Translations under genes and position numbers: made by a program
Assembly: GCA_023252195.1 (NCBI GenBank)
Contig: JAHEXI010000011.1
Span: forward strand, 1-64,000
Length of the DNA stretch: 64,000 bases
DNA from: Pseudonocardiales bacterium
Lineage (GTDB): Bacteria; Actinomycetota; Actinomycetes; Mycobacteriales; Pseudonocardiaceae
Direction: 5' to 3'
In this document: positions 1 to 64,000 of the stretch, piece after piece
Layout: each line of letters opens with the position of its first letter
Numbering within the stretch: position 1 is the first letter of the stretch
The notes under the pieces: model-generated
Databases searched by the model: none
What the model was told of the DNA's origin: nothing
What the model saw: only the letters and a program-made list of their open reading frames with translations

Positions 1-119
1 AGACCGAGACCTCGGCCGCGTCCCGGCCGCAACCACCACCGACGAGTAAAGACCAAACCACATGCAGGGGGTCAACTTTCAGATGCCGTCAGGGGGTCAG
101 TTTTGGGTTGCCGTTGACA
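1..119 (+). mobile_element. Right end of an IS21-family insertion sequence
   Basis: Two copies of a CAGGGGGTCA motif (65-74 and 90-99), about 25 bp apart, precede a terminus ending in TTGACA at 114-119. IS21-family elements have this kind of end: multiple transposase-binding repeats inside an inverted repeat ending in CA. The reading frame just inside ends at 47-49, as istB does close to the IS end. The rest of the element lies outside the window. The family call rests on the end structure and is an inference. Confidence 0.6.
2..49 (+). CDS. C-terminal tail of IS21 helper ATPase IstB (partial)
   Basis: An open frame enters from outside the window and ends at the TAA at 47-49, leaving 15 residues (DRDLGRVPAATTTDE). 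The fragment is too short for a domain call. Its place immediately inside an IS21-like terminus fits IstB, the AAA+ helper that works with the transposase IstA and is normally the last gene before the IS end. Identity is inferred from position only. Confidence 0.4.
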   Translation, partial: DRDLGRVPAATTTDE

Positions 120-242
120 CTCCGAAGATTGGGCGGCGGGCTGCCCTGTATCCGGCTCATTTGGCCGAGTTCCTGGGCGTCGTCGACGTTTACGATCTTC
201 GGAGAGATCTAGGCAGTTGGACCTACGGCGAACGGAGGTGTT

Positions 243-1197
243 GTGCCTGTACGGTTTCCTCCCATCGAGCCCTACGCCACCGGGATGTTGGATGTGGGCG
301 ACGGGCAGGCCGTGTATTGGGAGTCCTGCGACAATCCGCAAGGCCAGCCCGCACTGTTTCTTCATGGGCCCCGGCGGAGGCTGCGGACGGGGTGCCCGAC
401 GTTTCTTCGATCCCGAACGGTTTCGGGTTGTTCTGTTCGATCAGCGCGGCTGTGGGCGTAGTCGCCCGTTGGCCAGCGATCCGGATACCGACCTAAGCGT
501 CAACACCACCGCCCACCTCATCGAGGACATCGAAAAGCTGCGTGAGCTGCACGAGGTCGACAGATGGACGGTGTTGGGCGTGTCGTGGGGCACGACGCTG
601 GGACTCGCCTACGCCCAGGCTTACCCAGACCGTGTCGCGGGCCTGGTGCTCGCGCTGGTGACAACCACCTCAGGCAGGGAGGTGCGATGGATCACCCAAG
701 ACATCGGGAGCATCTTTCCTCGCGAGTGGGATCACTTCGCCGCAGCGATCCCCGACTCGTTGCGCCGGTTACGCCTTGTGGACGCCTATGCGACTTTGCT
801 GGCCGACCCCGATCCGACGGTACGCCAGCGTGCCGCTGGTGAGTGGTGTGCCTGGGAGGACGCACACATATCGCTGGGGCCTGGCCATCAGCCCAACTCG
901 CGCTTCGAAGATCCTGACTTCCGGTTCCTGATTGCTCGATTGGTTACGCACTACTGGCGCAACCACGCTTTTCTGGAAGACAACCAGCTAATCCGCAACG
1001 TCGGGGTGCTGGATGGAATACCCGGCGTATTAATCCACGGTCGCTACGACGTCAGCGGCCCCTTGGAAACTGCCTGGCGCCTGCACCAGGGCTGGCGGAC
1101 CAGTGAGCTCCACGTCATCGACGACATGGGCCACGGTGGCGGCGACACTTTCTTGGATACCCTGACTACCTCGCTGAGTAGAGTCGCGTGTTCGTGA
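243..1197 (+). pseudogene. pip: Proline iminopeptidase, frameshifted
   Basis: The frame starting at GTG 243 (GGAGG at 234-238) encodes the family start, with FPPIEPY and GMLDVGDGQAVYWE, up to FLHG near 375. The match then continues in another frame: GPGGGC, FDPERFRVVLFDQRGCGRS, the nucleophile elbow GVSWG near 577-591, the acid in HGRYD, and the histidine in DMGHGGG. The expected HGGPGGGC junction lacks two bases around 373-376. Proline iminopeptidases (S33 alpha/beta hydrolases) release N-terminal proline from peptides. Apart from the shift the gene is near full length and keeps its catalytic triad, so the lesion is recent or a sequencing error. It lies just outside an IS21 end in gene-poor DNA. 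Confidence 0.8.
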
Positions 1198-1447
1198 GCG
1201 TGGCCGGTGAGGCTGCGGCTTAAGGGAAATTGTGCGTAAGGTCGGAGGATGACACGCTTCAGCGTACTATCAAGTCGTCAACCTTCCGATTTTCAGAAGT
1301 TGGGATAATTGTTCACCGAGTAACGCTCACGTTCGTGACCTGCGTCGCCGCATTGCTCTGGACACCGATGAACGTCGACGAACGTAGGCGGATGAGACCA
1401 AAGATGAGACCACCCGGACTCGATTGCTCGCGGATAATCGTCATGGG

Positions 1448-1528
1448 TGGTGGAGCTCCCGACAGTATTCGAACCTGCGGCAGACGGGTTTTAGGAAACC
1501 GATGCTCTATCCCCTGAGCTACGAGGGC
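1448..1528 (-). pseudogene. Degenerate tRNA-Arg(CCT)
   Basis: Read on the minus strand this begins GCCCTCG, followed by TAGCTCAGGGGATAGAGC (normal D arm), an anticodon region with TTCCTAA, a T loop GGTTCGAAT, and a 3' end CCACCA. It closely resembles an actinobacterial tRNA-Arg with anticodon CCT. The anticodon stem has an extra A and an extra C (AAAACCCG where AAACCG is expected). The T stem has mismatches, the acceptor has a C-A mismatch, and extra bases precede CCA. It is probably a relic, perhaps left by an integration event at a tRNA locus. A functional tRNA is unlikely. Confidence 0.65.
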
Positions 1529-2076
1529 CTACGTTGTACGTTTGCCCAGCATGTCGGGCGACTTTCGGTTCGTTGGGCTTGGGCAGGCTACCTCGCTCCC
1601 GACGGTCTGTGCCGCAGCTGTGCCGCGTGCCGTGGGCCAGCTTCTGGCCAGCGCCCCGACGCACGGCGCCGGTGATATGGCTAGGGGTGCGGGTCGAGAG
1701 TTGGAGATCGGGGAGCGACTCGGTAGCACCATTAACGCGGTGCCGCTGGCCGTGGTGATGCTCGACAGGTCGGGTGCGAATTTGGTAGCGCCGAGTCGGC
1801 TCGGGGCTTCCTGAGGATGATCGTGAATGGGGACGCAGGCTGGCATCCGTCGTTGGCCGCGATCGCTTGGTCCTTCGTGTTTGACTCCCTCGACTATGGC
1901 CGGCTTTGGGTCAGCGGCCGGGTGTGGTTGGGCATACCTGCAGGTCGGCGCTCCTGGTACTTTTGTTATTCGCGCTCACGCCCGGTTGCCCGTGTCGCTC
2001 ACGGGAGTTCGGGTCGGGTGCGGGCCGCCCCGGACCCGGTGGTTGACAAGTGTCGTGCCGGCCCCGGGGAGAGTAG
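1529..2076. other. Gene-poor stretch, nothing recognised
   Basis: Overlapping open frames occur on both strands, but none has a convincing start, known motif or natural-looking protein composition. I see no RNA gene or repeat here. Confidence 0.4.
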
Positions 2077-2334
2077 ATGGTGGTTAGTCAGGATCGCGGC
2101 CGGTGGGTGGCTGGCTCCAGCGGTGTGTCACTGGTCCGTATCGGCGCTTCCTCCGGCGCTGGTGTGGTGCTTCAGGAGTACATCGACGACGTATTGGTCC
2201 ATCGGTTCCAGGCGTGTGCCGCGGCATCTGACGCCATTTGGCATCAGGGTTGGCTGGGGTGTCGCACTGATGGGGAACGTGGTGCGTGGGTCGAGCACTA
2301 TGCGGACTACTTGGAGGACCGGTTGGATGCCTGA
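2077..2334 (+). CDS. Hypothetical protein, 85 aa
   Basis: The ATG at 2077 follows a good ribosome binding site (GGGGAGAG, 2067-2073). The product is a small, fairly acidic protein with a balanced composition and alternating hydrophobic residues in its C-terminal half (WVEHYADYLEDRLDA), consistent with a helical domain. I recognise no family. It is surrounded by non-coding or decayed DNA, so it could be a short lineage-specific gene or a remnant. Its codon usage and ribosome binding site make it better than the neighbouring frames. Confidence 0.4.
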   Translation: MVVSQDRGRWVAGSSGVSLVRIGASSGAGVVLQEYIDDVLVHRFQACAAASDAIWHQGWLGCRTDGERGAWVEHYADYLEDRLDA

Positions 2335-3559
2335 ACCGCCGGTGTGGCGGTCGGTGTGGGCGGCTGGCAAGACCAAGACCATGAAGGCACGCCGCACGCT
2401 GGCCCTGCCAACGCGGTGACGTCGCCGCGTTGCATGCCAAGCGGACGGGACGTTTGGGCACGGCGAGTGTCTGGGAGCATCACGCACGATAAAGCTGTTG
2501 GGTCTGTGGATTGCCGTCCACAGATCGAGGGATGCGGCGTACCGACACCACACCGCGGTCCATTCCCAGTACGGGGACCAGCTCGGGCAGTTGCTGGCGA
2601 GGCAGATCGGCAGCGCCCCACAGCTGTTCTGCTTGAAATCTACCGGTAGTAGTCGTCCTCATCGACGGGCACCGACCGCCGCTGATCGATTGCGTCGACG
2701 ACATCAGCTTCGGCTACGAAGGGAAGCTGAAATGACCGCATGGCCGCCTCGTCGTGTTGAGTAGCCGGTCGCTGTTGCTCCGCAATGTCGTACTCCGAAG
2801 CGTGCGAGAACACGTCCCAGGAAGGTTGCGCGGCGGCGCTGGGGGCGATGGACCGGGTCGCAGGATCTCGCTCCCCGGCCGGTTGCCCAGCAGTGCGAAA
2901 GAGCCCCTGATGCTTGGCGTGCCGACCATCGTCGGGTGGGGTGCGTCGTGATATCTGCTCGGTCAAGTTGTCACCCTTCATCATCTTCGTGGGTTCCACC
3001 GCACGGCCGCGGCCCGTCTCGGCGCTAGCGCGCGACACCCTATGCCGCACCACCGGCCACAGCGACTGCCGATCAGCGTCTGCGCCTGCTGCATCCGACT
3101 CCGGTAGCTCCCTGTGTTCGCGTCTCCTGGCCGCGGGAGCCGACACCCGGCACCCCTGCGACCTCTGGGTTATGAGTGGGCACGCAGCCGTTTCACGACG
3201 GTCCCACCCATACCGTCGAGGTCCCACGTGACCAGCCACCCGGCGACGCTGCCGTCTCAGCGCTTCGATCCCGTACCACCGCGTGACGTTGCGCCTCGGT
3301 CACCAGTCTGGTCACCGACCCGACTGTTCCCCGCCTGGGAAAATGTCGAGATGGCGGCACCGCGGATGAAGACGATCTGTCAATAACCCCGGATCGTTCT
3401 CGACGTCACGGGGTAGCTCAGGAGACCTTTCTGCCCGATGGCAAGCCGGCTCACACCGCAGCCGCAGTCAAAGCGAGGAGCGAAAGCGGCGCGGTCGCAC
3501 TGCCACTCACCCCACCGATGTCCGCAAACTCGGCACCGTAGCGGTCTGATAACCCGTGG
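2335..3559. other. Gene-poor stretch with one doubtful ORF
   Basis: Apart from the doubtful minus-strand frame at 2640-3239, no gene, RNA or repeat is recognised. Many overlapping frames on both strands have the arginine/proline-rich composition typical of chance ORFs in GC-rich DNA. Confidence 0.4.
2640..3239 (-). CDS. Doubtful hypothetical protein
   Basis: The last 60 or so codons look like real protein: a run containing MRSFQLPFVAEADVVDAIDQ and ending VDEDDYYR, acidic with ordered hydrophobic spacing. The upstream part is rich in Arg, Pro and Ala and looks non-coding. A start is therefore uncertain, and MMKGDNLTEQ (near 2970) is a possible internal one. No family is recognised. It may be the 3' end of a decayed gene. 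Confidence 0.25.
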   Translation of the reverse strand: MAGHVGPRRYGWDRRETAACPLITQRSQGCRVSAPAARRREHRELPESDAAGADADRQSLWPVVRHRVSRASAETGRGRAVEPTKMMKGDNLTEQISRRTPPDDGRHAKHQGLFRTAGQPAGERDPATRSIAPSAAAQPSWDVFSHASEYDIAEQQRPATQHDEAAMRSFQLPFVAEADVVDAIDQRRSVPVDEDDYYR

Positions 3560-4357
3560 TTACCGAGACCCCAGTTCAGCATGCGCGCCGAACCCGGAGG
3601 CCACGAAGCTCTGCCGGTTGCGCCCCGAGTCTACTGGTACGGCGGATCCACGCCTGTCCAGATCTTGCAGCTGTGAGTCCAAGTAGGTCTTCAAACGGGC
3701 GCGGTAGTCGCGCTCGAACGTGCGCAGTTCGCCGATCTTCTTTTCCAGGATGTCCTTCTCCTGGCTCAGCCCAGCGAGGATTTCGGTGTGTTTGCGCACC
3801 GCATCGAGCTCCAGCGACGCAGCCTTCTCCCGGGAGTGCTGATCCAGAGTCTCAGCTTTGAGACGGGCATCGTTGAGCAGGGTCTCCGCCCGGGTCCTGG
3901 CCTCATTGACCATGCCATCGGCCTTGACGCTCGCATCGGAGAGCAACTGCTCGGACCTGGTGCGAGCCTTACCCAACATCCCGTCCGCTTCGGCCTTGGC
4001 ATCCACGGTCAACCGCTCCGCCATCTCGTGGGCCAGACCCAGCACCCTGGCGGCGTGGACGTTGTGATCACCCCCTGGGGAGGTCTGGTCCCTCATCGGC
4101 GGCGGCATCGGGGCCATCACCGGCCGAGGCGACTCCACCGAGCGAAGGGCGGGCCCGGTGTCGACCGGCGCGGCACGCAACTGCTGATCAAGCTGCTCCA
4201 CCTGGTTACGGAGATCGTGGTTCTCCTCAATCAGCCGAGCCAGCTCAGCCTCAAGTAGGTCAAGGAAGGCGTCGACCTCGTCCTCGCAGTAGCCCCGCTT
4301 ACCCCTCGGCGGCTTACTGAACGCGACGTTGGCAACGTCAGCGGGCATCAACGGCAT
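3560..4357 (-). CDS. DivIVA/Wag31-like coiled-coil protein
   Basis: The 265-aa product starts with a DivIVA-type membrane-binding domain (residues about 1-60): MPLMPADVANVAFSKPPRGKRGY, then the signature EDEVDAFLDLLEAEL and a first coiled coil. A Pro-rich linker (about 75-95) leads to a second, long coiled coil (about 100-235) with repeated KAEADGM/KARTRSEQL heptads. Wag31/DivIVA marks cell poles and directs tip growth in actinobacteria. The canonical gene lies in the division cluster next to sepF, which is absent here, so this is probably a paralogue. The ATG follows GAGGTGATCC. It stands alone in gene-poor DNA. Confidence 0.85.
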   Translation of the reverse strand: MPLMPADVANVAFSKPPRGKRGYCEDEVDAFLDLLEAELARLIEENHDLRNQVEQLDQQLRAAPVDTGPALRSVESPRPVMAPMPPPMRDQTSPGGDHNVHAARVLGLAHEMAERLTVDAKAEADGMLGKARTRSEQLLSDASVKADGMVNEARTRAETLLNDARLKAETLDQHSREKAASLELDAVRKHTEILAGLSQEKDILEKKIGELRTFERDYRARLKTYLDSQLQDLDRRGSAVPVDSGRNRQSFVASGFGAHAELGSR

Positions 4358-4744
4358 CGGATCACCTCACGCACTCCCCACCTGGCGCCTCGGCCCGGTG
4401 CATCGACCTGATCTCTTAACTCCCGAGCCCGGCGGCCACTACGGTCTCGGATCGACCACTTGGCAGCCCGGATGAACACCACGGGCGACGGAACCATAAC
4501 GGACCGCTCCAGGCCCCGCGCTACCGATCCGGATGGGACTGCCCGCTCGGTGAACGCAGCCTCGGGGATTCCTCCCGTCGCGAGCCAACCATCGGTGCAC
4601 GCCGAGCGCGCGGCCGGCAAGCGTCCGACCACACATAGTCACCTCTGGTGGGCAGCGATCACAGTTCTGGCCCACGCGCGGGATCGTCGGCGACGGCCCT
4701 TCCTGCGACTGCTCGACTTGCCCACGGAGACCTAACTTGCGATC
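4358..4744. other. Intergenic region between divergent genes
   Basis: This should hold the promoters of the DivIVA-like gene (minus) and the gene at 4745 (plus). I see no convincing -35/-10 pair, RNA gene or repeat. Confidence 0.3.
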
Positions 4745-5242
4745 ATGAGCGCACACGAATCAGCAAGGCCCCACCCCAGGTTCGTGGCTACAGCCCATGA
4801 TCCGACGGGTCCTCCAAGACCAGCGCCACCCCGCGCTGACACACCCCACAAGGGTGTCTCATACACCGGGCCATCTCTGCATCCTCCATTTAGGACGAAG
4901 CCTCCAGCAGACCCGGGGTGGTTCACCGTGACGCTGCAACTGTCCACTCGGACCGTGGCCTGGCTGGCCGACCGACCCCGCGCCCGTGAATTGGTCGGCT
5001 CGGTATGGGACACCCTCACCGACCTAGAACACAAGGGTCACCACCCCGGCGCTATTGCCGCGCTGCGGTTCGTCCTGGTACACCACCAGCCCCCCACTCC
5101 CACCGGCCGATGCCCTCACTGCCGCTTCACCTGGCGCCGCCTGTGGCGCCGCCGACCCTGGCCGTGCGTGGTCTGGAGGCAAATCCACCACGAGCTGCTC
5201 GGCCCATTCGCCGGCGGCGCCCACCACCGGCAACAACCGTAA
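4745..5242 (+). CDS. Hypothetical Cys/Arg-rich actinobacterial protein
   Basis: The 165-aa frame has a Pro-rich, probably unstructured N-terminus. A conserved-looking C-terminal half follows from about residue 62: helix-forming ARELVGSVWDTLTDLE and GAIAALRFVLVHHQ, then a CPHC knuckle in an Arg/Trp-rich segment (RLWRRRPWPCVVWRQIHHELL). The CxxC plus the later Cys and His residues could bind zinc. A GTG at 4928 would give a 104-aa protein made only of the compact half and may be the true start. Small proteins of this look are common near mobile DNA in Pseudonocardiales. I assign no function. Confidence 0.5.
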   Translation: MSAHESARPHPRFVATAHDPTGPPRPAPPRADTPHKGVSYTGPSLHPPFRTKPPADPGWFTVTLQLSTRTVAWLADRPRARELVGSVWDTLTDLEHKGHHPGAIAALRFVLVHHQPPTPTGRCPHCRFTWRRLWRRRPWPCVVWRQIHHELLGPFAGGAHHRQQP

Positions 5243-5559
5243 GATCGTCGCCGGGCTCGCTGCCCAACGCGATGTCGGGACCGCTACCGGTCAGGGCGCG
5301 CTGGGCCAATGGCGAAAAGACAGCAAACGCACGTGATCTGCCGCGGGCCTTCGCGGCGAAAGGGTTCTCACGCGCGACGAACGGGCAGCCGATCACTATC
5401 TGTGGTTAGCCCGACGATATCCGCGTCGGGGTGCGCTAAGCTCGCTCGACGCATCAAATCCACCGACCAGCGACGTCAAACAAATTAGCAATACCGGAGG
5501 GGGCTAGATGAGGTGTTGAGTGCCGTTTGGGAATGGTCATAGCGAGCGATGGGGGCGAG
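5243..5559. other. Intergenic region, weak dyad only
   Basis: A weak dyad around 5408-5434 (AGCCCGACG with CGTCGGG) might be a terminator for the gene ending at 5242. No promoter is clear. Confidence 0.25.
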
Positions 5560-6225
5560 ATGGACTGGACGGAGACCTGGCGGGACGCGTTTCGCACCGA
5601 GTTGAGAGCGGAGGCTATCGGCTTCGCCCGCCACGGCTGGCCGGTGGTCCCCGGCAGCTATCCCCGCGGTTCCCACTGGGTCGGTATGCCCTCGTCACTG
5701 CGTACCGGTGCGGGGCAGCACGGTGCGGTGCCGGTGCACTCAGACTGGCGGCAATTGGCGGGCTGCGGTCCTGAGCGTGTCGCTGAGCTGTGGTCGGGTC
5801 ACCCGTTTAGCGTGCTGCTGGCCACCGGTATGGGTTTAGACGCGCTGGATTTGCCTGCCGAACTCGGTCGGGCCACCGCGATCGGGCTGCGAGTTGCCGG
5901 TGTGCCGGTCCCCATCGCCGCCACGCCGACCGGGCGGTGGTTGTTTCCGGTGTTCGGGGGTGGCGCGCTGCATCATGAGCTAGCTGAGCACCCCGACGTC
6001 GTGCTGCACGCCCAGGACGGCTGGGTACCGCTGCCGCCATCACCCTGCCTGCCGGACGTCGTGCATTGGCGGGTCAAGCCCGCGATGTGCGGCTGGGAGC
6101 TACCGCGGCTCGATGAGGTGACCGACGCGGTGCTCGCCGCACTCGACGCTGTGCGCCCCGCTCGCAGCAAGGTGAGCGCGGCATCGAGCACCACGCTGGC
6201 AGGGTCAGCTGAGCACACCGGCTAG
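5560..6225 (+). CDS. Primase/polymerase-like (Prim-Pol N-domain) protein
   Basis: The 221-aa product begins with a helix and the family-like segment IGFARHGWPVVPGSYPRG. It continues with FSVLLATGMGLDALDLP, GRWLFPVFGGG, and a C-terminal HWRVKPAMCGWELP. This layout (GWPVxPG opening, DALDLP strand, W-F core) matches the short actinobacterial proteins usually annotated as bifunctional DNA primase/polymerase N-terminal domain. They are much smaller than true plasmid prim-pols, and I do not see a full catalytic acidic triad. ATG 5560 with an upstream G-rich GGGGGCGAG is preferred over TTG 5527. The function is unproven, and such genes are common beside integrated elements. Confidence 0.55.
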   Translation: MDWTETWRDAFRTELRAEAIGFARHGWPVVPGSYPRGSHWVGMPSSLRTGAGQHGAVPVHSDWRQLAGCGPERVAELWSGHPFSVLLATGMGLDALDLPAELGRATAIGLRVAGVPVPIAATPTGRWLFPVFGGGALHHELAEHPDVVLHAQDGWVPLPPSPCLPDVVHWRVKPAMCGWELPRLDEVTDAVLAALDAVRPARSKVSAASSTTLAGSAEHTG

Positions 6226-7500
6226 GCCCACCGCCCAGATCAGACCTAGTTCTTGGCTGTCTCACACAACGGAATCTGGCCGCTGCGCGCCGCTTCATTA
6301 CCCGGACCCCTCAGCGCGGCCACCGCTCTGGTGCCGCGGGGGGCGGTGGTGATGGGTGCACGGACGGGGCTCCTGAGCGTGCCTCTTCGCCCGAGATCGT
6401 TCTGCGGCTGTAGCTTGTGTTTCGTCGTGAAAGAGCTTGGGCACAGCCGAGTTGGGCATCGCATAACCCCTGAGCAGCGGTTTTGGCTCGGCATGACTGA
6501 CGGTGAAGGACCACAGGTGCGTTCCCACGAGAAGCACATGGAGGGCACGGCTTGGGGTGTTCCTGTCCCCGGCGCTCGCACCCGCCAAGCCCTTCTCGGC
6601 TAGAACGTTTGAACCCGAGCTGCACCTGAAACTAGGGCTCGTGGCATGGGAAGACCCCGTGAGGCTGCCGGGTCGGGGGTCCAACAGCATCACGGGGACT
6701 CCCAGGGGCATCGGTATGCGCACTGGCAGCGTTACAAGCCCCTGCCAACAACCCCGGTGGTTCACTCCTTGGAGATGCTCAGTACCTCGTGAGCTTAGGA
6801 ACCCGCACTTAACGCGTATCGACTCGACCTGGATTCGTGGCAGGGTTCCTTCTTGGCGTCTGTGGGCACCTGATGGGCCAAATGGGTTGCTGAGTCGGAC
6901 GTGTCTGGCTACTATCTGTGGCATGCGCCCCGGACCCCGGCGTTAGTGTCACGAGTGCTCGGCGATTCGCGGCGAGCACTGGCCTGTCCGGGGGTAGTCA
7001 TGTGCCTTGCAGGACCGTCGCGATCGTCCGAAGTCGCGCGTCGTGCGGGTATCACCCCCCTGTCACGAGGCCGGCCCTGAGCGTGCCGTCAGGTATGGCG
7101 GGCACTGGTGGAGGGGTCTCACAAACTCCGGTGGGCTACGGCCTGGCCGGATCCAGCGACCGGCAGCCGGAACCCGGAGCGGGGGCTCAGGGGAGGAGTA
7201 CAGCGGCCGGTCGCGGCGGTGGCACCACCCTTGGCGAGGGGCATCGGTGGCGCCACCGCCTACATTCCCCCTCGGAGACAGGCGCCCACCGCTGCCACAG
7301 GTTTCTGCGGAACACCACGACCGCACAGTCAAGTCTGGGCGCTGTGCTCGGCTTCCCACGCTGTCCAATCCGCCCGCGGAATCGGTGTGCTGCTGCCGCG
7401 TACCCCATGGTTATCCATGGCTTGCCCTTGTGGATGACTTGAGTCCGCCAGCGGCGCTACGGGACGTGATCGGCCTGTGGCGCTCGGATAAGGGCGGTGG
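6226..7500. other. 1.3-kb stretch without a convincing gene
   Basis: Long open frames lie opposite one another (minus 6298-6924 and plus 6503-6946), but neither has a known motif or a good ribosome binding site. I see no RNA gene I can name, no CRISPR and no tandem repeat. It may be decayed coding DNA or an unannotated structured transcript. Confidence 0.4.
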
Positions 7501-7508
7501 CTGGCGGC

Positions 7509-7537
7509 TTGACAGCGCTGGCGGTGGGTGTTAGAAA
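7509..7537 (+). promoter_or_regulatory. Consensus-like housekeeping promoter
   Basis: TTGACA at 7509-7514 is followed, after 17 bp, by TAGAAA at 7532-7537 (or 16 bp to TTAGAA). This is close to the sigma-70-type consensus and unusual in this GC-rich window. It points toward the intrinsic terminator at 7700-7732 with no clear ORF between. Confidence 0.5.
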
Positions 7538-7543
7538 GCGTGC

Positions 7544-7735
7544 CGACAACAACAGTGGGCAGTCCAGGAAGCGCTCGCACGAGGCAGCGCAAGGGCAGCT
7601 GTACAAGGGAACACAGGAGGTTGAGGAACGGTCGAGATGGAGGTGGTCGCCGCGACGTTTCGGCGTACATCTGGAATCCAGACAGGTTCATTCCCTCTCA
7701 AAGGGGCCCGGCCATTCGGCCCGGGCCCCTTTCCC
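7544..7735 (+). ncRNA. Candidate small non-coding RNA
   Basis: About 190 nt lie between a consensus-like promoter and a strong GC hairpin followed by TTT. They contain local dyads that could fold: a CGCCG/CGGCG stem around 7648-7665, CTGGAATCCAG around 7671-7681, and the terminal hairpin. No ORF with a good ribosome binding site ends before the terminator. I do not recognise an Rfam family; RNase P, tmRNA and 6S-like signatures are not evident. Confidence 0.4.
7700..7732 (+). terminator. Intrinsic terminator hairpin
   Basis: The arm AAAGGGGCCCGGCC pairs with GGCCCGGGCCCCTTT across an ATTC loop, with one bulged G. A short T run follows. This is the strongest classical terminator in the left third of the window. 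Confidence 0.7.
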
Positions 7736-7854
7736 GTGTACCCACCCGTCGGAGCTGTCCGAGCCGTCGGGTGCCGTTTCGGGACTTGATCTAGGCTGAC
7801 GGGGTGGTTGCCATGAGACTGCTCGGTGAGAGCCCGCGTGGCGGGGTGGTCTAG

Positions 7855-8565
7855 GTGGCTGAGCGGGGCGCGGTGACGCGGGCGTTGCTGGGGATCGCCC
7901 GCGACGTCGAGGATGACCGCGCGCTGGCCGAGCAGGTCTGCCAGGCCTATGTGGGGGGCCTGGACGTCGATGGCGCGGCGATCTCGCTGCTGACCGCGAG
8001 CAACGCGCACCAGACGCTGTGCGCTACCGATGCGACGGCGGAGCTGCTCGAAGATCTCCAGTTCAGTTTGGGTGAGGGCGTGTGCGTGGAGGCGGCGGTG
8101 ACCGGGCGCCCGGTGCTGGTCCCTGACTTACACCACAGCACCGAGGTGAGTCGCTGGCCCATCTTCGCCGCGGCTGTGGTGGAGCAGTCCGACGTCGGGG
8201 CGCTGTTCGCGGTGCCGTTCCAGTGGGAAACGATCAACCTCGGAGTGCTGGACCTGTACCGCACGGCTCCGGGTTCGCTAAGCGACGCGCAATTACGGGA
8301 TGTGATGCGCGCGGCGGACATGGCCGCGCTGATGTTTTTGGGGTTGCGCACCGATCCCAGTGAGGGCGCGTGGCTGGATCAGTCGTTGCACGGCCGCGCG
8401 GAGATACATCAGGCCACGGGCATGATGGTGGTCCAGCTCGGGGTCAGCGCAACGGACGCGCTGGCCCGGCTGCGGGCCTATGCTTTCGTCGAACAGCGGT
8501 TGCTCAGCGACGTCGCCCACGACGTGGTGTCCAGGCGGTTGAGCTTCACCCCGGACACGGTGTGA
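7855..8565 (+). CDS. GAF-ANTAR domain regulator (first of pair)
   Basis: The 236-aa product has an N-terminal GAF domain (about residues 10-165; FSLGEGVCVEAAVTGRPVLVPDL and ALFAVPFQWETINLGVLDLY are typical). The C-terminal ANTAR domain spans about 175-232, with the conserved EIHQATGMMVVQLG and A-x(3)-LR pattern. ANTAR domains bind tandem hairpins in nascent RNA and prevent termination; the GAF domain probably senses a ligand or redox state. The GTG start at 7855 follows a weak site. The second GAF-ANTAR gene follows 69 bp downstream on the same strand, so the two are probably co-transcribed. Confidence 0.85.
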   Translation: MAERGAVTRALLGIARDVEDDRALAEQVCQAYVGGLDVDGAAISLLTASNAHQTLCATDATAELLEDLQFSLGEGVCVEAAVTGRPVLVPDLHHSTEVSRWPIFAAAVVEQSDVGALFAVPFQWETINLGVLDLYRTAPGSLSDAQLRDVMRAADMAALMFLGLRTDPSEGAWLDQSLHGRAEIHQATGMMVVQLGVSATDALARLRAYAFVEQRLLSDVAHDVVSRRLSFTPDTV

Positions 8566-8634
8566 GCCGCGAAATGACAGCGCGCGGTTGTCTAGGAGAG
8601 CCACTCGGTGGCGGTCATTGGCGGAGGGACTGAG

Positions 8635-9405
8635 ATGAGTTCGGTGGGAAGTAGCCGCGAGCAGTTGCTGAGCCGGGCATTCGTTGGGCTCGCCGACACC
8701 CTGGTTGATGACTACGACATCATCGAGCTGCTGGACCGGCTGGTGAGCTACAGCGTCGAGCTGCTGGCCGCCGACGCCGCCGGGATCATGCTGGCCGACT
8801 CCCACCGAAAACTGCGGGTGGTGGCGTCCTCGCGCGAGGACGCCAAGGTGATGGAGCTGCTGCAGCTACAGTCCCACCAGGGCCCCTGCATGGACTGCTG
8901 CCGCACCGGCGCGCCGGTGAGCGTCCCGGATCTGACCGACGCGAGCGGACGGTGGCCGGTGTTCGCCGCCGCCGTTGCCGAGCGGGGAGCTTACCGGTCG
9001 GTGCATGCGCTGCCGCTGCGGCTGCGTGGCGAGGCGATCGGGGCGATGAACCTGTTCCACGGCCAACCGGGGGCCCTACCCAAGGCTGACCTGGCGTTGG
9101 GACAAGCGCTGGCCGACGTCGCCACGATCGGGATCCTGTCCGAACGCGCCATCCGCAGCAGCGAGCTGATCACCGAACAGTTGCAGACCGCGCTGAACAG
9201 TCGGGTGATCATCGAGCAGGCCAAGGGAGTGCTCGCCCAGCTCGGGAACCTGACCATGGCCGCGGCCTTCGACCGACTGCGCCGCTACGCCCGCACCCAC
9301 AACACAAGACTGTCCGAAGTAGCCCGCCAGGTCATCGAGACCGACATCGCCACCGACGTGCTCGACGTACCCGCCGTACGGAGCCAAGCAGCCGACCAGA
9401 GGTGA
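8635..9405 (+). CDS. GAF-ANTAR domain regulator (second of pair)
   Basis: The 256-aa product has a GAF domain (about 10-165; AADAAGIMLADSHRKLRVVASS, HQGPCMDCCRTGAPVSVPDL, HALPLRLRGEAIGAMNLF) and a C-terminal ANTAR domain (about 185-240; VIIEQAKGVLAQLG, AFDRLRRYAR). The QGPCMDCC segment gives it closely spaced cysteines that could support metal or redox sensing; the neighbour has only one Cys at the same place. It probably acts on RNA as an antiterminator. ATG 8635 follows GGCGGAGGG and is preferred over GTG 8608. Confidence 0.88.
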   Translation: MSSVGSSREQLLSRAFVGLADTLVDDYDIIELLDRLVSYSVELLAADAAGIMLADSHRKLRVVASSREDAKVMELLQLQSHQGPCMDCCRTGAPVSVPDLTDASGRWPVFAAAVAERGAYRSVHALPLRLRGEAIGAMNLFHGQPGALPKADLALGQALADVATIGILSERAIRSSELITEQLQTALNSRVIIEQAKGVLAQLGNLTMAAAFDRLRRYARTHNTRLSEVARQVIETDIATDVLDVPAVRSQAADQR

Positions 9406-10269
9406 AGTCGGCCATCACGGTCTCGCGTTGTTGACGGGGCTAAATCGCACGCCAACAGCACACTGCTGGTCTGCTTGTTGCGGGACGACGTGAACGACAC
9501 CCGATCCGGCGGCGCGGACCTCCGCAGGATGCGCCGACCGGACCGTGGGCTCCTCGATCCCCGAATGCAATCGAGGTGCTGGAAAGGATACAGGGAGAAT
9601 TAGGAATCGGGCGTCGGCTCCCCGGTGACGCGTTACCTCACCGTCGCTCGATTCGGGGTGTACGGCAGTACTGGTGAAGGGTGGTGTGACGTGTCGGCTT
9701 GCCGCAGGAATGGCGAGCACAGCATCGGGGTATCCCGTCACGTCGGCGAGTTAATGGCAGGTGCCTCCCCGTCTATGGGGCTCGCCCTGCTCTCCCCCGT
9801 TCCTTCACACCCGGCAAGCCTCTGCGTCGACTCGGCGGGGTCACGGGTGGCGCTTGCGCCATCGCGTCAGCGACGCCATCGGCGCCCTTGATGCCGCCGG
9901 GGCGGCGTAGGACGATCCCGGGGACTTGTGAGGGGACGGAGACCCCCGGCTGGCCACCAGCGACGTTGGATGTGTCCGGAGAGTGGCTGCACGTCATCCG
10001 CTCTTAGTCGCGTCGGTTGTGTCGGCGCACCTGCCGGGGACGCTGGCCGTGCGACCGGGCCGCGGCCGAGCACGGCCCGCAGGGCCGCGCGCAGTGTCGT
10101 GGTTCCGGTCGCACGACCAGGTGACAACCGCGCTACCGATGGATGCGTGCGCCGGCGCAGCCGGCGCACTTGATCCCACAGAGGATAATTCGGCAACACA
10201 CACGGTATAACGCGTGTAACGCGGTGCCACAACGTGTGTGGTCCCGGCTGGCGCTCGACAGGCTCGAAA
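9406..10269. other. Gene-poor stretch before the integrase relic
   Basis: Only short overlapping frames occur. A near-palindromic ACACACGGTATAACGCGTGTAACGCGGTGCCACAACGTGTGT area around 10196-10240 precedes the relic. I cannot assign a gene. Confidence 0.4.
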
Positions 10270-10470
10270 GTGGATCTCCGCGAGGCGTTCGAGAACGCCG
10301 GGTTCGGCTGGGCGACGAGTCACATCCTGCGCAAGACGAGGGCGAGCATCATGGATGCCAATGGGTTGACCGCCAGGGAGATCGCCGACCAGCTCGGACA
10401 TTCCCGCACAAGCCTGGCCCAAGATCGCTACCTAGGTCGCAAGGTAGCCAGCACGCACGCCGCAGCGGGC
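10270..10470 (+). pseudogene. C-terminal fragment of a tyrosine recombinase (integrase)
   Basis: The frame carries the catalytic C-terminal part of a phage/ICE integrase: LREAFENAGFGWATSHILRKT (the H-x-x-R box), LTAREIADQLGHSRTSLAQD (the LGH box) and the tyrosine in DRYLGRKVAST, ending in the usual RKVA-AAA tail. The N-terminal SAM-like domain and the first catalytic arginine are missing, and no start with a ribosome binding site precedes it. It is a relic of an element distinct from the one at 13.4-16.8 kb, whose integrase has a different C-terminus. Confidence 0.75.
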
Positions 10471-10487
10471 AGGGGTTCACGAGTCGC

Positions 10488-10685
10488 TCAGTCGAACTCC
10501 CCACAGCGCACCGCAAGCAGGAACGGCACCCACCCAGCTCGCGGGACTCTTAAGATCGAACCGCTCGGGTTCTTGCTGTCGCGCACTGCGTGCTCGTCGC
10601 CGTCGAGGAGTGCCACCTCCACGCATGCGCCGCCGGTCCCGTTGCTGTAACTGCTCTTGCGCCAGACGGCGCGTCGAAGATCCAT
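10488..10685 (-). CDS. DUF397 domain protein
   Basis: This 65-aa protein has the family hallmark: an initial WRKSSYSNGTGGACVEVA, then VRDSKNPSG and a closing W-x-FL-x-V. DUF397 proteins are small actinobacterial partners of XRE/DUF5753 regulators; several pairs govern development or antibiotic production, and the DUF397 member may bind or antagonise the regulator. The gene lies 30 bp downstream of such a regulator on the same strand, the usual arrangement. Confidence 0.9.
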   Translation of the reverse strand: MDLRRAVWRKSSYSNGTGGACVEVALLDGDEHAVRDSKNPSGSILRVPRAGWVPFLLAVRCGEFD

Positions 10686-10715
10686 GGTGTCACTTCCGAT
10701 GATGTATCGCTCGCC

Positions 10716-11579
10716 CTACAGCTGTGATGCAAGCGTAGTCATCAGTTGCAGGGATTCGTCAGGTGCGAGCGCGCTGGTGACCAACTGCTCGAAGATGGCG
10801 GTATACCGCCTGATGTCGGCAGGCCGTTCGAGATACAGCGCTCCCAAGTGATGTTCGAGGTACACGCAGTTCATGACCTCGGCGTCAGCGAACCGCAGCA
10901 GGGTGAAGGCCGAGCCGATCGACGGATGCGCTCCGGTGCCGAAGGGCAACACGACAACAGTGATGTGCGGGGATTGGGCCACTTCGACGATGTGCTGCAG
11001 CTGCTCGCGCATCACGTTGGAGCCACCGACCATGTGATGCAGCACGGCTTCGTCGAGCACGACACGCAGGGCCGGCGATCGAGCGGCGAAGAGCCGTCGC
11101 TGGCGGGCGGTGCGGACCTCGACCAGCCGCCCGATGTCCTCATGATCAGCGTTGGGAGACGCCGCAGCGGTGATCGCCTGGGCATAGGCGGGGGTCTGAA
11201 ACAGTCCGTGCACCAGCCCGCTCTCGTACGCCCATAGCTCCTCGGCGTCTTCTTCGAGACCGAGATAGCTCCGCACATAGTCGGGCACCGTGTCGCCGTA
11301 GGCCGCCCACCATCCGCGTTGGCTGGACTCACGGGCCAGGCGCAGCAACGTGTCTGCCTCGGGAGCACCGATGTTGTAGAGCTGGGTCAAGAGCCGGACG
11401 TGGGTGCCCTTGATCGATATCCGGCCGAGCTCGATCTTCGACAGTGTCGACGGGGCTATCTCCAGCCACTGGGCCGCTTCCTTCGGCGTCTTACCGGCAC
11501 CCTCACGTAGCCGACGCAGCTCAAGTCCGAGCTGTCGTCGACGGACCGTTGGTCCAGGGCTGTCACCCACGCGGCTCAT
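10716..11579 (-). CDS. XRE-family regulator with DUF5753 domain
   Basis: The product (about 287 aa from ATG 11579) has an N-terminal Cro/C1 helix-turn-helix (LGLELRRLREGAGKTPKEAA, then IAPSTLSKIELGR). The C-terminal DUF5753 ligand/partner domain contains the usual ESGLVHGLFQTPAYAQA, RTARQRRLF, LDEAVLHHMVGG and TVVVLPFGTGAHPS. Such proteins work with DUF397 proteins, here encoded immediately downstream. GTG/ATG alternatives 12 codons upstream add only an unconserved tail. Confidence 0.92.
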   Translation of the reverse strand: MSRVGDSPGPTVRRRQLGLELRRLREGAGKTPKEAAQWLEIAPSTLSKIELGRISIKGTHVRLLTQLYNIGAPEADTLLRLARESSQRGWWAAYGDTVPDYVRSYLGLEEDAEELWAYESGLVHGLFQTPAYAQAITAAASPNADHEDIGRLVEVRTARQRRLFAARSPALRVVLDEAVLHHMVGGSNVMREQLQHIVEVAQSPHITVVVLPFGTGAHPSIGSAFTLLRFADAEVMNCVYLEHHLGALYLERPADIRRYTAIFEQLVTSALAPDESLQLMTTLASQL

Positions 11580-12124
11580 TGTGTCGTGTCGCGCCCTCGG
11601 TGTCTCCACATTCACCCGATCAGGGCCATGTCATCACGACATGTCGTCCGATACGTTTCATCGCGGTTGGTGTCGCGATGCTTCGGTGTCGGCGACATCG
11701 GCAAGTCCACTCCGGGTGATCGCTCGCCCGAGCCTGCCCGGAGTGGGCGCCTTACCCGCTTCTGGAGAAGACGTGATGACCAGTCACCGCCGGCCGAGCC
11801 GGCTATCGAGGGTGTTCGGCTCTGGCCGTGCCGCATCGACCACGGTTCCTGCGCAACGCCGGCCGAGCATCGAGTTGGTGGACGCCAGCACGCGGGTCGC
11901 CCACCGGGTGACATCCGAACAACTGGTACTGGGGTGTCGAACCGGCGTTTCGTGCACCGCGTTGTGCGGCGTCCGCGTGCTAGCGGCGAGCCTCACGGAT
12001 CCCGGCCGCCGTCGCTGCTCAGCGTGCCAGTCGTGACACCACAGATCCCGGCTAGCCGCCGGTCGAGAACGCCCCCGACCCTCCTGGCGGCTAGCCGGTC
12101 CCACAGCTTCGAGGGCTGGCAGTC
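11580..12124. other. Gene-poor stretch, nothing recognised
   Basis: This probably includes the XRE gene promoter. The plus-strand frames here run antisense into the XRE gene and lack natural composition. Confidence 0.35.
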
Positions 12125-12415
12125 ATGAGTGACAGCCATGACGTTGCAGCGGCCAAGCGACTGCTCGACGTTGCCAGGGATACCGGCTTCGCCTTCGAAC
12201 GCCTGGCAGAAGGGCCGGATGCGCCAGTCGTCGGTGTACGCGAAAGCGTCGGATGGCACGACGAGATCTACCTGGCGGGCTTCTCTGACTCGTGCACGGC
12301 CATCCGTCGTCGCCGTTGTTCCCTCATCGTGCCGGGCGGTCTACCCGTAGCGGAGCGAGTGAACGGCGACGCCCTGACGGTCTTGCACACCGTCGTATGT
12401 GACTGGACCACCTGA
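12125..12415 (+). CDS. Hypothetical protein, 96 aa
   Basis: The product starts MSDSHDVAAAKRLLDVARDT and ends LTVLHTVVCDWTT. The middle part (VVGVRESVGWHDEIYLAGFSDSCTAIRRRRCSLIVPGG) has the regular strand-helix pattern of a folded alpha/beta domain. Short proteins like this, ending in a VLHTVxxDW motif, occur near mobile elements in Pseudonocardiales, but I know no function. The start is ATG 12125; no strong ribosome binding site precedes it. Confidence 0.5.
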   Translation: MSDSHDVAAAKRLLDVARDTGFAFERLAEGPDAPVVGVRESVGWHDEIYLAGFSDSCTAIRRRRCSLIVPGGLPVAERVNGDALTVLHTVVCDWTT

Positions 12416-12500
12416 CCCCCGATCTGGCCGCCGGTTGAGCCTGACCCCCGCATACGGACTCCTGGCGGCCACCCCTATTCGTGATTGCGGAGGTGGAATC

Positions 12501-12533
12501 GGACTAGTAGCGGACTAGCTCGGGACTAGCTCG
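12501..12533. repeat. Three tandem 11-bp direct repeats
   Basis: GGACTAGTAGC (12501-12511), GGACTAGCTCG (12512-12522) and GGACTAGCTCG (12523-12533) lie head to tail with a period of one helical turn. They sit about 85 bp upstream of the gene at 12617, at the start of the mobile element's control region. They could be iterons or an operator. Confidence 0.75.
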
Positions 12534-12616
12534 CGGACCCCCTGAAAGCAGGTGTGTCGTCGTTTCCTGGGTAGGCGGGTCACCGTGGCCAGCCACCCAT
12601 CAGGAGGACACGCGAG

Positions 12617-13066
12617 ATGCAGTTGGAGATCAACGCTGAGGGGGTGGACGCCGTGGTCTCTCGGGCGCTGCAGACCAGAAACGCTCACGACGATCGGCAG
12701 CAGGCCGACCGGGACACCGGCACGCCACTGCGGGTCAGTGAGCTGGTCGCGATTGTTGACCTGAGCGCGAAGCTCATCAAGGTCAGCACCGCCGACAGTC
12801 CGGGCCGGGTACTGTTCACCCTCACCCCGCACGATGCGTGTGCTACACCAGCGACGTCTGCGCACGAAACGAGACGCCCGAAACACCCAGCCGCAGTGCC
12901 ATTCCAGGCAGGGGCCCGACGCAGAAGTCCGCCGGATGCACCAGTACCACTCCGAGCCCATCAGCCACGCCGACCCAGGTGGATATTGAGCGGTCACGCA
13001 ACTCTCCAGACGAACCGTGCGTATGCGCCCAGCATATGTGAGGGCATCGCTATGCACACCCAGTGA
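12617..13066 (+). CDS. Hypothetical element-encoded protein
   Basis: ATG 12617 follows a strong AGGAGGACACGCGAG site. Residues 1-70 look like a folded domain (LEINAEGVDAVVSRALQTR, LRVSELVAIVDLSAKLIKVS). The remaining 80 residues are Pro/Arg/Ala-rich and may be read-through into non-coding DNA after a lost stop. No family is recognised. It lies between the tandem 11-bp repeats and the CATATGCGC dyads, so a role in replication or copy control of the element is plausible but unproven. Confidence 0.45.
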   Translation: MQLEINAEGVDAVVSRALQTRNAHDDRQQADRDTGTPLRVSELVAIVDLSAKLIKVSTADSPGRVLFTLTPHDACATPATSAHETRRPKHPAAVPFQAGARRRSPPDAPVPLRAHQPRRPRWILSGHATLQTNRAYAPSICEGIAMHTQ

Positions 13067-13122
13067 GCTGTCCATATGCGCGGTGCGCATATGGACACCA
13101 AGTACCGACGGGGCATATGCGC
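13033..13122. repeat. CATATGCGC dyads and repeats in the rep control region
   Basis: A perfect 13-bp inverted repeat (13069-13081 and 13085-13097, arms TGTCCATATGCGC, 3-bp spacer) is flanked by single copies of the core: GCATATG at 13033 and GCATATGCGC at 13113-13122. A GTATGCGC variant is at about 13021. This cluster looks like binding sites for a dimeric regulator or replication initiator. Confidence 0.7.
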
Positions 13123-13137
13123 TGCTTTGTTGGCGAT

Positions 13138-13163
13138 TTGACACTCTCGGTGAGAGCGTGTCA
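13138..13163 (+). promoter_or_regulatory. Promoter -35 overlapping an operator-like dyad
   Basis: TTGACA (13138-13143) is the start of an imperfect dyad, TGACACTCTC / GAGAGCGTGTCA (13139-13148 and 13152-13163). No good -10 follows, the best being TCACTG after 17 bp. A repressor at this dyad would block transcription toward rep. Confidence 0.35.
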
Positions 13164-13306
13164 CTGTCCGACAAGACCAAACCTGGGAGGTGATGCCACA
13201 GAAGAGACAGGCGAGCAGCCCTAGAGCAATAACCTAATCGGAAGAACCACGGGCATGGGTCACGTGGCGAGAACACCTATGCCCATTTCCTGAAAACGAA
13301 ACACTG

Positions 13307-13354
13307 GGCGCAGAAGCGGAATCTCTGGCTACCAACCTGATCCGCTTCTGCGCC
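13307..13354 (+). promoter_or_regulatory. Strong hairpin upstream of the rep operon
   Basis: GGCGCAGAAGCGGA (13307-13320) pairs perfectly with TCCGCTTCTGCGCC (13341-13354) across a 20-nt loop, 28 bp before the small ORF at 13382. No T run follows, so it is more likely an attenuator, an antisense-RNA target or a mRNA stability element than a classical terminator. An alternative is a replication origin hairpin. Confidence 0.55.
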
Positions 13355-13381
13355 ATCCACCCGAGTCAGGAGTGAATACCG

Positions 13382-13621
13382 GTGAGGATACACAGAACCA
13401 CCAGATCGGGCACAAGCCCCCACCCGATCCCCAGGACAACCCCAACAGACAGCAGCGTCCGATCTGACCACCGACGGGCACCCGTGCCCGCAGTCCTTGC
13501 CTACTGCGGCCTCCAGGCCACCCTCGCGGTCTGCGCGCTGATCTGGCATCCCGATGCCACCAGAACCATCCCACTCGCCGCGCTACGGCACGCCGTCAGC
13601 GAAGGGGAGGTGAACACCTGA
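13382..13621 (+). CDS. Small protein coupled to rep
   Basis: This 79-aa frame starts at GTG 13382. Its second half (VPAVLAYCGLQATLAVCALIW, then HPDATRTIPLAALRHAVSE) contains one probable transmembrane segment. Its stop overlaps the rep start (TGATG), so translation is coupled. pSAM2-like elements often have small, poorly conserved ORFs here, some of them spread proteins with membrane segments, but I see no specific match. The first 35 residues are basic and look unstructured. Confidence 0.5.
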   Translation: MRIHRTTRSGTSPHPIPRTTPTDSSVRSDHRRAPVPAVLAYCGLQATLAVCALIWHPDATRTIPLAALRHAVSEGEVNT

Positions 13622-15270
13622 TGGCCACCCACGACCCCGAACCCCTCGACGCCGGGCGGATGACCCGAGCACAACGGGCCGCACTACCGCTCAGCACCGA
13701 GGTGGCCCAGGCCCTGGCCGAACAGCACGGCGTCTGCATCCGGCCACTGGCCATGCGCCGCATCGACACCACCACCGGCCGCACCGACATCGTGCCCGTC
13801 GCCTGCGGCTCTACCCGAGAAGACCAATGCCGACCCTGCGCGGACAAAGCCCGGCGGCTGCGGATGACCCAGTGCCGCCAGGGTTGGCACCTCGACACCG
13901 AACCGGTCACCGACCGGCCCAAGCCCACTGAGGACCACAAGGCGCTGATGGCCACCCGAGCCGATCTCTGCGCCGTCTACACCGAATGCAAAGCCATCGG
14001 CGACGAGATCACCTGTGAGCAGATCGCCGACTCGGTCGCCGAACTCGACACCGACCTCCGCGCCGCCGGGGTACGCGGTCGGCTCACCCCCCTCGATCCC
14101 CCACCCAAGCCGGTCAAGCGCTCCACCCGGCGCCGTCAAGACGCCCCGGACCTGCCTCGCCGCCCCATCGAGCGGCGCACGGTAGGGCGGGTGTTCGCCG
14201 GATGTTATCGGCCCTCGACCTTTCTCACGCTCACCCTCGATTCCTACGGCCGCGTCGACAACGAAGGGGCAGCGGTGGATCCGGACCGGTATGACTACCG
14301 GCGAGCGGCGCGGGACGCGGTTCACTTCCCGGCCTTGGTGGATCGGTTCTGGCAAAACACGCGGCGCTGTGTGGGGTGGGAGGTGCAGTACTTCGGCACC
14401 GTCGAACCCCAAAAACGGGGCGCGCCGCATTTCCACGCCGCCATCCGCGGGACCATCCCCCGCGCCGATCTGAAAGCGATCACCGCGGCGACCTACCACC
14501 AAGTGTGGTGGCCCGCGCACGATCAGCTCGTCTACACCGGCGAGCGGCTGCCGACCTGGGACACCAGAGCCAAGACCTTCACCGCCCCCGACACCGGCAC
14601 ACCGCTGCCCACCTGGGAACAGGCCTGCCAGGACCTGACCGAGCCCGCGCACGTGGCGCGGTTCGGGGAGCAGGTGCACGTCAAGGGCATCCTGGGCGGC
14701 AGTGAGGAAGCCGGCCGCCACGTCGGCTACCTCACCAAATACCTCACCAAAACCATCGGCCAGGCCGCTGGGCTCGGCGAACACGCCACCGACGCCCAAC
14801 GCGACCATGCCCGCCGGTTGCACGCCGAACTCTCGGTCACACCCTGCTCACCCCGGTGCCCGATCTGGCTGCTCTACGGCATCCAACCCCAAGGCGCCCG
14901 ACACTCCATGACACCCGGCCACTGCAAGGGCAAAAACCACCAGCCCCAGCACCTCGGCATCGCCGGACGACGCGTCCTGGTCTCCCGCAAATGGTCCAAC
15001 AAAACCCTCGACGACCACCGCGCCGAACGCGGTGAATTCGTTCGGCAACTTCTCCATGCAGCGGGCACCCACCCCGCCCACGGCCCTCAAGACGGCCCGT
15101 ACCAGTGGGAACGACCCGCACCCACCGACCCCGACATCCCACCCCGACCCGTCCTCCTCCTCCAGGCCGTCGCCGAACGACAGCGATGGAAAGCCGAATA
15201 CACCGCCGCACAACTCACCACCAGCGACCCACCACCCGACAACCGTTCAGCAACCGAGGAGGCCGCGTGA
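13621..15270 (+). CDS. Replication initiator, RepSA family
   Basis: The 549-aa product has an N-terminal Cys cluster (CGSTREDQCRPCADKARRLRM, about residues 61-80) like a zinc finger. The HUH motif PHFHAAI is near residue 269 and follows the strand GWEVQYFGTVEPQKRGAP. A candidate nicking tyrosine lies in VGYLTKYLTK (about 367-376). The C-terminal domain includes CKGKNHQPQHLGIAGRRVLVSRKWSNKT. These are features of rolling-circle initiators of pSAM2-type actinobacterial integrative elements, which nick and rejoin the excised circle at the origin. The length is normal for the family and the gene appears intact. It overlaps xis by ATGA. Confidence 0.93.
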   Translation: MATHDPEPLDAGRMTRAQRAALPLSTEVAQALAEQHGVCIRPLAMRRIDTTTGRTDIVPVACGSTREDQCRPCADKARRLRMTQCRQGWHLDTEPVTDRPKPTEDHKALMATRADLCAVYTECKAIGDEITCEQIADSVAELDTDLRAAGVRGRLTPLDPPPKPVKRSTRRRQDAPDLPRRPIERRTVGRVFAGCYRPSTFLTLTLDSYGRVDNEGAAVDPDRYDYRRAARDAVHFPALVDRFWQNTRRCVGWEVQYFGTVEPQKRGAPHFHAAIRGTIPRADLKAITAATYHQVWWPAHDQLVYTGERLPTWDTRAKTFTAPDTGTPLPTWEQACQDLTEPAHVARFGEQVHVKGILGGSEEAGRHVGYLTKYLTKTIGQAAGLGEHATDAQRDHARRLHAELSVTPCSPRCPIWLLYGIQPQGARHSMTPGHCKGKNHQPQHLGIAGRRVLVSRKWSNKTLDDHRAERGEFVRQLLHAAGTHPAHGPQDGPYQWERPAPTDPDIPPRPVLLLQAVAERQRWKAEYTAAQLTTSDPPPDNRSATEEAA

Positions 15271-15482
15271 TGACGAGCGAGGACACGCTCCCTGCGGGCC
15301 GACCGGACACGCGGCTGCTCACCGTTGATCAGGTGGCTGAGTTGTTGCAGATCAGTCGGTGGACCGTGTACCGCCTGATCTGGGCGAATGATCTCCGATC
15401 TGTACAAATCGGACGATGTCGCCGCGTTCCCCGGGAGTCTTTCGATGCTTATCTCGCTCGATTGATTGGTGAGGCAGCGTAA
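15270..15482 (+). CDS. xis: Excisionase (MerR-like winged helix)
   Basis: The 70-aa product has the helix-turn-helix of small Xis/AlpA-type proteins: LLTVDQVAELLQISRWTVYRL, then the wing IGRCRRVPRESFDAYLARL. It bends DNA at the attachment sites and steers the integrase toward excision. ATG 15270 overlaps the rep stop and follows GAGGAGG. The gene overlaps int by one base (TAATG), forming the compact rep-xis-int unit. Confidence 0.93.
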   Translation: MTSEDTLPAGRPDTRLLTVDQVAELLQISRWTVYRLIWANDLRSVQIGRCRRVPRESFDAYLARLIGEAA

Positions 15483-16750
15483 TGACCAGCTCAGCGGGTG
15501 CGACTCGGCGGCGAAAGCCCGCCCGAAAGGCGAACGGCTCAGGGACGATCAAAAAACGCAAGGACGGGCGGTACGAGGGTCAAATCTTCGTTCGCACGAC
15601 GAGCCGGGAGTTCAAGCGGATCAGCGTCTACGGTCGTAGCTGGGAGGAGTGCGACGAGAAGATCACTCGACTTAAGTCCGACAATTACGCGGGTGTGGGC
15701 GCGTCGGTGAGCAGCTACACCGTCTCCCAATGGCTGAGTTACTGGCTTGAGGACGTGGTGAAGCCCGCTCGCAAACCATCGACCTACGTCGGGTACGAGG
15801 TCGCGATCAGACTGTACCTTGCGCCACAACTCGGCAAGATCAAGCTGACCGCACTTAAGACTGCGGACGTCCGAGGAATGCTCAACCGAATTCGGCAACA
15901 ATGCCAGTGCTGCGCTCAGGAGTGGGACGCCAAGCGGCCAGAGACCAAGCGCCGATGCTGCTCAGTCGGCAACTGCTGCCAACGTGTTCCAAACCCGGCC
16001 CGTGCGCATCACGTGTTCCGGACGCTACGCGCCGCGTTGGGCGTCGCGGTCGCCGAAGAAGTGCTGACACGCAACGTCGCGAGCTTCGCAAAGCCAACCC
16101 GGCCCCGTCGACATCGGTTCAAGACATGGAGCGTCGCCGAAGCGACGACCTTCCTCGCCGCAATTCGAGAGCACCGACTGTATGCCCTATTTGCGGTAGC
16201 TATCGCGCTCGGCATGCGGCGCGGTGAGGCGCTCGGACTGCGCTGGGAGGACGTAGACCTTGTCAACAGCACCATGACGATGGCGATGCAGTTGCAGCGG
16301 GTCGCGGGCAAACTACGGCACGACGAGACCAAGACCGACGACTCCACCCGTGTCGTCGCACTCCCCCGGCCATGCGCGCAAGCGCTACGGCGACATCGAG
16401 CGCAACAGGGGGCCGAACGGTTGGCAGCTGGTGACCGGTGGACGGACTCCGGTCTCGTCTTCACCACGCGTAAGGGCACGCCCATCGAGCCGCGCAACAT
16501 CAACCGCACGTTCGATGCGCTCATCGCCAAGATCGGCGTAACCCGAATTCGCTTTCACGATCTTCGGCACTCGTGCGCGACGCTCTTATACGCCCAGGGC
16601 GTCGATCTTCAGACGATCCGGGACCTGCTCGGGCACAGCTCGATCGGCGTGACAAGCGCGATCTATGTCGACGTGCTCCGGGAAGTCCAGCGCGATGCGG
16701 TCGACCGCATCGGCCACCTCTTCGGGCCGGACGATCAGACCGACACATGA
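15482..16750 (+). CDS. int: Site-specific integrase, tyrosine recombinase
   Basis: The 422-aa product has an N-terminal arm-binding domain (SGTIKKRKDGRYEGQIFVRT), a SAM-like core-binding domain (about 78-140; VSQWLSYWLEDVVKP), and the catalytic domain. In the catalytic domain the first arginine is in GMRRGEALGLRW (about 243), H-x-x-R in FHDLRHS (about 359), the LGHSSIGVT box follows, and the tyrosine is in AIYVDV (about 393). All catalytic residues are present. A Cys-rich insert (about 139-163, CQCC, CCSVGNCC) splits the region between the two domains and could bind zinc. The gene ends 68 bp from tRNA-Asn, its probable target. Confidence 0.95.
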   Translation: MTSSAGATRRRKPARKANGSGTIKKRKDGRYEGQIFVRTTSREFKRISVYGRSWEECDEKITRLKSDNYAGVGASVSSYTVSQWLSYWLEDVVKPARKPSTYVGYEVAIRLYLAPQLGKIKLTALKTADVRGMLNRIRQQCQCCAQEWDAKRPETKRRCCSVGNCCQRVPNPARAHHVFRTLRAALGVAVAEEVLTRNVASFAKPTRPRRHRFKTWSVAEATTFLAAIREHRLYALFAVAIALGMRRGEALGLRWEDVDLVNSTMTMAMQLQRVAGKLRHDETKTDDSTRVVALPRPCAQALRRHRAQQGAERLAAGDRWTDSGLVFTTRKGTPIEPRNINRTFDALIAKIGVTRIRFHDLRHSCATLLYAQGVDLQTIRDLLGHSSIGVTSAIYVDVLREVQRDAVDRIGHLFGPDDQTDT

Positions 16751-16818
16751 CCAACAAGTGCGGTCAGAACTGCGGTCAAGGCCGGTCTCTACCGGGATCG
16801 GTCCTCGTATTGTGGCTG

Positions 16819-16891
16819 CTCCCCGAGTTGGACTTGAACCAACAACCCTGCGATTAACAGTCGCATGCTCTGCCAATTGAGCTATCGGGGA
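16819..16891 (-). tRNA. tRNA-Asn (anticodon GTT)
   Basis: The minus strand gives a 73-nt cloverleaf: acceptor TCCCCGA/TCGGGGA with discriminator G, D arm TAGCTCAATTGGCAGAGC, anticodon loop CTGTTAA, and T arm GTTGGTTCAAGTCCAAC. CCA is not encoded. All stems pair. It is the likely integration target of the adjacent integrase, and its 3' half should contain the attachment core. Confidence 0.97.
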
Positions 16892-16962
16892 AGGTACTAG
16901 GGGCCCGATCCCGTCAGCGGATCGGCCGTGCGCCAGCGTAGCGCACCGCGCGCAGCACCCGG

Positions 16963-17718
16963 CTACCCGGCCTGCACGACGGCGAAGATCCGGCGGAACG
17001 GAAACCAGGTCACCCCGTCGGCTCCCGCCGGGTAAGCGGCCCTCAGTCGAGGAGCGAGTTCCTGCCGGAACGCTGCCCAGTCCGCCGGCGACAGCGCCGC
17101 CCGGACCGGCCGCAGGGCGGTCCCAGTAATCCATTCGAGGACCGGGTCGGCGCCAGTGAGCCGGTGCAGGTAGGTGGTCTCCCAGACGTCAAGCTCCGTG
17201 GCGCGGGGAGCCAGCACCGCGGCGTACCCGGCGGGTTCGAGCACCGGGTAGGTGGTCCTGAGCTCGAACAGGTCCCGCCAGCGAGGTTCCGCGGCGAGCC
17301 GCGCTGTTTCGGCGTGTGAGGGCGCGCTGAAGTTGCCCGGGACCTGCAGGGCCAACCAACCGTCAGCCGGTAGCTCCCGCATCCATCGCCGCAACAACTC
17401 GGCGTGCTCGGGCACCCACTGCAACACGGCGTTGCACACGACCAGGCCGATGCCGGGAACGGGTGACCAGCGACGAACGTCGCACAGCTCGGCGTGAATG
17501 CCCCGTTCGCGCGCGGCCTGCACCATCTCCGGCGAGCTGTCCAGCGCTATCACGCTGGCCATCGGCCAGCGCTTGGCCAGTAACCGGGTGAGATTGCCCG
17601 GCCCGCAGCCCAGATCCACCACCAGTGCCGGATCCCGGACGTTTACCCGGGCCAGCAGGTCGTGAAACGGCCGGGCACGGTGGTCACCGAACGCAAGATA
17701 GGTCTCTGGATCCCACAC
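16963..17718 (-). CDS. tam: Trans-aconitate 2-methyltransferase
   Basis: The 251-aa product starts with MWDPETYLAFGDHRARPFHDLLARV, the typical Tam opening, then the SAM-binding motif VVDLGCGPGNLT (about 33-44), IALDSSPEMV, and VVCNAVLQWVPEH. The end has WFPFRRIFAVV as in the family. Tam methylates trans-aconitate, an inhibitor of aconitase, using S-adenosylmethionine in the cytosol. The length matches the family. It is a single gene on the minus strand between tRNA-Asn and the dnaG operon. Confidence 0.85.
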   Translation of the reverse strand: MWDPETYLAFGDHRARPFHDLLARVNVRDPALVVDLGCGPGNLTRLLAKRWPMASVIALDSSPEMVQAARERGIHAELCDVRRWSPVPGIGLVVCNAVLQWVPEHAELLRRWMRELPADGWLALQVPGNFSAPSHAETARLAAEPRWRDLFELRTTYPVLEPAGYAAVLAPRATELDVWETTYLHRLTGADPVLEWITGTALRPVRAALSPADWAAFRQELAPRLRAAYPAGADGVTWFPFRRIFAVVQAG

Positions 17719-17769
17719 CGCCGCCGCGACCCTCCTCGCTGTCAGTAACCGAAAACTACAGCTACGAAA

Positions 17770-18303
17770 CTAGCCCGGCGGTGACAGCCGCTGCAGCACC
17801 TCGCTGACCATCGCCTCCACCGCGCCCGACGCGGTACCCGGATCGGCACGCACCTGCAGCACCACACCGTCCAGACCGGGAACCCGGCGCTGCACGAACC
17901 AGGCGCCACCACCGGGAAGCTCGCAACGATGGCTGGACCGGATCGAGCTGGTGACCCGCTCGCGCACCACTTCGGGGACCGTGCCGGGCTGCGCTAGCGC
18001 GAACCGGCGGGGCGGCAGGTCGGCCAGCAACACGGCCGTACCCACGGTGCCGGTGGCGACGGCTTCGGTGACCACCAGCGCGCTGCGGTCCCACACTGCC
18101 TTACTCACCAGGTGCCAGCCCACGCGGCGGGACTCGGCACCCTCTGGCACCCACAGCCCCAGTCGAGTCAACACCAGGTGCCCGCCACCCGCCAGCTCTC
18201 CCGTCGTCACGATCGGTTCGTCGGCCTCCAGGGTGCCGGTGAATCCGGCGGGCAGCTCAGGCACCGCGGCAAAGCATCGCAACAAACGCCTCCAGCCACT
18301 CAC
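17770..18303 (-). CDS. Conserved hypothetical protein coupled to dnaG
   Basis: The 177-aa product is rich in beta-strand patterns (GFTGTLEADEPIVTTGEL, HLVLTRLGLWVP, GTVGTAVLLADLPPRRFALA) and ends in a helix (AVEAMVSEVLQRL). Proteins of this type follow dnaG in many actinobacteria and are uncharacterised; the fold suggests a PH-like or sensor-like beta domain. GTG 18303 overlaps the dnaG stop (GTGA), so the two are translated together. Confidence 0.7.
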   Translation of the reverse strand: MSGWRRLLRCFAAVPELPAGFTGTLEADEPIVTTGELAGGGHLVLTRLGLWVPEGAESRRVGWHLVSKAVWDRSALVVTEAVATGTVGTAVLLADLPPRRFALAQPGTVPEVVRERVTSSIRSSHRCELPGGGAWFVQRRVPGLDGVVLQVRADPGTASGAVEAMVSEVLQRLSPPG

Positions 18304-20228
18304 GCCTGCGCGCCTAATGCCTGCTCACGAAGTGCCCGGTAGTACTGCTCCAGTGCAACCAGATCACCGAAGTGCTGGTGGTAGGACTGCGCATCCTCGA
18401 TCGGTGAGATCCGTTGCAACCGCGACTTGATCTCGGCGACCTGGCGCCCGACGACCGTAGCCTGCAGGCTGGCGAGCAGGCTGCCGATGTAGCGCACGTC
18501 GTCCTCGGCGCTGCCCTTGGCTCGCAGCGTCTCCACGGCGAGCTCGGTGACCAGTGATCGCTGGGGACAGTGCTCGGCGACCGCGTCGACCCACGCTGGA
18601 CCGGACATCCCCGCGGCGGTGCCGCCTGCGGCCAGCACTGCCGCATGCACCTGCGCGTAAGCACGGTGGGTGAACGCGTCGGTGGGCAGCGCGTCGTAGA
18701 CCGGGCCGGTGATCCCGGGCTCCTGGAGCACCGCCTTGAGCACCTCGCGCTGAGCCTGCAGCCGAACATCATCCCTCGCCGGGAGATCTGCGCCGTTCTC
18801 CTCCGGGGAAGTGCTCCGAGTGCGTCCACTCCGGTTTTTCGTGGCTGCTGGCGCTGAGCTACCTTTCTTGGCCGCCGCCGCTGAGCTGCTTGTCGTCTCG
18901 CCGGCGGCCTCCCGAACCCGGCCGCGCACGGTAGCGATGTCGTCCCAGCCGACCCAGCCGGCGAGCTGTCGGGCGTACTCGTCGCGCAGCGACACGTTCT
19001 TGATCTGGGCGACCAGCGGGACGGTGCGCCGCAAGGCCGCTACCCGGCCTTCCGCGGTGTCCAGGTCATGCTCGGCGAGCAGCGTCCGCACCGCGAAGGT
19101 GAACAGCGGCTGGCGCCGCGCCACCAGATCGCGCACCGCGGCGTCGCCCTTGGCCTCGCGCAGCTCACACGGGTCCATCCCGTCTGGCGCGATCGCGATG
19201 AAAGTCTGCGCGGAGAAGCGCTGCTCGTCGCCGAAAGCCTTCAGTGCCGCCTTCTGTCCGGCCTCGTCGCCGTCGAATACGAAGATCACTTCGCCATGGA
19301 ACTCGAAATCATCCATCAGTAGCCGGCGCAGCACCGAGATGTGCTCCGCGCCGAAGGCCGTGCCGCAGGACGCGAGCGCCGTAGGTACCCCGGCCAGGTG
19401 CATCGCCATCACGTCGGTGTAGCCCTCGACCACGACGACCTGGCGGCGTCGAGCTATCTCCCGCTTGGCCAGGTCCAACCCGAAAAGCACCTGCGACTTC
19501 CGGTACAGCGGCGTCTCGGAGGTGTTGAGGTACTTAGCCTCGACGCGATCGTCGTCGAATAGGCGCCGCGCGCCGAAACCCACCACATCCCCCCCGAGGT
19601 CGCGGATCGGCCACAGCAGCCTGCGGTGAAAACGGTCTATCGGTCCCCGCTGGCCTTCCCGGGACACCCCGGCCTTGACCAGCTCATCAACGGAGAATCC
19701 CCGGCCCAGCAGGTGTTTGGTGAGCTGATCCCAACCCGCAGGGGCGAAGCCGCAGCCGAACGTGCTCGCCGCCTGCTGGGTGAACCCGCGCTGCATCAGG
19801 AACTCCCGGGCTGGCTGCGCTTCGGTCGAGCTCAACTGCTCGGCGTAGAACTCCTGCGCCAACTTGTTCGCCTCGACCAGCCGGGATCGGGTGCCGCGGT
19901 CGCGCTGCACCGAGGAGCCGCCGCCGGTGTAGGTCAGCTGGATCCCGACCCGATCAGCCAGCCGCTCGACAGCTTCGACGAAGCCGAGGTGCTCGATCTT
20001 CATCATGAAGTCGACGACAGAGCCGCCTTCGCCGCAGCCGAAGCAGTGGAAGGTGCCATGCCCGGGGCGGACGTTGAATGACGGGGACTTCTCGTCGTGG
20101 AAGGGGCACAACCCCTTGAGCGAATCCGCACCGGCCCGACGCAGCGCGACGTACTCGCCGACGACCTCGTCGATCCGGTTGCGCTCGCGGACCTCAGCGA
20201 TGTCCTCGTCCCGGATCCGTCCTGCCAT
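18300..20228 (-). CDS. dnaG: DNA primase
   Basis: The 642-aa product has an N-terminal CHC2 zinc finger (about 40-66, CPFHDEKSPSFNV, FHCFGCGEGG), a catalytic core, and a TOPRIM domain (VVVEGYTDVMAMHLAGV near 260; the acidic VFDGDEAG follows). A low-complexity Ala/Ser/Thr linker leads to the C-terminal helicase-binding domain (VLKAVLQEPGITGPVYDAL to the end). It makes RNA primers at the replication fork, acting with DnaB. The length is typical for actinobacteria. In Mycobacterium tuberculosis dnaG also lies next to dgt; here about 10 kb separates them. Confidence 0.97.
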   Translation of the reverse strand: MAGRIRDEDIAEVRERNRIDEVVGEYVALRRAGADSLKGLCPFHDEKSPSFNVRPGHGTFHCFGCGEGGSVVDFMMKIEHLGFVEAVERLADRVGIQLTYTGGGSSVQRDRGTRSRLVEANKLAQEFYAEQLSSTEAQPAREFLMQRGFTQQAASTFGCGFAPAGWDQLTKHLLGRGFSVDELVKAGVSREGQRGPIDRFHRRLLWPIRDLGGDVVGFGARRLFDDDRVEAKYLNTSETPLYRKSQVLFGLDLAKREIARRRQVVVVEGYTDVMAMHLAGVPTALASCGTAFGAEHISVLRRLLMDDFEFHGEVIFVFDGDEAGQKAALKAFGDEQRFSAQTFIAIAPDGMDPCELREAKGDAAVRDLVARRQPLFTFAVRTLLAEHDLDTAEGRVAALRRTVPLVAQIKNVSLRDEYARQLAGWVGWDDIATVRGRVREAAGETTSSSAAAAKKGSSAPAATKNRSGRTRSTSPEENGADLPARDDVRLQAQREVLKAVLQEPGITGPVYDALPTDAFTHRAYAQVHAAVLAAGGTAAGMSGPAWVDAVAEHCPQRSLVTELAVETLRAKGSAEDDVRYIGSLLASLQATVVGRQVAEIKSRLQRISPIEDAQSYHQHFGDLVALEQYYRALREQALGAQA

Positions 20229-20774
20229 AGCTGCTCAGTGTAGGGACGGCGCGGTCTGCCGCCGGACCGCATCGAGGGTCCGCGAGTGGCGTCATCGGGT
20301 CCGCCGACCGCAGCTGAACCGGTAGCCGCGTTCAGACCTCGGACATAAATGGGAATTCACCGGCGACACTCAGATCACGGACGATAACAGAATCGACCTG
20401 ACCACCGAATGTCTATCCATTGTGAAACGCATCGAACGCTTCTTGTTGGCTTCTAGACCACTCCTGTTCATCCTCGGCGTGCAGCGTCGCCGCAGTGAAA
20501 GTCGGTGTATGCAGGAGATCTGCTCCTGGTCTGCGCCTCGACACCGCCTCATGCGCGGAGGGGGTAACGCCAACCGACCAATGACGGGAAGTGTCGCTCC
20601 CGACGATCAGTTGAGCTGGCTGTCGGTGAACAACACGTCACTGACAATTGGTTCAGATATCACCGAACTGAGTGTCCGGAAAGTAGTCTGTGCAGCCTCG
20701 CGCTGCAAATAACGTCAATGTTCCGAGAAGAGGCCGAGGACGGCCTCTTATCCTGGACGGGAGAAAGTGACACC
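20229..20774. other. Intergenic region between divergent genes
   Basis: This should contain the dnaG promoter and that of the secreted protein gene. Part of it (20380-20680) is less GC-rich than its neighbours. Short frames are present on both strands but none is convincing, and I see no RNA gene. Confidence 0.35.
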
Positions 20775-21095
20775 GTGCTGAAGACCAGGTTTTTGAATTC
20801 GCTTGCGCCAAAGGTCCTGCTGGTCGCCGTCGCCGCCGGAGGAGTGTTCCTCATCGGTGGAGTGGCCAACGCCGACACCCCCGGAGGCTCCCAGGACACC
20901 GGTACTGGGTCTCCCATCGGCGGACTCCTGCCCGGCGGCGCCGGTGGCCTCGACTTAGGGCATCTCGTCGGGCCCATCCTGCAGCCGATCCTCGGTGGGC
21001 CCGCCGGCGGCACGGGTGGCCTCGGTCTAGGACAACTCACTGGGCCCCTCCTCGGCGGACTGGCTCCTAACCACCGTCTGAAGGCCCGCTGGTGA
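20775..21095 (+). CDS. Small secreted Gly-rich protein
   Basis: From GTG 20775 the product is 106 aa. It has a clear signal peptide (basic start, hydrophobic core VLLVAVAAGGVFLIG, cleavage at VANA-DT near residue 33). The mature part is Gly/Leu/Pro-rich with a repeat-like pattern: SPIGGLLPGG, LDLGHLVGPILQPILGG, LGLGQLTGPLLGGL. It resembles the amphipathic, low-complexity surface proteins of actinobacteria but has no Cys pair of the chaplin type. The function is unknown. The upstream ATG at 20718 would add an unconserved stretch. Confidence 0.6.
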   Translation: MLKTRFLNSLAPKVLLVAVAAGGVFLIGGVANADTPGGSQDTGTGSPIGGLLPGGAGGLDLGHLVGPILQPILGGPAGGTGGLGLGQLTGPLLGGLAPNHRLKARW

Positions 21096-21231
21096 GCGGA
21101 TACCAGCGCCCGCGCACAGGTTTCCGCTCACCTGGTGAGGCATTTGAACGCCCGCCGACCCGCAGATGTATGGCACAGAAGTGTCGGTCCCTCGTGGCAC
21201 TATTTGGCAGACCGACCTCCGGGAGGGGACC

Positions 21232-21801
21232 ATGACCAGTATGAGCGTCAGTGCCAGCACGCCCTTCACGGTCCATGACCTTGAAGGGATGCCCGATGAC
21301 GGCCGCCGTTACGAGCTCATCGACGGGGAGCTCCTGGTGAGCCCAGCACCCGGCCTGCGTCACCAGACCGTCGGCTTGCGGCTGTACCGCCTGCTCGACG
21401 ATGTTTGCCCTGATGAGCTGTATGTTCTCGCGGCACCGTTCGCGGTGCAGACCGACGTCTCCAACGAGGTGCAGCCCGACGTCCTGGTCGCCCGGTTTGA
21501 TGAGCTCACTGACAAGAATCTTCCCGCAGCGCCCGTGCTGGCCGTCGAGGTGCTGTCGCCAAGCGGCCGGCTGATCGACCTTAACCTCAAGCGGGCCGCC
21601 TACCAGCGGATGGGAACCCCCAGCTATTGGGTGCTCGATCCCGACGTGCCCGACCTGCTGGTACTCGAACTCGACGACGACGGTCAATACCAAGAAATGG
21701 CCAGAGTGACCGGCGACGACGTCTTCGAGGCCCGCCGGCCCTTCAACGCCCGAATCGTGCCGAACGAGCTACTTGGACGTCTCCGGGCAACCCGCCCATA
21801 G
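21232..21801 (+). CDS. Uma2-family (DUF820) restriction-endonuclease-like protein
   Basis: The product (about 189 aa) has the Uma2 pattern: FTVHDLEGMPDDGRRYELIDGEL, then NEVQPDVLVAR, PVLAVEVLSPSG with the PD-(D/E)xK-like acidic residues, and YQRMGTPSYWVLDPD. ATG 21232 follows GGGAGGGGACC. Uma2 proteins are abundant in actinobacteria and cyanobacteria; their fold is nuclease-like but their role is unknown. A clear paralogue lies at 57219-57806. The gene stands alone, just upstream of a cobalamin riboswitch. Confidence 0.85.
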   Translation: MTSMSVSASTPFTVHDLEGMPDDGRRYELIDGELLVSPAPGLRHQTVGLRLYRLLDDVCPDELYVLAAPFAVQTDVSNEVQPDVLVARFDELTDKNLPAAPVLAVEVLSPSGRLIDLNLKRAAYQRMGTPSYWVLDPDVPDLLVLELDDDGQYQEMARVTGDDVFEARRPFNARIVPNELLGRLRATRP

Positions 21802-21824
21802 CGCCGATGGTGGCTTGACTTAGT

Positions 21825-21945
21825 GGGCGTGTGCCGTAGCGTTTCTGCTGCGTGATGGCGTCAGGAAGCTGGTGTGAGTCCAGCACGGTCGCGCCACTGT
21901 GAGCCAGTCACCGAGGTGGTTGGTGAGTCAGACACTTCGCTATCA
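21825..21945 (+). promoter_or_regulatory. Cobalamin riboswitch
   Basis: The segment GTCAGGAAGCTGGTGTGAG followed by TCCAGCACGGTCGCGCCACTGTGAG (about 21860-21904) contains the B12-box pattern: GGAA-CYGGTG-GA-TCC-GC, then the CGCCACTGT core. It lies about 50 bp before cbtB, so adenosylcobalamin would switch off cobalt uptake. A TTGACT (21815-21820) with a weak TAGCGT 16 bp on could be its promoter. Outer stem limits are approximate. Confidence 0.85.
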
Positions 21946-21994
21946 CGACGCCCCACTAAACGCAAGGGACGCAGGATCCCTGAGGAGGCTCATC

Positions 21995-22210
21995 GTGACC
22001 AGCATTCCGGCACCCACCGCCAGGCCCACCTCGGTTGTGCTACCAGTGTCCAAGGCGGTGCTATGGCTGGCGAGCACCGCGATCATCGCCATGGCCCTGT
22101 ACTACTTCATCGGCGTCGACCAGGGCGCGGTCTCGGTGTTCGGTAACGACATGCACCTCCACGAGTTCGTCCACGACGCCCGCCATTTGCTCGGTTTCCC
22201 CTGCCACTGA
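21995..22210 (+). CDS. cbtB: Cobalt transporter subunit CbtB
   Basis: This 71-aa protein has one transmembrane helix (AVLWLASTAIIAMALYYFIG, about residues 20-39). It ends with the His-rich signature HLHEFVHDARHLLGFPCH, the probable metal-binding site of CbtB. The GTG start at 21995 follows TGAGGAGG. It works with CbtA (next gene, 23-bp gap) in B12-regulated cobalt uptake; the cobalamin riboswitch upstream supports this. Confidence 0.92.
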   Translation: MTSIPAPTARPTSVVLPVSKAVLWLASTAIIAMALYYFIGVDQGAVSVFGNDMHLHEFVHDARHLLGFPCH

Positions 22211-22233
22211 CCCAGCTAGCGGGGCAACCGAGC

Positions 22234-23058
22234 ATGGAAAACAAACTCCTGCTGCGGGGCGTACTCGTCGGCGCGCTGGCGGGCCTGTTGGCTTTCGTCT
22301 TCGCGCGGATCTTCGCCGAGCCCCAGATCCAGGCGGCCATCGACTACGAGGCCGGTTGGGACGCCGCCCAAGCGGTGCTGGACAAATCCGCCGGCCTGCC
22401 CGCCGGACCTGCGAGCCCTGACATCTTCAGCCGCACTATCCAGGCAAATCTCGGTGCCGGCCTCGGCATGATCTTCTTCGGCGTCGCGCTGGGCGCGCTG
22501 TTCGCTGTCGCTTACGCAGTGTGCCTGGGCCGCGTTGGCAACCTCCAGCCCCGCGCCCTGGCACTGCTGGTCGCGGCAGGTGGTTTCCTCGCTGTGTATC
22601 TGGTGCCGTTTGTGAAGTATCCGGCGAATCCACCTGCGATCGGAGACTCCGACACGATCAGGGATCGGGCCGGGCTGTATCTGCTGATGGTGTTCTGTTC
22701 GGTGCTGTTTCTCGTCGCGGCGGTGTGGCTGGGTCAGCGGTTGCGCAAGCGGTTCGGGAATTGGAATGCCAGCGTGCTCGCGGCTGCGACGTTCGTCATC
22801 GCGATCGGAATCGTAATGGCGACCCTGCCCCGACTGGGCCACAGCACCGAAACACCACTGCCGCTGACCAACGCGGGCGGAATGATCGTCTACCCAGGCT
22901 TTCCCGCCGACGTGCTGTTCGACTTCCGGCTTTACTCCGTGGCCGCACAGCTGATCCTCTGGGCAACGATCGGGCTGGTCTTCGCTCCGCTGGCCGAGCG
23001 GCTGCTCGATTCGCACCGTGGTGCGGTGCCGGTCGAGCGAACTCCGGCCGGCGGGTGA
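22234..23058 (+). CDS. cbtA: Cobalt transporter subunit CbtA
   Basis: The 274-aa integral membrane protein starts MENKLLLRGVLVGALAGLLA. It has about five or six membrane segments, including the typical LGAGLGMIFFGVALGALFAVAY and LILWATIGLVFAPLAERLL. The acidic E-P-Q-I-Q-A-A-I-D-Y-E segment after helix 1 matches the family. It forms the cobalt uptake system with CbtB under control of the B12 riboswitch. The gene ends just before the FhuF-like gene. Confidence 0.92.
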   Translation: MENKLLLRGVLVGALAGLLAFVFARIFAEPQIQAAIDYEAGWDAAQAVLDKSAGLPAGPASPDIFSRTIQANLGAGLGMIFFGVALGALFAVAYAVCLGRVGNLQPRALALLVAAGGFLAVYLVPFVKYPANPPAIGDSDTIRDRAGLYLLMVFCSVLFLVAAVWLGQRLRKRFGNWNASVLAAATFVIAIGIVMATLPRLGHSTETPLPLTNAGGMIVYPGFPADVLFDFRLYSVAAQLILWATIGLVFAPLAERLLDSHRGAVPVERTPAGG

Positions 23059-23083
23059 GCGCAGCCCGGCCGGGGAGGTCGCG

Positions 23084-23836
23084 GTGCTGACCGATGCCTT
23101 AGTGGGTGACCTCGCCGCCTTCGGACCTTTTTTCGCCGTGCAGACACACCACCGGGGCTCCATCCCGCCCGAGCCGTGGCACGCGATGAACGAGCTGGTC
23201 GACAACCCGGACGTGCTGATGGATCGGGTGGCCGCGGTCCGCTCTCGGCTGGCCACCGCCGGTGGCCAGGCACCCGAGAGCGTCGAACTGCGAGTGGCCG
23301 CCTCCGTCACGTACCTCGGTCTAGTCGCTCGGTTAGTCTCGCCGGCACTGGCCGTCGCGGTGACCTCCGGTGAGCTGCTGCAAGTTGACTTGGACAGCAC
23401 GAGGTGGCAGCGCGTGCTGGGCGGCGCATTTCCGCTGTCGGTGCAGCGAGGCGCTGCCGCCGATGCCAGCGGCCACGACGTAAGTCCCGAGTGCCTGGCC
23501 GGGCTGCTGGCCAGGCACGTTCTGGACGGCCCGGTGCGAGACCTTCTCGAGGTCACCAGGACGTTGTCGGTATCCCCGCAGGTCCTGTGGGGCAACGTCG
23601 CCTCTGCCCTCAATGGCGCGGCATCGATGATCGCGGCCAGTCAGCCGGCCTGGACGAACCGGGCGCGGGTGATCACGTCGCTGCTGCTGGACCAGCCACC
23701 GCTGCGGGACACCGCCACCGCGTCGGCCGACGGGCGCTTTCGTCGCCGCAGTTGCTGCCTGATCTATCGGGCCGCGCCGAACGTGGCCGGCGTCGTATGC
23801 GGCGACTGTGTGTTGTCCAGCGATCCGCCCCCGTGA
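23084..23836 (+). CDS. FhuF-like (2Fe-2S) protein
   Basis: From GTG 23084 (GGGGAGGTCGCG upstream) the product is 250 aa. It is largely helical, with a C-terminal Cys motif CC-x13-C-x2-C (SCCLIYRAAP, VVCGDCVLS) like the [2Fe-2S] site of ferric-siderophore reductase FhuF, whose usual spacing is CC-x10-C-x2-C. FhuF reduces iron(III) in siderophores to release iron. Here the gene is 25 bp after cbtA and probably shares the cobalamin-riboswitch transcript, so a role in cobalt or corrinoid reduction is an attractive alternative. The operon assignment is inference. Confidence 0.75.
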   Translation: MLTDALVGDLAAFGPFFAVQTHHRGSIPPEPWHAMNELVDNPDVLMDRVAAVRSRLATAGGQAPESVELRVAASVTYLGLVARLVSPALAVAVTSGELLQVDLDSTRWQRVLGGAFPLSVQRGAAADASGHDVSPECLAGLLARHVLDGPVRDLLEVTRTLSVSPQVLWGNVASALNGAASMIAASQPAWTNRARVITSLLLDQPPLRDTATASADGRFRRRSCCLIYRAAPNVAGVVCGDCVLSSDPPP

Positions 23837-23839
23837 GGG

Positions 23840-24826
23840 TTACCGGGCCACTGGTTCACCGTGTCGGCTGAGAAACGCCCACATCACGGTGGCAGCGGCC
23901 GGTGATCCGCCGCTGATCCCTGCAGCTGGCCACGCATGACCATGCCCTGGATAGACGACCGACTCGACCTCTGTTGCGCCGGCGCAGCCCCTCCATTGCT
24001 GCACCACCGTCGAGCCGTCCCGTCCGGTCCGCGGGTTGGCGAGGCAGCCATCCTGGGCACGCAGCCAGGCGAGGGCCTGCGGCACCGACGGCAGCGGCGG
24101 ATTCCCGCCCGGCTTTCCACCGAAGGGCAACACCCGATCCGCCGAACCGGCGGCGAGCAGGAACGGCACCGCGGCGGTGCCTGGGTTGCACGGTGACAAC
24201 GGCACCGCACCGTAGGTGGCTACCGCTGCGAAGAGTGTGGGGTGCGCGCACACCTCGCTATAGGCGAGCTTGCCGCCGTTGCTGTACCCGACCAGGTACA
24301 CCCGGCGCGCGTCTACCGGCCACCGCCGCGCCGCGTCGGCCACGATCGCGGCCACGAAGCGCACGTCCGGGACACCGCGAGAGCCGGCGACCCCGCAGCA
24401 GCCGTGACCGGCGTTCCACGAGTGCTGCTCCCCATCGGGAGCCACCAGAATCGCCCGCCGCTGCTCGACCAGACCGAGAAACCCGGTCTGGCTCGCCACC
24501 ACGGAACCGGACTCGCCGCGACCGTGCAGCACGACAAGCAGCGGTAACCGGCTGGTCACGTGCAGCGGCGCGATCGAGCGGTACGTTCGCCGGACGCCGT
24601 CGACGCTCACCGCCTGCGCTTGGCTGACCAGCTCGAAACGGTCCGCCGCCGTTGGGTTGGACGGCATGGACGCTGCCTGCGGCCGTTGCAGCAACATCGG
24701 ATGCGCGACGGCTGTGACCAGGACCGCCAGTATCGCCACAATCGCCGCCGCCAGCGGCGTCCTGACTACGTGCCGACGACCGGACCCCGAGGCTGTGGAA
24801 CCAGCCCTGCTGCCCTTGTGCCGCAT
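23840..24826 (-). CDS. Secreted polyhydroxybutyrate-depolymerase-like esterase (LpqC type)
   Basis: The 328-aa product has an N-terminal membrane anchor or signal (TPLAAAIVAILAVLVTAVAHP, about residues 23-43). An esterase domain follows with LPLLVVLHGRGESG, the nucleophile elbow GYSNGGKLAY (about 200), DRVLPFGG, and the catalytic histidine in YPGHGHAWP. It belongs to the PHB depolymerase / feruloyl esterase-like alpha/beta hydrolases, of which mycobacterial LpqC is one. No lipobox Cys is obvious. It is transcribed away from the ligase operon at 24889, with only 62 bp between the starts, so the two may share a control region. Confidence 0.82.
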   Translation of the reverse strand: MRHKGSRAGSTASGSGRRHVVRTPLAAAIVAILAVLVTAVAHPMLLQRPQAASMPSNPTAADRFELVSQAQAVSVDGVRRTYRSIAPLHVTSRLPLLVVLHGRGESGSVVASQTGFLGLVEQRRAILVAPDGEQHSWNAGHGCCGVAGSRGVPDVRFVAAIVADAARRWPVDARRVYLVGYSNGGKLAYSEVCAHPTLFAAVATYGAVPLSPCNPGTAAVPFLLAAGSADRVLPFGGKPGGNPPLPSVPQALAWLRAQDGCLANPRTGRDGSTVVQQWRGCAGATEVESVVYPGHGHAWPAAGISGGSPAAATVMWAFLSRHGEPVAR

Positions 24827-24888
24827 GACTCAGAGTATGCACAGGTCGCGTCCAGCTAGTCTTCAGGTGGGCCGGTCAGGATGCGGCT

Positions 24889-26388
24889 ATGACCACCCTT
24901 CGCGAGCTTGTCACCGAGCGCGCCGAGACCTCCCCACACCGGTGTTTTCTGTCCGACGCGCGCAGCGAACGGTCGTTCGACTTCGCCATGCTTCGCGCGG
25001 CTGCGGATGCCTGGCGTCGTGAACTCGACGCCGCCGGGGTACCGCCGGGTGCCCGGGTCCTCATCGACGTCGACGATCCGCTGGCATTCTGCGCGGTGCA
25101 CCTCGCGGTGATCGCCGCCGGGCGATGCTCAGTACCCGTAGACCCAGCGGCTCCTGCCGCGCAGGCGCACCGCAGCCGGCGCGCCCTACGACCGTGGCTC
25201 GTCGTCAGCGACCGGGCGGCCATCCGAGACATGCGGGTGAACCCGATGACCGGACTGCCCGCCGATCCAGCAGCTCCTATCCGGGCCGTCGGCGCGTGGG
25301 CAGCGCAGCCGCGGACCGGCGCGGTGGCGCTGCTCACGTCCGGCTCGACCGGCACGCCGAAGACGGTCGTGCTCACCGAGCGCCAGTTGCTGCATGTGGC
25401 GCGGTGCGTCGTCGACCACCACGAGCTGTCCGCGACGGACCGTGGCTTCAACCCGCTGCCGTTGTTCCACATCAACGCCCAAGTCGTCGCGCTGCTCGCC
25501 ACGTTCGTCGCGGGTGGCTCGCTGGTGCTGGACCGGCGGTTCCATCGCACGGGGTTCTGGCAACTCCTGGTGCAACGCAGGATCACCTGGGTCAACGCGG
25601 TGCCGGCCATCCTGTCGATCCTGGCGCTGGACAACGTGCCCGAAGTACCTCCCAGCTTGCGGTTCATCCGGTCGGCTTCGGCGCCGCTGCCGGCGGCGGC
25701 CCGCGACCGGGTGGCCGCGCGCAGCGGTGTTGCCGTGGTGGAGAGCTATGGCATGACCGAGGCGGCCAGCCAGATCACCGCCACCCCGCTGTGCGGTGGC
25801 CACCCGCCGGGTTCAGTCGGCCGGCCCGCCGGGGTGGAGCTGGAGATCGTCGGACCGAACGGGCAGCGGTGCGCGGTGGGTGTGGAGGGCCGGCTCCGCA
25901 TCCGCGGCGAGGGTGTGATCAGCGCATACGCCGAGGGCGTGGCCGCCGAGCGCATCGACGCCACAGGTTGGCTGGACACCGGTGATCTCGGGCGACTCGA
26001 CGCTGACGGGTACCTCTACCTCGCCGGGCGTGGCGATGACGTGGTGAACTGCGGCGGCGAACTGGTCCACCCCAGTGAGGTCGAGGAGGTTCTGCTCGGT
26101 GAGCCGGCGGTGGCCGAGGCCGCCGTCGCCCCTTGTCCGCATGAGGTGCTCGGAGCGGTGCCGGTGGCCTGGATTCGACCGGTCCTGGCGCTGGACGATG
26201 CGCAAGCGGCCAAGCTCGTGAGTCGGCTGCGGTTGCGGTGCGAGCGGCAACTCAGCCGGGCGAAACGCCCGGTGGAGTTCCGGATCGTCGCTGCCCTGCC
26301 GCTGACCGCCACCGGGAAGGTGGCCCGCCGCCGGCTGCGGGAGTTGCTCGTCGACGACGCCAGCCGGTCCGAGGCGGTCTCGCTGTGA
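24889..26388 (+). CDS. Acyl-adenylate ligase (AMP-dependent synthetase)
   Basis: This 499-aa ANL-family enzyme has the P-loop LLTSGSTGTPKTVVL (about 149-163), the substrate-side NPLPLFHINAQVV, VESYGMTEAASQ (about 285), GWLDTGDLGRLDADGYLYL and the catalytic C-terminal lysine in LPLTATGKVARR (about 475). Such enzymes activate an acid as acyl-AMP and transfer it to CoA or a carrier protein. No carrier gene is nearby. It opens a translationally coupled operon with an acyltransferase, ComA and a VOC protein; the acyltransferase start overlaps its stop (GTGA). The exact acid cannot be read from sequence. Confidence 0.88.
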   Translation: MTTLRELVTERAETSPHRCFLSDARSERSFDFAMLRAAADAWRRELDAAGVPPGARVLIDVDDPLAFCAVHLAVIAAGRCSVPVDPAAPAAQAHRSRRALRPWLVVSDRAAIRDMRVNPMTGLPADPAAPIRAVGAWAAQPRTGAVALLTSGSTGTPKTVVLTERQLLHVARCVVDHHELSATDRGFNPLPLFHINAQVVALLATFVAGGSLVLDRRFHRTGFWQLLVQRRITWVNAVPAILSILALDNVPEVPPSLRFIRSASAPLPAAARDRVAARSGVAVVESYGMTEAASQITATPLCGGHPPGSVGRPAGVELEIVGPNGQRCAVGVEGRLRIRGEGVISAYAEGVAAERIDATGWLDTGDLGRLDADGYLYLAGRGDDVVNCGGELVHPSEVEEVLLGEPAVAEAAVAPCPHEVLGAVPVAWIRPVLALDDAQAAKLVSRLRLRCERQLSRAKRPVEFRIVAALPLTATGKVARRRLRELLVDDASRSEAVSL

Positions 26389-27581
26389 CGCGCAGCGGCC
26401 GTTCGGGTCACGTCTATGCGGTGGACCTGCTCCGGGTGCTGACCTTCGCCGCCGTCATCGCGGTGCACACCGTGACGACCGTCAACCCGCCCGATAGCGT
26501 CCCGGCGGGCGGCGCCGCGATGCTGCTGCACTTCACCCGTGAAGCGTTCTTCGCCCTCACCGCGTTCGTGCTCGTACACCGATACCGCGACCAGCTTCCC
26601 ACCGTGCCGTTCTGGCGGCGGAGATTTTTGCTGGTCGGTGCGCCGTACGTGATCTGGTCCGTGATCTACAGCGGGCTGGCGCTGATCACGACGCCGCTGC
26701 CGGCCACCGCGGCACTGTCCCAACTCGGACGCAACCTGCTGACCGGCACGGCCTGGTACCACCTGTACTTCCTGGTCGTGACTATGCAGTTCTATCTGCT
26801 GTTCCCCTTGTTCCTGCGGTCGCTGCGAGGATTCGCGCGACGGCGCGGTGGGCTTTGGTGGCTGCTCGCGATCAGCGCGATCCTGCAAGTCGGTATCGAT
26901 GCCGGTCTACACCTGGTGCACCCGAGCGGGATTGCCGGGAAGCTGTTGGGCTACGACGGGTCCTTCATCGGCAGTTACGAGTTCTACCTGGTGCTCGGCG
27001 GGGTGGCTGCGCTGCACGCCGATCGGGTGCAGGCGTGGGTCCGCGAGCATCCGGCGGTCGTGCTTGGGGCGCTGGTTGTCACCGGTGCCGCGGCCGAGGG
27101 CTGGTATCTGCACTCGGTGCGTGCCGGCAGTTCCCCCGGGACCGCGTCCGACGTGTTCCAGCCGGTGATGGTGCCCTGGTGCCTAGCCGTCATCACGGCG
27201 TTGTTCGCCCTCGGTGTCGCCTGGACGGCGCGGCGGGCAGGCGGCCCGGGGTCGAGGGCCGTCGAGACCGGCTCCGACCGCTCGTTCGGCGTGTTCCTCG
27301 TGCATCCGATGGTGCTGTGGACGTTGACGCTCGGCCCGTTGGCGTGGCTGTCCACGCAGGTGTCCGCGCTGTCCTGCACCGTCATCGCTGTCGCGGTGAC
27401 CGTTGTGGTGTCGCTGCTAGTGATCGAGGTGCTGCGGCACAGCCCGCTGAGCCTGGTGCTCACCGGGAAGCATCGCTCGCTGCCCGGTTCAGCCTTTCCT
27501 TCCACTAGACCGAAGCATTCCGCTAGATCCGATTCTTCCGCCTCGACCCAGCCGATCGGGCTGGGCGCAGGGCGGATGTGA
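26385..27581 (+). CDS. Membrane acyltransferase (acyltransferase-3 family)
   Basis: From GTG 26385 the product is about 398 aa with roughly ten membrane segments. It opens with the family start VYAVDLLRVLTFAAVIAVH, in which the His is the likely catalytic residue. FTREAFFALTAFVLVHRYR, WRRRFLLVGAPYVIW and TAWYHLYFLVVTMQFYLLFP are all typical of acyltransferase-3. These enzymes move acyl groups onto sugars, lipids or other hydroxylated molecules at the membrane. It is coupled to the ligase before it and to ComA after it, so it may acylate a sulfolactate-derived product. The C-terminal 40 residues are polar and unconserved. Confidence 0.88.
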   Translation: MTRSGRSGHVYAVDLLRVLTFAAVIAVHTVTTVNPPDSVPAGGAAMLLHFTREAFFALTAFVLVHRYRDQLPTVPFWRRRFLLVGAPYVIWSVIYSGLALITTPLPATAALSQLGRNLLTGTAWYHLYFLVVTMQFYLLFPLFLRSLRGFARRRGGLWWLLAISAILQVGIDAGLHLVHPSGIAGKLLGYDGSFIGSYEFYLVLGGVAALHADRVQAWVREHPAVVLGALVVTGAAAEGWYLHSVRAGSSPGTASDVFQPVMVPWCLAVITALFALGVAWTARRAGGPGSRAVETGSDRSFGVFLVHPMVLWTLTLGPLAWLSTQVSALSCTVIAVAVTVVVSLLVIEVLRHSPLSLVLTGKHRSLPGSAFPSTRPKHSARSDSSASTQPIGLGAGRM

Positions 27582-27592
27582 GGGAGGTCGTC

Positions 27593-28357
27593 GTGATCGA
27601 CACGCAACTGCGCTTACCGGAGCTCGAGGTCAAACCACGACGGCGTGGGCTCACGATGGTCATCGATCCGGGACTGTTCACCGGCCAATTCGAAGACGCC
27701 ATAGACAGCGTCGGCGAATTCGTGGATTTCGTGAAATTCGGCTGGGGTACCTGCCTGGTCACCAAAGACATCAAACGCAAGATCGACATCTTGCGCAGCG
27801 CCGATATCGATTTCTACTTCGGCGGTACACTGTTCGAGCGCTACGCTCTGGACGGACTCGTGTCGGAGTGGGTGGCGCTGTGCCGTCAGCTGGGTGCTAC
27901 GCACGTCGAGATATCTAACGGCACGATCCCTATCGACAACACTGAGAAAGCACGCTGGGTGGCCCGATTCGCCGACGAGTTCGTCGTCATCAGCGAGGTC
28001 GGTTTCAAGGACATCAGGCGTTCCGATGCGCTGGCATCGGGACGCTGGCTCGCCTTCATTGAGGAGGACTTCGCCGCCGGGGCTTACCTGGTCACTGCTG
28101 AGGCCCGGGAGAGCGGCCGCAGCGGAATCTGCCGGTCCGACGGCCAACCGCGGCACGAGCTGGTCAACGAAATCGTCGGCTCCGGTATCGACCTCGACCG
28201 GCTGCTGTTCGAAGCCCCGAGCAAGGAACTGCAGACCTACTTCCTGCGCCGGATGGGTCCCTCGGTCAACTTGGGCAACGTGCGCGCCGACGACGTGATC
28301 GCACTCGAGACACTACGGCGGGGTCTGCGCTCAGACACCCTACCGGGAGTCTTGTAA
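27593..28357 (+). CDS. comA: Phosphosulfolactate synthase (ComA family)
   Basis: ComA adds sulfite to phosphoenolpyruvate, giving 3-phosphosulfolactate, the first step to coenzyme M in methanogens; Bacillus has a homologue for spore sulfolactate. The 254-aa product is a TIM barrel with all the family boxes: RRGLTMVIDPG, VDFVKFGWGT (about 40-49), FGGTLFE, HVEISNGT, SEVGFKD, EARESGRSGI, LFEAPSKE, SVNLGNV and ALETLRRGLRSDT. The active site looks intact. GTG 27593 with GGGAGG is preferred; GTG 27578 would overlap the acyltransferase stop. No ComB phosphatase or ComC dehydrogenase is nearby, so the product may not be free sulfolactate. The VOC gene follows with an ATG overlap. Confidence 0.92.
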   Translation: MIDTQLRLPELEVKPRRRGLTMVIDPGLFTGQFEDAIDSVGEFVDFVKFGWGTCLVTKDIKRKIDILRSADIDFYFGGTLFERYALDGLVSEWVALCRQLGATHVEISNGTIPIDNTEKARWVARFADEFVVISEVGFKDIRRSDALASGRWLAFIEEDFAAGAYLVTAEARESGRSGICRSDGQPRHELVNEIVGSGIDLDRLLFEAPSKELQTYFLRRMGPSVNLGNVRADDVIALETLRRGLRSDTLPGVL

Positions 28358-28770
28358 TGGATACCGCGGTGAGAGGTACGCCACGCAACGTCTTCCACTT
28401 GGCGATACCCACTCTTGACCTGGAAGCGGCCCGAGGATTCTACGTCGACGGCCTCGGCTGCACGCTGTCCCGGCGCTACGCAGACCGCATCACCCTGAAC
28501 TTCTTCGGCGACCAAGTCGTCTGCCACCTCTCCGACCGCGTCGACACTGCTCCTGAGCTTTATCCGAGACATTTCGGAATGACATTCCGGGATAAGCAGG
28601 ACTGGGATCGGCTGCTCCGCGTGGCCAGAGCCCGCGATCTGCCGTTCTTCGCCGACCCCTTCCGCCGTTTCGACGGCGGACCCGAAGGACACGATTCGTT
28701 CGTGCTGCGAGATCCCTCGAACAACCTGCTGGAGTTCAAGCACTACGACAACCCGACGATGGTCTACTGA
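28357..28770 (+). CDS. VOC-family (glyoxalase/dioxygenase-fold) protein
   Basis: This 137-aa single-chain vicinal-oxygen-chelate protein opens FHLAIPTLDLEAARGFYVDGLGC, continues with LNFFGDQVVCHLS and RHFGMTF, and ends with FVLRDPSNNLLEFKHY. His (FHLAIP), His (RHFGMTF) and Glu (LLEFKHY) are placed for metal binding, so it may be an active metalloenzyme. Its ATG overlaps the comA stop (TAATG). Its task in the putative sulfonate pathway is unknown. The reaction type cannot be chosen from sequence among isomerase, lyase and dioxygenase. Confidence 0.85.
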   Translation: MDTAVRGTPRNVFHLAIPTLDLEAARGFYVDGLGCTLSRRYADRITLNFFGDQVVCHLSDRVDTAPELYPRHFGMTFRDKQDWDRLLRVARARDLPFFADPFRRFDGGPEGHDSFVLRDPSNNLLEFKHYDNPTMVY

Positions 28771-28818
28771 GCTCGTGAGTGGCAAACAGTGTTATAACAC
28801 TGTTTGCCACTCACGAGC
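28771..28818. terminator. 48-bp perfect palindrome between convergent genes
   Basis: The 24-bp arm 28771-28794 is followed directly by its exact complement 28795-28818, with GTTATAAC at the centre. It starts right after the VOC stop and includes the dgt stop codon (28811-28813), so both convergent transcripts would end in the same hairpin. There is no T run. It probably acts as a bidirectional terminator. Confidence 0.8.
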
Positions 28819-30082
28819 ACGCAGCGCGCAGCGCTGCGTGCCATCGCACCGCCTGCGCATCAGTCAAAGCAGCCACCTGGTCCACGACCACCCGCAGCCG
28901 CGCACTGTCGCTGCGGGCGTCGTACCAAGCGGGCAGCAGCGCCGGATCCAACCGAGCCGGTGCCTGCTGGACCAGGGCCGTGCACAGCTCGGCGACCAGC
29001 TCCCGTTGCCGGGCCTGCACGGCCAGCCGCCGGGGATCGCGCATCACAAATCGCAGCGCCACCGCCTTGAGCAGCGCCACCTCGGCAGCAACCTGGTCCG
29101 GTATCACCAGGTGGGCCTGGTAACGCCCCAACGGGGTGGGACCGAACCTGGCCAGCGTCGCCGACACCACAGCGGACACGAACCGCCCGACCAGCTCGCT
29201 GGTCAGCTCCTTCAACGCGACCTGGGCGGCCAGCGAGCCGTCGTATCGCCGCAACGCGCCAAGCACCGGAAGTGCCAGCAGTCCCACCGCCGCGTCCTGC
29301 AACCGAGCGCTGGGCAGCACGCTGAAATGCTTCGCTGTGAGCTCCGCGAGCAGCGCCCGCTCCACCGGATCAGCCAGGGTGTCCAACGAGATGCGGCCGG
29401 CCAGGATGCCGTCCTCGACATCGTGCACCGAGTACGCGACGTCGTCGGCCCAATCCATCACCTGAGCTTCCAGGCATCGCCGCCCGGCGGGCGCACCGTC
29501 TCGCAGCCAGCCGAACACCGCCGCATCGTCGGCGTAGAAGCCGAACTTGCCCGTCCCGCCAGCACGCGGCCAGGGATATTTGACAGTGGCGTCCAGCGAT
29601 GCTCTGGTGAGGTTGAGCCCGTGGCTGCGCCCGGTCTCGGGATCGAGCAGCTTGGGCTCCAGCCGGGTGAGGATTCGGAGCGTCTGCGCATTGCCCTCAA
29701 AACCACCGCACGGCGCGGCGACCTCGTTCAACACCTGCTCGCCGTTATGGCCGAACGGCGGGTGGCCGATGTCGTGGGCCAAGCCCGCGGTCTCCACCAC
29801 GTCCGGATCGCAACCAAGCTCGGTGGCGATGCCTCGGCCGATCTGGGCAACCTCCAGCGAATGGGTCAGCCGGGTCCTGGGAACGTCACCCTCCCCTGGG
29901 CCGACCACCTGGGTCTTGCCTGCAAGCCTGCGCAGCGCCGCGGAGTGCAGTACCCGGGCGCGGTCCCTGGCAAAGGGGTTGCGGCGCTCCGGCCGCGATC
30001 CGGGCAAGGTAGCTCGCTTCGCCGACTCGGGAAGCAGCCGCGCCCAGTCCTGTTCGGTGTAGGGGCAGCCCACCGGGGTCAT
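28811..30082 (-). CDS. dgt: Deoxyguanosinetriphosphate triphosphohydrolase-like protein
   Basis: The 423-aa product carries the HD signature: [34 protein letters not shown], then the metal-binding [15 protein letters not shown] (about 110-125) and [18 protein letters not shown]. It hydrolyses dNTPs to deoxynucleosides and triphosphate, controlling dNTP pools. The length matches the actinobacterial type-2 subfamily. ATG 30082 overlaps the ydcF stop (ATGA). Its stop codon lies in the 48-bp palindrome at 28771-28818. Confidence 0.94.
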
Positions 30083-30714
30083 CCCAGATCGGTGCCGTAG
30101 GACTCGGCCGGGGCGTGCGTCAGCCGGTAGTCCAGCAGCGCGGCGCTCTCCCGGACGATGTAGCGGGCCTGGATGGTGCGGGTCGCCACAATCGGACCGC
30201 TTCGGGTCGGCGAGGTCCAGGCAGTCAGTCCGAGGTCGTCTGACATCGTGCGAGACCGCAGCGAGTGCCATGGATCGCTGACGATCACCGCGGTGTGCCA
30301 GCCTGCGGCCGCTGCCCGACCGGCCACCGCGCGCAGGCTCTCCAGGGTGTCGCGACCCTCCCCGATCGGCACCACGGCGCCGGGCGGGATCCCGTAGGAG
30401 GTCAGGTATTTGCGGCCGGCCTGCGCCTCGGTGTAGTTGTCGCCGTCCCGGCGACCACCGACTGTGACGATCACTGGCGCCACCCCGTCGCGCCACAGCC
30501 GCGCGGCGTGGTCGAGCCGGGATCCCAGCACCGCCGACGGTGTCCCGTCGTACTGCGCCGCGCCCAGCACCACCACGACGTCGGCCTTCGCCCGGTCATC
30601 GACCCGGGCCACCTGCCACACTCGGAACACCGTGCCACCCACGATCAGACCACCGACCAGCACCCCGCCGAGAACCAGCCGGATTAGCGCGGACCGGACC
30701 GGCCGGTCACCCAC
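30079..30714 (-). CDS. YdcF/DUF218 family membrane-anchored protein
   Basis: The 211-aa product has one N-terminal membrane helix ([21 protein letters not shown]). The DUF218 domain follows with [49 protein letters not shown], and [16 protein letters not shown]218 proteins such as SanA and YdcF act in envelope integrity and may bind nucleotide-like ligands; the reaction is unknown. GTG 30714 overlaps the XdhC-family stop by 8 bp and its own stop overlaps dgt, making a coupled xdhC-ydcF-dgt unit. Confidence 0.85.
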
Positions 30715-31738
30715 CGATGCGGCCCGCCGCGGTGGCCAGCGGGCCACCGGAACGTCCCCGCCGCACCGCGAGGACCTCCCCGACCACGGACACTGCCGTC
30801 TCCGCCGGCCGGGCCGCCCCGATATCCAGCCCCACCGGTCCATGCAGCCGGGCCAGCTCCACTTCGGTGATTCCGGCGGCCCGTAGCCGGCGGCGCCGAG
30901 TCTCCTGGGTGTGCCGTGACCCGAGGGCACCGCAGAAACCCCGTCCCGACTGCAGCAGCTCCACCAGCACGGCATCGAACGCGGGCTCGTGATCGAGCAG
31001 CACCAGCACATCGACGGCGGTGAACTCCTTTGCGGCGACGCCCGCCCGCTCCAATTCGGTTTCGACGCGCACCGCCCAACCCAGCAACTCACACTGCGCC
31101 GCCAGTGCGGTCCCGATCGCCCCGCGACCCACGATCAGCATCGTGGTGACCGGCACCCACACATCGAGCAGTACCGGCGTCCCCGCGGCGTCGCCCTGCT
31201 CGGTGGCCGTGGCACCGACGCGGGCCAGCTCACGCATTCTGGCTAGCGCGATCTCGTCGGTGTCCGGGCCGCCGAGCGTGCCGACGACATTTTTGAGCCC
31301 AGCGCCAGCCGCCACCAGCACGGCTGACCCGTCGACGGTGGAGGCCAGTGCGCAGGGTTCACCGTCGGCGAGCGCAGCACCCAGCGCTGCAGCGGCCGGT
31401 GCAGGCAGTGGATGGCCCAGCAGCTGGGCGCCGCCGGCGCAGGCGAGGCCGGCGTCGAGCGCGTTGACCTCAGTGACATGACCTTTGGCCGTGCCAGGCG
31501 TCGACACCGCGGAGCTCAGCAACGGCAGCGCGACGGTGTCCATGGTGCCCTCGAATAGGACACCCGCCCGGTCACCGTCGGCGGTGCCGACCAGCAGTTG
31601 TCCGGTGGCGACGGTGCCGAATCCTTGCCGTTGCAGCACCCGCACCACCGCGGCGGACCGGCCCTGCTCAGTCCAGCGGCGCAGTGCGTCACCAGCTTGC
31701 CTGCGCTGACGCGTTTCCTCAGTGTTTTCGGTGTCCAT
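30707..31738 (-). CDS. XdhC/CoxI-family protein
   Basis: The 343-aa product has an N-terminal XdhC_CoxI domain (VVRVLQRQGFGTVATGQLLVG, LACAGGAQLLGHPLP) and a C-terminal Rossmann domain (MLIVGRGAIGTALAAQCELLGW, then FCGALGSRHTQETRRRRL and LHGPVGLDIGA). Family members sulfurate and insert the molybdenum cofactor into xanthine dehydrogenase-type enzymes. No molybdoenzyme gene is in the window, so its client is elsewhere. The start is ATG 31738 (31747 also possible). Its stop overlaps ydcF. Confidence 0.87.
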   Translation of the reverse strand: MDTENTEETRQRRQAGDALRRWTEQGRSAAVVRVLQRQGFGTVATGQLLVGTADGDRAGVLFEGTMDTVALPLLSSAVSTPGTAKGHVTEVNALDAGLACAGGAQLLGHPLPAPAAAALGAALADGEPCALASTVDGSAVLVAAGAGLKNVVGTLGGPDTDEIALARMRELARVGATATEQGDAAGTPVLLDVWVPVTTMLIVGRGAIGTALAAQCELLGWAVRVETELERAGVAAKEFTAVDVLVLLDHEPAFDAVLVELLQSGRGFCGALGSRHTQETRRRRLRAAGITEVELARLHGPVGLDIGAARPAETAVSVVGEVLAVRRGRSGGPLATAAGRIGG

Positions 31739-31758
31739 ACCCACCATGCTCCCAGAAG

Positions 31759-33147
31759 TCAGCAGCCGATCAGGCGAGCCGCGAGATAGGACTCCACCTG
31801 ATCCATCGCAACCCGCTGCTGAGCCATGGTGTCGCGCTCGCGCACCGTCACCGCATGGTCGGTCAGCGAGTCGAAGTCCACCGTCACGCAGAACGGGGTG
31901 CCGATCTCGTCTTGGCGGCGGTAGCGGCGGCCGATGGCGCCCGCGTCGTCGAAGTCGATATTCCAGTGCCGCCGCAGCGTTGCGGCGAGGTCCCGGGCCT
32001 TGGGGGAAAGATCGGCATTGCGCGACAGCGGCAGCACCGCGGCTTTCACCGGCGCGAGGCGCTTGTCCAGCCGCAGCACCACGCGACGGTCCACCCCTCC
32101 CTTGGCATTGGGTGCCTCGTCTTCCGCGTAGGCCTCCAGCAGAAACGCCATCATGGGCCGACCGACGCCCGCGGCCGGCTCGATCACGTAGGGCCGGTAC
32201 CGGGAGTCGGTGGCCTGGTCGTAGTAGGACAGGTCGACTCCGGAATGGTTGGAGTGCGTGGTGAGATCGAAATCGGTGCGGTTGGCGATGCCCTCCAGCT
32301 CGCCCCACTGCTGACCCGAGGAGAAGCCGAACCGGTACTCCACGTCGACGGTCCGCTTGGAGTAATGCGAGAGCTTCTCCTTGGGGTGCTCGTAGTGCCG
32401 CAAATTGTCCCGGTTGATACCCAGATCGGCATACCAGTCGGTGCGGGTATCGATCCAGTACTGGTGCCACTGCTCGTCAGTGCCCGGCTCGACGAAGAAT
32501 TCCATCTCCATCTGCTCGAACTCACGGGTGCGGAAGATGAAGTTGCCCGGCGTGATCTCGTTGCGGAAGCTCTTGCCGATCTGCCCGATACCGAACGGTG
32601 GCTTCTTACGGGACGACATCACGACGTTCTGGAAATTGATGAAAATGCCCTGCGCGGTCTCTGGGCGCAGGTAATACAGGCCGTCCTCGGACTCCACCGG
32701 CCCCAGGTACGTCTTGAGCATCATGTTGAACTCGCGCGGCGCCGTGTATTGGCCGCGGGTACCGCAGTTCGGGCACGGGACGTCCGACAGGTCGTCCTCC
32801 AGCACGTCCTTGCCGGTACGTTCGGCGTAGTCGTCGGCGAGCTGGTCAGCCCGAAACCGCTTGTGACAGCTCTGGCACTCCACAAGCGGGTCGTGAAAGG
32901 CCTGCACGTGGCCCGAGGCGACCCACACCTCGCGGGGCAGGATCACCGACGAGTCCAGGCCCACGACGTCGTCTCGGCCGGTGACCATTGAGCGCCACCA
33001 CTGGCGCTTGACGTTCTCCTTGAGTTCCACACCGAGCGGGCCATAGTCCCAGGCCGAGCGGGTTCCGCCGTAAATCTCCCCACTCGGGAACACGAAGCCA
33101 CGGCGCTTGCACAGGCTGACGACGGTTTCGATGCGATCCGCGGGCAC
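31759..33147 (-). CDS. glyS: Glycyl-tRNA synthetase
   Basis: The 462-aa class II synthetase of the homodimeric type begins [22 protein letters not shown]. It has a Cys4 insertion (CQSCHKRF and CPNCGTRG, about 92-129) and the motifs [32 protein letters not shown] and [16 protein letters not shown]. It has an anticodon-binding C-terminal domain. It charges tRNA-Gly. The length is normal for actinobacteria. In Mycobacterium tuberculosis glyS likewise lies beside the divergent smtB-zur pair, as here. Confidence 0.97.
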
Positions 33148-33189
33148 TGGGGATCTCCTGGTGACGGTTGTGGTAGGTGCGTGCCCACA

Positions 33190-33552
33190 TTAGCGATCGT
33201 CGGATTCGAACCCCCGGTCGGCGTCGAGCGCAAGCAGGCTGGCGTGATCGGTCACCGCACCTTCGTCGGCGTCGGCCAGCACCTCGTAGCCACCGGGCTC
33301 GCCAGTCAGCGCCTCGGACAGCAGCGGTACTACGTGTTCGCGGATCTCGAACACCGACAGCGTGCGGCGATAGGCGACCACCGACTCGAACTGCACGACC
33401 AGCACCCACCGGGCGGTGGCGTCCGGGGAGCGGCCCAGCTGACCACCCAGGCAACCCCGCTGAGCGGTCAGCAACGCCAGCGCCCGGCGGGCGCGGGCGA
33501 GAAAGTCCTCCGCCTGGGCAGGGTTGACGACAAATCGGCTGATCAAGATCAC
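33190..33552 (-). CDS. Antibiotic biosynthesis monooxygenase (ABM) family protein
   Basis: From GTG 33552 (GGAGGACGCCC upstream) the product is 120 aa with a ferredoxin-like ABM fold: VILISRFVVNPAQAEDFLARARRALALL, CLGGQLGRSPD, WVLVVQFESVVAYRRTL. ABM-fold proteins range from heme oxygenases to small quinone monooxygenases; no Asn/Trp heme-oxygenase pattern is evident. It sits between glyS and the divergent zinc-sensor genes. Confidence 0.8.
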   Translation of the reverse strand: MILISRFVVNPAQAEDFLARARRALALLTAQRGCLGGQLGRSPDATARWVLVVQFESVVAYRRTLSVFEIREHVVPLLSEALTGEPGGYEVLADADEGAVTDHASLLALDADRGFESDDR

Positions 33553-33685
33553 GGGCGTCCTCCGGCGGTGCTGGGAGGGTGACGTTAGCGAGTCGCCGGG
33601 CGGGTGACGTCGAGCCTGCCGACCAGCGCTTACCATGGCTGGCGGACCGGGATCGAGATCGAGCGGGCGAAGTGAGGCAGGCGGT

Positions 33686-34060
33686 ATGGCGGGTGTCACT
33701 GCAGACGCAGTACCGGAACCGCCCGTCGACGACGAGCATTCGCCGGGCCGGCCGGCTCCCGGCCCGGCGACGATCCGCCCGCGAGCGACCCTGGAGGCGG
33801 CCGGTGAACTGCTACGGGCCCTGTCCGCGCCGGTGCGGATCGCTATCGTGCTGCAGCTGCGTGACAGCGGGCGCTGCGTCCACGAGCTGGTCGACGCGCT
33901 GGGTGTCACCCAACCGTTGATCAGCCAGCACTTACGGGTGCTCAAGTCCGCCGGGGTGGTCGACGGCGAGCGGCACGGCCGGGAGGTCGTCTACCGGCTG
34001 GTCGACGAGCACCTGTCGCACATCGTGCTCGATGCCGTGACCCACGTGGAGGAGGAATGA
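33686..34060 (+). CDS. smtB: ArsR/SmtB-family zinc-type metalloregulator
   Basis: The 124-aa winged-helix repressor has LLRALSAPVRIAIVLQLRDSGRCVHELVDALGVTQPLISQHLRVLKSAGVV. In the last helix the residues D, H (+2), H (+13) and E (+16) in DEHLSHIVLDAVTHVEEE reproduce the alpha-5 zinc site of SmtB. ATG 33686 after GAGGCAGGCGG is chosen. It is translationally coupled to the Fur-family gene (ATGA), as in mycobacteria. When zinc is low it would repress the operon, and zinc releases it so Zur can be made. Confidence 0.92.
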   Translation: MAGVTADAVPEPPVDDEHSPGRPAPGPATIRPRATLEAAGELLRALSAPVRIAIVLQLRDSGRCVHELVDALGVTQPLISQHLRVLKSAGVVDGERHGREVVYRLVDEHLSHIVLDAVTHVEEE

Positions 34061-34464
34061 CCGCATCGCGTCCAGTCACGCCACCGCGCTCCACTCGGCA
34101 GCGGACCGCGGTGGCCAGGCTGCTCGACGACACCGACGACTTCCGCTCCGCCCAGGAGATTCACGAGGAGTTGCGCCACCGTGGCGAGGGCATCGGCCTG
34201 ACCACGGTGTATCGCACCCTGCAGACCCTCGCCGAGGCCGGCGAGATCGACGTACTGCGCACCGCCAGTGGCGAGGCTCTCTACCGGCGTTGCTCGGCGC
34301 ACCACCATCACCACCTGGTGTGCCGGCAGTGCGGACGCACCGTGGAGGTCGAGGGCCCAACCGTGGAGCTGTGGGCCGAGAAGGTGGCCAACGACCACAA
34401 CTTCACCGACATCGACCACACCGTCGAAATATCCGGCCGCTGCCCCGACTGCCCGTCGTCCTGA
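34057..34464 (+). CDS. zur: Zinc uptake regulator (Fur family)
   Basis: The 135-aa product has the Fur winged helix (STRQRTAVARLL, FRSAQEIHEELRHRGEGIGLTTVYRTLQTL), the metal-sensing HHHHHLVCRQCG, then HTVEISGRCPDC. Two CxxC pairs form the structural zinc site. It represses zinc uptake and zinc-free ribosomal protein genes when zinc is plentiful. Coupling to the SmtB-type gene upstream gives a two-sensor zinc circuit. Confidence 0.94.
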   Translation: MTASRPVTPPRSTRQRTAVARLLDDTDDFRSAQEIHEELRHRGEGIGLTTVYRTLQTLAEAGEIDVLRTASGEALYRRCSAHHHHHLVCRQCGRTVEVEGPTVELWAEKVANDHNFTDIDHTVEISGRCPDCPSS

Positions 34465-34476
34465 TCCCCCTTACCT

Positions 34477-34536
34477 CAGTCTGGATGCAGACTGCGGTAA
34501 TTCGGGCCGCTTTTGCAGCAGTCTGCATCCAGACTG
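34477..34536. terminator. Nested inverted repeat between convergent genes
   Basis: A perfect 19-bp inverted repeat (34477-34495 and 34518-34536) spans a 22-nt loop. Each arm is itself a dyad (CAGTCTG-GATG-CAGACTG). It lies between the zur stop (34464) and the stop of the convergent gene at 34556. It is probably a bidirectional terminator; binding by a metal regulator is a weaker alternative. Confidence 0.75.
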
Positions 34537-34555
34537 CGCGTCCGTCGGGGCGCGG

Positions 34556-35260
34556 TCAGAACTCGTAGGGTTCGGTGGGGACGGGGACTGGGTGGAGGGC
34601 TGAGACGGTGAGGGTGGGGGTGAAGCGGGTGTTCGATTTCGCTGAGCCGGGTATCACCTGGCCTTGCACCTCGAACCAGCCGTCCTGCGGCAGGACCGCG
34701 AGTCCGCGGTAGCCCTCCAGACGCACCTTCACCGACGTCACGTCCGCTGCACAGCAGGCCATCACCAGTCGGCCGAGATAGGTGCTGTCCTGGGCGCCGT
34801 GCACGACGAAGCCGACCAGACGTACCTGGCGACCATGCAGGCTGTCTGCGTCGTCCCATACCGCACGGGTGACGAAGTCGCTCATCCGAAGCGCGGGAGC
34901 CGGGCCCGCGGGCAGCGGCGGGAGGGCGAGGGCGGGCTGCTTCGGGGCGACCGCCCGCGCCGAGCGGGACACGGTGTCCGCACCGAGCGCCGGCGGGGCA
35001 ACCAGGAAGATCGCCAGCACCGGCAGTACCAGCAGCCAAGTACTGCGTCCGGCGTGATCATGGTGGTCAGTTACGGTGCGCCCAGCCCGCACGTCGCGCC
35101 CGATGGAGATCAGGCCCAGCGACAGGATCACCACCCCTGCGCAGATGAGGAACGGCAGCAGGGAAGGCTTGACGTAGCGCAAGAAGCTGCCGTTGTAGGC
35201 GATCTTGCACAAGGCGCCACCGAGTAACACCAGCAGGACGTTCTGGGTCTCCCTTCTCAT
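34556..35260 (-). CDS. TIGR03943-family membrane protein
   Basis: From ATG 35260 the product is 234 aa. It has two N-terminal membrane helices (VLLVLLGGALCKIAYNG, LLPFLICAGVVILSLGLISI), another near residue 80, and an extracytoplasmic OB-like domain (SLHGRQVRLVGFVVHG, LVMACCAADVTSVKV, DGWFEVQGQV). TIGR03943 proteins are partners of DUF318 permeases, encoded here immediately upstream with an ATGA overlap. The pair may export or import a metal or small solute. Proximity to zur suggests zinc but is not proof. Confidence 0.87.
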   Translation of the reverse strand: MRRETQNVLLVLLGGALCKIAYNGSFLRYVKPSLLPFLICAGVVILSLGLISIGRDVRAGRTVTDHHDHAGRSTWLLVLPVLAIFLVAPPALGADTVSRSARAVAPKQPALALPPLPAGPAPALRMSDFVTRAVWDDADSLHGRQVRLVGFVVHGAQDSTYLGRLVMACCAADVTSVKVRLEGYRGLAVLPQDGWFEVQGQVIPGSAKSNTRFTPTLTVSALHPVPVPTEPYEF

Positions 35261-36261
35261 CGCGTAGCGCCGAGTACCAGCACGCCGGCCAGCGACCCAC
35301 ACGCGATCGCCACCATGAACGTCGCCGGCGCGAAGCGACTGGCGAAGCGGCGCCCGAACGCTCCCGTCTGCAATGCCACCAGCTTGACGTCCACCGCCGG
35401 ACCTACCACGAGAAACACCAGCCGGGGCAGCAGCGGCACGGCCGTCAGCGACGCGGCGACGAACGCGTCAGCCTCGCTGCACAGCGCGAGCACGACCGCG
35501 AGCAGCGCCATCACCAGGATCCCGAGCACCATGTTTCCGGTCAGCGACGCCATCCAGGACGCGGGCACTAGGACATTCAGCACTGCTGCGGTGAGGCCGC
35601 CGAGCACCAGGAACCCGCCCGAGGAGACCATGTCATGCCGTGCGGTCTCGGTGAACACTGCGAAGGCACTGCGACCAGGAGGGCGCTCGGGGCGGCGCAG
35701 CGCCCGTTGCGCGATCCACTCCGGACGACCGAGACGCGCCCACAGCCAACCCATCACCAGCGCGGTGGCCATCGAGCCGAGGAACCGGGCCGCCACCATC
35801 CGGGGCTCACCCGGGAAGGCCACCGCGGTAGCCACCAGCACCACCGGGTTAACGGCGGGCGCGGCCAGCAGGAACGCCAGCGCCGCAGCGGGCGGCACGC
35901 CTTGTTGCATCAGGCGCCGGGACACCGGCACCGACGCGCACTCGCATCCCGGTAGCGCCATCCCTGCCAATCCGGCGATCGGTACCGCAGCTGTGGTCGT
36001 GCGCGGCAGCACCCGGCGCAACGCCAGCGGTGACACGAACGCCGCGATCAGCCCGCTGACCAACACTCCCAGCACCAGAAACGGCGTCGCCTGCACGCAG
36101 ATCGCCACGAAAACCGTGGCACCGGTACGCACGGCCGGGATGTCGAGCATCCGGATCAGCGGTCCTTGTGCCAGCAACGCGAGCACCAGCACCACGCACA
36201 ACACCTCCAGCGAGGTGATCCGGCGCTGCTCGATCGCCCGCGCGCGTGATGGGGCGGCCAT
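35257..36261 (-). CDS. DUF318-type permease
   Basis: The 334-aa integral membrane protein has about eight helices. It carries the family boxes ATPFLVLGVLVSGLIAAFVS, ALPGCECASVPVSRRLMQQGVPPAAALAFLLAAPAVNPVVL and LALCSEADAFVAASL. The Cys-x-Cys in PGCECASVP and the acidic CSEADAF are likely to line the transport path or bind metal. It forms a pair with the TIGR03943 protein and is coupled to the YbjN-like gene upstream (TGATG). The substrate is unknown. Confidence 0.88.
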   Translation of the reverse strand: MAAPSRARAIEQRRITSLEVLCVVLVLALLAQGPLIRMLDIPAVRTGATVFVAICVQATPFLVLGVLVSGLIAAFVSPLALRRVLPRTTTAAVPIAGLAGMALPGCECASVPVSRRLMQQGVPPAAALAFLLAAPAVNPVVLVATAVAFPGEPRMVAARFLGSMATALVMGWLWARLGRPEWIAQRALRRPERPPGRSAFAVFTETARHDMVSSGGFLVLGGLTAAVLNVLVPASWMASLTGNMVLGILVMALLAVVLALCSEADAFVAASLTAVPLLPRLVFLVVGPAVDVKLVALQTGAFGRRFASRFAPATFMVAIACGSLAGVLVLGATR

Positions 36262-36677
36262 CAGGCAGGCAGCAGCTCGCCACGTACCTGCGAGGCCGCG
36301 GACACCACCAGCATGAGCAGCGTGCCCAGCGGCATGGTGTCCAGACCGGCAGCCGGGAATGCGTAGCGCAGCGTCACGTCCGCGCCACGCTCGGTACGGA
36401 CCAGCCCCAAGGTGCCGAACAAGCCCTGCCCGGCCCGGCTGGCGACTCGCTCGGCCAGCTCGCCGTCATCGGGAACGTCCCAGGCGACCACGCAGGTCAA
36501 ACTGAGCATCGCCAGGCCCTCGGCGAGTTCCACCGCCTGCACCGCGCACGGCACGTCGGCGTGCTGGAAGGTCAGCGAGCCGTCGTCGTCGACCTTGACG
36601 TCCTGGTAGCGCTCCAACGCTGTTCGGGCGGCGTCGAGCAGTTCCCGGGTGGCAGCGGCACCCTCGTCGTGGCTCAT
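36261..36677 (-). CDS. YbjN-domain protein
   Basis: The 138-aa product has the alternating strand/helix pattern of the YbjN / type III secretion chaperone-like fold: [35 protein letters not shown], then [21 protein letters not shown]. Such proteins are common in actinobacteria and uncharacterised. It overlaps uppS (ATGA) and the permease (TGATG), so uppS-ybjN-permease-TIGR03943 are translated as one unit. Confidence 0.75.
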
Positions 36678-37483
36678 CCGATCGTTCTCCTCGGAGTGCG
36701 AATTTCGACAGGCTCGGTGTCCACCGCGCTGCCGAACCGGCGATCCCGGGCTGCGTAGACCTCACAGGCCCGCCATAGATCGCGGCGGTCGAGGTCGGGG
36801 AACAGGACGTCCTGGAACACCAGCTCGGCGTAGGCAGCCTGCCAGATGAGGAAATTCGAGATGCGCTGCTCACCCGACGGCCGCAGGAACAGGTCGACAT
36901 CGGGCATGTCCGGCTCATCGAGATACCGGGCCAGCATCCGCTCATCGACCCGCTCCGGGTCGATCTCACCGCGGGCCGCCCGGCGGGCCACCTCACGGGC
37001 CGCGTCAGCGATCTCGGCGCGTCCGCCGTAGTTCACGCACATGGTCAGGGTCATGACGTCGTTGGCCGCGGTCAGCTCCTGGGCGACCTCGAGCTCACGG
37101 ATCACGCTGCGCCACAACCGTGGGCGCCGCCCGGCCCAGCGCACCCGGACTCCCATCTCGTGCATCTGGTCGCGGCGCCGCCGGATGACGTCGCGGTTGA
37201 AGCCCATCAGAAAACGCACCTCATCGGGGCTGCGCCGCCAGTTCTCGGTGGAGAACGCATAAGCCGACAGCCACTTCACGCCCAGCTCGATGCACCCGCA
37301 GACGACGTCGAGCAGCACGGCCTCACCACGGCGGTGGCCCTCGGTGCGCGACAGCCCGCGCTGCTGCGCCCACCGCCCGTTGCCATCCATCACCAGCGCA
37401 ACATGCCGCGGAACCCGCCCGGCGCCTAACAACGGCGGCCGAGCCCCAGACGGATGCGGATCAGGCGCTCGAACCACCGCCAC
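36674..37483 (-). CDS. uppS: Isoprenyl diphosphate synthase (UppS family)
   Basis: The 269-aa cis-prenyltransferase has [27 protein letters not shown] with the catalytic Asp (about 32-57), [18 protein letters not shown], then [13 protein letters not shown] and the [21 protein letters not shown] box. It elongates isoprenyl diphosphates to decaprenyl or undecaprenyl diphosphate, the lipid carrier for cell-wall building. GTG 37483 is chosen; ATG 37485 is out of frame. The Mycobacterium homologue is decaprenyl diphosphate synthase Rv2361c, likewise next to recO and era. Confidence 0.95.
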
Positions 37484-37498
37484 ATCCTGCCGCCCGAC

Positions 37499-37553
37499 GC
37501 ATTCAGCGGGCTCAGCGGGGCTATTCGGCCGCCGATATGCCCGCTGAATGCGG
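37499..37553 (+). repeat. Palindromic repeat, copy A (recO end / uppS upstream)
   Basis: The 13-bp arms GCATTCAGCGGGC (37499-37511) and GCCCGCTGAATGC (37539-37551) bracket a 27-nt loop. The 55-bp segment is 45/55 identical to the one at 51390-51444 without gaps. The recO stop (37521-37523) lies inside it, so it encodes the last ten or so RecO residues on the minus strand. Confidence 0.85.
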
Positions 37554-38288
37554 GAGGCGGGGGCGTTCTACCAGGGGAAGGGAACGGAGTTGGCGTTCGA
37601 GGTGCCACTGGAGGTGGGCGGCGATAAGGCCGCTGGCCTCGCGGGCGACCGGGGGCGCGGCGTTCTCGGCGATCTGCCAGTCTCCGGACTCCAGAGCATC
37701 GAGCAGCTGCACAGTCTGCGCCGACGGGGTGGCCGCACCGGCTGGACGGCACCCGGAACAGACCACGCCCCCGGCAGGAACGCTGAACGCCCGGTGCGGT
37801 CCTGGTGCACCGCATCGGGCGCATTCGGTCAGGGCCGGCGCCCATCCCGCGGTTCCCATCGCGCGGAGCAGGAAGGCGTCGAGCACCAAAGGCGCGTGCC
37901 GCTGCCCGTCAGCCAGTGCCCGCAGCGCACCGACCACCAGCAGGTACAGCCGCAGCACCGGCTCGCCCTCGGCGCCGGCCAGCCGCTCGGCGGTCTCCAG
38001 CACCGCGCAACCGGCGGTGTAGCGGCCGTAGTCGCCGACCAGTCGGGAACCGAAGCCGTCGACCGTCTCGACCTGGGTGACGATGTCCAGCGTGCGCCCG
38101 CGGTAGAACTGCACGTCGACGTGTCCGAACGGCTCCACCCGGGCGCCGAACCGCGACGAGGTGCGCCGTACGCCTTTGGCCACCGCGCGCACCCGCCCGT
38201 GCCGGCGAGTCAACAGCGTGATGATCCGATCGGCTTCGCCCAACTTCTGCACCCGCAGCACCACCCCGGTGTCGCGGTAGAGGTTCAC
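37521..38288 (-). CDS. recO: DNA repair protein RecO
   Basis: The 255-aa product has the N-terminal OB fold ([39 protein letters not shown]) and a helical C-domain with a Cys4 zinc site ([16 protein letters not shown]). RecO loads RecA and anneals single strands. The C-terminal HSAGISAAE is encoded by the palindromic repeat at 37499-37553 and is not expected from the family. It lies 32 bp downstream of era. Confidence 0.95.
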
Positions 38289-38320
38289 CAGCCCATCCTC
38301 GCACCGCAGCCCCGGACGAG

Positions 38321-39259
38321 TCAGAAACCGAGCCGACGAAGCTGCTTGGGATCTCGCTGCCAGTCCTTGGCGACCTTCACGTGCAGGTCCAGGTACACCG
38401 AGGTGCCCAGCAGCGCCTCGATGTGCGTGCGCGCGCGGCTGCCGACCTCCTTGAGGCGCGCCCCGCCGCGTCCGATCACGATCGCCTTCTGGCTGTCGCG
38501 TTCGACGTAAAGGTTGACATAGACGTCGAGCAGACCGGCTCGTCCCTCCCGCGGGTTCATCTCCTCCACCACGACGGCCAGCGAATGCGGCAGCTCGTCG
38601 CGCACGCCCTCCAGCGCCGCCTCCCGGACCAGCTCAGCGACCAAGGTTTGCTCCGGTTCGTCGGTGAGGTCCCCAGCGGGGTACAGCGGTGGCGACTCCG
38701 GCATGCGGGCCAGCAGCAGGTCCGCGAGCAGCCCTACCTGGAAACCGTCGACCGCCGACACCGGCACCAGTTCGGCGAACTCGTCGAAGCCTGCTGAGCG
38801 CGCCAGGTCAGCCAGCCCGGCGAGCTGCTCAGCCACTCGTTGTGGGCTCACCAGGTCGGTCTTGGTCACGATGCCGAAGACCGGGGTGCGCCGCGCCAGC
38901 ACAGCCAGCTCCCCGGCGATGAACCGGTCCCCAGCGCCGATGGTGGCATCAGCGGGCACGCAGAACCCGATCACGTCGACCTCCGACCAGGTCGCGCGGA
39001 CCAGGCTGTTGAGCCGCTCGCCGAGCAGGGTTCGGGGGCGGTGCAGACCCGGGGTGTCTACCAGGATGAGCTGCCCGTCGGGCTGATGCACGATTCCCCG
39101 GATGGTGTGCCGAGTGGTCTGCGGACGGCTGGAGGTGATCGCCACCTTCTGGCCCACCAGCGAGTTGGTCAACGTTGACTTGCCGACGTTGGGCCTGCCC
39201 ACCAGGCAGGCGAACCCGGCCCGAAACGGCCCGTCGGTGTGCTGTGTCATGCCCGTCAC
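38321..39259 (-). CDS. era: GTPase Era
   Basis: The 312-aa product has G1 GRPNVGKST (about 21-29), switch region TTRHTIRGI, G3 DTPGLHRP, G4 TKTD, and the C-terminal KH domain AIVIGRGGARLKEVG. Era binds the 3' end of 16S rRNA and helps 30S maturation. The GTG at 39259 overlaps the preceding gene's stop (GTGA); ATG 39250 is also possible. It lies in the phoH-ybeY-CBS-era-recO-uppS order typical of actinobacteria. Confidence 0.97.
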   Translation of the reverse strand: MTGMTQHTDGPFRAGFACLVGRPNVGKSTLTNSLVGQKVAITSSRPQTTRHTIRGIVHQPDGQLILVDTPGLHRPRTLLGERLNSLVRATWSEVDVIGFCVPADATIGAGDRFIAGELAVLARRTPVFGIVTKTDLVSPQRVAEQLAGLADLARSAGFDEFAELVPVSAVDGFQVGLLADLLLARMPESPPLYPAGDLTDEPEQTLVAELVREAALEGVRDELPHSLAVVVEEMNPREGRAGLLDVYVNLYVERDSQKAIVIGRGGARLKEVGSRARTHIEALLGTSVYLDLHVKVAKDWQRDPKQLRRLGF

Positions 39260-39615
39260 GGCTGGTCCGTTGTACTCAGCATGCTGCCGACGACGCCGTG
39301 CTGGTCGACCACCAGCACCGGGGCAATGGGCCCGAGGTCCCGGACCGCAGCCAGTGAGGCAGCATCCACCGCGCCGGAGCCAGATACCACCGCAGCTGCC
39401 TCTAAGCCGGTCGCACCGCTGGCCACCGCTGCGACCACCGCCGCCTGCAGCGCGGTCAATGCCAGCGAGGGCAGCGATACTGTGACGCCGGTGTAGGTGC
39501 GGCCGTCGGTGTCGCGTACCGCGGCACCCTCCTGGGCTCCGGTACGGGCCAGCGCCGAGCGCGCCAGCGTCACGATCTTGGCGTCCTCCGGGTCTAGGTT
39601 AGTGGTGTCAGGCAC
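39256..39615 (-). CDS. Cytidine-deaminase-like protein lacking catalytic residues
   Basis: The 119-aa product keeps the deaminase fold pattern: [42 protein letters not shown], a helix rich in Ala, and [14 protein letters not shown]. It lacks the H/C-A-E motif and the P-C-x-x-C motif needed to bind zinc. It corresponds in place and size to mycobacterial Rv2365c, between the CBS protein and era. It is probably a scaffold or regulatory descendant of a deaminase. It overlaps both neighbours (8 bp with the CBS gene, GTGA with era). Confidence 0.75.
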
Positions 39616-40960
39616 TGGTGTCGCTCGCTTCCTGCGGGGGGTCGGCCGCGGCGGGGTACTGGTTGTGAGTCGGGGACTGACGGGTTGCGGAATCGGACTG
39701 CGCGGAGACGCGGCGGGCAGTGACGGTGGTGATCCGCAGCCGCCCGCGACGATCGTTGCCGCCCTCGGCGCGCAGCCGCAATCCGGCCACCTCGGCCTCT
39801 GCACCGGGCACCGGCACCCGACCCAACCGCTGCGCCAGCAGCCCCCCAACGGTCTCCACGTCGGTGTCCGCGAGCTCCACCTCGAACAGCTCAGCCAAAT
39901 CGATCACCGGCAGCCGGCTGATCACGCGTACCGTACCGTCCCCGAGATGCTCGATCGGTGGCCGCTGGTCGGTGTCGGACTCGTCGGTGATCTCGCCGAC
40001 GATCTCCTCAAGAATGTCCTCGATCGTCAGGAGGCCGGCGGTCCCACCGTATTCGTCGACCACGATGGCCATGTGGTTGTGCGAGACCTGCATCTCCTTG
40101 AGCAGCCCGGTCAGCAGCTTGGAATCAGGGACGAACGTCGCGGGCCGCATCACCTCGCCGACGGTGCCACCGGCGGGCTGCTCGGCCGCCACCAGATCCT
40201 TGATGTGCACGACACCGACGATGTCATCGACGCTGTCGCCGACCACCGGGATCCGAGAGAACCCGGAACGTAAGCATAGCGCCACTGCCTGACGTACTGA
40301 TTTCTCCTGCTCAATCCAGACGATCTCGGTTCGGGGCACCATCACCTCACGGGCCACGGTATTCCCGAGCTCGAAGACGGAATGGATCATCTCGGCCTCA
40401 CCGGCCTCGACCACGCCGCGCTGACCCGCCATGTCCACCAGCTCGCGCAGCTCGACCTCCGAGCTGAACGGGCCTTCGGGGAAGCCTCTACCGGGGGTGA
40501 TCGCGTTACCCACGAAAATGAGCAGCCGCGACAGCGGCCCCAGGATCCGGCCCAGCACCCGGACCGATCCGGCCACGGCGAGACCGACGGCATAGGGATG
40601 CTGGCGCCCGATGGTGCGCGGACCCACCCCGACGACGACATAGGTCACCACCACCATTGCCAACCCGGTGACCAGCACGGCCAGCCAGATCGGCGACAGC
40701 TCCCGCAGCGCCGCCACCGTGACGAGCACCGTGGCGGTCAACTCACAGCTCAGCCGCAACAACAGCAGCAAGTTGACGTGCCGGGGCCGGTCGGCGACGA
40801 CCAGCGCCAGCGCGCTGGCGCCGAAGCGGCCGGAGCGCACCAGCGCGTCGACCCGGGCCCGGGACACGGTGCCCAGCGCGGCGTCAGCCGCAGCGAACCC
40901 CCCCGCAGCCACCACCAGGGTGGCGGCCAGCACGAGCAAGGGAACCGAAGACGTCGGCAC
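39608..40960 (-). CDS. Hemolysin-C/CorC-like membrane protein with CBS domains
   Basis: The 450-aa product has a DUF21/CNNM membrane domain (about 1-185, four helices) and two CBS motifs (about 205-330; [64 protein letters not shown]). It also has a CorC_HlyC domain (about 345-420; [17 protein letters not shown]). Family members are linked to magnesium or sodium transport. It occupies the same site as mycobacterial Rv2366c, between ybeY and era. Confidence 0.92.
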
Positions 40961-41000
40961 TGTCGGTCCTGTTCGCTATTCTGAGGGCTGTCCCGGGCGG

Positions 41001-41567
41001 TTATCCGGGCGGCCCGGACTCCTGCGGCCCGTCCAGACCGACCACCCCAAGCAGTCGGGTGTCCGCGTCGCGCCGCGCGATCCGGCGCCGGTTGGCCAGG
41101 TCGGCGCGCAGGAACTCAGCAAGGATTCCGTCCTGCAGGGCGAACATCTCGCGCTCCTCGGCGGCGTCGGCGTGGTCGTAACCCAGCAGGTGCAGCACGC
41201 CATGCACGGTGAGCAGCTGCAGCTCGTCGAGCAGTGCGTGACCCGCTGCGGCGGCCTGTTCGGTCGCGACCTCTGGGCACAGCACGATGTCACCGAGCAG
41301 CGCTGGACCACCGGATGGGCTGTCCGGCCGACCACCCACCAGGCCGCCCTCCTCCGCGTCGTCCATCGGGAAGGCCATCACGTCGGTGGGACCCGGCAGG
41401 TCCATCCAGCGCTGGTGCAGATCGGCCATCACCCCGCTGCCGACCAGCAGCACGGACAGTTCCGCCAATGGGCTCACGCCCAACCGATCCATCGCGAAAC
41501 GCGCCGCAGCGGCGATCGATGCCTCGGGGATGACGGTGCCGGACTCGTTAGCGATCTCGATGCCCAC
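41001..41567 (-). CDS. ybeY: Endoribonuclease YbeY
   Basis: From GTG 41567 the product is 188 aa. It contains the zinc-binding [11 protein letters not shown] (H-x3-H-x5-H), the preceding [19 protein letters not shown], and LGDIVLCPE. YbeY is a single-strand RNase involved in 16S 3'-end maturation and ribosome quality control. It lies 7 bp after phoH, the usual partner. Residues after about 160 ([14 protein letters not shown]) are an unconserved tail. Confidence 0.94.
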
Positions 41568-41574
41568 GCCGGCG

Positions 41575-42639
41575 TCACCGTCTCCGGCGTCGGTCGGTCC
41601 GGTTGGGTACCGGACGCGCGCCGGTGCCCTCCTGGAGGACATCCCACCGCGCATAAGCGTCCACGATGTCAGTGACCAGCCGGTGACGGACCACGTCGGC
41701 GCTGGACAGCTCCGCGAAATGCACGTCTTCCACACCGTCGATGATGTGTTGGACGATCCGCAGCCCGGACACCTGGCCGACCGGCAGATCGATCTGCGTG
41801 ACGTCCCCGGTGACCACGACCTTGGAACCGAAACCCAGCCGGGTGAGGAACATCTTCATCTGCTGCGGAGTGGTGTTCTGCGCCTCGTCGAGGATGATGA
41901 AGGCATCGTTGAGGGTGCGGCCGCGCATGTAGGCCAGCGGGGCGACCTCGATAGTCCCGGCGGCCATCAACTTGGGGATCGACTCCGGGTCGAGCATGTC
42001 GTGCAGCGCGTCGTACAGCGGGCGCAGGTACGGGTCGATCTTCTCGTACAGGGTGCCGGGAAGAAAGCCCAACCGCTCCCCTGCCTCGACTGCCGGCCGG
42101 GTGAGGATTATCCGGTTGACCTGTTTGGTCTGCAGCGCCTGCACCGCCTTGGCCATTGCCAGGTACGTCTTACCGGTGCCGGCGGGTCCGATGCCGAACA
42201 CGATCGTGAAGCGATCGATGGCGTCGACGTAACGCTTCTGGTTCAGCGTCTTGGGCCGGATCGTGCGCCCGCGCCGGGACAGGATGTCCAGGCTGAGTAC
42301 CTCGGCGGGCGATTCAGCGTTTCCCTGGGCGAGCATCGTCAGGGTCTCCCGGACCGCATCGGGACCGAGTTGCTGGCCTCGGCGGGCCAGGGTGACCAAC
42401 TCGCCGAAGGCCCGCTCGGCGAATGCGACGTCCGCCGGGGTGCCGGTGAGGGTCACCTCGTTGCCGCGCACGTGCACGTCAGCGGCGAGCAGGTCCTCGG
42501 TGATCTTCAGGTTCTCGTCACGGGATCCGAGCAGGGACAGCACGGCGGTGTCTGGGATCACGATCTTCGACTGGACCGGCTGGGGCTGCGTCGTCTCCGA
42601 ACCGGATCGGGAGGCGCCCTCCACTGGGGTAGGGGTCAC
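41575..42639 (-). CDS. phoH: PhoH-family ATPase
   Basis: The 354-aa product has an N-terminal KH-like domain ([25 protein letters not shown]) and a RecA-like ATPase: Walker [16 protein letters not shown] (about 148-162), [17 protein letters not shown], and Walker [18 protein letters not shown]. It is coupled to ybeY and probably acts in RNA metabolism. The ATG at 42639 starts the phoH-ybeY-CBS-CDA-like-era-recO run. Confidence 0.95.
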
Positions 42640-43104
42640 GTGGGAGTGGGTCCTACTTCCTGCGCACGCGCGCGTCTCGGGTCAACCGGTAGGACAGATG
42701 CTAGCCGCAGACCTGACTCCGCGGGGCGTTGATTGCTCGTTCGCACCACGTGGTGCCCCACTACGGTCCGCGGTCGGGCACCGACGGGGCGGCTGAAGCC
42801 GACCCGATCATCGAATGAATTAGTGATCGTCGAAAGTGAGCCGTGGCTGTGCGAATTCGCACAGTTACAACTCAGTTTCGGCAATCAGAATGGAGCTACG
42901 ACGCTCACTGGAAAAGGATGCTGCGCCGCGGCGGAAACTGGGGGCTGTCCCGCCGCGGCGCAGCGCCGCCGGACCGAGGGGGGAGGTGCCCGGCGGAGCT
43001 CTGTGGGCTTGTCTGTGAGCCCTAACTAATTCCTCAATCAGGTGGCTTGCGTACTTAATGTTAGCCTTTCGCGGCTCACTCTCACTATTTATCACCTGAA
43101 TGAC
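42640..43104. other. Intergenic region, phoH upstream
   Basis: No convincing gene. A distinctly AT-rich segment (about 43020-43105) is the likely promoter region for phoH or a terminator for rsmE. It contains a GTTAGCCT that resembles half of an IdeR/DtxR iron box, but the other half does not match. Short frames on both strands lack support. Confidence 0.4.
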
Positions 43105-43845
43105 CTAGCTCCAGCGCTGAGACAGAGCGCCTATTGCACCCAGAGCGACTGCTCCGGCACTCGAAGAACGCAATACCCCGCGGCCGAGCCGCACCGGCCG
43201 ACCTCCTGCCGCGGTAAGCGTGGCCAGTTCGACGTCGGTGATGCCGCCCTCAGGTCCGACCACGAGCAGTAGTTCTCCCGCGGCGGGCAACGCCACCATG
43301 GGCAGCGGTTGCGCGGCACTCTCGTGCAACACCAGGCAAGCCGCAGCGGCAGCGCAGCGCTGCCCGAGCGCGGTGGTGTCCAGTGGCTCGGCCACCTCGG
43401 GGAACCATCCGCGACGAGACTGTTTGGCCGCCTCTCGGGCGGCCTGCCGCCAGCGGCACAGCGCCTTGGCTCCGCGCGGCCCATCATCCCAGTGGACCAC
43501 GCAGCGGTCAGCTCGCCAAGGCAGTACCGCGTCCACCCCCGCTTCAATGGCCAGCTCCACCGCCAGCTCCCCACGTGGGCCCTTGACCAGTGCCTGGGCC
43601 AGCGCGACCCGCAAGATCGGAGCGGGCTCGCACTCCCGGCGCAGCGCCTTAAGGTGCAGCCGATCGCGACCCGCGTCGAGCACCTCACACACGGCCAACT
43701 CGCCACAGCCGTCGGTGAGCACCAGACCCTCGCCGGCGCGCAACCGTCGCACCGTCGCGGCGTGCCTGCCCTCGGGTCCGTCCAGCGTCGTCTCGCCGCC
43801 CTCGCAGGGCAACTGCTCGGCGAAGAACACCGGAAGGCTGCTCAC
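43105..43845 (-). CDS. rsmE: 16S rRNA m3U1498 methyltransferase
   Basis: The 246-aa SPOUT methyltransferase has an N-terminal PUA-like domain (LDGPEGRHAATVRRLRAGEGLVLTDG) and the knot-forming LLLVVGPEGGITDVELATL and LGRGVLRSSSAGAVALGAI at the C-terminus. It methylates U1498 of 16S rRNA. It lies 26 bp after dnaJ, the same order as mycobacterial Rv2372c-dnaJ2-hrcA. Confidence 0.95.
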   Translation of the reverse strand: MSSLPVFFAEQLPCEGGETTLDGPEGRHAATVRRLRAGEGLVLTDGCGELAVCEVLDAGRDRLHLKALRRECEPAPILRVALAQALVKGPRGELAVELAIEAGVDAVLPWRADRCVVHWDDGPRGAKALCRWRQAAREAAKQSRRGWFPEVAEPLDTTALGQRCAAAAACLVLHESAAQPLPMVALPAAGELLLVVGPEGGITDVELATLTAAGGRPVRLGRGVLRSSSAGAVALGAIGALSQRWS

Positions 43846-43871
43846 CGCGGCTCCTCAGCGTCCGTGGAAGG

Positions 43872-45026
43872 TCAGCGCCCGCCCAAGGAATCCCGCAACC
43901 GGGAGAACAATCCGCCGGCCCGGCCGTTCGCCGTGAGCTCAGCCTGTTCCTCACCCCGCAGCAGGGCAAGCTCGCGCAACAGTTCGCTCTGCCGGGGGTC
44001 CAGCCTGGTCGGGGTCACCACATCGAGGTGGACGAACAGGTCACCCCGGCCCTCGGCGCGGCCTGTGCTGCGCAGCCGTGGCATTCCACGCCCTCGCAGA
44101 GTGAGCACGGTCGCACACTGGGTGCCCGGTTCAACGCGCACCTCTTCGGTGCCATCGAGGGTTTCCAGCGCGACGGTGGTACCCAGTGCGGCGGCGGTCA
44201 TCGGGACCCGCACAGTGCAATGCAGGTCAGCGCCGTCGCGAGTGAACGTCTCGTGCGGCACCTCCTGCACCTCGACGTACAGATCACCCGCCGGACCGCC
44301 ACCAGGACCTACCTCGCCTTGGCCGGCCAACCGCACCCGCATCCCGTCGCCCACCCCGGCAGGCACCTTCGCCGTGACAGTCCGGCGGGTCCGGACCCGA
44401 CCATCGCCACCGCATTGGCGGCAAGGGTCCGGGATGACCTCACCGAGGCCGCGGCACACCGGGCACGGCCGCGAGGTGACCACCTGGCCGAGAAATGAAC
44501 GCTGCACGTTCTGCACCTCGCCGGCCCCGGCACAGGTATCGCAGGTCTGCGGCCGGGTGCCGGGCACGCAACCCGACCCGTTGCATTCGCTACAGAGCAC
44601 GGCGGTGTCGACGGTGAGCTCGCGAGATGCCCCGGTCGCACACTCCTCGAGAACGAGCTGCAGCCGGATCAACGCATCCGAACCGCTCTGTACCCGGCTA
44701 CGTGGCCCCCGCCGGCCGGCGCCGCCGGTCGCACCGAAGAAGGCGTCCATGATGTCGCCGAAACCGAACCCGCCGAAGGGATCACCTCCGGCTCCGCGCC
44801 CAGCACCGGATTCCAGCGGATCCCCGCCGAGGTCGACGATCTGGCGTTTCTGCGGGTCGGTCAGCACCTCGTAGGCCGCGGTGATCGTCTGGAAACGCTG
44901 CTGCGCCTCGGCGTCGGGATTGACGTCGGGGTGCAGCTCACGCGCAAGCTTGCGGTAGGCGCGTTTGATCTGTTCCGCGTTGGCGTCCCGGGGCACACCC
45001 AGGATTGCGTAGTAGTCCCTGGCCAC
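43872..45026 (-). CDS. dnaJ: Chaperone DnaJ
   Basis: The 384-aa product has a J domain with HPD ([11 protein letters not shown], about 30-40), a Gly-rich segment, four zinc modules (CSECNGSG and CDTCAGAG are typical, the other two CPVCRGLG and CRQCGGDG), and a C-terminal substrate-binding domain. It stimulates DnaK. It follows hrcA by 67 bp and is the DnaJ2-type gene of actinobacteria. Confidence 0.96.
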
Positions 45027-45093
45027 GCTGGCGTCCTCCTGCCGCAGCCCTCGCCGCGGTAATCGTCGTGCATATCGATGAGCCCGACTCTGC

Positions 45094-46116
45094 TCACCGG
45101 GTAGTCAGGATCTCTCCCACGTATCGTGCTACCGCGCGCACCGCGGCGATGGTGCCCGGATAGTCCATTCTGGTCGGTCCAACCACGCCCATCCCCCCGA
45201 CCACCGTGCCGTGTGAGGCATAGCCGATCGAGACCAGTGAGGTGCTGCGCATCTCCTCGGCTTCGTTCTCCTCACCGATCCGCACCGTGATGGTGCCCGA
45301 GTCACGGGCGACGGCTAGCAGCTTGAGCACGATCACCTGCTCTTCCAACGCCTCGAGTACCTGGCGTAACGAGCCGGGGAAGTCGGTGGCGTTGCGGGTC
45401 AGATTCGCGGTCCCCCCGAGCAGCAGCCGCTCCTCGGGATGTTCGACCAATGTCTCGATGAGTACCGTCGAGGCCCGGGTCATCGCGTCGCGGAGCTCAA
45501 CCGGCGCCTGCTCGGGAAGGTCGGCCACCGCGGCGGAGGCCTCCGCCAGCCGGCGCCCGGACAGCGCCTGATTGAGCAGTGTTCGCAGCTTCGCTACCTG
45601 GTCCTCGGTGATGACATCACCCAGGTCGAGAAGACGCTGGTCCACCCGGCCCGCGTCAGTGATCAGGACCAGCATCAACCGGGCCGGGGTCACCGCGAGC
45701 ACCTCGAGGTGGCGCACCGTGGACCGGCTCAGCGTGGGGTACTGGATTACCGCCACCTGCCGGGTGAGCTGGGCAAGCAACCGCACGCTGCGGCGCAACA
45801 CATCGTCAAGGTCAACCGCACCGTGCAGGAACGTCTGCACCGCACGGCGCTCAGCCGCCGATAGCGGCTTGATCTCCGAGAGCCGATCGACGAACAACCG
45901 GTAACCCTTGTCGGTGGGCACCCGACCGGCGCTGGTGTGCGGTTGGGTGATGTAGCCGTCCTCTTCCAGAGCCACCATGTCGTTGCGAATGGTCGCGCTG
46001 GATACCCCGAATTGGTGGCGTTCGACCAACGATCGGGACGCCACCGGCTCATGGGTGGCCACGTAGTCGGTGACGATGGCACGCAGTACCTCGAACCGGC
46101 GGTCGTCCGCGTTCAC
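45094..46116 (-). CDS. hrcA: Heat-inducible transcription repressor HrcA
   Basis: From GTG 46116 (GGGAGGTGAC upstream) the product is 340 aa. It has an N-terminal winged helix ([46 protein letters not shown]), then [19 protein letters not shown], and a dimerisation/GAF-like domain ending in [25 protein letters not shown]. It represses chaperone genes by binding CIRCE. I see no CIRCE repeat upstream of hrcA here. Confidence 0.96.
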
Positions 46117-46274
46117 GTCACCTCCCTGGCGCTTGGTTCTGTTACCGAGTCCTGGCCCTGGTAGGGCCCTGTGGCCCGAGTCTAGTGCGCCCCGGGCGCA
46201 GCCGTCGGAACCCGCCGACAAGCCCGATACCCTGGGCCCACACGCCGAGGGGGGAACGGAGGTGAGCACCGGCT

Positions 46275-46580
46275 GTGATCTTCAAAGAAATCCGGCATGG
46301 GCGCCCGTATCCCGAGCACGGGTTCTCCATGAAGGACTGGGCACAACTCCCACCTCAGCAGGTGCGCTTGGCAGACCTGGTCACCACCGCCACCGTGGTG
46401 GAGCTGGACCGGCTGCTGTCCGAGGACCCCACTCCCTTCGGCGATCTGTTCCCGCACGCGGTGCGGTGGTGCGGGGAGCTGTTCCTAGAAGACGGCCTGC
46501 ACCGCGCCCTTCGCGGGGCGCTGCAGCAACGCACCGCCCTGCACGTCCGGATCCTCGACCTGGACCTGCTACGCAGCTGA
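46275..46580 (+). CDS. Conserved hypothetical actinobacterial protein
   Basis: The 101-aa product reads [61 protein letters not shown] and [26 protein letters not shown]. Proteins with this PYPEHG...DWAQ...PPxQxRL layout are conserved in actinobacteria. The EDGLHRAL part resembles the ligand loop of ParB-like domains. Function unknown. GTG 46275 is assumed; GGAGG lies 13 bp before it. Confidence 0.65.
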
Positions 46581-46815
46581 CCCGCCGGGCACAGGTCACG
46601 TCGGCCGCCTGATTTTCGGCGACGATCGGGGCTCGATCGCGACCACCAAACCCAGGCTGCGCCGAGTGATCTGTACGGTTTGTGTGACGGGAGCGACAAA
46701 GAATGTCGTTCTCGGCACACATTCAGCGATCATGAAAAGCGCGCGACCGTCCAGCGCCCTGGGCGGGCAGTGGCGCAACTATCTCCCGCCCTGCGCAGCA
46801 CCGCATCGGGTTGCG

Positions 46816-48024
46816 TCAGGGTGCTAGGAGGTTGCGAACGACAGCGTCGGCGAGTAGGCGGCCGCGGCGGGTGAGTACCAGTCGATCGCCTGGTACAGCG
46901 ATGAGCAGACCGTCGGAGACCGCGCGGTCGGCAGCGGCCCGGCTCGGCGAGTCGAGGGCCACCAGAGGCAACCCCTCGGCCACTCGCACCCCGAGCATCA
47001 CCCGCTCGGTGTGCTGCTCTTCGGGGTTGAGGATTTCCCGGCCGGCCGCTGGGGAGCGACCGGCCTGCAGCGCGGCGGCGTAGCGGGCTGGGTGTTTGAC
47101 GTTCCACCACCGCACCCCGCCGACGTGCGAGTGCGCACCCGGGCCGGCGCCCCACCAGTTCCCGTCGGCCCAGTAGCCGACGTTGTGCCGGCACCGGGAC
47201 TCGGCAGACGTGGCCCAGTTGGACACCTCGTACCACTGCAGGCCGGCCGCGGACAGCGCAGTGTCGATCTGCTCGTAGCGCTCAGCGAGCACGTCGTCGT
47301 CCGGCCCTGGCAGCTCCCCGCGCGCCACCCGACGGGCCAGCGCGGTACCAGCCTCGACGACCAGGGCGTAAGCCGATACGTGGTCGACCCCCGCGGTGAG
47401 CACCGCATCCAGGGATGCGGCCAGATCGTCGCTGGTCTCCCCCGGCGTGCCGTAGATCAAATCCAGGCTGACCTGCCCGATCCCGGCGGCGCGGGCCTGC
47501 GCCGCCGCGGCCACCGGCCGGCCTGGGGTGTGCACCCGGTCCAGCACGGCCAGCACGTGCGGCGCGGCGCTCTGCATCCCGAGCGAGACCCGGGTGTAGC
47601 CGGCCGCGGCAATCCCGGCGAAGAACTCCGGTGAGGTGGATTCAGGGTTGGCTTCGGTGGTCACCTCGGCACCTGGAGCTAATCCCAACGAGCCGCGGAC
47701 CGCGTCGAGCACCGCGGCCAGCCCCGCGGCACCGAGCAGCGACGGCGTCCCGCCGCCGACGAACACTGTGTCGGCCGGCACCGGCTCTCCGAGCACCTGG
47801 GCAGCAAGGTCCAGCTCCCGGCGTACCGCGTCCAGCCAAGTGGACGGTGAGGTAGCCAGCTCACCGGGGGTGTAGGTGTTGAAGTCGCAATACCCGCAGC
47901 GGGTAGCGCAGAACGGCACATGTACGTAGACGCCGAACGGCGCCCGGCGCAATTCGCGCAGAGCAGCGGCGGGCAACGCCCCGTCAGACGGGGCCGGGGC
48001 ACCGAGGGGAAGGGCAGCAGCCAC
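46816..48024 (-). CDS. hemW: Heme chaperone HemW / coproporphyrinogen-oxidase-like radical SAM protein
   Basis: From GTG 48024 the product is 402 aa. The radical-SAM cluster motif is CATRCGYCDF (Cx3Cx2C, about residue 38), preceded by FGVYVHVPF and followed by VFVGGGTPSLL, TTEANPES and SLGMQS. The C-terminal HemN-like domain has YEVSNWATSAESRCRHNVGYW and GAGPGAHSHVGGVRWWN. The single-Cys variant and the length fit HemW, which transfers heme, rather than true HemN. The actinobacterial order hrcA/dnaJ near hemW is kept. Confidence 0.93.
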   Translation of the reverse strand: MAAALPLGAPAPSDGALPAAALRELRRAPFGVYVHVPFCATRCGYCDFNTYTPGELATSPSTWLDAVRRELDLAAQVLGEPVPADTVFVGGGTPSLLGAAGLAAVLDAVRGSLGLAPGAEVTTEANPESTSPEFFAGIAAAGYTRVSLGMQSAAPHVLAVLDRVHTPGRPVAAAAQARAAGIGQVSLDLIYGTPGETSDDLAASLDAVLTAGVDHVSAYALVVEAGTALARRVARGELPGPDDDVLAERYEQIDTALSAAGLQWYEVSNWATSAESRCRHNVGYWADGNWWGAGPGAHSHVGGVRWWNVKHPARYAAALQAGRSPAAGREILNPEEQHTERVMLGVRVAEGLPLVALDSPSRAAADRAVSDGLLIAVPGDRLVLTRRGRLLADAVVRNLLAP

Positions 48025-48286
48025 GTGTTCAGTATCCCAACATCCGAACGTAGGTAGTCGAGACGGCGCCCAGGTGGCACTCTGGACCACGTGGTCGCGC
48101 CCGGACTCCCACTGGTGGTTCGCCGCCATGTCGATTATGTCCGGGTTTCCAGCGCGCTGTGCCGTCCGATCAGCTGACGCACCGTCCGACTGTCCCAGCC
48201 GGCCCCGGGTGCGCCCGGAGCTGGGCCGCACGATGACCTGGTAACGGCCTCCCCCGCACGCCGGTGCTCCCCGACGGAGGCACCCG

Positions 48287-49969
48287 ATGTCTGCACCTAC
48301 ACGCCCGGCACCAGCGACGAAGGTCCGCCGTGGGGAAGGCCAATGGGCCCTAGGTCATCTCGAGCCGCTCAACCCCAATGAGCGCACCAAGAAAGACGAT
48401 GACGGGCTCAATGTCCGGCGCCGGATCGAGACGATCTACGCACAGCGAGGCTTCGATTCGATCGACCCGGCTGATCTGCGTGGCCGGTTCCGCTGGTGGG
48501 GGCTTTACACCCAGCGCCGGCCCGGCATCGACGGTGGCCGGACCGGCACGCTGGAGCCCGAGGAGCTCGACGACTCCTATTTCATGATGCGGGTGCGCAT
48601 CGACGGCGGCGCGCTGAGCACCGAGCAGCTGCGGGTGGTCGGCGAGATCTCCCGGCTCTACGCCCGCGACACCGCTGACATCACCGACCGGGAGAACATC
48701 CAGTATCACTGGATCCGGATCGAGGATGTGCCCGCGATCTGGGAACAGCTCGAAGCCGTCGGGCTGTCCACCACCGAAGCCTGCGGCGACTGCCCCCGCG
48801 TCGTGCTGGGCTCCCCGGTCGCCGGGATCTCCGCCGACGAGATCATCGACGGTACCCCGGCGATCGACGAGATCACCCGGCGCTATATCGGCAGTCCCGA
48901 GTTCTCCAACCTGCCCCGCAAGTACAAGACCGCGATCTCCGGTCTGCAGGACGTCGCCCATGAAGTCAACGACATCTCCTTCGTCGGGGTGGTGCATCCC
49001 GAGCACGGGCCGGGCTTCGATCTCTGGGTCGGCGGCGGTTTGTCCACCAATCCGAAGATCGCGCTGCGACTGGGCGCCTGGGTGCCCCGTGACGAGGTGC
49101 CCGAGGTCTGGGCCGCGGTGACGACGCTGTTCCGGGACTACGGCTACCGGCGGCTGCGGCACCGCGCCCGGATCAAGTTCCTCATCGCCGACTGGGGCGC
49201 GGAGCGCTTCCGCGAGGTGCTGGAGACGCAGTACCTGCACCGTCGGCTCGTCGACGGCCCCGCCCCGCAACCGCCGCCCGCCCCGGTCGACCACGTCGGC
49301 GTGCACCGCCAGCGCGACGGCAAGTGCTACATCGGTCTCGCTCCGATGGCCGGTCGCGTCTCGGGCACCACGCTGGTCGATGTGGCCAAAGCCGTCGAGC
49401 GGTCCGGGTCCGGCAGGGTCCGGCTGACTCCGTACCAGAAGCTCGTCGTGCTCGACGTCGCCGAGTCTGAAGTGGACGGCCTGGTCACCGAGCTGGACAG
49501 GCTGGGACTGCGGGCCGACGCCAGCCCGTGGCGGCGCTCGGTGATGGCCTGCACCGGCATCGAGTTCTGCAAGCTAGCCATTGTGGAGACCAAGAATCGG
49601 GCAGTCACGCTGGTGACCGAGCTGGAGCAGCGCCTCGCCGATCTCCAGTCCACTCTGGACGTCCCGGTCTCGGTGCACCTCAACGGCTGCCCGAACTCGT
49701 GTGCCCGGATCCAGGTCGCCGATATCGGGCTCAAGGGCCAGCTGGTGACCGACGCCGAGGGCAACCAGGTCGAGGGCTTCCAGGTGCACTTGGGCGGCGG
49801 GCTGGGGCTGGACAGCGGGTTCGGCCGCAAGCTGCGCGGGCACAAGGTGACCTCCGCCGGGCTTGCCGGCTACGTGGAGCGAGTGGTCCGCGGTTACGTG
49901 CAGCAGCGCGAGCCGGGCGAGCGGTTCGCGCAGTGGGTCGCCCGCGCTGACGAGGGCGCACTCCGTTGA
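48287..49969 (+). CDS. sir: Ferredoxin-dependent sulfite reductase
   Basis: The 560-aa product reduces sulfite to sulfide with ferredoxin. It contains two ferredoxin-like half domains, ITDRENIQYHWIRIEDVP, TEACGDCPRVVLGSP and the siroheme/[4Fe-4S] ligands ACTGIEFCKLAIVE (about 423-436) and LNGCPNSCARIQVADIG (about 465-481). Its length matches mycobacterial SirA (Rv2391), which also precedes cysH. Context with cysHCDN and a sirohydrochlorin chelatase favours sulfite over nitrite. Confidence 0.94.
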   Translation: MSAPTRPAPATKVRRGEGQWALGHLEPLNPNERTKKDDDGLNVRRRIETIYAQRGFDSIDPADLRGRFRWWGLYTQRRPGIDGGRTGTLEPEELDDSYFMMRVRIDGGALSTEQLRVVGEISRLYARDTADITDRENIQYHWIRIEDVPAIWEQLEAVGLSTTEACGDCPRVVLGSPVAGISADEIIDGTPAIDEITRRYIGSPEFSNLPRKYKTAISGLQDVAHEVNDISFVGVVHPEHGPGFDLWVGGGLSTNPKIALRLGAWVPRDEVPEVWAAVTTLFRDYGYRRLRHRARIKFLIADWGAERFREVLETQYLHRRLVDGPAPQPPPAPVDHVGVHRQRDGKCYIGLAPMAGRVSGTTLVDVAKAVERSGSGRVRLTPYQKLVVLDVAESEVDGLVTELDRLGLRADASPWRRSVMACTGIEFCKLAIVETKNRAVTLVTELEQRLADLQSTLDVPVSVHLNGCPNSCARIQVADIGLKGQLVTDAEGNQVEGFQVHLGGGLGLDSGFGRKLRGHKVTSAGLAGYVERVVRGYVQQREPGERFAQWVARADEGALR

Positions 49970-49987
49970 TGTTGATAGGAGATTGGG

Positions 49988-50152
49988 ATGACGGAGATCA
50001 GGGCGGTTCCGTTCTACTGCCCGTACTGCGGCGAGGAGGACCTTCGGCCCTCGGAAGAGCCGTCGGGGGGGTGGCGTTGCGCGGACTGCCAGCGGGTGTT
50101 CATCGTCCGGTTGGTGGCACTGGTGACCCCGACCCCGGGGATAGCGCGGTGA
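49988..50152 (+). CDS. Zinc-ribbon micro-protein between sir and cysH
   Basis: This is a 54-aa ORF: ATG 49988 preceded by TAGGAGATTGGG, two knuckles FYCPYCGEE and WRCADCQRVF forming a CxxC...CxxC zinc ribbon, then a tail ending at 50150-50152. Its stop overlaps the cysH GTG start (GTGA), so it is translated with the operon. Small zinc-ribbon proteins of this kind sit in the sulfate-assimilation operon of many actinobacteria and are uncharacterised. Confidence 0.8.
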   Translation: MTEIRAVPFYCPYCGEEDLRPSEEPSGGWRCADCQRVFIVRLVALVTPTPGIAR

Positions 50153-50841
50153 CAGCGACCGTCGACTTGGCGCAGCTCGCGCGGGACGCGAGCCGCGAGC
50201 TGGAGTCCGCCCCCGCCGCGGAGATCCTGCGCTGGGCGGTGCAGACCTTCGGCGCTCGGTTCGCGGTAGCGTCGTCGATGCAGGACGCGGTGCTGGTGCA
50301 CCTGGTGTCGCAGGTCGCGCCGGGCGTCGACGTGCTGTTCCTGGACACCGGCTACCACTTCGCCGAGACGTTGGGCACCCGCGACGCCGTCGCCACGACC
50401 TACGACGTGAACGTGATCAGCCTGACACCCCGGCAGACCGTCGCCGAGCAGGACGCCACCGAGGGACCCAAGCTGCACGACCGCGACCCGGACCGGTGCT
50501 GCCGGATGCGCAAAGTGGAACCACTGGATCGTGCGCTGGCGCACTACGATGCCTGGGCTACCGGGCTGCGCCGGGTCGAGGCGCCGACTAGGCGCAGCAC
50601 GCCGGTGGTGTCCTACGACGCCGACCGGGGCAAGGTGAAGATCGCTCCGATCGCGGCCTGGAGCGACGCTGACGTCGAGAATTACATCGCCGAGCACGGC
50701 CTCCTGGTCAACCCGCTGCTGACTGCTGGGTACCCGTCGATCGGCTGCGTCCCGTGCACCCGAGCGGTGGCGGCCGGGCAGGATCCCCGGGCCGGCCGCT
50801 GGGCCGGCTTGACCAAGACCGAATGCGGGATCCACCAATGA
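50149..50841 (+). CDS. cysH: Adenylyl-sulfate (APS) reductase
   Basis: The 230-aa product has the PP-loop-like fold (FGARFAVASSMQDAVLVHL, VLFLDTGYHFAET). The paired cysteines of the [4Fe-4S] cluster, DRCCRMRKVEP and CVPCTR, mark it as an APS rather than PAPS reductase. The C-terminal TECGIH carries the catalytic Cys. It turns APS and thioredoxin into sulfite and AMP. It overlaps its neighbours on both sides (GTGA, ATGA). Confidence 0.96.
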   Translation: MTATVDLAQLARDASRELESAPAAEILRWAVQTFGARFAVASSMQDAVLVHLVSQVAPGVDVLFLDTGYHFAETLGTRDAVATTYDVNVISLTPRQTVAEQDATEGPKLHDRDPDRCCRMRKVEPLDRALAHYDAWATGLRRVEAPTRRSTPVVSYDADRGKVKIAPIAAWSDADVENYIAEHGLLVNPLLTAGYPSIGCVPCTRAVAAGQDPRAGRWAGLTKTECGIHQ

Positions 50842-51374
50842 ACCGGGGCGCCACCGTCTGGTTGACCGGACTGTCCGGGGCGGGCAAGACCACAGTTGCC
50901 GCCGCCGTCGCCGAGCGGCTGCGCACCGAGGGCCGGGAGGTCGAGGTGCTCGACGGCGACGAGCTGCGCCGCGGCCTGTCCGCCGGGTTGGGCTTCTCCC
51001 GGGACGACCGGGACACCCACGTCCGGCGCGTCGGGTTCGTGGCCGAACTGCTCGCCCGGCACGGTGTCGACGTCCTGGTTCCGGTCATCGCCCCGTACGC
51101 CAGCACCCGCGACGAAGTGCGGGCCCACCACGACGCGCACGGCACTGGCTATCTCGAAGTGCATGTGGCCACCCCGCTGGTCGAATGCATCCGCCGCGAC
51201 GTCAAAGGCCTTTACGCCCGCGCAGCAGCCGGTCAGCTGACCGAGATGACCGGTGTGGACGACCCGTACGAGGAGCCCGACAAACCCGATCTGCGATTAG
51301 ACACCACCGGTACCGACATCGCCGCCGCCGCACAGCGCGTGATGGACCTACTCACCGAGAGGGGCATGACGTGA
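50838..51374 (+). CDS. cysC: Adenylyl-sulfate kinase
   Basis: The 178-aa P-loop kinase has GATVWLTGLSGAGKTTVAAA (P-loop about 11-18), LDGDELRRGLSAGLGFSRDDRDTHVRRV, LVPVIAPYASTRDEVR and VKGLYARAAAGQLTEMTGVDDPYE. It phosphorylates APS to PAPS. In an operon with an APS reductase this makes PAPS for sulfation rather than reduction. The gene is separate from cysN, unlike the fused NC form of mycobacteria. ATG 50838 overlaps cysH; the stop overlaps cysD (GTGA). Confidence 0.95.
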   Translation: MNRGATVWLTGLSGAGKTTVAAAVAERLRTEGREVEVLDGDELRRGLSAGLGFSRDDRDTHVRRVGFVAELLARHGVDVLVPVIAPYASTRDEVRAHHDAHGTGYLEVHVATPLVECIRRDVKGLYARAAAGQLTEMTGVDDPYEEPDKPDLRLDTTGTDIAAAAQRVMDLLTERGMT

Positions 51375-52339
51375 CGGCAATCCTGACACGCATTCAGCGG
51401 GCTCAGCGGGGTTATCCGGGAACCGGTGACCCAGCTGAATGCGGCACGTCCGTGGATCATCTCGCGGCGCTGGAATCTGAGGCGGTGCACATCATTCGGG
51501 AGGCGGTCGCCGAGTTTGATCGGCCGGTGCTGCTGTTCTCTGGGGGCAAGGATTCCGCGGTGCTGCTGCACCTGGCGCTGCGCGCGTTGCAGCCGGCGCC
51601 GCTGCCGTTCCCACTGCTGCACGTCGACACCGGGCACAACTTCCCCGAGGTGATCGCCTTCCGGGACCGCCTGGTCGCCGACCTGGGGCTGCGGCTGCAC
51701 GTGGCGGCGGTGCAGGACTGGATCGACGACGGGCGGTTGACCGAACGCCCTGACGGGACCCGCAACCCGCTGCAGACCGTCCCGCTGCTGGACACCATCA
51801 ACGAGCACCGCTTCGATGCTGTCTTCGGCGGCGCCCGCCGCGATGAGGACCGGGCGCGGGCCAAGGAGCGCATCGTCAGCCTGCGCGACGCCTTCGGCGG
51901 CTGGGATCCGCGCCGGCAACGTCCCGAGCTGTGGAGTCTCTACAACGGCCGGCACACCGCTGGCGAGCACGTCCGGGTCTTCCCGCTGTCCAACTGGACG
52001 GAACTGGACATCTGGCACTACATCGCGCGGCGCGACGTGCCGGTCCCGGACATCTATTACGCCCACCAGCGGGAGGTGTTCGCCCGCGACGGGATGTGGC
52101 TGACCGCCGGTGAGTGGGGCGGCCCTCGCAACGGCGAGCGGATCGTCACCAAGTCGGTGCGGTACCGCACCGTGGGCGACGCTTCCTGCACCGGCGCGGT
52201 GGAGTCCACCGCGGTGACCATCGACGAGGTGCTCACCGAGGTGGCCACCAGCCGGATCACCGAGCGCGGTGCCACCCGGGCCGACGACCGGCTGTCGGAG
52301 GCCGCCATGGAAGACCGCAAACGCGACGGCTACTTCTGA
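51371..52339 (+). CDS. cysD: Sulfate adenylyltransferase subunit 2
   Basis: The 322-aa product has LAALESEAVHIIREAVAEFDRPVLLFSGGKDSAVLLHLALRAL (PP-loop SGGKDS about 57-62), LHVDTGHNFPEVIAFRD, GGARRDEDRARAKERI and the C-terminal DGYF. With CysN it makes APS from sulfate and ATP. Residues about 7-24 are encoded by the palindromic repeat at 51390-51444; CysD proteins normally begin near the LAALESEA segment, so about 20 residues are extra. GTG 51371 overlaps cysC. Confidence 0.96.
   Translation: MTAILTRIQRAQRGYPGTGDPAECGTSVDHLAALESEAVHIIREAVAEFDRPVLLFSGGKDSAVLLHLALRALQPAPLPFPLLHVDTGHNFPEVIAFRDRLVADLGLRLHVAAVQDWIDDGRLTERPDGTRNPLQTVPLLDTINEHRFDAVFGGARRDEDRARAKERIVSLRDAFGGWDPRRQRPELWSLYNGRHTAGEHVRVFPLSNWTELDIWHYIARRDVPVPDIYYAHQREVFARDGMWLTAGEWGGPRNGERIVTKSVRYRTVGDASCTGAVESTAVTIDEVLTEVATSRITERGATRADDRLSEAAMEDRKRDGYF
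51390..51444 (+). repeat. Palindromic repeat, copy B (inside cysD)
   Basis: This segment starts with the same 22 bases as copy A at 37499 and is 45/55 identical without gaps. The arms GCATTCAGC (51390-51398) and GCTGAATGC (51434-51442) still pair. It lies in frame in the 5' part of cysD and accounts for its N-terminal extension. Confidence 0.85.
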
Positions 52340-53607
52340 TGGCCCCACCGATGAGCTTGCTGCGGCTGACCACCGCAGGCTCCGTCGACGACGGGAAATC
52401 CACGCTCGTCGGGCGGTTGCTGCAGGACACCCAATCGATCCTGGTGGACCAGCTGGCGGCGGTGGACCGGGCGACCCGAGCGCGGGGCGGCGTGCAGCTA
52501 GATCTGGCTTTGCTCACCGATGGGCTGCGGGCCGAGCGGGAGCAGGGCATCACCATCGACGTCGCTTACCGCTACTTCGCCACTCCTACCCGCAAGTTCG
52601 TGCTGGCCGACTGCCCCGGGCATGTGCAGTACACCCGTAACACGGTCACCGGGGCGTCGACCGCGGAGCTCGCCGTGGTGCTGGTCGACGCGCGCAACGG
52701 CCTGGTCGAGCAGACCCGCCGCCACCTCGCCGTGATGGCATTCCTGCGCGTACCGCACGTGATGCTGGCGGTGAACAAGATGGACCTGGTGGACTTCGAC
52801 GAGCCGACTTTTCGCGGTATCGAGTCGGAGTTCGCGGCGGTGGCTGGTTCGTTGGGCGTGCCGGATGTGGTGACCGTGCCGGTGTCGGCGCTGCACGGAG
52901 ACAACATCGCGACCCGCAGCGCGCGCACGCCGTGGTATCGGGGCCCGACGCTGCTGGAGCATCTGGAGGCGGTGCCCGCCGGGCGGGAGGCGGTGGCCGA
53001 GCCGATGCGCTTCCCGGTGCAGCTGGTGCTGCGACCCCGCACCACCGAGCATCCCGATTACCGGGGGTTGGCCGGCCAGATCGCCTCCGGAGTCCTCGCA
53101 GTCGGCGATGACGTCATCGCTCTGCCCTCGGGGGGAAGCTCCACCGTCACCGGCATCGACACCCCCGACGGTCCGGTGCTGCGGGCCACCGCCGGGCAGT
53201 CGGTCACCGTGCTGCTGACCGACGAGATCGACGTCGGCCGCGGCGAGGTGCTGGCCCGTCTGGAGCAACAACCGCGGGTGGTGACAGAGCTTGCCGCAGA
53301 CCTGTGCTGGCTGGCCGACCGGCCGTTGCGGCCCGGGGCGCGGGTATTGATCAAACACGGCACTCGCACAGTCAGGGCGATCGTCACCGCGCTGACCGGG
53401 CGGCTGGACCTGCACACCCTGCACCACACTGAACCACCGGCCTCGTTGGAGCTCAACGAGATCGGCGGCGCACTCATCCGTCTCGCTGAGCCGCTAGCGG
53501 TGGACTCCTACGCCACCGACCGGCACACCGGTGGCTTCCTGGTCATCGACATCGCCGACGGCAACACCCTGGCCGCCGGACTGGTTGGGTCCCGGGACGC
53601 CGAGTGA
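52339..53607 (+). CDS. cysN: Sulfate adenylyltransferase subunit 1
   Basis: The 422-aa GTPase has G1 GSVDDGKSTLVG (about 13-25), the EREQGITIDVAYRYF switch, G3 DCPGHVQYTRN, G4 NKMD, and two beta-barrel domains. It drives APS formation by CysD with GTP hydrolysis. It lacks a fused APS kinase, consistent with the separate cysC upstream. ATG 52339 overlaps the cysD stop (TGATG). Confidence 0.96.
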   Translation: MAPPMSLLRLTTAGSVDDGKSTLVGRLLQDTQSILVDQLAAVDRATRARGGVQLDLALLTDGLRAEREQGITIDVAYRYFATPTRKFVLADCPGHVQYTRNTVTGASTAELAVVLVDARNGLVEQTRRHLAVMAFLRVPHVMLAVNKMDLVDFDEPTFRGIESEFAAVAGSLGVPDVVTVPVSALHGDNIATRSARTPWYRGPTLLEHLEAVPAGREAVAEPMRFPVQLVLRPRTTEHPDYRGLAGQIASGVLAVGDDVIALPSGGSSTVTGIDTPDGPVLRATAGQSVTVLLTDEIDVGRGEVLARLEQQPRVVTELAADLCWLADRPLRPGARVLIKHGTRTVRAIVTALTGRLDLHTLHHTEPPASLELNEIGGALIRLAEPLAVDSYATDRHTGGFLVIDIADGNTLAAGLVGSRDAE

Positions 53608-54326
53608 GCCCGGCTTTGGTGGCGGTGGCGCACGGCAGCCGCGACCCGCGGTCGGCCGCCACGATCTCTTCCCTGATGGACCGGGTGCGGCGGCTACGGC
53701 CCGACCTCGACGTCCGGCTCGCCTTCCTGGACCTCTGCACACCCAGCCTGGAGACCGTGCTCACCACGGTGTCCCAGGCGGTGGTGGTCCCCCTGCTGCT
53801 GGGCCGCGCCTTCCACGCTGACGTGGATGTACCCGGTGCGGTGGCGCGCGCCGTGGCAGCTCGACCCCAGTTGGACGTCACGGTGGCCGACGTACTGGGC
53901 CCCGACGCGCGGCTGGAATCCGTTGCGCTACGCCGGCTGGCCGAGGTCGGCGTATCCCCTGCCGACTCGGGCTTCGGCGTCGTGCTCGCCGCTGCCGGTT
54001 CCCAACGAGCTCCGTCCAATGCCGCCGTCGCCGCCGTGGCGCAGCGGCTCGCGCAGCACACCCGTTGGCAGGTGGTCCCCGCCTTCGCCTGCGCAGCCCG
54101 CCCCATCGTCTCCGACGCCATCGCAACGCTGCAGGCGCAAGGCGCCCGCCGCATCGCCGTCGCGTCTTGGTTCCTCGCCCCCGGCCTACTCCCCGACAAA
54201 GTCGTCCGGCAGGCCGGTGACACCGCGTTGCTCGCATCCCCTATAGGCGCCGATGCCGCTGTCGCTGAGCTCATCGTGCACCGCTACGACGGCACCATTC
54301 AGGGACATCTGGCCCGCACAGCCTGA
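53604..54326 (+). CDS. Sirohydrochlorin chelatase (CbiX/SirB type)
   Basis: The 240-aa product has LVAVAHGSRDPRSAATISSLMDRV with the catalytic His, VVVPLLLGRAFHADVDVP, and a second similar half (VVLAAAGSQRAPSNAAV, IAVASWFLAPGLLPDKV), so it is the long, two-half form. In the second half the His is replaced (AAAGSQ), so one half is probably structural. It inserts iron (or cobalt) into sirohydrochlorin; iron gives the siroheme of the sulfite reductase in the same operon. It overlaps cysN (GTGA). Confidence 0.9.
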   Translation: MSPALVAVAHGSRDPRSAATISSLMDRVRRLRPDLDVRLAFLDLCTPSLETVLTTVSQAVVVPLLLGRAFHADVDVPGAVARAVAARPQLDVTVADVLGPDARLESVALRRLAEVGVSPADSGFGVVLAAAGSQRAPSNAAVAAVAQRLAQHTRWQVVPAFACAARPIVSDAIATLQAQGARRIAVASWFLAPGLLPDKVVRQAGDTALLASPIGADAAVAELIVHRYDGTIQGHLARTA

Positions 54327-54371
54327 CTGCTTGCATCAGGTGATCCGTTGTGGGCGTCTAACGTCAGACCC

Positions 54372-55106
54372 ATGACCGCCGAGCTGGTGCACCTGGCCGT
54401 GCAGTCCGGGATTGCCACCATCACGCTGGACTCCCCCGCTAACCGCAACGCCCTCTCTGCGCCGCTGCGCACCCAACTGTCCGACGCGCTCGACTGCAGC
54501 GCCGGCGACGGCTCAGTGCGGGTGGTGGTGCTTGGCCACACCGGGCCGGTGTTCTGCGCCGGGATGGATCTCACCGAGCCGCCGGACGCGGTCAGGGAAC
54601 TCCCCGGCATCCTGGAGCGGATCTTGACGCACCCGAAACCGGTCGTCGCCAGGCTCGCCGGGCACGCCCGCGCCGGCGGGATCGGTCTGGTCGCGGCCGC
54701 CGATGTCGCCGTCGCCGTCGACCGCGCCACGTTCGCGTTCACTGAGGTGCGCCTCGGTGTGGTGCCCGCGGTGATCTCGGTGACCGTGCTGCCCCGGCTG
54801 CTGCCGCACTCGGCGCACGAACTGTTTCTCACCGGCGAGACCTTCGACGCTACCCGGGCGGCCACCATCGGCCTGCTCCACAGCGCGGTACCGGCCGATC
54901 AGCTCGACGCCGAAGTGGACCGCTACACCGGAATGCTCATCAAGGGTGCTCCCGAGGCGCTGACTCTGACCAAACAGCTGCTGCACGCGTCGAGGATGAC
55001 GCGGGATTTCCCGGCGATGCTCGAACTGTCCCTATCCCGCTTCAAATCAGCCGAAGCCCAAGAAGGCCTCCGCGCCTTCGCCGAAAAGCGTCCACCGTCC
55101 TGGTAG
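54372..55106 (+). CDS. Enoyl-CoA hydratase/isomerase family protein
   Basis: The 244-aa crotonase-fold protein reads IATITLDSPANRNALSAPLRTQL, FCAGMDLTEPPD, RLAGHARAGGIGLVAAADVAVAV, and FAFTEVRLGVVPAVISV, in which the Glu is a catalytic candidate. Oxyanion-hole glycines are present. It may act in fatty or branched-chain acyl-CoA breakdown. ATG 54372 is chosen. It ends at the inverted repeats of a convergent junction. Confidence 0.9.
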   Translation: MTAELVHLAVQSGIATITLDSPANRNALSAPLRTQLSDALDCSAGDGSVRVVVLGHTGPVFCAGMDLTEPPDAVRELPGILERILTHPKPVVARLAGHARAGGIGLVAAADVAVAVDRATFAFTEVRLGVVPAVISVTVLPRLLPHSAHELFLTGETFDATRAATIGLLHSAVPADQLDAEVDRYTGMLIKGAPEALTLTKQLLHASRMTRDFPAMLELSLSRFKSAEAQEGLRAFAEKRPPSW

Positions 55107-55118
55107 GGCCAAATCCCG

Positions 55119-55179
55119 CCATTCGGAGCCGAATGGTGGCTGCACGGCGCCGAAAACCGCCATTCGGCTCCGAATGGCG
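55119..55179. terminator. Double dyad between convergent genes
   Basis: CCATTCGG-AG-CCGAATGG (55119-55136) and CGCCATTCGG-CT-CCGAATGGCG (55158-55179) are each perfect palindromes, and also complementary to each other. They fill the 79-bp gap between the enoyl-CoA hydratase stop (55106) and the barstar stop (55186). They probably form a bidirectional terminator; no T run is seen. Confidence 0.75.
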
Positions 55180-55185
55180 ATTGAG

Positions 55186-55539
55186 TCACGTACCTGCGAG
55201 CAGGATTGACAGGGGGCGTTGCGGATTGACGTTGGATGTAGCGTCTAGCACTTCTAGGATGGCGCGGTAGCCGGTGGGGTCTGCGGTTTCGAGCTGGCGG
55301 TGGCCGGTCCAGATCAGCACGTGCTCACCGATCGGCTGCCAGGATAAGTCAGCGAGGCAGTCATGCAAGGCGTCGAGATTGCGGCCGTACCAGGCTGGGA
55401 AATCCAACGCGGAGCCGATCGCGTCAAGCGCCTCTGCCTTACTCGTCACAGGGCCCAGCAGATGCGCCAGCGCGCCCCGTGCACGGGCCTGCTCCACCGC
55501 ACGAGCCGCATCGGGGACATAGTGCAGCATCTGCCTCAC
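55186..55539 (-). CDS. Barstar-family ribonuclease inhibitor
   Basis: The 117-aa product has the barstar core SKAEALDAIGSALDFPAWYGRNLDALHDCLADL, where WYGRNLDALHDCL matches the barnase-binding helix with its acidic residues. An N-terminal extension precedes it. It neutralises the barnase-like RNase encoded upstream. ATG 55539 overlaps the RNase stop (ATGA), so inhibitor is made with the toxin. Confidence 0.9.
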   Translation of the reverse strand: MRQMLHYVPDAARAVEQARARGALAHLLGPVTSKAEALDAIGSALDFPAWYGRNLDALHDCLADLSWQPIGEHVLIWTGHRQLETADPTGYRAILEVLDATSNVNPQRPLSILLAGT

Positions 55540-55964
55540 CGCTGAGGATCGACCACGACGAACGACACGTAATGGTCGCCGGTGTAGTAGAGTTCAGCCG
55601 CACCGCCGGTGATCAGGCGCCGGGCGCCCCGGTCATTCGCTCCCGGCGTCGGGACGGTGTACTCGTGGTAATAGCCGGACTGACGTGGCGGCAAGTGCCT
55701 TTCCCGGTTACCGAACACCACCCCGTCCTGCCGGTACCGGAACGGGCCACCGTGCTGGATGAGCTGCCACTCCTGCCCGACCTGCAGCGGTAACTGCGAC
55801 AGACTTTGTACCGGCAGACCAGCCGTTGAGGCGACCGCCGCGGGCCGGTTATCGGTGGGCGGCCCAGCCGCGGGGTCGGCCAGCTCGTGGCGCCCCACCC
55901 AGCCGATGATCACCAATACGAGCAGCCCGATCAGCGCGGCGCTGATCCGCCGGTGGGGACTCAT
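55536..55964 (-). CDS. Secreted barnase-like guanyl-specific ribonuclease
   Basis: From ATG 55964 the product is 142 aa. A signal or anchor (ISAALIGLLVLVIIGWVG) is followed by a ribonuclease N1 domain: FGNRERHLPPRQSGYYHEYTVPTPG with the catalytic Glu, RGARRLITGG with the arginines, and ELYYTGDHYVSFVVV with the catalytic His. All expected catalytic residues are present. It could be exported for nutrient or competitor RNA. It overlaps barstar and the small membrane protein gene. Confidence 0.9.
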   Translation of the reverse strand: MSPHRRISAALIGLLVLVIIGWVGRHELADPAAGPPTDNRPAAVASTAGLPVQSLSQLPLQVGQEWQLIQHGGPFRYRQDGVVFGNRERHLPPRQSGYYHEYTVPTPGANDRGARRLITGGAAELYYTGDHYVSFVVVDPQR

Positions 55965-56179
55965 CGAGGCTCCTGCGCATCCTCCGCGTCCACGGCGTAG
56001 CAGTGCCTGAGTCGTTCGAAGACCACGCCAGCAGCCCGGTCGAGCACCCGGGCGGCCCACCAACAGGCGGGCAGTACCACCAGCATCACAAGGGCCACTT
56101 GCGGTACGAGTCCGAGCTGGGTGAGCCACAGCTCCACGCCGTCCCACCATTGGAGCACGCCGAACAACACCTCGAGCAC
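55961..56179 (-). CDS. Small membrane protein linked to the RNase pair
   Basis: The 72-aa product has one or two membrane segments (LWLTQLGLVPQVALVMLVVLPACWWAA) and a cytoplasmic tail (RLRHCYAVDAEDAQEPR). GTG 56179 starts it and its stop overlaps the RNase ATG (ATGA). Its function is unknown. Constant coupling would suggest a role in release, anchoring or tuning of the RNase, but this is inference. Confidence 0.7.
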   Translation of the reverse strand: MLEVLFGVLQWWDGVELWLTQLGLVPQVALVMLVVLPACWWAARVLDRAAGVVFERLRHCYAVDAEDAQEPR

Positions 56180-56239
56180 AGCCGCAGGATAGCCCGCCTC
56201 CGGCGTACGACCGGGTGGGCGGCACTACATTTGGGCATC

Positions 56240-57205
56240 ATGTTCGCCGTCTATGCTACTGAGCCGAATCACGAAAACCCGCTGGCCTCACTGCGAATGG
56301 GAGACCGTCCCGATCCAGAAGTGCCACCGGGCGCCGCGGCGGTCACCGTCCGGGCAGCCAGCCTCAACATGCATGACCTGTGGACGCTGCGCGGAGTAGG
56401 TATCAAACGCGACCAGTTCCCGATGATTCTGGGATGCGACGGCGCTGGTGTGCTGGCCGACGGCACCGAGGTGGTGATCTATCCGGTGGTGACCAGCCCT
56501 GGCTGGACCGGCGACGAGACGCTGGATCCACGCCGCACACTGCTCACCGAGAAGCTGCCAGGCACCTTCGCTGGCACCGTCGTGGTGCCGGCGCGCAATG
56601 TGGTGCCCAAGCCGGCGTCGCTGACCTTTCCCGAAGCGGCCTGCATGGGCACTGCCTGGCTCACCGCCTACCGGATGTTGTTCGTGAAGTCTGGGTTGCG
56701 GCCCGGTCAGACCATGCTCGTGCAGGGCGCCTCCGGCGGGGTGTCCACCGCCCTGGTGCAGCTCGGCAGGGCTGCCGGGACGCGGGTCTGGGTGACCGGG
56801 CGCACCGAGGCAAAGCGTGCGCTGGCGCAGTCGCTGGGCGCGCACCAGGCGTTCGAGCCCGGCGCTCGACTGCCGGAACGGGTGGATGCGGTCTTCGAGA
56901 CGGTCGGCAAGGCCACCTGGTCACATTCAGCGAAGTCACTCAAGCCGGGAGGCATCATCGTCTGCAGCGGCGCCACCAGCGGTGACGCCGACCGCGCGGA
57001 ACTGCAGCGGCTGTTTTTCCTACAGCTGCGAATGGTGGGCTCCACCATGGGCACCCGAGATGAACTGCGCGACCTGTTGGCCTTCCTGGACATCACGGGA
57101 TTGCGCCCGCAGATCGGCACCGAGCTGCCGATGTCCGATGCCGAACGGGGCTTCAAGGCGATGCTCGACGGCGACACCGCTGGAAAGATCGTCTTTACTC
57201 GTTGA
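56240..57205 (+). CDS. Zinc-independent quinone-oxidoreductase-like dehydrogenase (MDR family)
   Basis: From ATG 56240 the product is 321 aa. It has a GroES-like N-domain (VTVRAASLNMHDLWTLRG, ILGCDGAGVLADG) and a Rossmann domain (GQTMLVQGASGGVSTALVQLGRAAGTRVWVTGRTEAKRALAQSLGA, VDAVFETVG). The structural-zinc cysteines of alcohol dehydrogenases are missing, as in NADPH:quinone reductases. The electron acceptor is unknown. It is convergent with the Uma2 gene at 57219. Confidence 0.87.
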   Translation: MFAVYATEPNHENPLASLRMGDRPDPEVPPGAAAVTVRAASLNMHDLWTLRGVGIKRDQFPMILGCDGAGVLADGTEVVIYPVVTSPGWTGDETLDPRRTLLTEKLPGTFAGTVVVPARNVVPKPASLTFPEAACMGTAWLTAYRMLFVKSGLRPGQTMLVQGASGGVSTALVQLGRAAGTRVWVTGRTEAKRALAQSLGAHQAFEPGARLPERVDAVFETVGKATWSHSAKSLKPGGIIVCSGATSGDADRAELQRLFFLQLRMVGSTMGTRDELRDLLAFLDITGLRPQIGTELPMSDAERGFKAMLDGDTAGKIVFTR

Positions 57206-57218
57206 ACCGGTGGTAGCG

Positions 57219-57806
57219 CTACGGGCGAAGGCCATCCAGCAGCCGGGCCGGCACGATAGTGATCGGGAACGGCCGTTCGGTGGTGAACTTCTCGTCCCCG
57301 CAGACACTCGCTACCTCGACGTAGCGTCCCCGGGCGTCAAGCTCGAAAACCGTCAGGCGGCCCGGCAGGTCCGGATCGAGCACCCAATACGACGCCGTTC
57401 CCATCCGTTCGTAGGCAGCCTTCTTGTTGTTCAGATCATTGAGAGCAGTGCTCGGGGACAGCACCTCGACCGCAAGCGCCGGAGCGATCGGCAGATTCTT
57501 CGGCGTGAGGTCGACGTAGCGGGCCACCAGGATGTCAGGCTGCAGCTCATTGCGGACCGAGGTGCGGACGCCAAACGGCGCCGAGAGCACCCGGAACTCC
57601 GGCGTGCAGGCGATCCGGAGCTGAACGAACAGCGCGCCACTGCTCTCCTGGTGGTACCAGCCAGGCGCCGGGGTCACGATGAGCACCCCGTCGATGAGTT
57701 CGTAGCGATGACCGTCATCGGGCATTGCCTCCAGGTCGTCCACCGTGAACGGGCGACCTTCGGCGACACCGGCGAAACCTGGTTGCGGCGCGCTCATAGT
57801 TGTCAT
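57219..57806 (-). CDS. Uma2-family (DUF820) protein, second copy
   Basis: From ATG 57806 (after CAGGGGGACC) the product is 195 aa with FTVDDLEAMPDDGHRYELIDGVLIVTPAPG, NELQPDILVARYVDLT, and ALAVEVLSPSTALNDLNNKKAAYERMGTASYWVLDPDLPG. It aligns over its length with the copy at 21232 and shares the acidic residues of the nuclease-like core. The two probably arose from duplication or repeated acquisition. Function unknown. Confidence 0.87.
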   Translation of the reverse strand: MTTMSAPQPGFAGVAEGRPFTVDDLEAMPDDGHRYELIDGVLIVTPAPGWYHQESSGALFVQLRIACTPEFRVLSAPFGVRTSVRNELQPDILVARYVDLTPKNLPIAPALAVEVLSPSTALNDLNNKKAAYERMGTASYWVLDPDLPGRLTVFELDARGRYVEVASVCGDEKFTTERPFPITIVPARLLDGLRP

Positions 57807-57888
57807 GGTCCCCCTGCTCTCCACCTCACGCCAAGCCTGGCACGAACCCCCGACAGTGCGGTGCGCACGCCGTGATCACAACCAGTGA

Positions 57889-59736
<1,848 letters not shown>

Positions 59737-59847
59737 TCAGCAGTCCTCAAATGGCAGCAGGGAGTCGAGTCATGGTCGCACGGCGCGAACAGCGCGCTCC
59801 GGGCCGCTCTCCAGGACTGTTCGCTCTCAGCTGCGTGACGCCGAAGG

Positions 59848-60060
59848 GTGGAACCGGCCTCTGCCGTGCTGGGCCAGCAGCCGCTGGACGCCGAACAGGC
59901 CCGTGCCGTGGGAAGCCTGCTGCACCTGGACGACGATGTCGTTGATGCCCTGCAGCTGCCGCCGGTGCGCGGTGCGAACAACGTCGACGCCACCGAACCG
60001 GTGGTGTACCGGCTGCAAGAGGTTGTGCAGGTCTATGGCAAACCCTTTACTGAGCCCCAG
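59848..60060 (+). pseudogene. cynS: Truncated cyanate hydratase (cyanase)
   Basis: The frame reads AVLGQQPLDAEQARAVGSLLHLDDDVVDALQLPPVRG, then TEPVVYRLQEVVQVYG. It aligns with the central part of cyanase (E. coli [26 protein letters not shown] and MYRFYEMLQVYG), including the Arg and Glu of the active site. The N-terminal helix-turn-helix domain is missing or mutated and the reading frame turns non-homologous at GKPFTEPQ, before the catalytic Ser and the FGDG-ISAINF core. The end overlaps the convergent VOC gene. Cyanase converts cyanate and bicarbonate to ammonia and CO2. Confidence 0.75.
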
Positions 60061-60439
60061 GCGGGGGACGCTTGTCGACACGCAACGGGTGGTCAGCCGG
60101 TACCTCGACGATCACCAACCGCAAACCGTCCGGGTCTGCGATCCACATTTCGTCCAGACCCCACGGCTCCCGACGCGGCTCGCGCAGCACCTCGACCCCC
60201 CGCTCGACAAGCAGGTCCGCTGTCGCCGCCAGGTCTCTGACTTGCAACCACACCGCGGTCGCTGGGCTCGGGCGCGCTCCGGACTCCCCCGATACCTCGA
60301 GGAAGCCACCGCCGAGGATGAACACTGTGCCGCCAGGGAACTCGCGGTGGATGGCGAGTCCCAACACGTCACGGTAGAACGCCGTCGAACGCTCGCGATC
60401 CCGAGGATGGAGCAGGACACGGCTGCTCAATACTTCCAT
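60047..60439 (-). CDS. VOC-family (glyoxalase-like) protein
   Basis: The product has a single VOC domain: [63 protein letters not shown] and [17 protein letters not shown]. From ATG 60439 it is 130 aa; ATG 60475 is also open but lacks a ribosome binding site, while GGAGG touches the 60439 start. The enzymatic role is unknown. It overlaps the cyanase remnant on the other strand. Confidence 0.8.
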
Positions 60440-60561
60440 CCTCCATGTCCTACCGGCTTTCTTGTAGGGTTTCATCTAGGGTCGGTCGTACCGGCTGTTA
60501 CGATCGACCACCGTGCCGCGCGACGGCACTCCCTCCCGAAAGTGAGATCGAAGGTAATCGC

Positions 60562-60822
60562 GTGGCCAACATCAAGTCGCAGCTCAAGCGGATCCGAACC
60601 AACGAGAAGGCGCGACTGCGCAACAAGTCGATCAAGTCGTCGCTGAAGACTGCGATCCGCCGGTTCCGTGAGGCCGCGGCCGCTGGCGAGAAGGACCGTG
60701 CGCTGGGCGAGTTGCGGACCGCCAGCCGCCAGCTGGACAAGGCCGTCAGCAAGGGCGTCATCCACCGCAACCAGGCGGCCAACCGCAAGTCAGCGATGGC
60801 TGGGCGCGTCAACGACCTGTAG
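60562..60822 (+). CDS. rpsT: 30S ribosomal protein S20
   Basis: From GTG 60562 the product is 86 aa: [35 protein letters not shown] and [16 protein letters not shown]. This is the standard three-helix S20, which binds the 5' and 3' minor domains of 16S rRNA. A GCCCCGA/TCGGGGC dyad (60822-60866) follows and may terminate it before the convergent holA. Confidence 0.98.
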
Positions 60823-60883
60823 CCCCGACTGCGCGGCCGTCAGCTATTCGCCGCTCCAATCGGGGCGGTAGGTTACCCGCCGT

Positions 60884-61918
60884 TCAGCGACGGCGGGCGG
60901 CGCACAGCGCGAGCACCGCGCGTTCCAGTGCATAATCGGCGTCCGCGGCGACTCCCTTGACATCGGCGTTGACCGTCGCGACCACCTGCATAGCCTGGGC
61001 GAGACCGTCGCGCTCCCAGCCGCGGGACTGGGCCATCGCCTTTTTGACTTTCCACGGTGGCATACCCAACGCGCTGGCAAGCCGATACGGGTCAGCGCGG
61101 CCAGAGGCGCTGACCCGGGCAACCGTGCGCACGGCATCGGCCAGCGCATCGGCGACCAGGACATGCGGTACGCCCAGCTGCATCGCCCAGCGCAGCGTCT
61201 CCAGAGCACCGGCGCGGTCTCCGGTCATCACCTTCTCCGCAACCGAGAAGCCGGTGACCTCGGCACGACCCCGGTGATAGCGGCGTACCGCGGTCTCGTC
61301 GACGGAGCCGCCACTGTCGGTGGTCAATTGAGCTGCCGCCGAGGCGAGTTCCCGCAGGTCCGAACCGACCGCATCAAGTAATGCGGTGACCGCACCAGCG
61401 CTGATCCGGCCACCGGCCCGCTGGACCTCCTCGCGTACAAAGCCGGCGCGATCCTCGAAACGGGTGATCCGAGGACATTCGCGGACCACGGCACCCGCCG
61501 TGCGCAGCCCATCGGCCAAGGCCTTACCGCGACCAGCGCCAGCGTGCGTGACGACCAGCACGATGCCCTGCGCTGCCTGCGACAGATGCCGCGCATGGTC
61601 TAAGACCGCCTCGGCGATGTCTTTGCTCACTTCGTGGGCGGCGCCTAGGACCACCACCCGCCCTTGCGCGAACAGCGACGGGCTGACCAGCTCGTCGAGT
61701 TCGCCGGGAACCAGATCGGTGGCCCGGATTCGGCACACTTCTGCCTGCGGGTCGGACCGCCGCGCGGCGTCTATCACGACCTGCACGGCCCGCTCGACCA
61801 GCAGCTCCTCCTCGCCGAGGATCAAGTGCAGCGGCATGGACGGGACCGGCTCTGAGTTCACGCCGCCCATCCTCGCATCGGGCGCTGCGACGATCGCCGG
61901 CTCCCGCATGGTGGACAC
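60884..61918 (-). CDS. holA: DNA polymerase III delta subunit
   Basis: The product (344 aa from ATG 61918; MGGVNSEP at 61870 is also possible) has the AAA+-like delta domains: [79 protein letters not shown] and LGMPPWKVKKAMAQSRGW. It opens the sliding clamp during loading. In mycobacteria holA is next to rpsT and follows comEC; here comEC is not adjacent. Confidence 0.93.
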   Translation of the reverse strand: MSTMREPAIVAAPDARMGGVNSEPVPSMPLHLILGEEELLVERAVQVVIDAARRSDPQAEVCRIRATDLVPGELDELVSPSLFAQGRVVVLGAAHEVSKDIAEAVLDHARHLSQAAQGIVLVVTHAGAGRGKALADGLRTAGAVVRECPRITRFEDRAGFVREEVQRAGGRISAGAVTALLDAVGSDLRELASAAAQLTTDSGGSVDETAVRRYHRGRAEVTGFSVAEKVMTGDRAGALETLRWAMQLGVPHVLVADALADAVRTVARVSASGRADPYRLASALGMPPWKVKKAMAQSRGWERDGLAQAMQVVATVNADVKGVAADADYALERAVLALCAARRR

Positions 61919-61971
61919 GGCTGCGCGGTCGGTACCGACTGCCGTACGGTGGATGACACAACCGAATACCG

Positions 61972-62105
61972 CTCATCCAGAGGGGCAGAGGGATCGGCCC
62001 GACGAAGCCCCGGCAACCGACGCAAGCGCGCGCGCATGTCTTCATACCGCGAGGCCGCTTACGATCACGGTGCCAATTCCGACCCGCAGGTGCGGGAGAG
62101 ATGAG
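61972..62105 (+). promoter_or_regulatory. SAM riboswitch (S-box clan, SAM-I/SAM-IV type)
   Basis: CTCATC (61972-61977) opens a P1 stem with GATGAG (62100-62105). Between are AGAGGGGCAGAGGGATCGGCCCGACGAAGCCCCGGCAACC-type core elements (61979-62018; GGCCCGACGAAGCCCCGG is diagnostic) and GGTGCCAATTCCGACC (62070-62085). The layout matches SAM riboswitches upstream of actinobacterial methionine and threonine genes. SAM binding would repress the threonine synthase gene that follows. Confidence 0.85.
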
Positions 62106-62118
62106 GAGAGACCTCGCG

Positions 62119-63441
62119 ATGGCTGGCACGCTCGACACCCGCTCGATCGACACTGCGACGATTCACACCGCGACGATCGACACTGGACCGATCGACACCA
62201 TGACCACTACTGCCCTAGACCTGGGACTGGCGCGCCAGCTCGTGTGCCGAGAATGCGGCGCCGGCACACCACTGGCGGCAGAGTTCGCCTGCGCCGAGTG
62301 CTTCGGCCCGCTGGAGGTTGCTTACAACTTCGGGCGCATCACCCGTTCGGATATCGAATCAGGTCCCCCATCGATCTGGCGTTATCGCAAGATGCTGCCA
62401 GTGCCAGCCGACGTCGACGAACACCCGAACACCCAGCCAGGGCTGACCCGCCTGATCCGCGCCGACCGGCTCGCCAAGGCGCTGGGAATCCGTCGGCTGT
62501 GGGTCAAAGACGATACCGGCAACCCGACACATTCCTTCAAAGACCGGGTTGTGGCCGTCGCGCTGGCCGCCGCTCGGCAACTCGGATTCCGGGTACTGGC
62601 CTGCCCATCCACTGGCAACCTCGCCAACGCGGTAGCCGCCGCGGCCGCTCGGGCCGGCTGGGAATCGGTGGTGCTCATCCCCTCCTCACTGGAACGGGCA
62701 AAAGTACTCACTACCGCCGTCTACGACGGTGCGCTGATCGCGGTGGATGGTACCTACGACGACGTCAACCGGTTGGCCACCGAGTTGGCCGCCGACCACG
62801 AGGACTGGGCATTCGTTAACGTCAACGTTCGGCCCTACTACGCCGAGGGTTCCAAGACGCTGGCTTATGAGGTCGCCGAGCAGCTCGGCTGGCGGCTGCC
62901 CGACCAGATCGTGGTGCCGATCGCGTCCGGCTCGCAGCTGACCAAGGTGGACAAGGGGTTTCGCGAACTCACCGAACTCGGCCTGGTCCAGCCGGCGCCG
63001 TACCGGGTGTTCGGCGCCCAAGCCACCGGCTGTTCGCCGGTATCCGCGGCGTTCAAGGCCGGCCGCGACGTGATCGTCCCGGTCCGGCCGGACACCATCG
63101 CTCGCTCCCTGGCGATCGGTGCGCCCGCCGACGGCCCGTATGTCTTGGATGCCGTCCGCCGTACCAACGGTGCGATCGAGGACGTCACCGACGCAGAGGT
63201 GGTCGACGGTATCCGGCTGCTGGCCCGTACCGAAGGGATCTTCGCTGAGACCGCCGGCGGAGTGACGGTGGCTTGCGCGAAGAAGCTCGTCGAGTGCGGC
63301 CAGCTGGATCCCGATGGCGAAACCGTTCTGCTCATCACCGGCGACGGGCTCAAAACCTTGGATGCAGTCGAAGCACACCTAGGATTACGTGCCACTGTGG
63401 CGCCGAACGCCAAGGCCGTCCGCGAGGCCCTCCGGCGCTGA
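62119..63441 (+). CDS. thrC: Threonine synthase
   Basis: From ATG 62119 (AGGAGAGACC upstream) the product is 440 aa. It has an N-terminal zinc ribbon (LVCRECGAGTPLAAEFACAECFGPLE), the PLP lysine in NPTHSFKDRVV (about 135), PSTGNLANA, and PIASGSQLTKVDKGF. It converts O-phosphohomoserine to threonine. Residues 5-25 are an imperfect tandem run of (A/T)xxIDT units and may be dispensable; ATG 62200 would omit them. It is preceded by a SAM riboswitch, which puts homoserine-phosphate partition under methionine-pathway control. Confidence 0.93.
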   Translation: MAGTLDTRSIDTATIHTATIDTGPIDTMTTTALDLGLARQLVCRECGAGTPLAAEFACAECFGPLEVAYNFGRITRSDIESGPPSIWRYRKMLPVPADVDEHPNTQPGLTRLIRADRLAKALGIRRLWVKDDTGNPTHSFKDRVVAVALAAARQLGFRVLACPSTGNLANAVAAAAARAGWESVVLIPSSLERAKVLTTAVYDGALIAVDGTYDDVNRLATELAADHEDWAFVNVNVRPYYAEGSKTLAYEVAEQLGWRLPDQIVVPIASGSQLTKVDKGFRELTELGLVQPAPYRVFGAQATGCSPVSAAFKAGRDVIVPVRPDTIARSLAIGAPADGPYVLDAVRRTNGAIEDVTDAEVVDGIRLLARTEGIFAETAGGVTVACAKKLVECGQLDPDGETVLLITGDGLKTLDAVEAHLGLRATVAPNAKAVREALRR

Positions 63442-64000
63442 TCCGGCCGCATTCTTCGCAGAACACCACCACCCCGCCATCACGGAGCACGGCGGTTCGC
63501 TGTTTACCGGAGACGACGAGGTGGGGTCGATAACCGAGCCCGCCGCCAGCTCGAACGTCGCGGAGCCGGCGCAGCCACCCCCGGCAAAGCTCCTCAGCTT
63601 CGTTCTCAGCTCCAGGCCAGGCCGCGCCGTGGACGCCAGGCGCGACCCCACAGTGGAGTTCGGCTCTGAAGGATCTCCCTGTGCGGCGCGCCGGTGCGAG
63701 CGACGCCGCGGCACAGCGTTCCTACTCGGACAGCTGTAACCGGCTCAGCGAAACCAGCGGGCTCCGGAAATCTTACTGCAGTCCCTAAGGCTCCTAGGCA
63801 TAGTGCCGATGGTGCTAGCAATAGCGTTGTCAGTCCCGGTGAAACCGCACCACAGGCCGCTGAGCCACAACGTAGCGGACTGATCGGTGGTGTCGTGGGC
63901 AATGTCTTTCATGTCACGAACGGGCTGGGACAGTAATCCCGGGCGCACTGCTTAGGGACTGCGCAGCGCGTTTCCGCGCGAGACTACCTGGAGCCTGGGG
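63442..64000. other. 3'-terminal region, nothing recognised
   Basis: Only short overlapping frames are present. A plus-strand frame (63694-63936, 80 aa) is Ala/Pro/Thr-rich with a Gly tail and is unconvincing. No RNA or repeat is evident; the region may be a promoter area for a gene beyond the window. Confidence 0.35.

What the first reader, a model, noticed from the sequence alone, without database searches (positions are those of the whole stretch)
24889..28770. Coupled ligase / membrane acyltransferase / phosphosulfolactate synthase / VOC operon: possible new acylated-sulfonate pathway
Four genes overlap or touch end to end (GTGA, a short or GTGA junction, and ATG overlap), so they very likely form one pathway. 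ComA keeps every family box (VDFVKFGWGT, EARESGRSGI, LETLRRGLR) and so should make 3-phosphosulfolactate from PEP and sulfite. There is no ComB or ComC and no other coenzyme M gene. Instead the set has an acyl-adenylate ligase and a membrane acyltransferase. The simplest reading is a sulfolactate-based acylated metabolite or envelope sulfonolipid, with the VOC protein doing an unknown step. Sulfite could come from the complete assimilation operon at 48-54 kb.
Basis: partly seen in the sequence, partly recalled or inferred. Interest (0 to 1): 0.8.

Follow-up and report, generated by a model that had tools for sequence, protein, structure and literature searches.

The report
Conserved actinobacterial sulfonate-ester gene module
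Four overlapping genes, with a neighbouring esterase gene, form a gene set scattered across actinobacteria that probably builds a small sulfur-containing acid and attaches it by an ester bond to something in the cell envelope, a use of this sulfonate-making enzyme that we did not find described.

Summary
The four genes are real and overlap as described: AMP-forming ligase (LIG), AT3 membrane acyltransferase, ComA-family phosphosulfolactate synthase, VOC protein. The complete linked set occurs in 22 of the 65 ComA-bearing actinobacterial genomes whose neighbourhoods I read (87 were found), plus two named Pseudonocardia genomes, in three gene arrangements. A matching VOC is in 9 of the 10 order-sample genomes with this ComA type and in none of the other 387. 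The same genome has a second ComA in a separate Xcb-type coenzyme M operon. LIG-AT3-esterase also occurs without ComA and VOC, beside an organic-anion-type transporter: two halves, acid supply and acyl transfer. The acyl-lipid reading is not excluded. No chemistry was tested.

The parts
23840..24826 (-). EST: alpha/beta-hydrolase (PHB-depolymerase-like esterase) with an N-terminal hydrophobic segment, divergent from the ligase gene; proposed remover of the ester
   Evidence: NF050058 117.5 bits (under its cut-off of 150) and PF10503 29.1 bits (over its 23); hydrophobic segment and GYSNG motif; found in 15 of 24 complete cassette loci, and on the LIG-AT3 strand directly or one gene behind AT3 in L121, L201 and L200
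24889..26388 (+). LIG: AMP-forming acyl-CoA ligase, best solved matches oxalyl-CoA synthetases; proposed to activate the sulfolactate-type acid
   Evidence: PF00501/PF13193; PDB 6qjz 1.5e-61, 5ie0 1.6e-54; signature N196/S264/Q295 in 28 of 28 AT3-linked ligases aligned
26385..27581 (+). AT3: multi-pass membrane acyltransferase family, GTG start overlapping the LIG stop; proposed to move the acyl group onto an envelope acceptor
   Evidence: PF01757 6.7e-34; N-terminal His invariant in 23 of 23 sequences
27578..28357 (+). ComA: phosphosulfolactate synthase family (PEP + sulfite -> 2-phospho-3-sulfolactate, by homology)
   Evidence: PF02679 264 bits; 1u83 3.2e-78; 48 columns shared with the CoM-type ComA set
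28357..28770 (+). VOC: metal-type vicinal-oxygen-chelate protein, near-constant partner of this ComA type; step unknown
   Evidence: PF00903; best solved match 3rri 1.3e-49; candidate ligands H14, H57, H72, E126 invariant in the 8-row alignment; co-occurrence; AlphaFold model pLDDT 85.3
28771..28818 (.). 48-base perfect palindrome at the 3' end of the operon, overlapping the end of the convergent dGTPase gene; a genome-wide repeat, perhaps a bidirectional stop
   Evidence: read directly; RNA fold -44.5 kcal/mol, z -10.7; 38 places in the genome with up to 3 mismatches, 0 for the reversed control
48287..54323 (+). Sulfate assimilation cluster (sulfite reductase, two PAPS_reduct proteins, APS kinase, GTPase subunit, CbiX): plausible sulfite source, not part of the cassette
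   Evidence: Pfam matches; the link to the cassette is inference

Best explanation
The cassette is a two-part module. Supply half: ComA joins sulfite to phosphoenolpyruvate to give 2-phospho-3-sulfolactate; a phosphatase (a histidine phosphatase gene follows VOC in some relatives) and/or the VOC enzyme turns it into the final small sulfonated acid. Transfer half: LIG makes the CoA thioester of that acid, AT3 carries the acyl group through the membrane and esterifies an envelope acceptor (glycan, glycolipid or lipid), and the exported esterase can take it off again. The product would be a sulfolactyl-type ester giving the surface a permanent negative charge, in the manner of succinylation of mycobacterial envelope polysaccharides. 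Shown: gene content, overlaps, recurrence, co-occurrence, families, the esterase's hydrophobic N-terminal segment, separability of the halves. Inferred: every substrate and reaction, the direction of acylation and the acceptor.
For: Complete linked set in 22 of 65 ComA-bearing genomes read, plus L008 and L009; order LIG-AT3-COMA-VOC on one strand in 18 of 24 loci, LIG-AT3 divergent from COMA-VOC in 5, COMA-VOC-LIG-AT3 in 1. VOC (169 bits or more) in 9 of 10 genomes with this ComA type and in 0 of the other 387 of the order sample. Cassette-type LIG (530 bits or more) in exactly the 10 cassette genomes of 61 relatives. G439 has COMA-VOC-phosphatase and LIG-AT3 on different contigs. G057 has LIG-AT3-transporter-EST with neither ComA nor VOC; the transporter's best families are organic-anion types (galactonate 249 bits, phosphoglycerate 166, both under cut-off), as expected if the acid can be obtained elsewhere. 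LIG's best solved matches are oxalyl-CoA synthetases by sequence and by Foldseek E-value, and two LIG paralogs without AT3 sit beside FTCD_C/FolD-type C1-folate genes (Pfam run on one of the two, L212): a small-acid family. A hydrophobic N-terminal stretch precedes the esterase domain in 15 of 15, and the esterase lies on the LIG-AT3 strand in L121, L200, L201. SucT is a precedent for an acyltransferase that succinylates envelope polysaccharides (title seen in the reference list of PMC10503756).
Against: No substrate was measured. Nearness to oxalyl-CoA synthetases is weak evidence for substrate: the solved matches include the fatty-acyl ligase FadD13 (2.6e-43), and by TM-score 4-coumarate and succinylbenzoate ligases fit the LIG model (mean pLDDT 76.5) as well or better. 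Pocket residues were placed by alignment and recall, not from a ligand structure. The esterase was not found in 9 of 24 loci. The histidine phosphatase directly follows VOC on the same strand in only 4 of 24 loci and is not beside the window cassette; the best relatives in this genome are 34-36% identical. The VOC has no assigned step. G057 and G440 have LIG-AT3 without VOC and without a ComA match, so the transferred acid might not be a sulfonate at all. Two genomes (G856, G945) hold a second ComA of this clade without VOC beside it. In G356 the locus looks decayed and in G171 the VOC match is split between frames, so the system may be dispensable.
Confidence: 0.45

Rival explanations
1. One reading: LIG activates a fatty acid and AT3 puts it on the hydroxyl of sulfolactate, giving an O-acyl-sulfolactate (a single-tailed anionic sulfonolipid); the esterase breaks it down.
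For: LIG's best NCBIfam match is the FadD7 fatty acid-CoA ligase family (259 bits, far under the 650 cut-off); ComA would supply the acceptor; the histidine phosphatase of some relatives would free the hydroxyl. That AT3 enzymes use acyl-CoA is recalled.
Against: Best solved matches are small-diacid ligases (with the TM-score caveat given above); LIG-AT3-EST exists in a genome without ComA, so AT3 has a use without sulfolactate made in that cell as acceptor; a soluble acceptor does not explain an exported esterase as directly.
Confidence: 0.25
2. This ComA clade has shifted: it adds another nucleophile, or the VOC converts phosphosulfolactate into something no longer recognisable as sulfolactate, and that product is the acyl donor or acceptor.
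For: The VOC is a near-constant partner of this ComA type and has no role that I know of in sulfolactate or CoM routes; five columns differ consistently between the cassette and CoM-type ComA sets, among them F86 and L218 (L and Q in the CoM set); fold neighbours of the VOC include FosA and FosB, which act on a small phosphonate (recalled).
Against: 48 columns are shared with CoM-type ComA, so PEP and sulfite remain the default.
Confidence: 0.15
3. The four genes are neighbours without joint function (free sulfolactate made as a solute; LIG-AT3 unrelated).
For: B. subtilis holds sulfolactate as 5% of the dry weight of mature spores (PMC517825, passage read, which names no ligase or acyltransferase); LIG-AT3 can stand without ComA.
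Against: Recurrence with rearranged order and changed flanks, and co-occurrence on separate contigs in G439.
Confidence: 0.05
4. A coenzyme M branch: the cassette makes or modifies CoM or a CoM precursor.
For: Shared first enzyme; three genomes (G000, G002, G009) have both the cassette and a CoM-type operon.
Against: 19 of the 22 genomes with the complete linked cassette showed no CoM-type ComA operon among their ComA matches; no XcbC, XcbD or XcbE gene at the window cassette; this genome's CoM-type operon has its own ComA.
Confidence: 0.04

Closest known systems
Bacterial coenzyme M operon (Xcb type; Xanthobacter Py2, Nocardioides JS614, Mycolicibacterium chubuense NBB4 plasmids)
   Same: Starts with a ComA-family phosphosulfolactate synthase
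   Different: Continues with lyase genes and a PLP enzyme (best families XcbA/D/E/C for the copy in this genome); the cassette has none of these and instead VOC, LIG, AT3 and EST; the cassette ComAs form a clade apart
Bacillus subtilis yitCD sulfolactate synthesis
   Same: A ComA-type synthase; best solved match of the window ComA is 1u83 (that 1u83 is the B. subtilis protein is recalled)
   Different: Operon expressed late in sporulation and inferred to make phosphosulfolactate; sulfolactate is 5% of spore dry weight (PMC517825, passage); ComB-type phosphatase YitC recalled; no ligase or acyltransferase in the passage read
SucT succinylation of mycobacterial envelope polysaccharides
   Same: An acyltransferase needed for a small dicarboxylic substituent on envelope polysaccharides (title seen in a reference list; AT3 membership recalled)
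   Different: No dedicated ligase or sulfonate synthase that I know of; the cassette's acceptor is unknown
Oxalyl-CoA synthetases (AAE3, Pcs60)
   Same: Best solved matches of LIG by sequence and by Foldseek E-value
   Different: 28% identity to 5ie0 over the model alignment; AAE3 H319 aligns with S294 of LIG (read off the alignment); different gene context
Capnine-type sulfonolipid synthesis (recalled)
   Same: A sulfonate joined to an acyl chain
   Different: Starts from cysteate (recalled, not tested); here ComA and an AT3

Membership tests
Phosphosulfolactate synthase (ComA, PF02679) | Score over the family cut-off | tested here: met
   264 bits against 25.2
Phosphosulfolactate synthase (ComA, PF02679) | Conserved columns shared with CoM-type ComA | tested here: met
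   48 columns shared between 23 cassette and 20 CoM-type sequences, at 95% and 90% or more of the rows
Phosphosulfolactate synthase (ComA, PF02679) | Forms phosphosulfolactate from PEP and sulfite | not testable with these tools
   needs an enzyme assay
Archaeal ComA equivalog TIGR03849 | Score over cut-off | tested here: not met
   227.7 bits against 280
Bacterial CoM pathway (Xcb) | XcbC/D/E-type genes beside ComA | tested here: not met
   absent at the window locus; at the second ComA locus XcbA is over its cut-off and XcbC, XcbD, XcbE are best family but under cut-off
Methanogen-type CoM or Bacillus sulfolactate route | ComB phosphatase (PF04029) | tested here: not met
   21.0 bits against 26.4 in this genome; over cut-off in 6 of the 20 genomes given, 19 of which carry the cassette or parts of it (the neighbourhood of G731 was not read)
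Acyltransferase 3 (PF01757) | Family score and conserved N-terminal His | tested here: met
   117.8 bits against 31; His invariant in 23 of 23; that this His is catalytic is recalled
Oxalyl-CoA synthetase | Oxalate-contacting pocket residues (recalled: H214, S289, H319 of AAE3) | tested here: inconclusive
   H214 and S289 align with H and S, H319 with S294 (read by hand from the alignment); residue roles recalled, no paper found
VOC metalloenzymes | Four strand-borne candidate metal ligands | tested here: met
   H14, H57, H72, E126 invariant in the 8-row alignment and on strands of the model; metal binding itself not tested
Capnine-type sulfonolipid synthesis | Cysteate synthase and cysteate acyltransferase | not tested
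   no search made

The most novel reading that the evidence does not exclude
A third use of phosphosulfolactate synthase, besides coenzyme M and spore sulfolactate: an actinobacterial writer-eraser system that makes a sulfolactate-derived CoA thioester and decorates the cell envelope with sulfonate esters, with the VOC protein as a new enzyme of sulfonate metabolism.
Probability: 0.4. Interest if true: 0.8.

Novelty: new variant of a known kind. Interest (0 to 1): 0.6.

Why it matters
From general knowledge, bacterial ComA genes are mostly read as coenzyme M or plain sulfolactate genes. Here a well-supported ComA clade across Actinomycetota belongs to a separate conserved module with a dedicated ligase, membrane acyltransferase, esterase and a VOC partner whose best solved match, 3rri, carries only a generic name. 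It gives a directly testable prediction, base-labile sulfonate esters in the envelope of Pseudonocardia carriers, and a handle on unassigned VOC and acyltransferase-3 proteins. It would also add a way by which bacteria put a permanent negative charge on their surface.

Tried and rejected
Chance neighbourhood: rejected by recurrence and co-occurrence. Coenzyme M operon at this locus: rejected, no Xcb genes; they lie with the second ComA. ComB elsewhere as the general solution: over cut-off in 6 of the 20 genomes given. Plasmids: 34 plasmid records hold a ComA match, none above 41.0% identity to the window protein; one plasmid VOC match at 44.2%, with no ComA in the 8.4 kb shown.

Literature: searches listed no paper whose title or abstract start points to this gene set. 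Listings were complete for (31 papers; 7; 5; 0) and cut for (15 of 18; 12 of 59; 10 of 17; 15 of 215; 15 of 359). 'Sulfolactyl' and three variants occur in 0 papers of the held library. Subscription papers and preprints are not held.

Rows left out: the ComA tree has 62 rows: 23 of the 24 complete cassette loci (L127 left out), CoM-type loci of 17 of the 22 genomes plus 3 plasmid copies, and 19 others; left out were L036, L057, L063, L064, L068, L125, L127, L128, L133, L134, L136, L142 and L159. The R-X10-H regex count in AT3 was discarded because it also matched upstream translation; the invariant His is used. The correlations used 13 chosen loci.
Full report
Observation. The AT3 start is GTG 26385 and the ComA start GTG 27578, each in a GTGA overlap; VOC begins at ATG 28357, on the last base of the ComA stop. 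The window is contig C38 of a 4.74 Mb genome, 97.8% complete; the nearest named record holding this ComA is a Pseudonocardiales metagenome-assembled genome at 97% protein identity.

Recurrence. I surveyed ComA (PF02679) in 61 relatives (12 positive), 397 genomes of the order (19), 394 of the class (24) and 396 of the phylum (38): 87 distinct ComA-bearing genomes after removing overlaps, so ComA itself is uncommon. I read the neighbourhoods of 65 of these 87; 22 were not fetched. Genes were called with a codon-usage script trained on the window. Complete linked LIG, AT3, ComA and VOC: 22 of 65, plus L008 (Pseudonocardia acidicola) and L009 (Pseudonocardia sp.), so 24 loci. Order: LIG-AT3-COMA-VOC on one strand in 18, LIG-AT3 divergent from COMA-VOC in 5 (L121, L127, L132, L139, L140), COMA-VOC-LIG-AT3 in 1 (L157). 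Partial: G041 (ComA at the end of one contig; VOC-LIG-AT3-EST on another), G439 (COMA-VOC-phosphatase and LIG-AT3 on separate contigs), G127 (contig ends inside ComA; VOC not found in the genome), G356 (ComA in two pieces, LIG not detected with the five queries used). In 22 of the 65, ComA is followed by the DUF7714/XcbA gene of the CoM-type operon, some cut by contig ends; G000, G002 and G009 have both kinds. The remaining ComA loci have other neighbours.

Co-occurrence. With a VOC profile the order sample (397 genomes) is bimodal: 9 genomes at 169-245 bits, the next at 78.6. All 9 are among the 10 genomes with cassette-type ComA (by tree, or for G356 by best match; the tenth is G127); none of the other 387 has it. 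With a LIG profile, 10 of 61 relatives reach 530 bits or more, exactly the 10 cassette genomes; the CoM-only genomes G008 and G055 do not; G057 reaches 480 and other listed matches 337 or less. In a class sample 7 of 256 genomes pass E 1e-115: five with the cassette or its parts (G000, G434, G439, G471, G512), G440 and G577. G440 and G577 are not among the ComA-positive genomes, whose sample their handles come from. Pairwise distances correlate over 13 chosen loci: LIG-AT3 0.89, COMA-LIG 0.71, COMA-AT3 0.70, COMA-VOC 0.60, VOC-LIG 0.53, at most 2 of 5000 permutations as high; shared descent contributes to this.

Two halves. G057 has LIG-AT3-MFS-EST with no ComA and no VOC; the MFS protein scores best on organic-anion families (galactonate 249 bits, phosphoglycerate 166, both under cut-off). 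G440, 80% complete, has LIG-AT3 at a contig end and no VOC. G577 and a second copy in G434 have a LIG paralog without AT3; in G434 it is followed by FTCD_C and FolD, and G577 has genes of like size in the same places, not scanned. All 28 AT3-linked ligases aligned share N196, S264 and Q295 (window numbering), including the two without ComA; the two paralogs keep N196 but lack S264 and Q295. So the transfer half seems to keep one pocket signature whether or not ComA-VOC is present.

ComA. The tree puts the cassette ComAs in a clade of 28 rows (100/99) apart from the CoM-type set (20 rows, weakly supported as one group, 50/85) that holds this genome's second ComA and the Nocardioides, Mycolicibacterium and Xanthobacter copies, the last on a long branch. 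Five rows of the 28 were labelled 'other': L026, L061 and L123 are partial cassettes, while L149 and L156 are second ComA copies without VOC beside them in G856 and G945, a real exception to strict pairing. The second ComA of this genome is followed by XcbA (336 bits, over cut-off) and by XcbD, XcbE and XcbC relatives (under their cut-offs but best family), with an AllG-family gene behind.

Esterase and phosphatase. The divergent hydrolase at 23840-24826 recurs in 15 of 24 loci, with a hydrophobic stretch ahead of the catalytic domain in 15 of 15 (17-residue Kyte-Doolittle maxima 2.1-3.2); these were read from the upstream stop, so start codons are not settled. The motif is GYSNG in 13 of 15, GFSNG in L008 and GYSNR in L032. 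It lies on the LIG-AT3 strand in L121, L200 and L201, and after VOC in L148 and L155. GDSL hydrolases sit beside L054 and L056. A histidine phosphatase directly follows VOC on the same strand in L009, L037, L065 and L066, and in L123; the window has none adjacent, the best relatives in this genome being 34-36% identical elsewhere.

Mechanism. From family knowledge, ComA should give 2-phospho-3-sulfolactate. LIG's best solved matches are oxalyl-CoA synthetases by sequence and by Foldseek E-value, which leans towards a small polar acid; against this, by TM-score 4-coumarate and succinylbenzoate ligases fit the model (mean pLDDT 76.5) as well or better. AT3 plus an exported esterase favours an envelope ester. 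I therefore prefer the sulfonate as acyl group (0.45) over fatty-acyl sulfolactate (0.25). The VOC step is open; its model is closest to 3rri and then to integron-cassette, glyoxalase and fosfomycin-resistance VOC folds.

Novelty. The papers that came up treat ComA in CoM, Bacillus or other contexts; none in the listings points to this set. I read passages only of PMC10562698, PMC517825 and PMC10503756 (reference list only), and search listings otherwise.

Noticed in passing
window 28771-28818: Perfect 48-base palindrome between VOC and the convergent dGTPase gene; a family with 38 places in this genome and none for the reversed control pattern.
   Followed up: partly
L011 7303-18937 (G000:C2): Second ComA of the same genome in an Xcb-type coenzyme M operon, with an AIRS-family protein, OsmC, an AllG-family protein and a CoA-disulfide-reductase-like flavoprotein nearby.
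   Followed up: partly
window 13621-15270: RepSA/pSAM2-type replication initiator, suggesting an integrated actinomycete element in the window.
   Followed up: no
L212 8857-11974 and L211 8828-11916: LIG paralogs without acyltransferase; in L212 followed by FTCD_C and FolD C1-folate genes, possibly a formate- or oxalate-type ligase.
   Followed up: partly
L068 (G356) and L065 (G171): Possibly decaying cassettes: ComA in two pieces and LIG not detected in G356; VOC match split between two frames in G171.
   Followed up: no
L146 7932-11136 and L153 8602-14161: Other ComA branches sit beside an FAD protein and ATP-sulfurylase (L146) or a LytR_C protein, a polysaccharide-synthesis protein and a histidine-phosphatase-like gene (L153): further ComA contexts.
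   Followed up: partly
L149 9052-10014, L156 6073-6930: Second copies of cassette-clade ComA without VOC beside them, in genomes that also have the cassette; L149's is followed by a solute-binding-protein gene.
   Followed up: no
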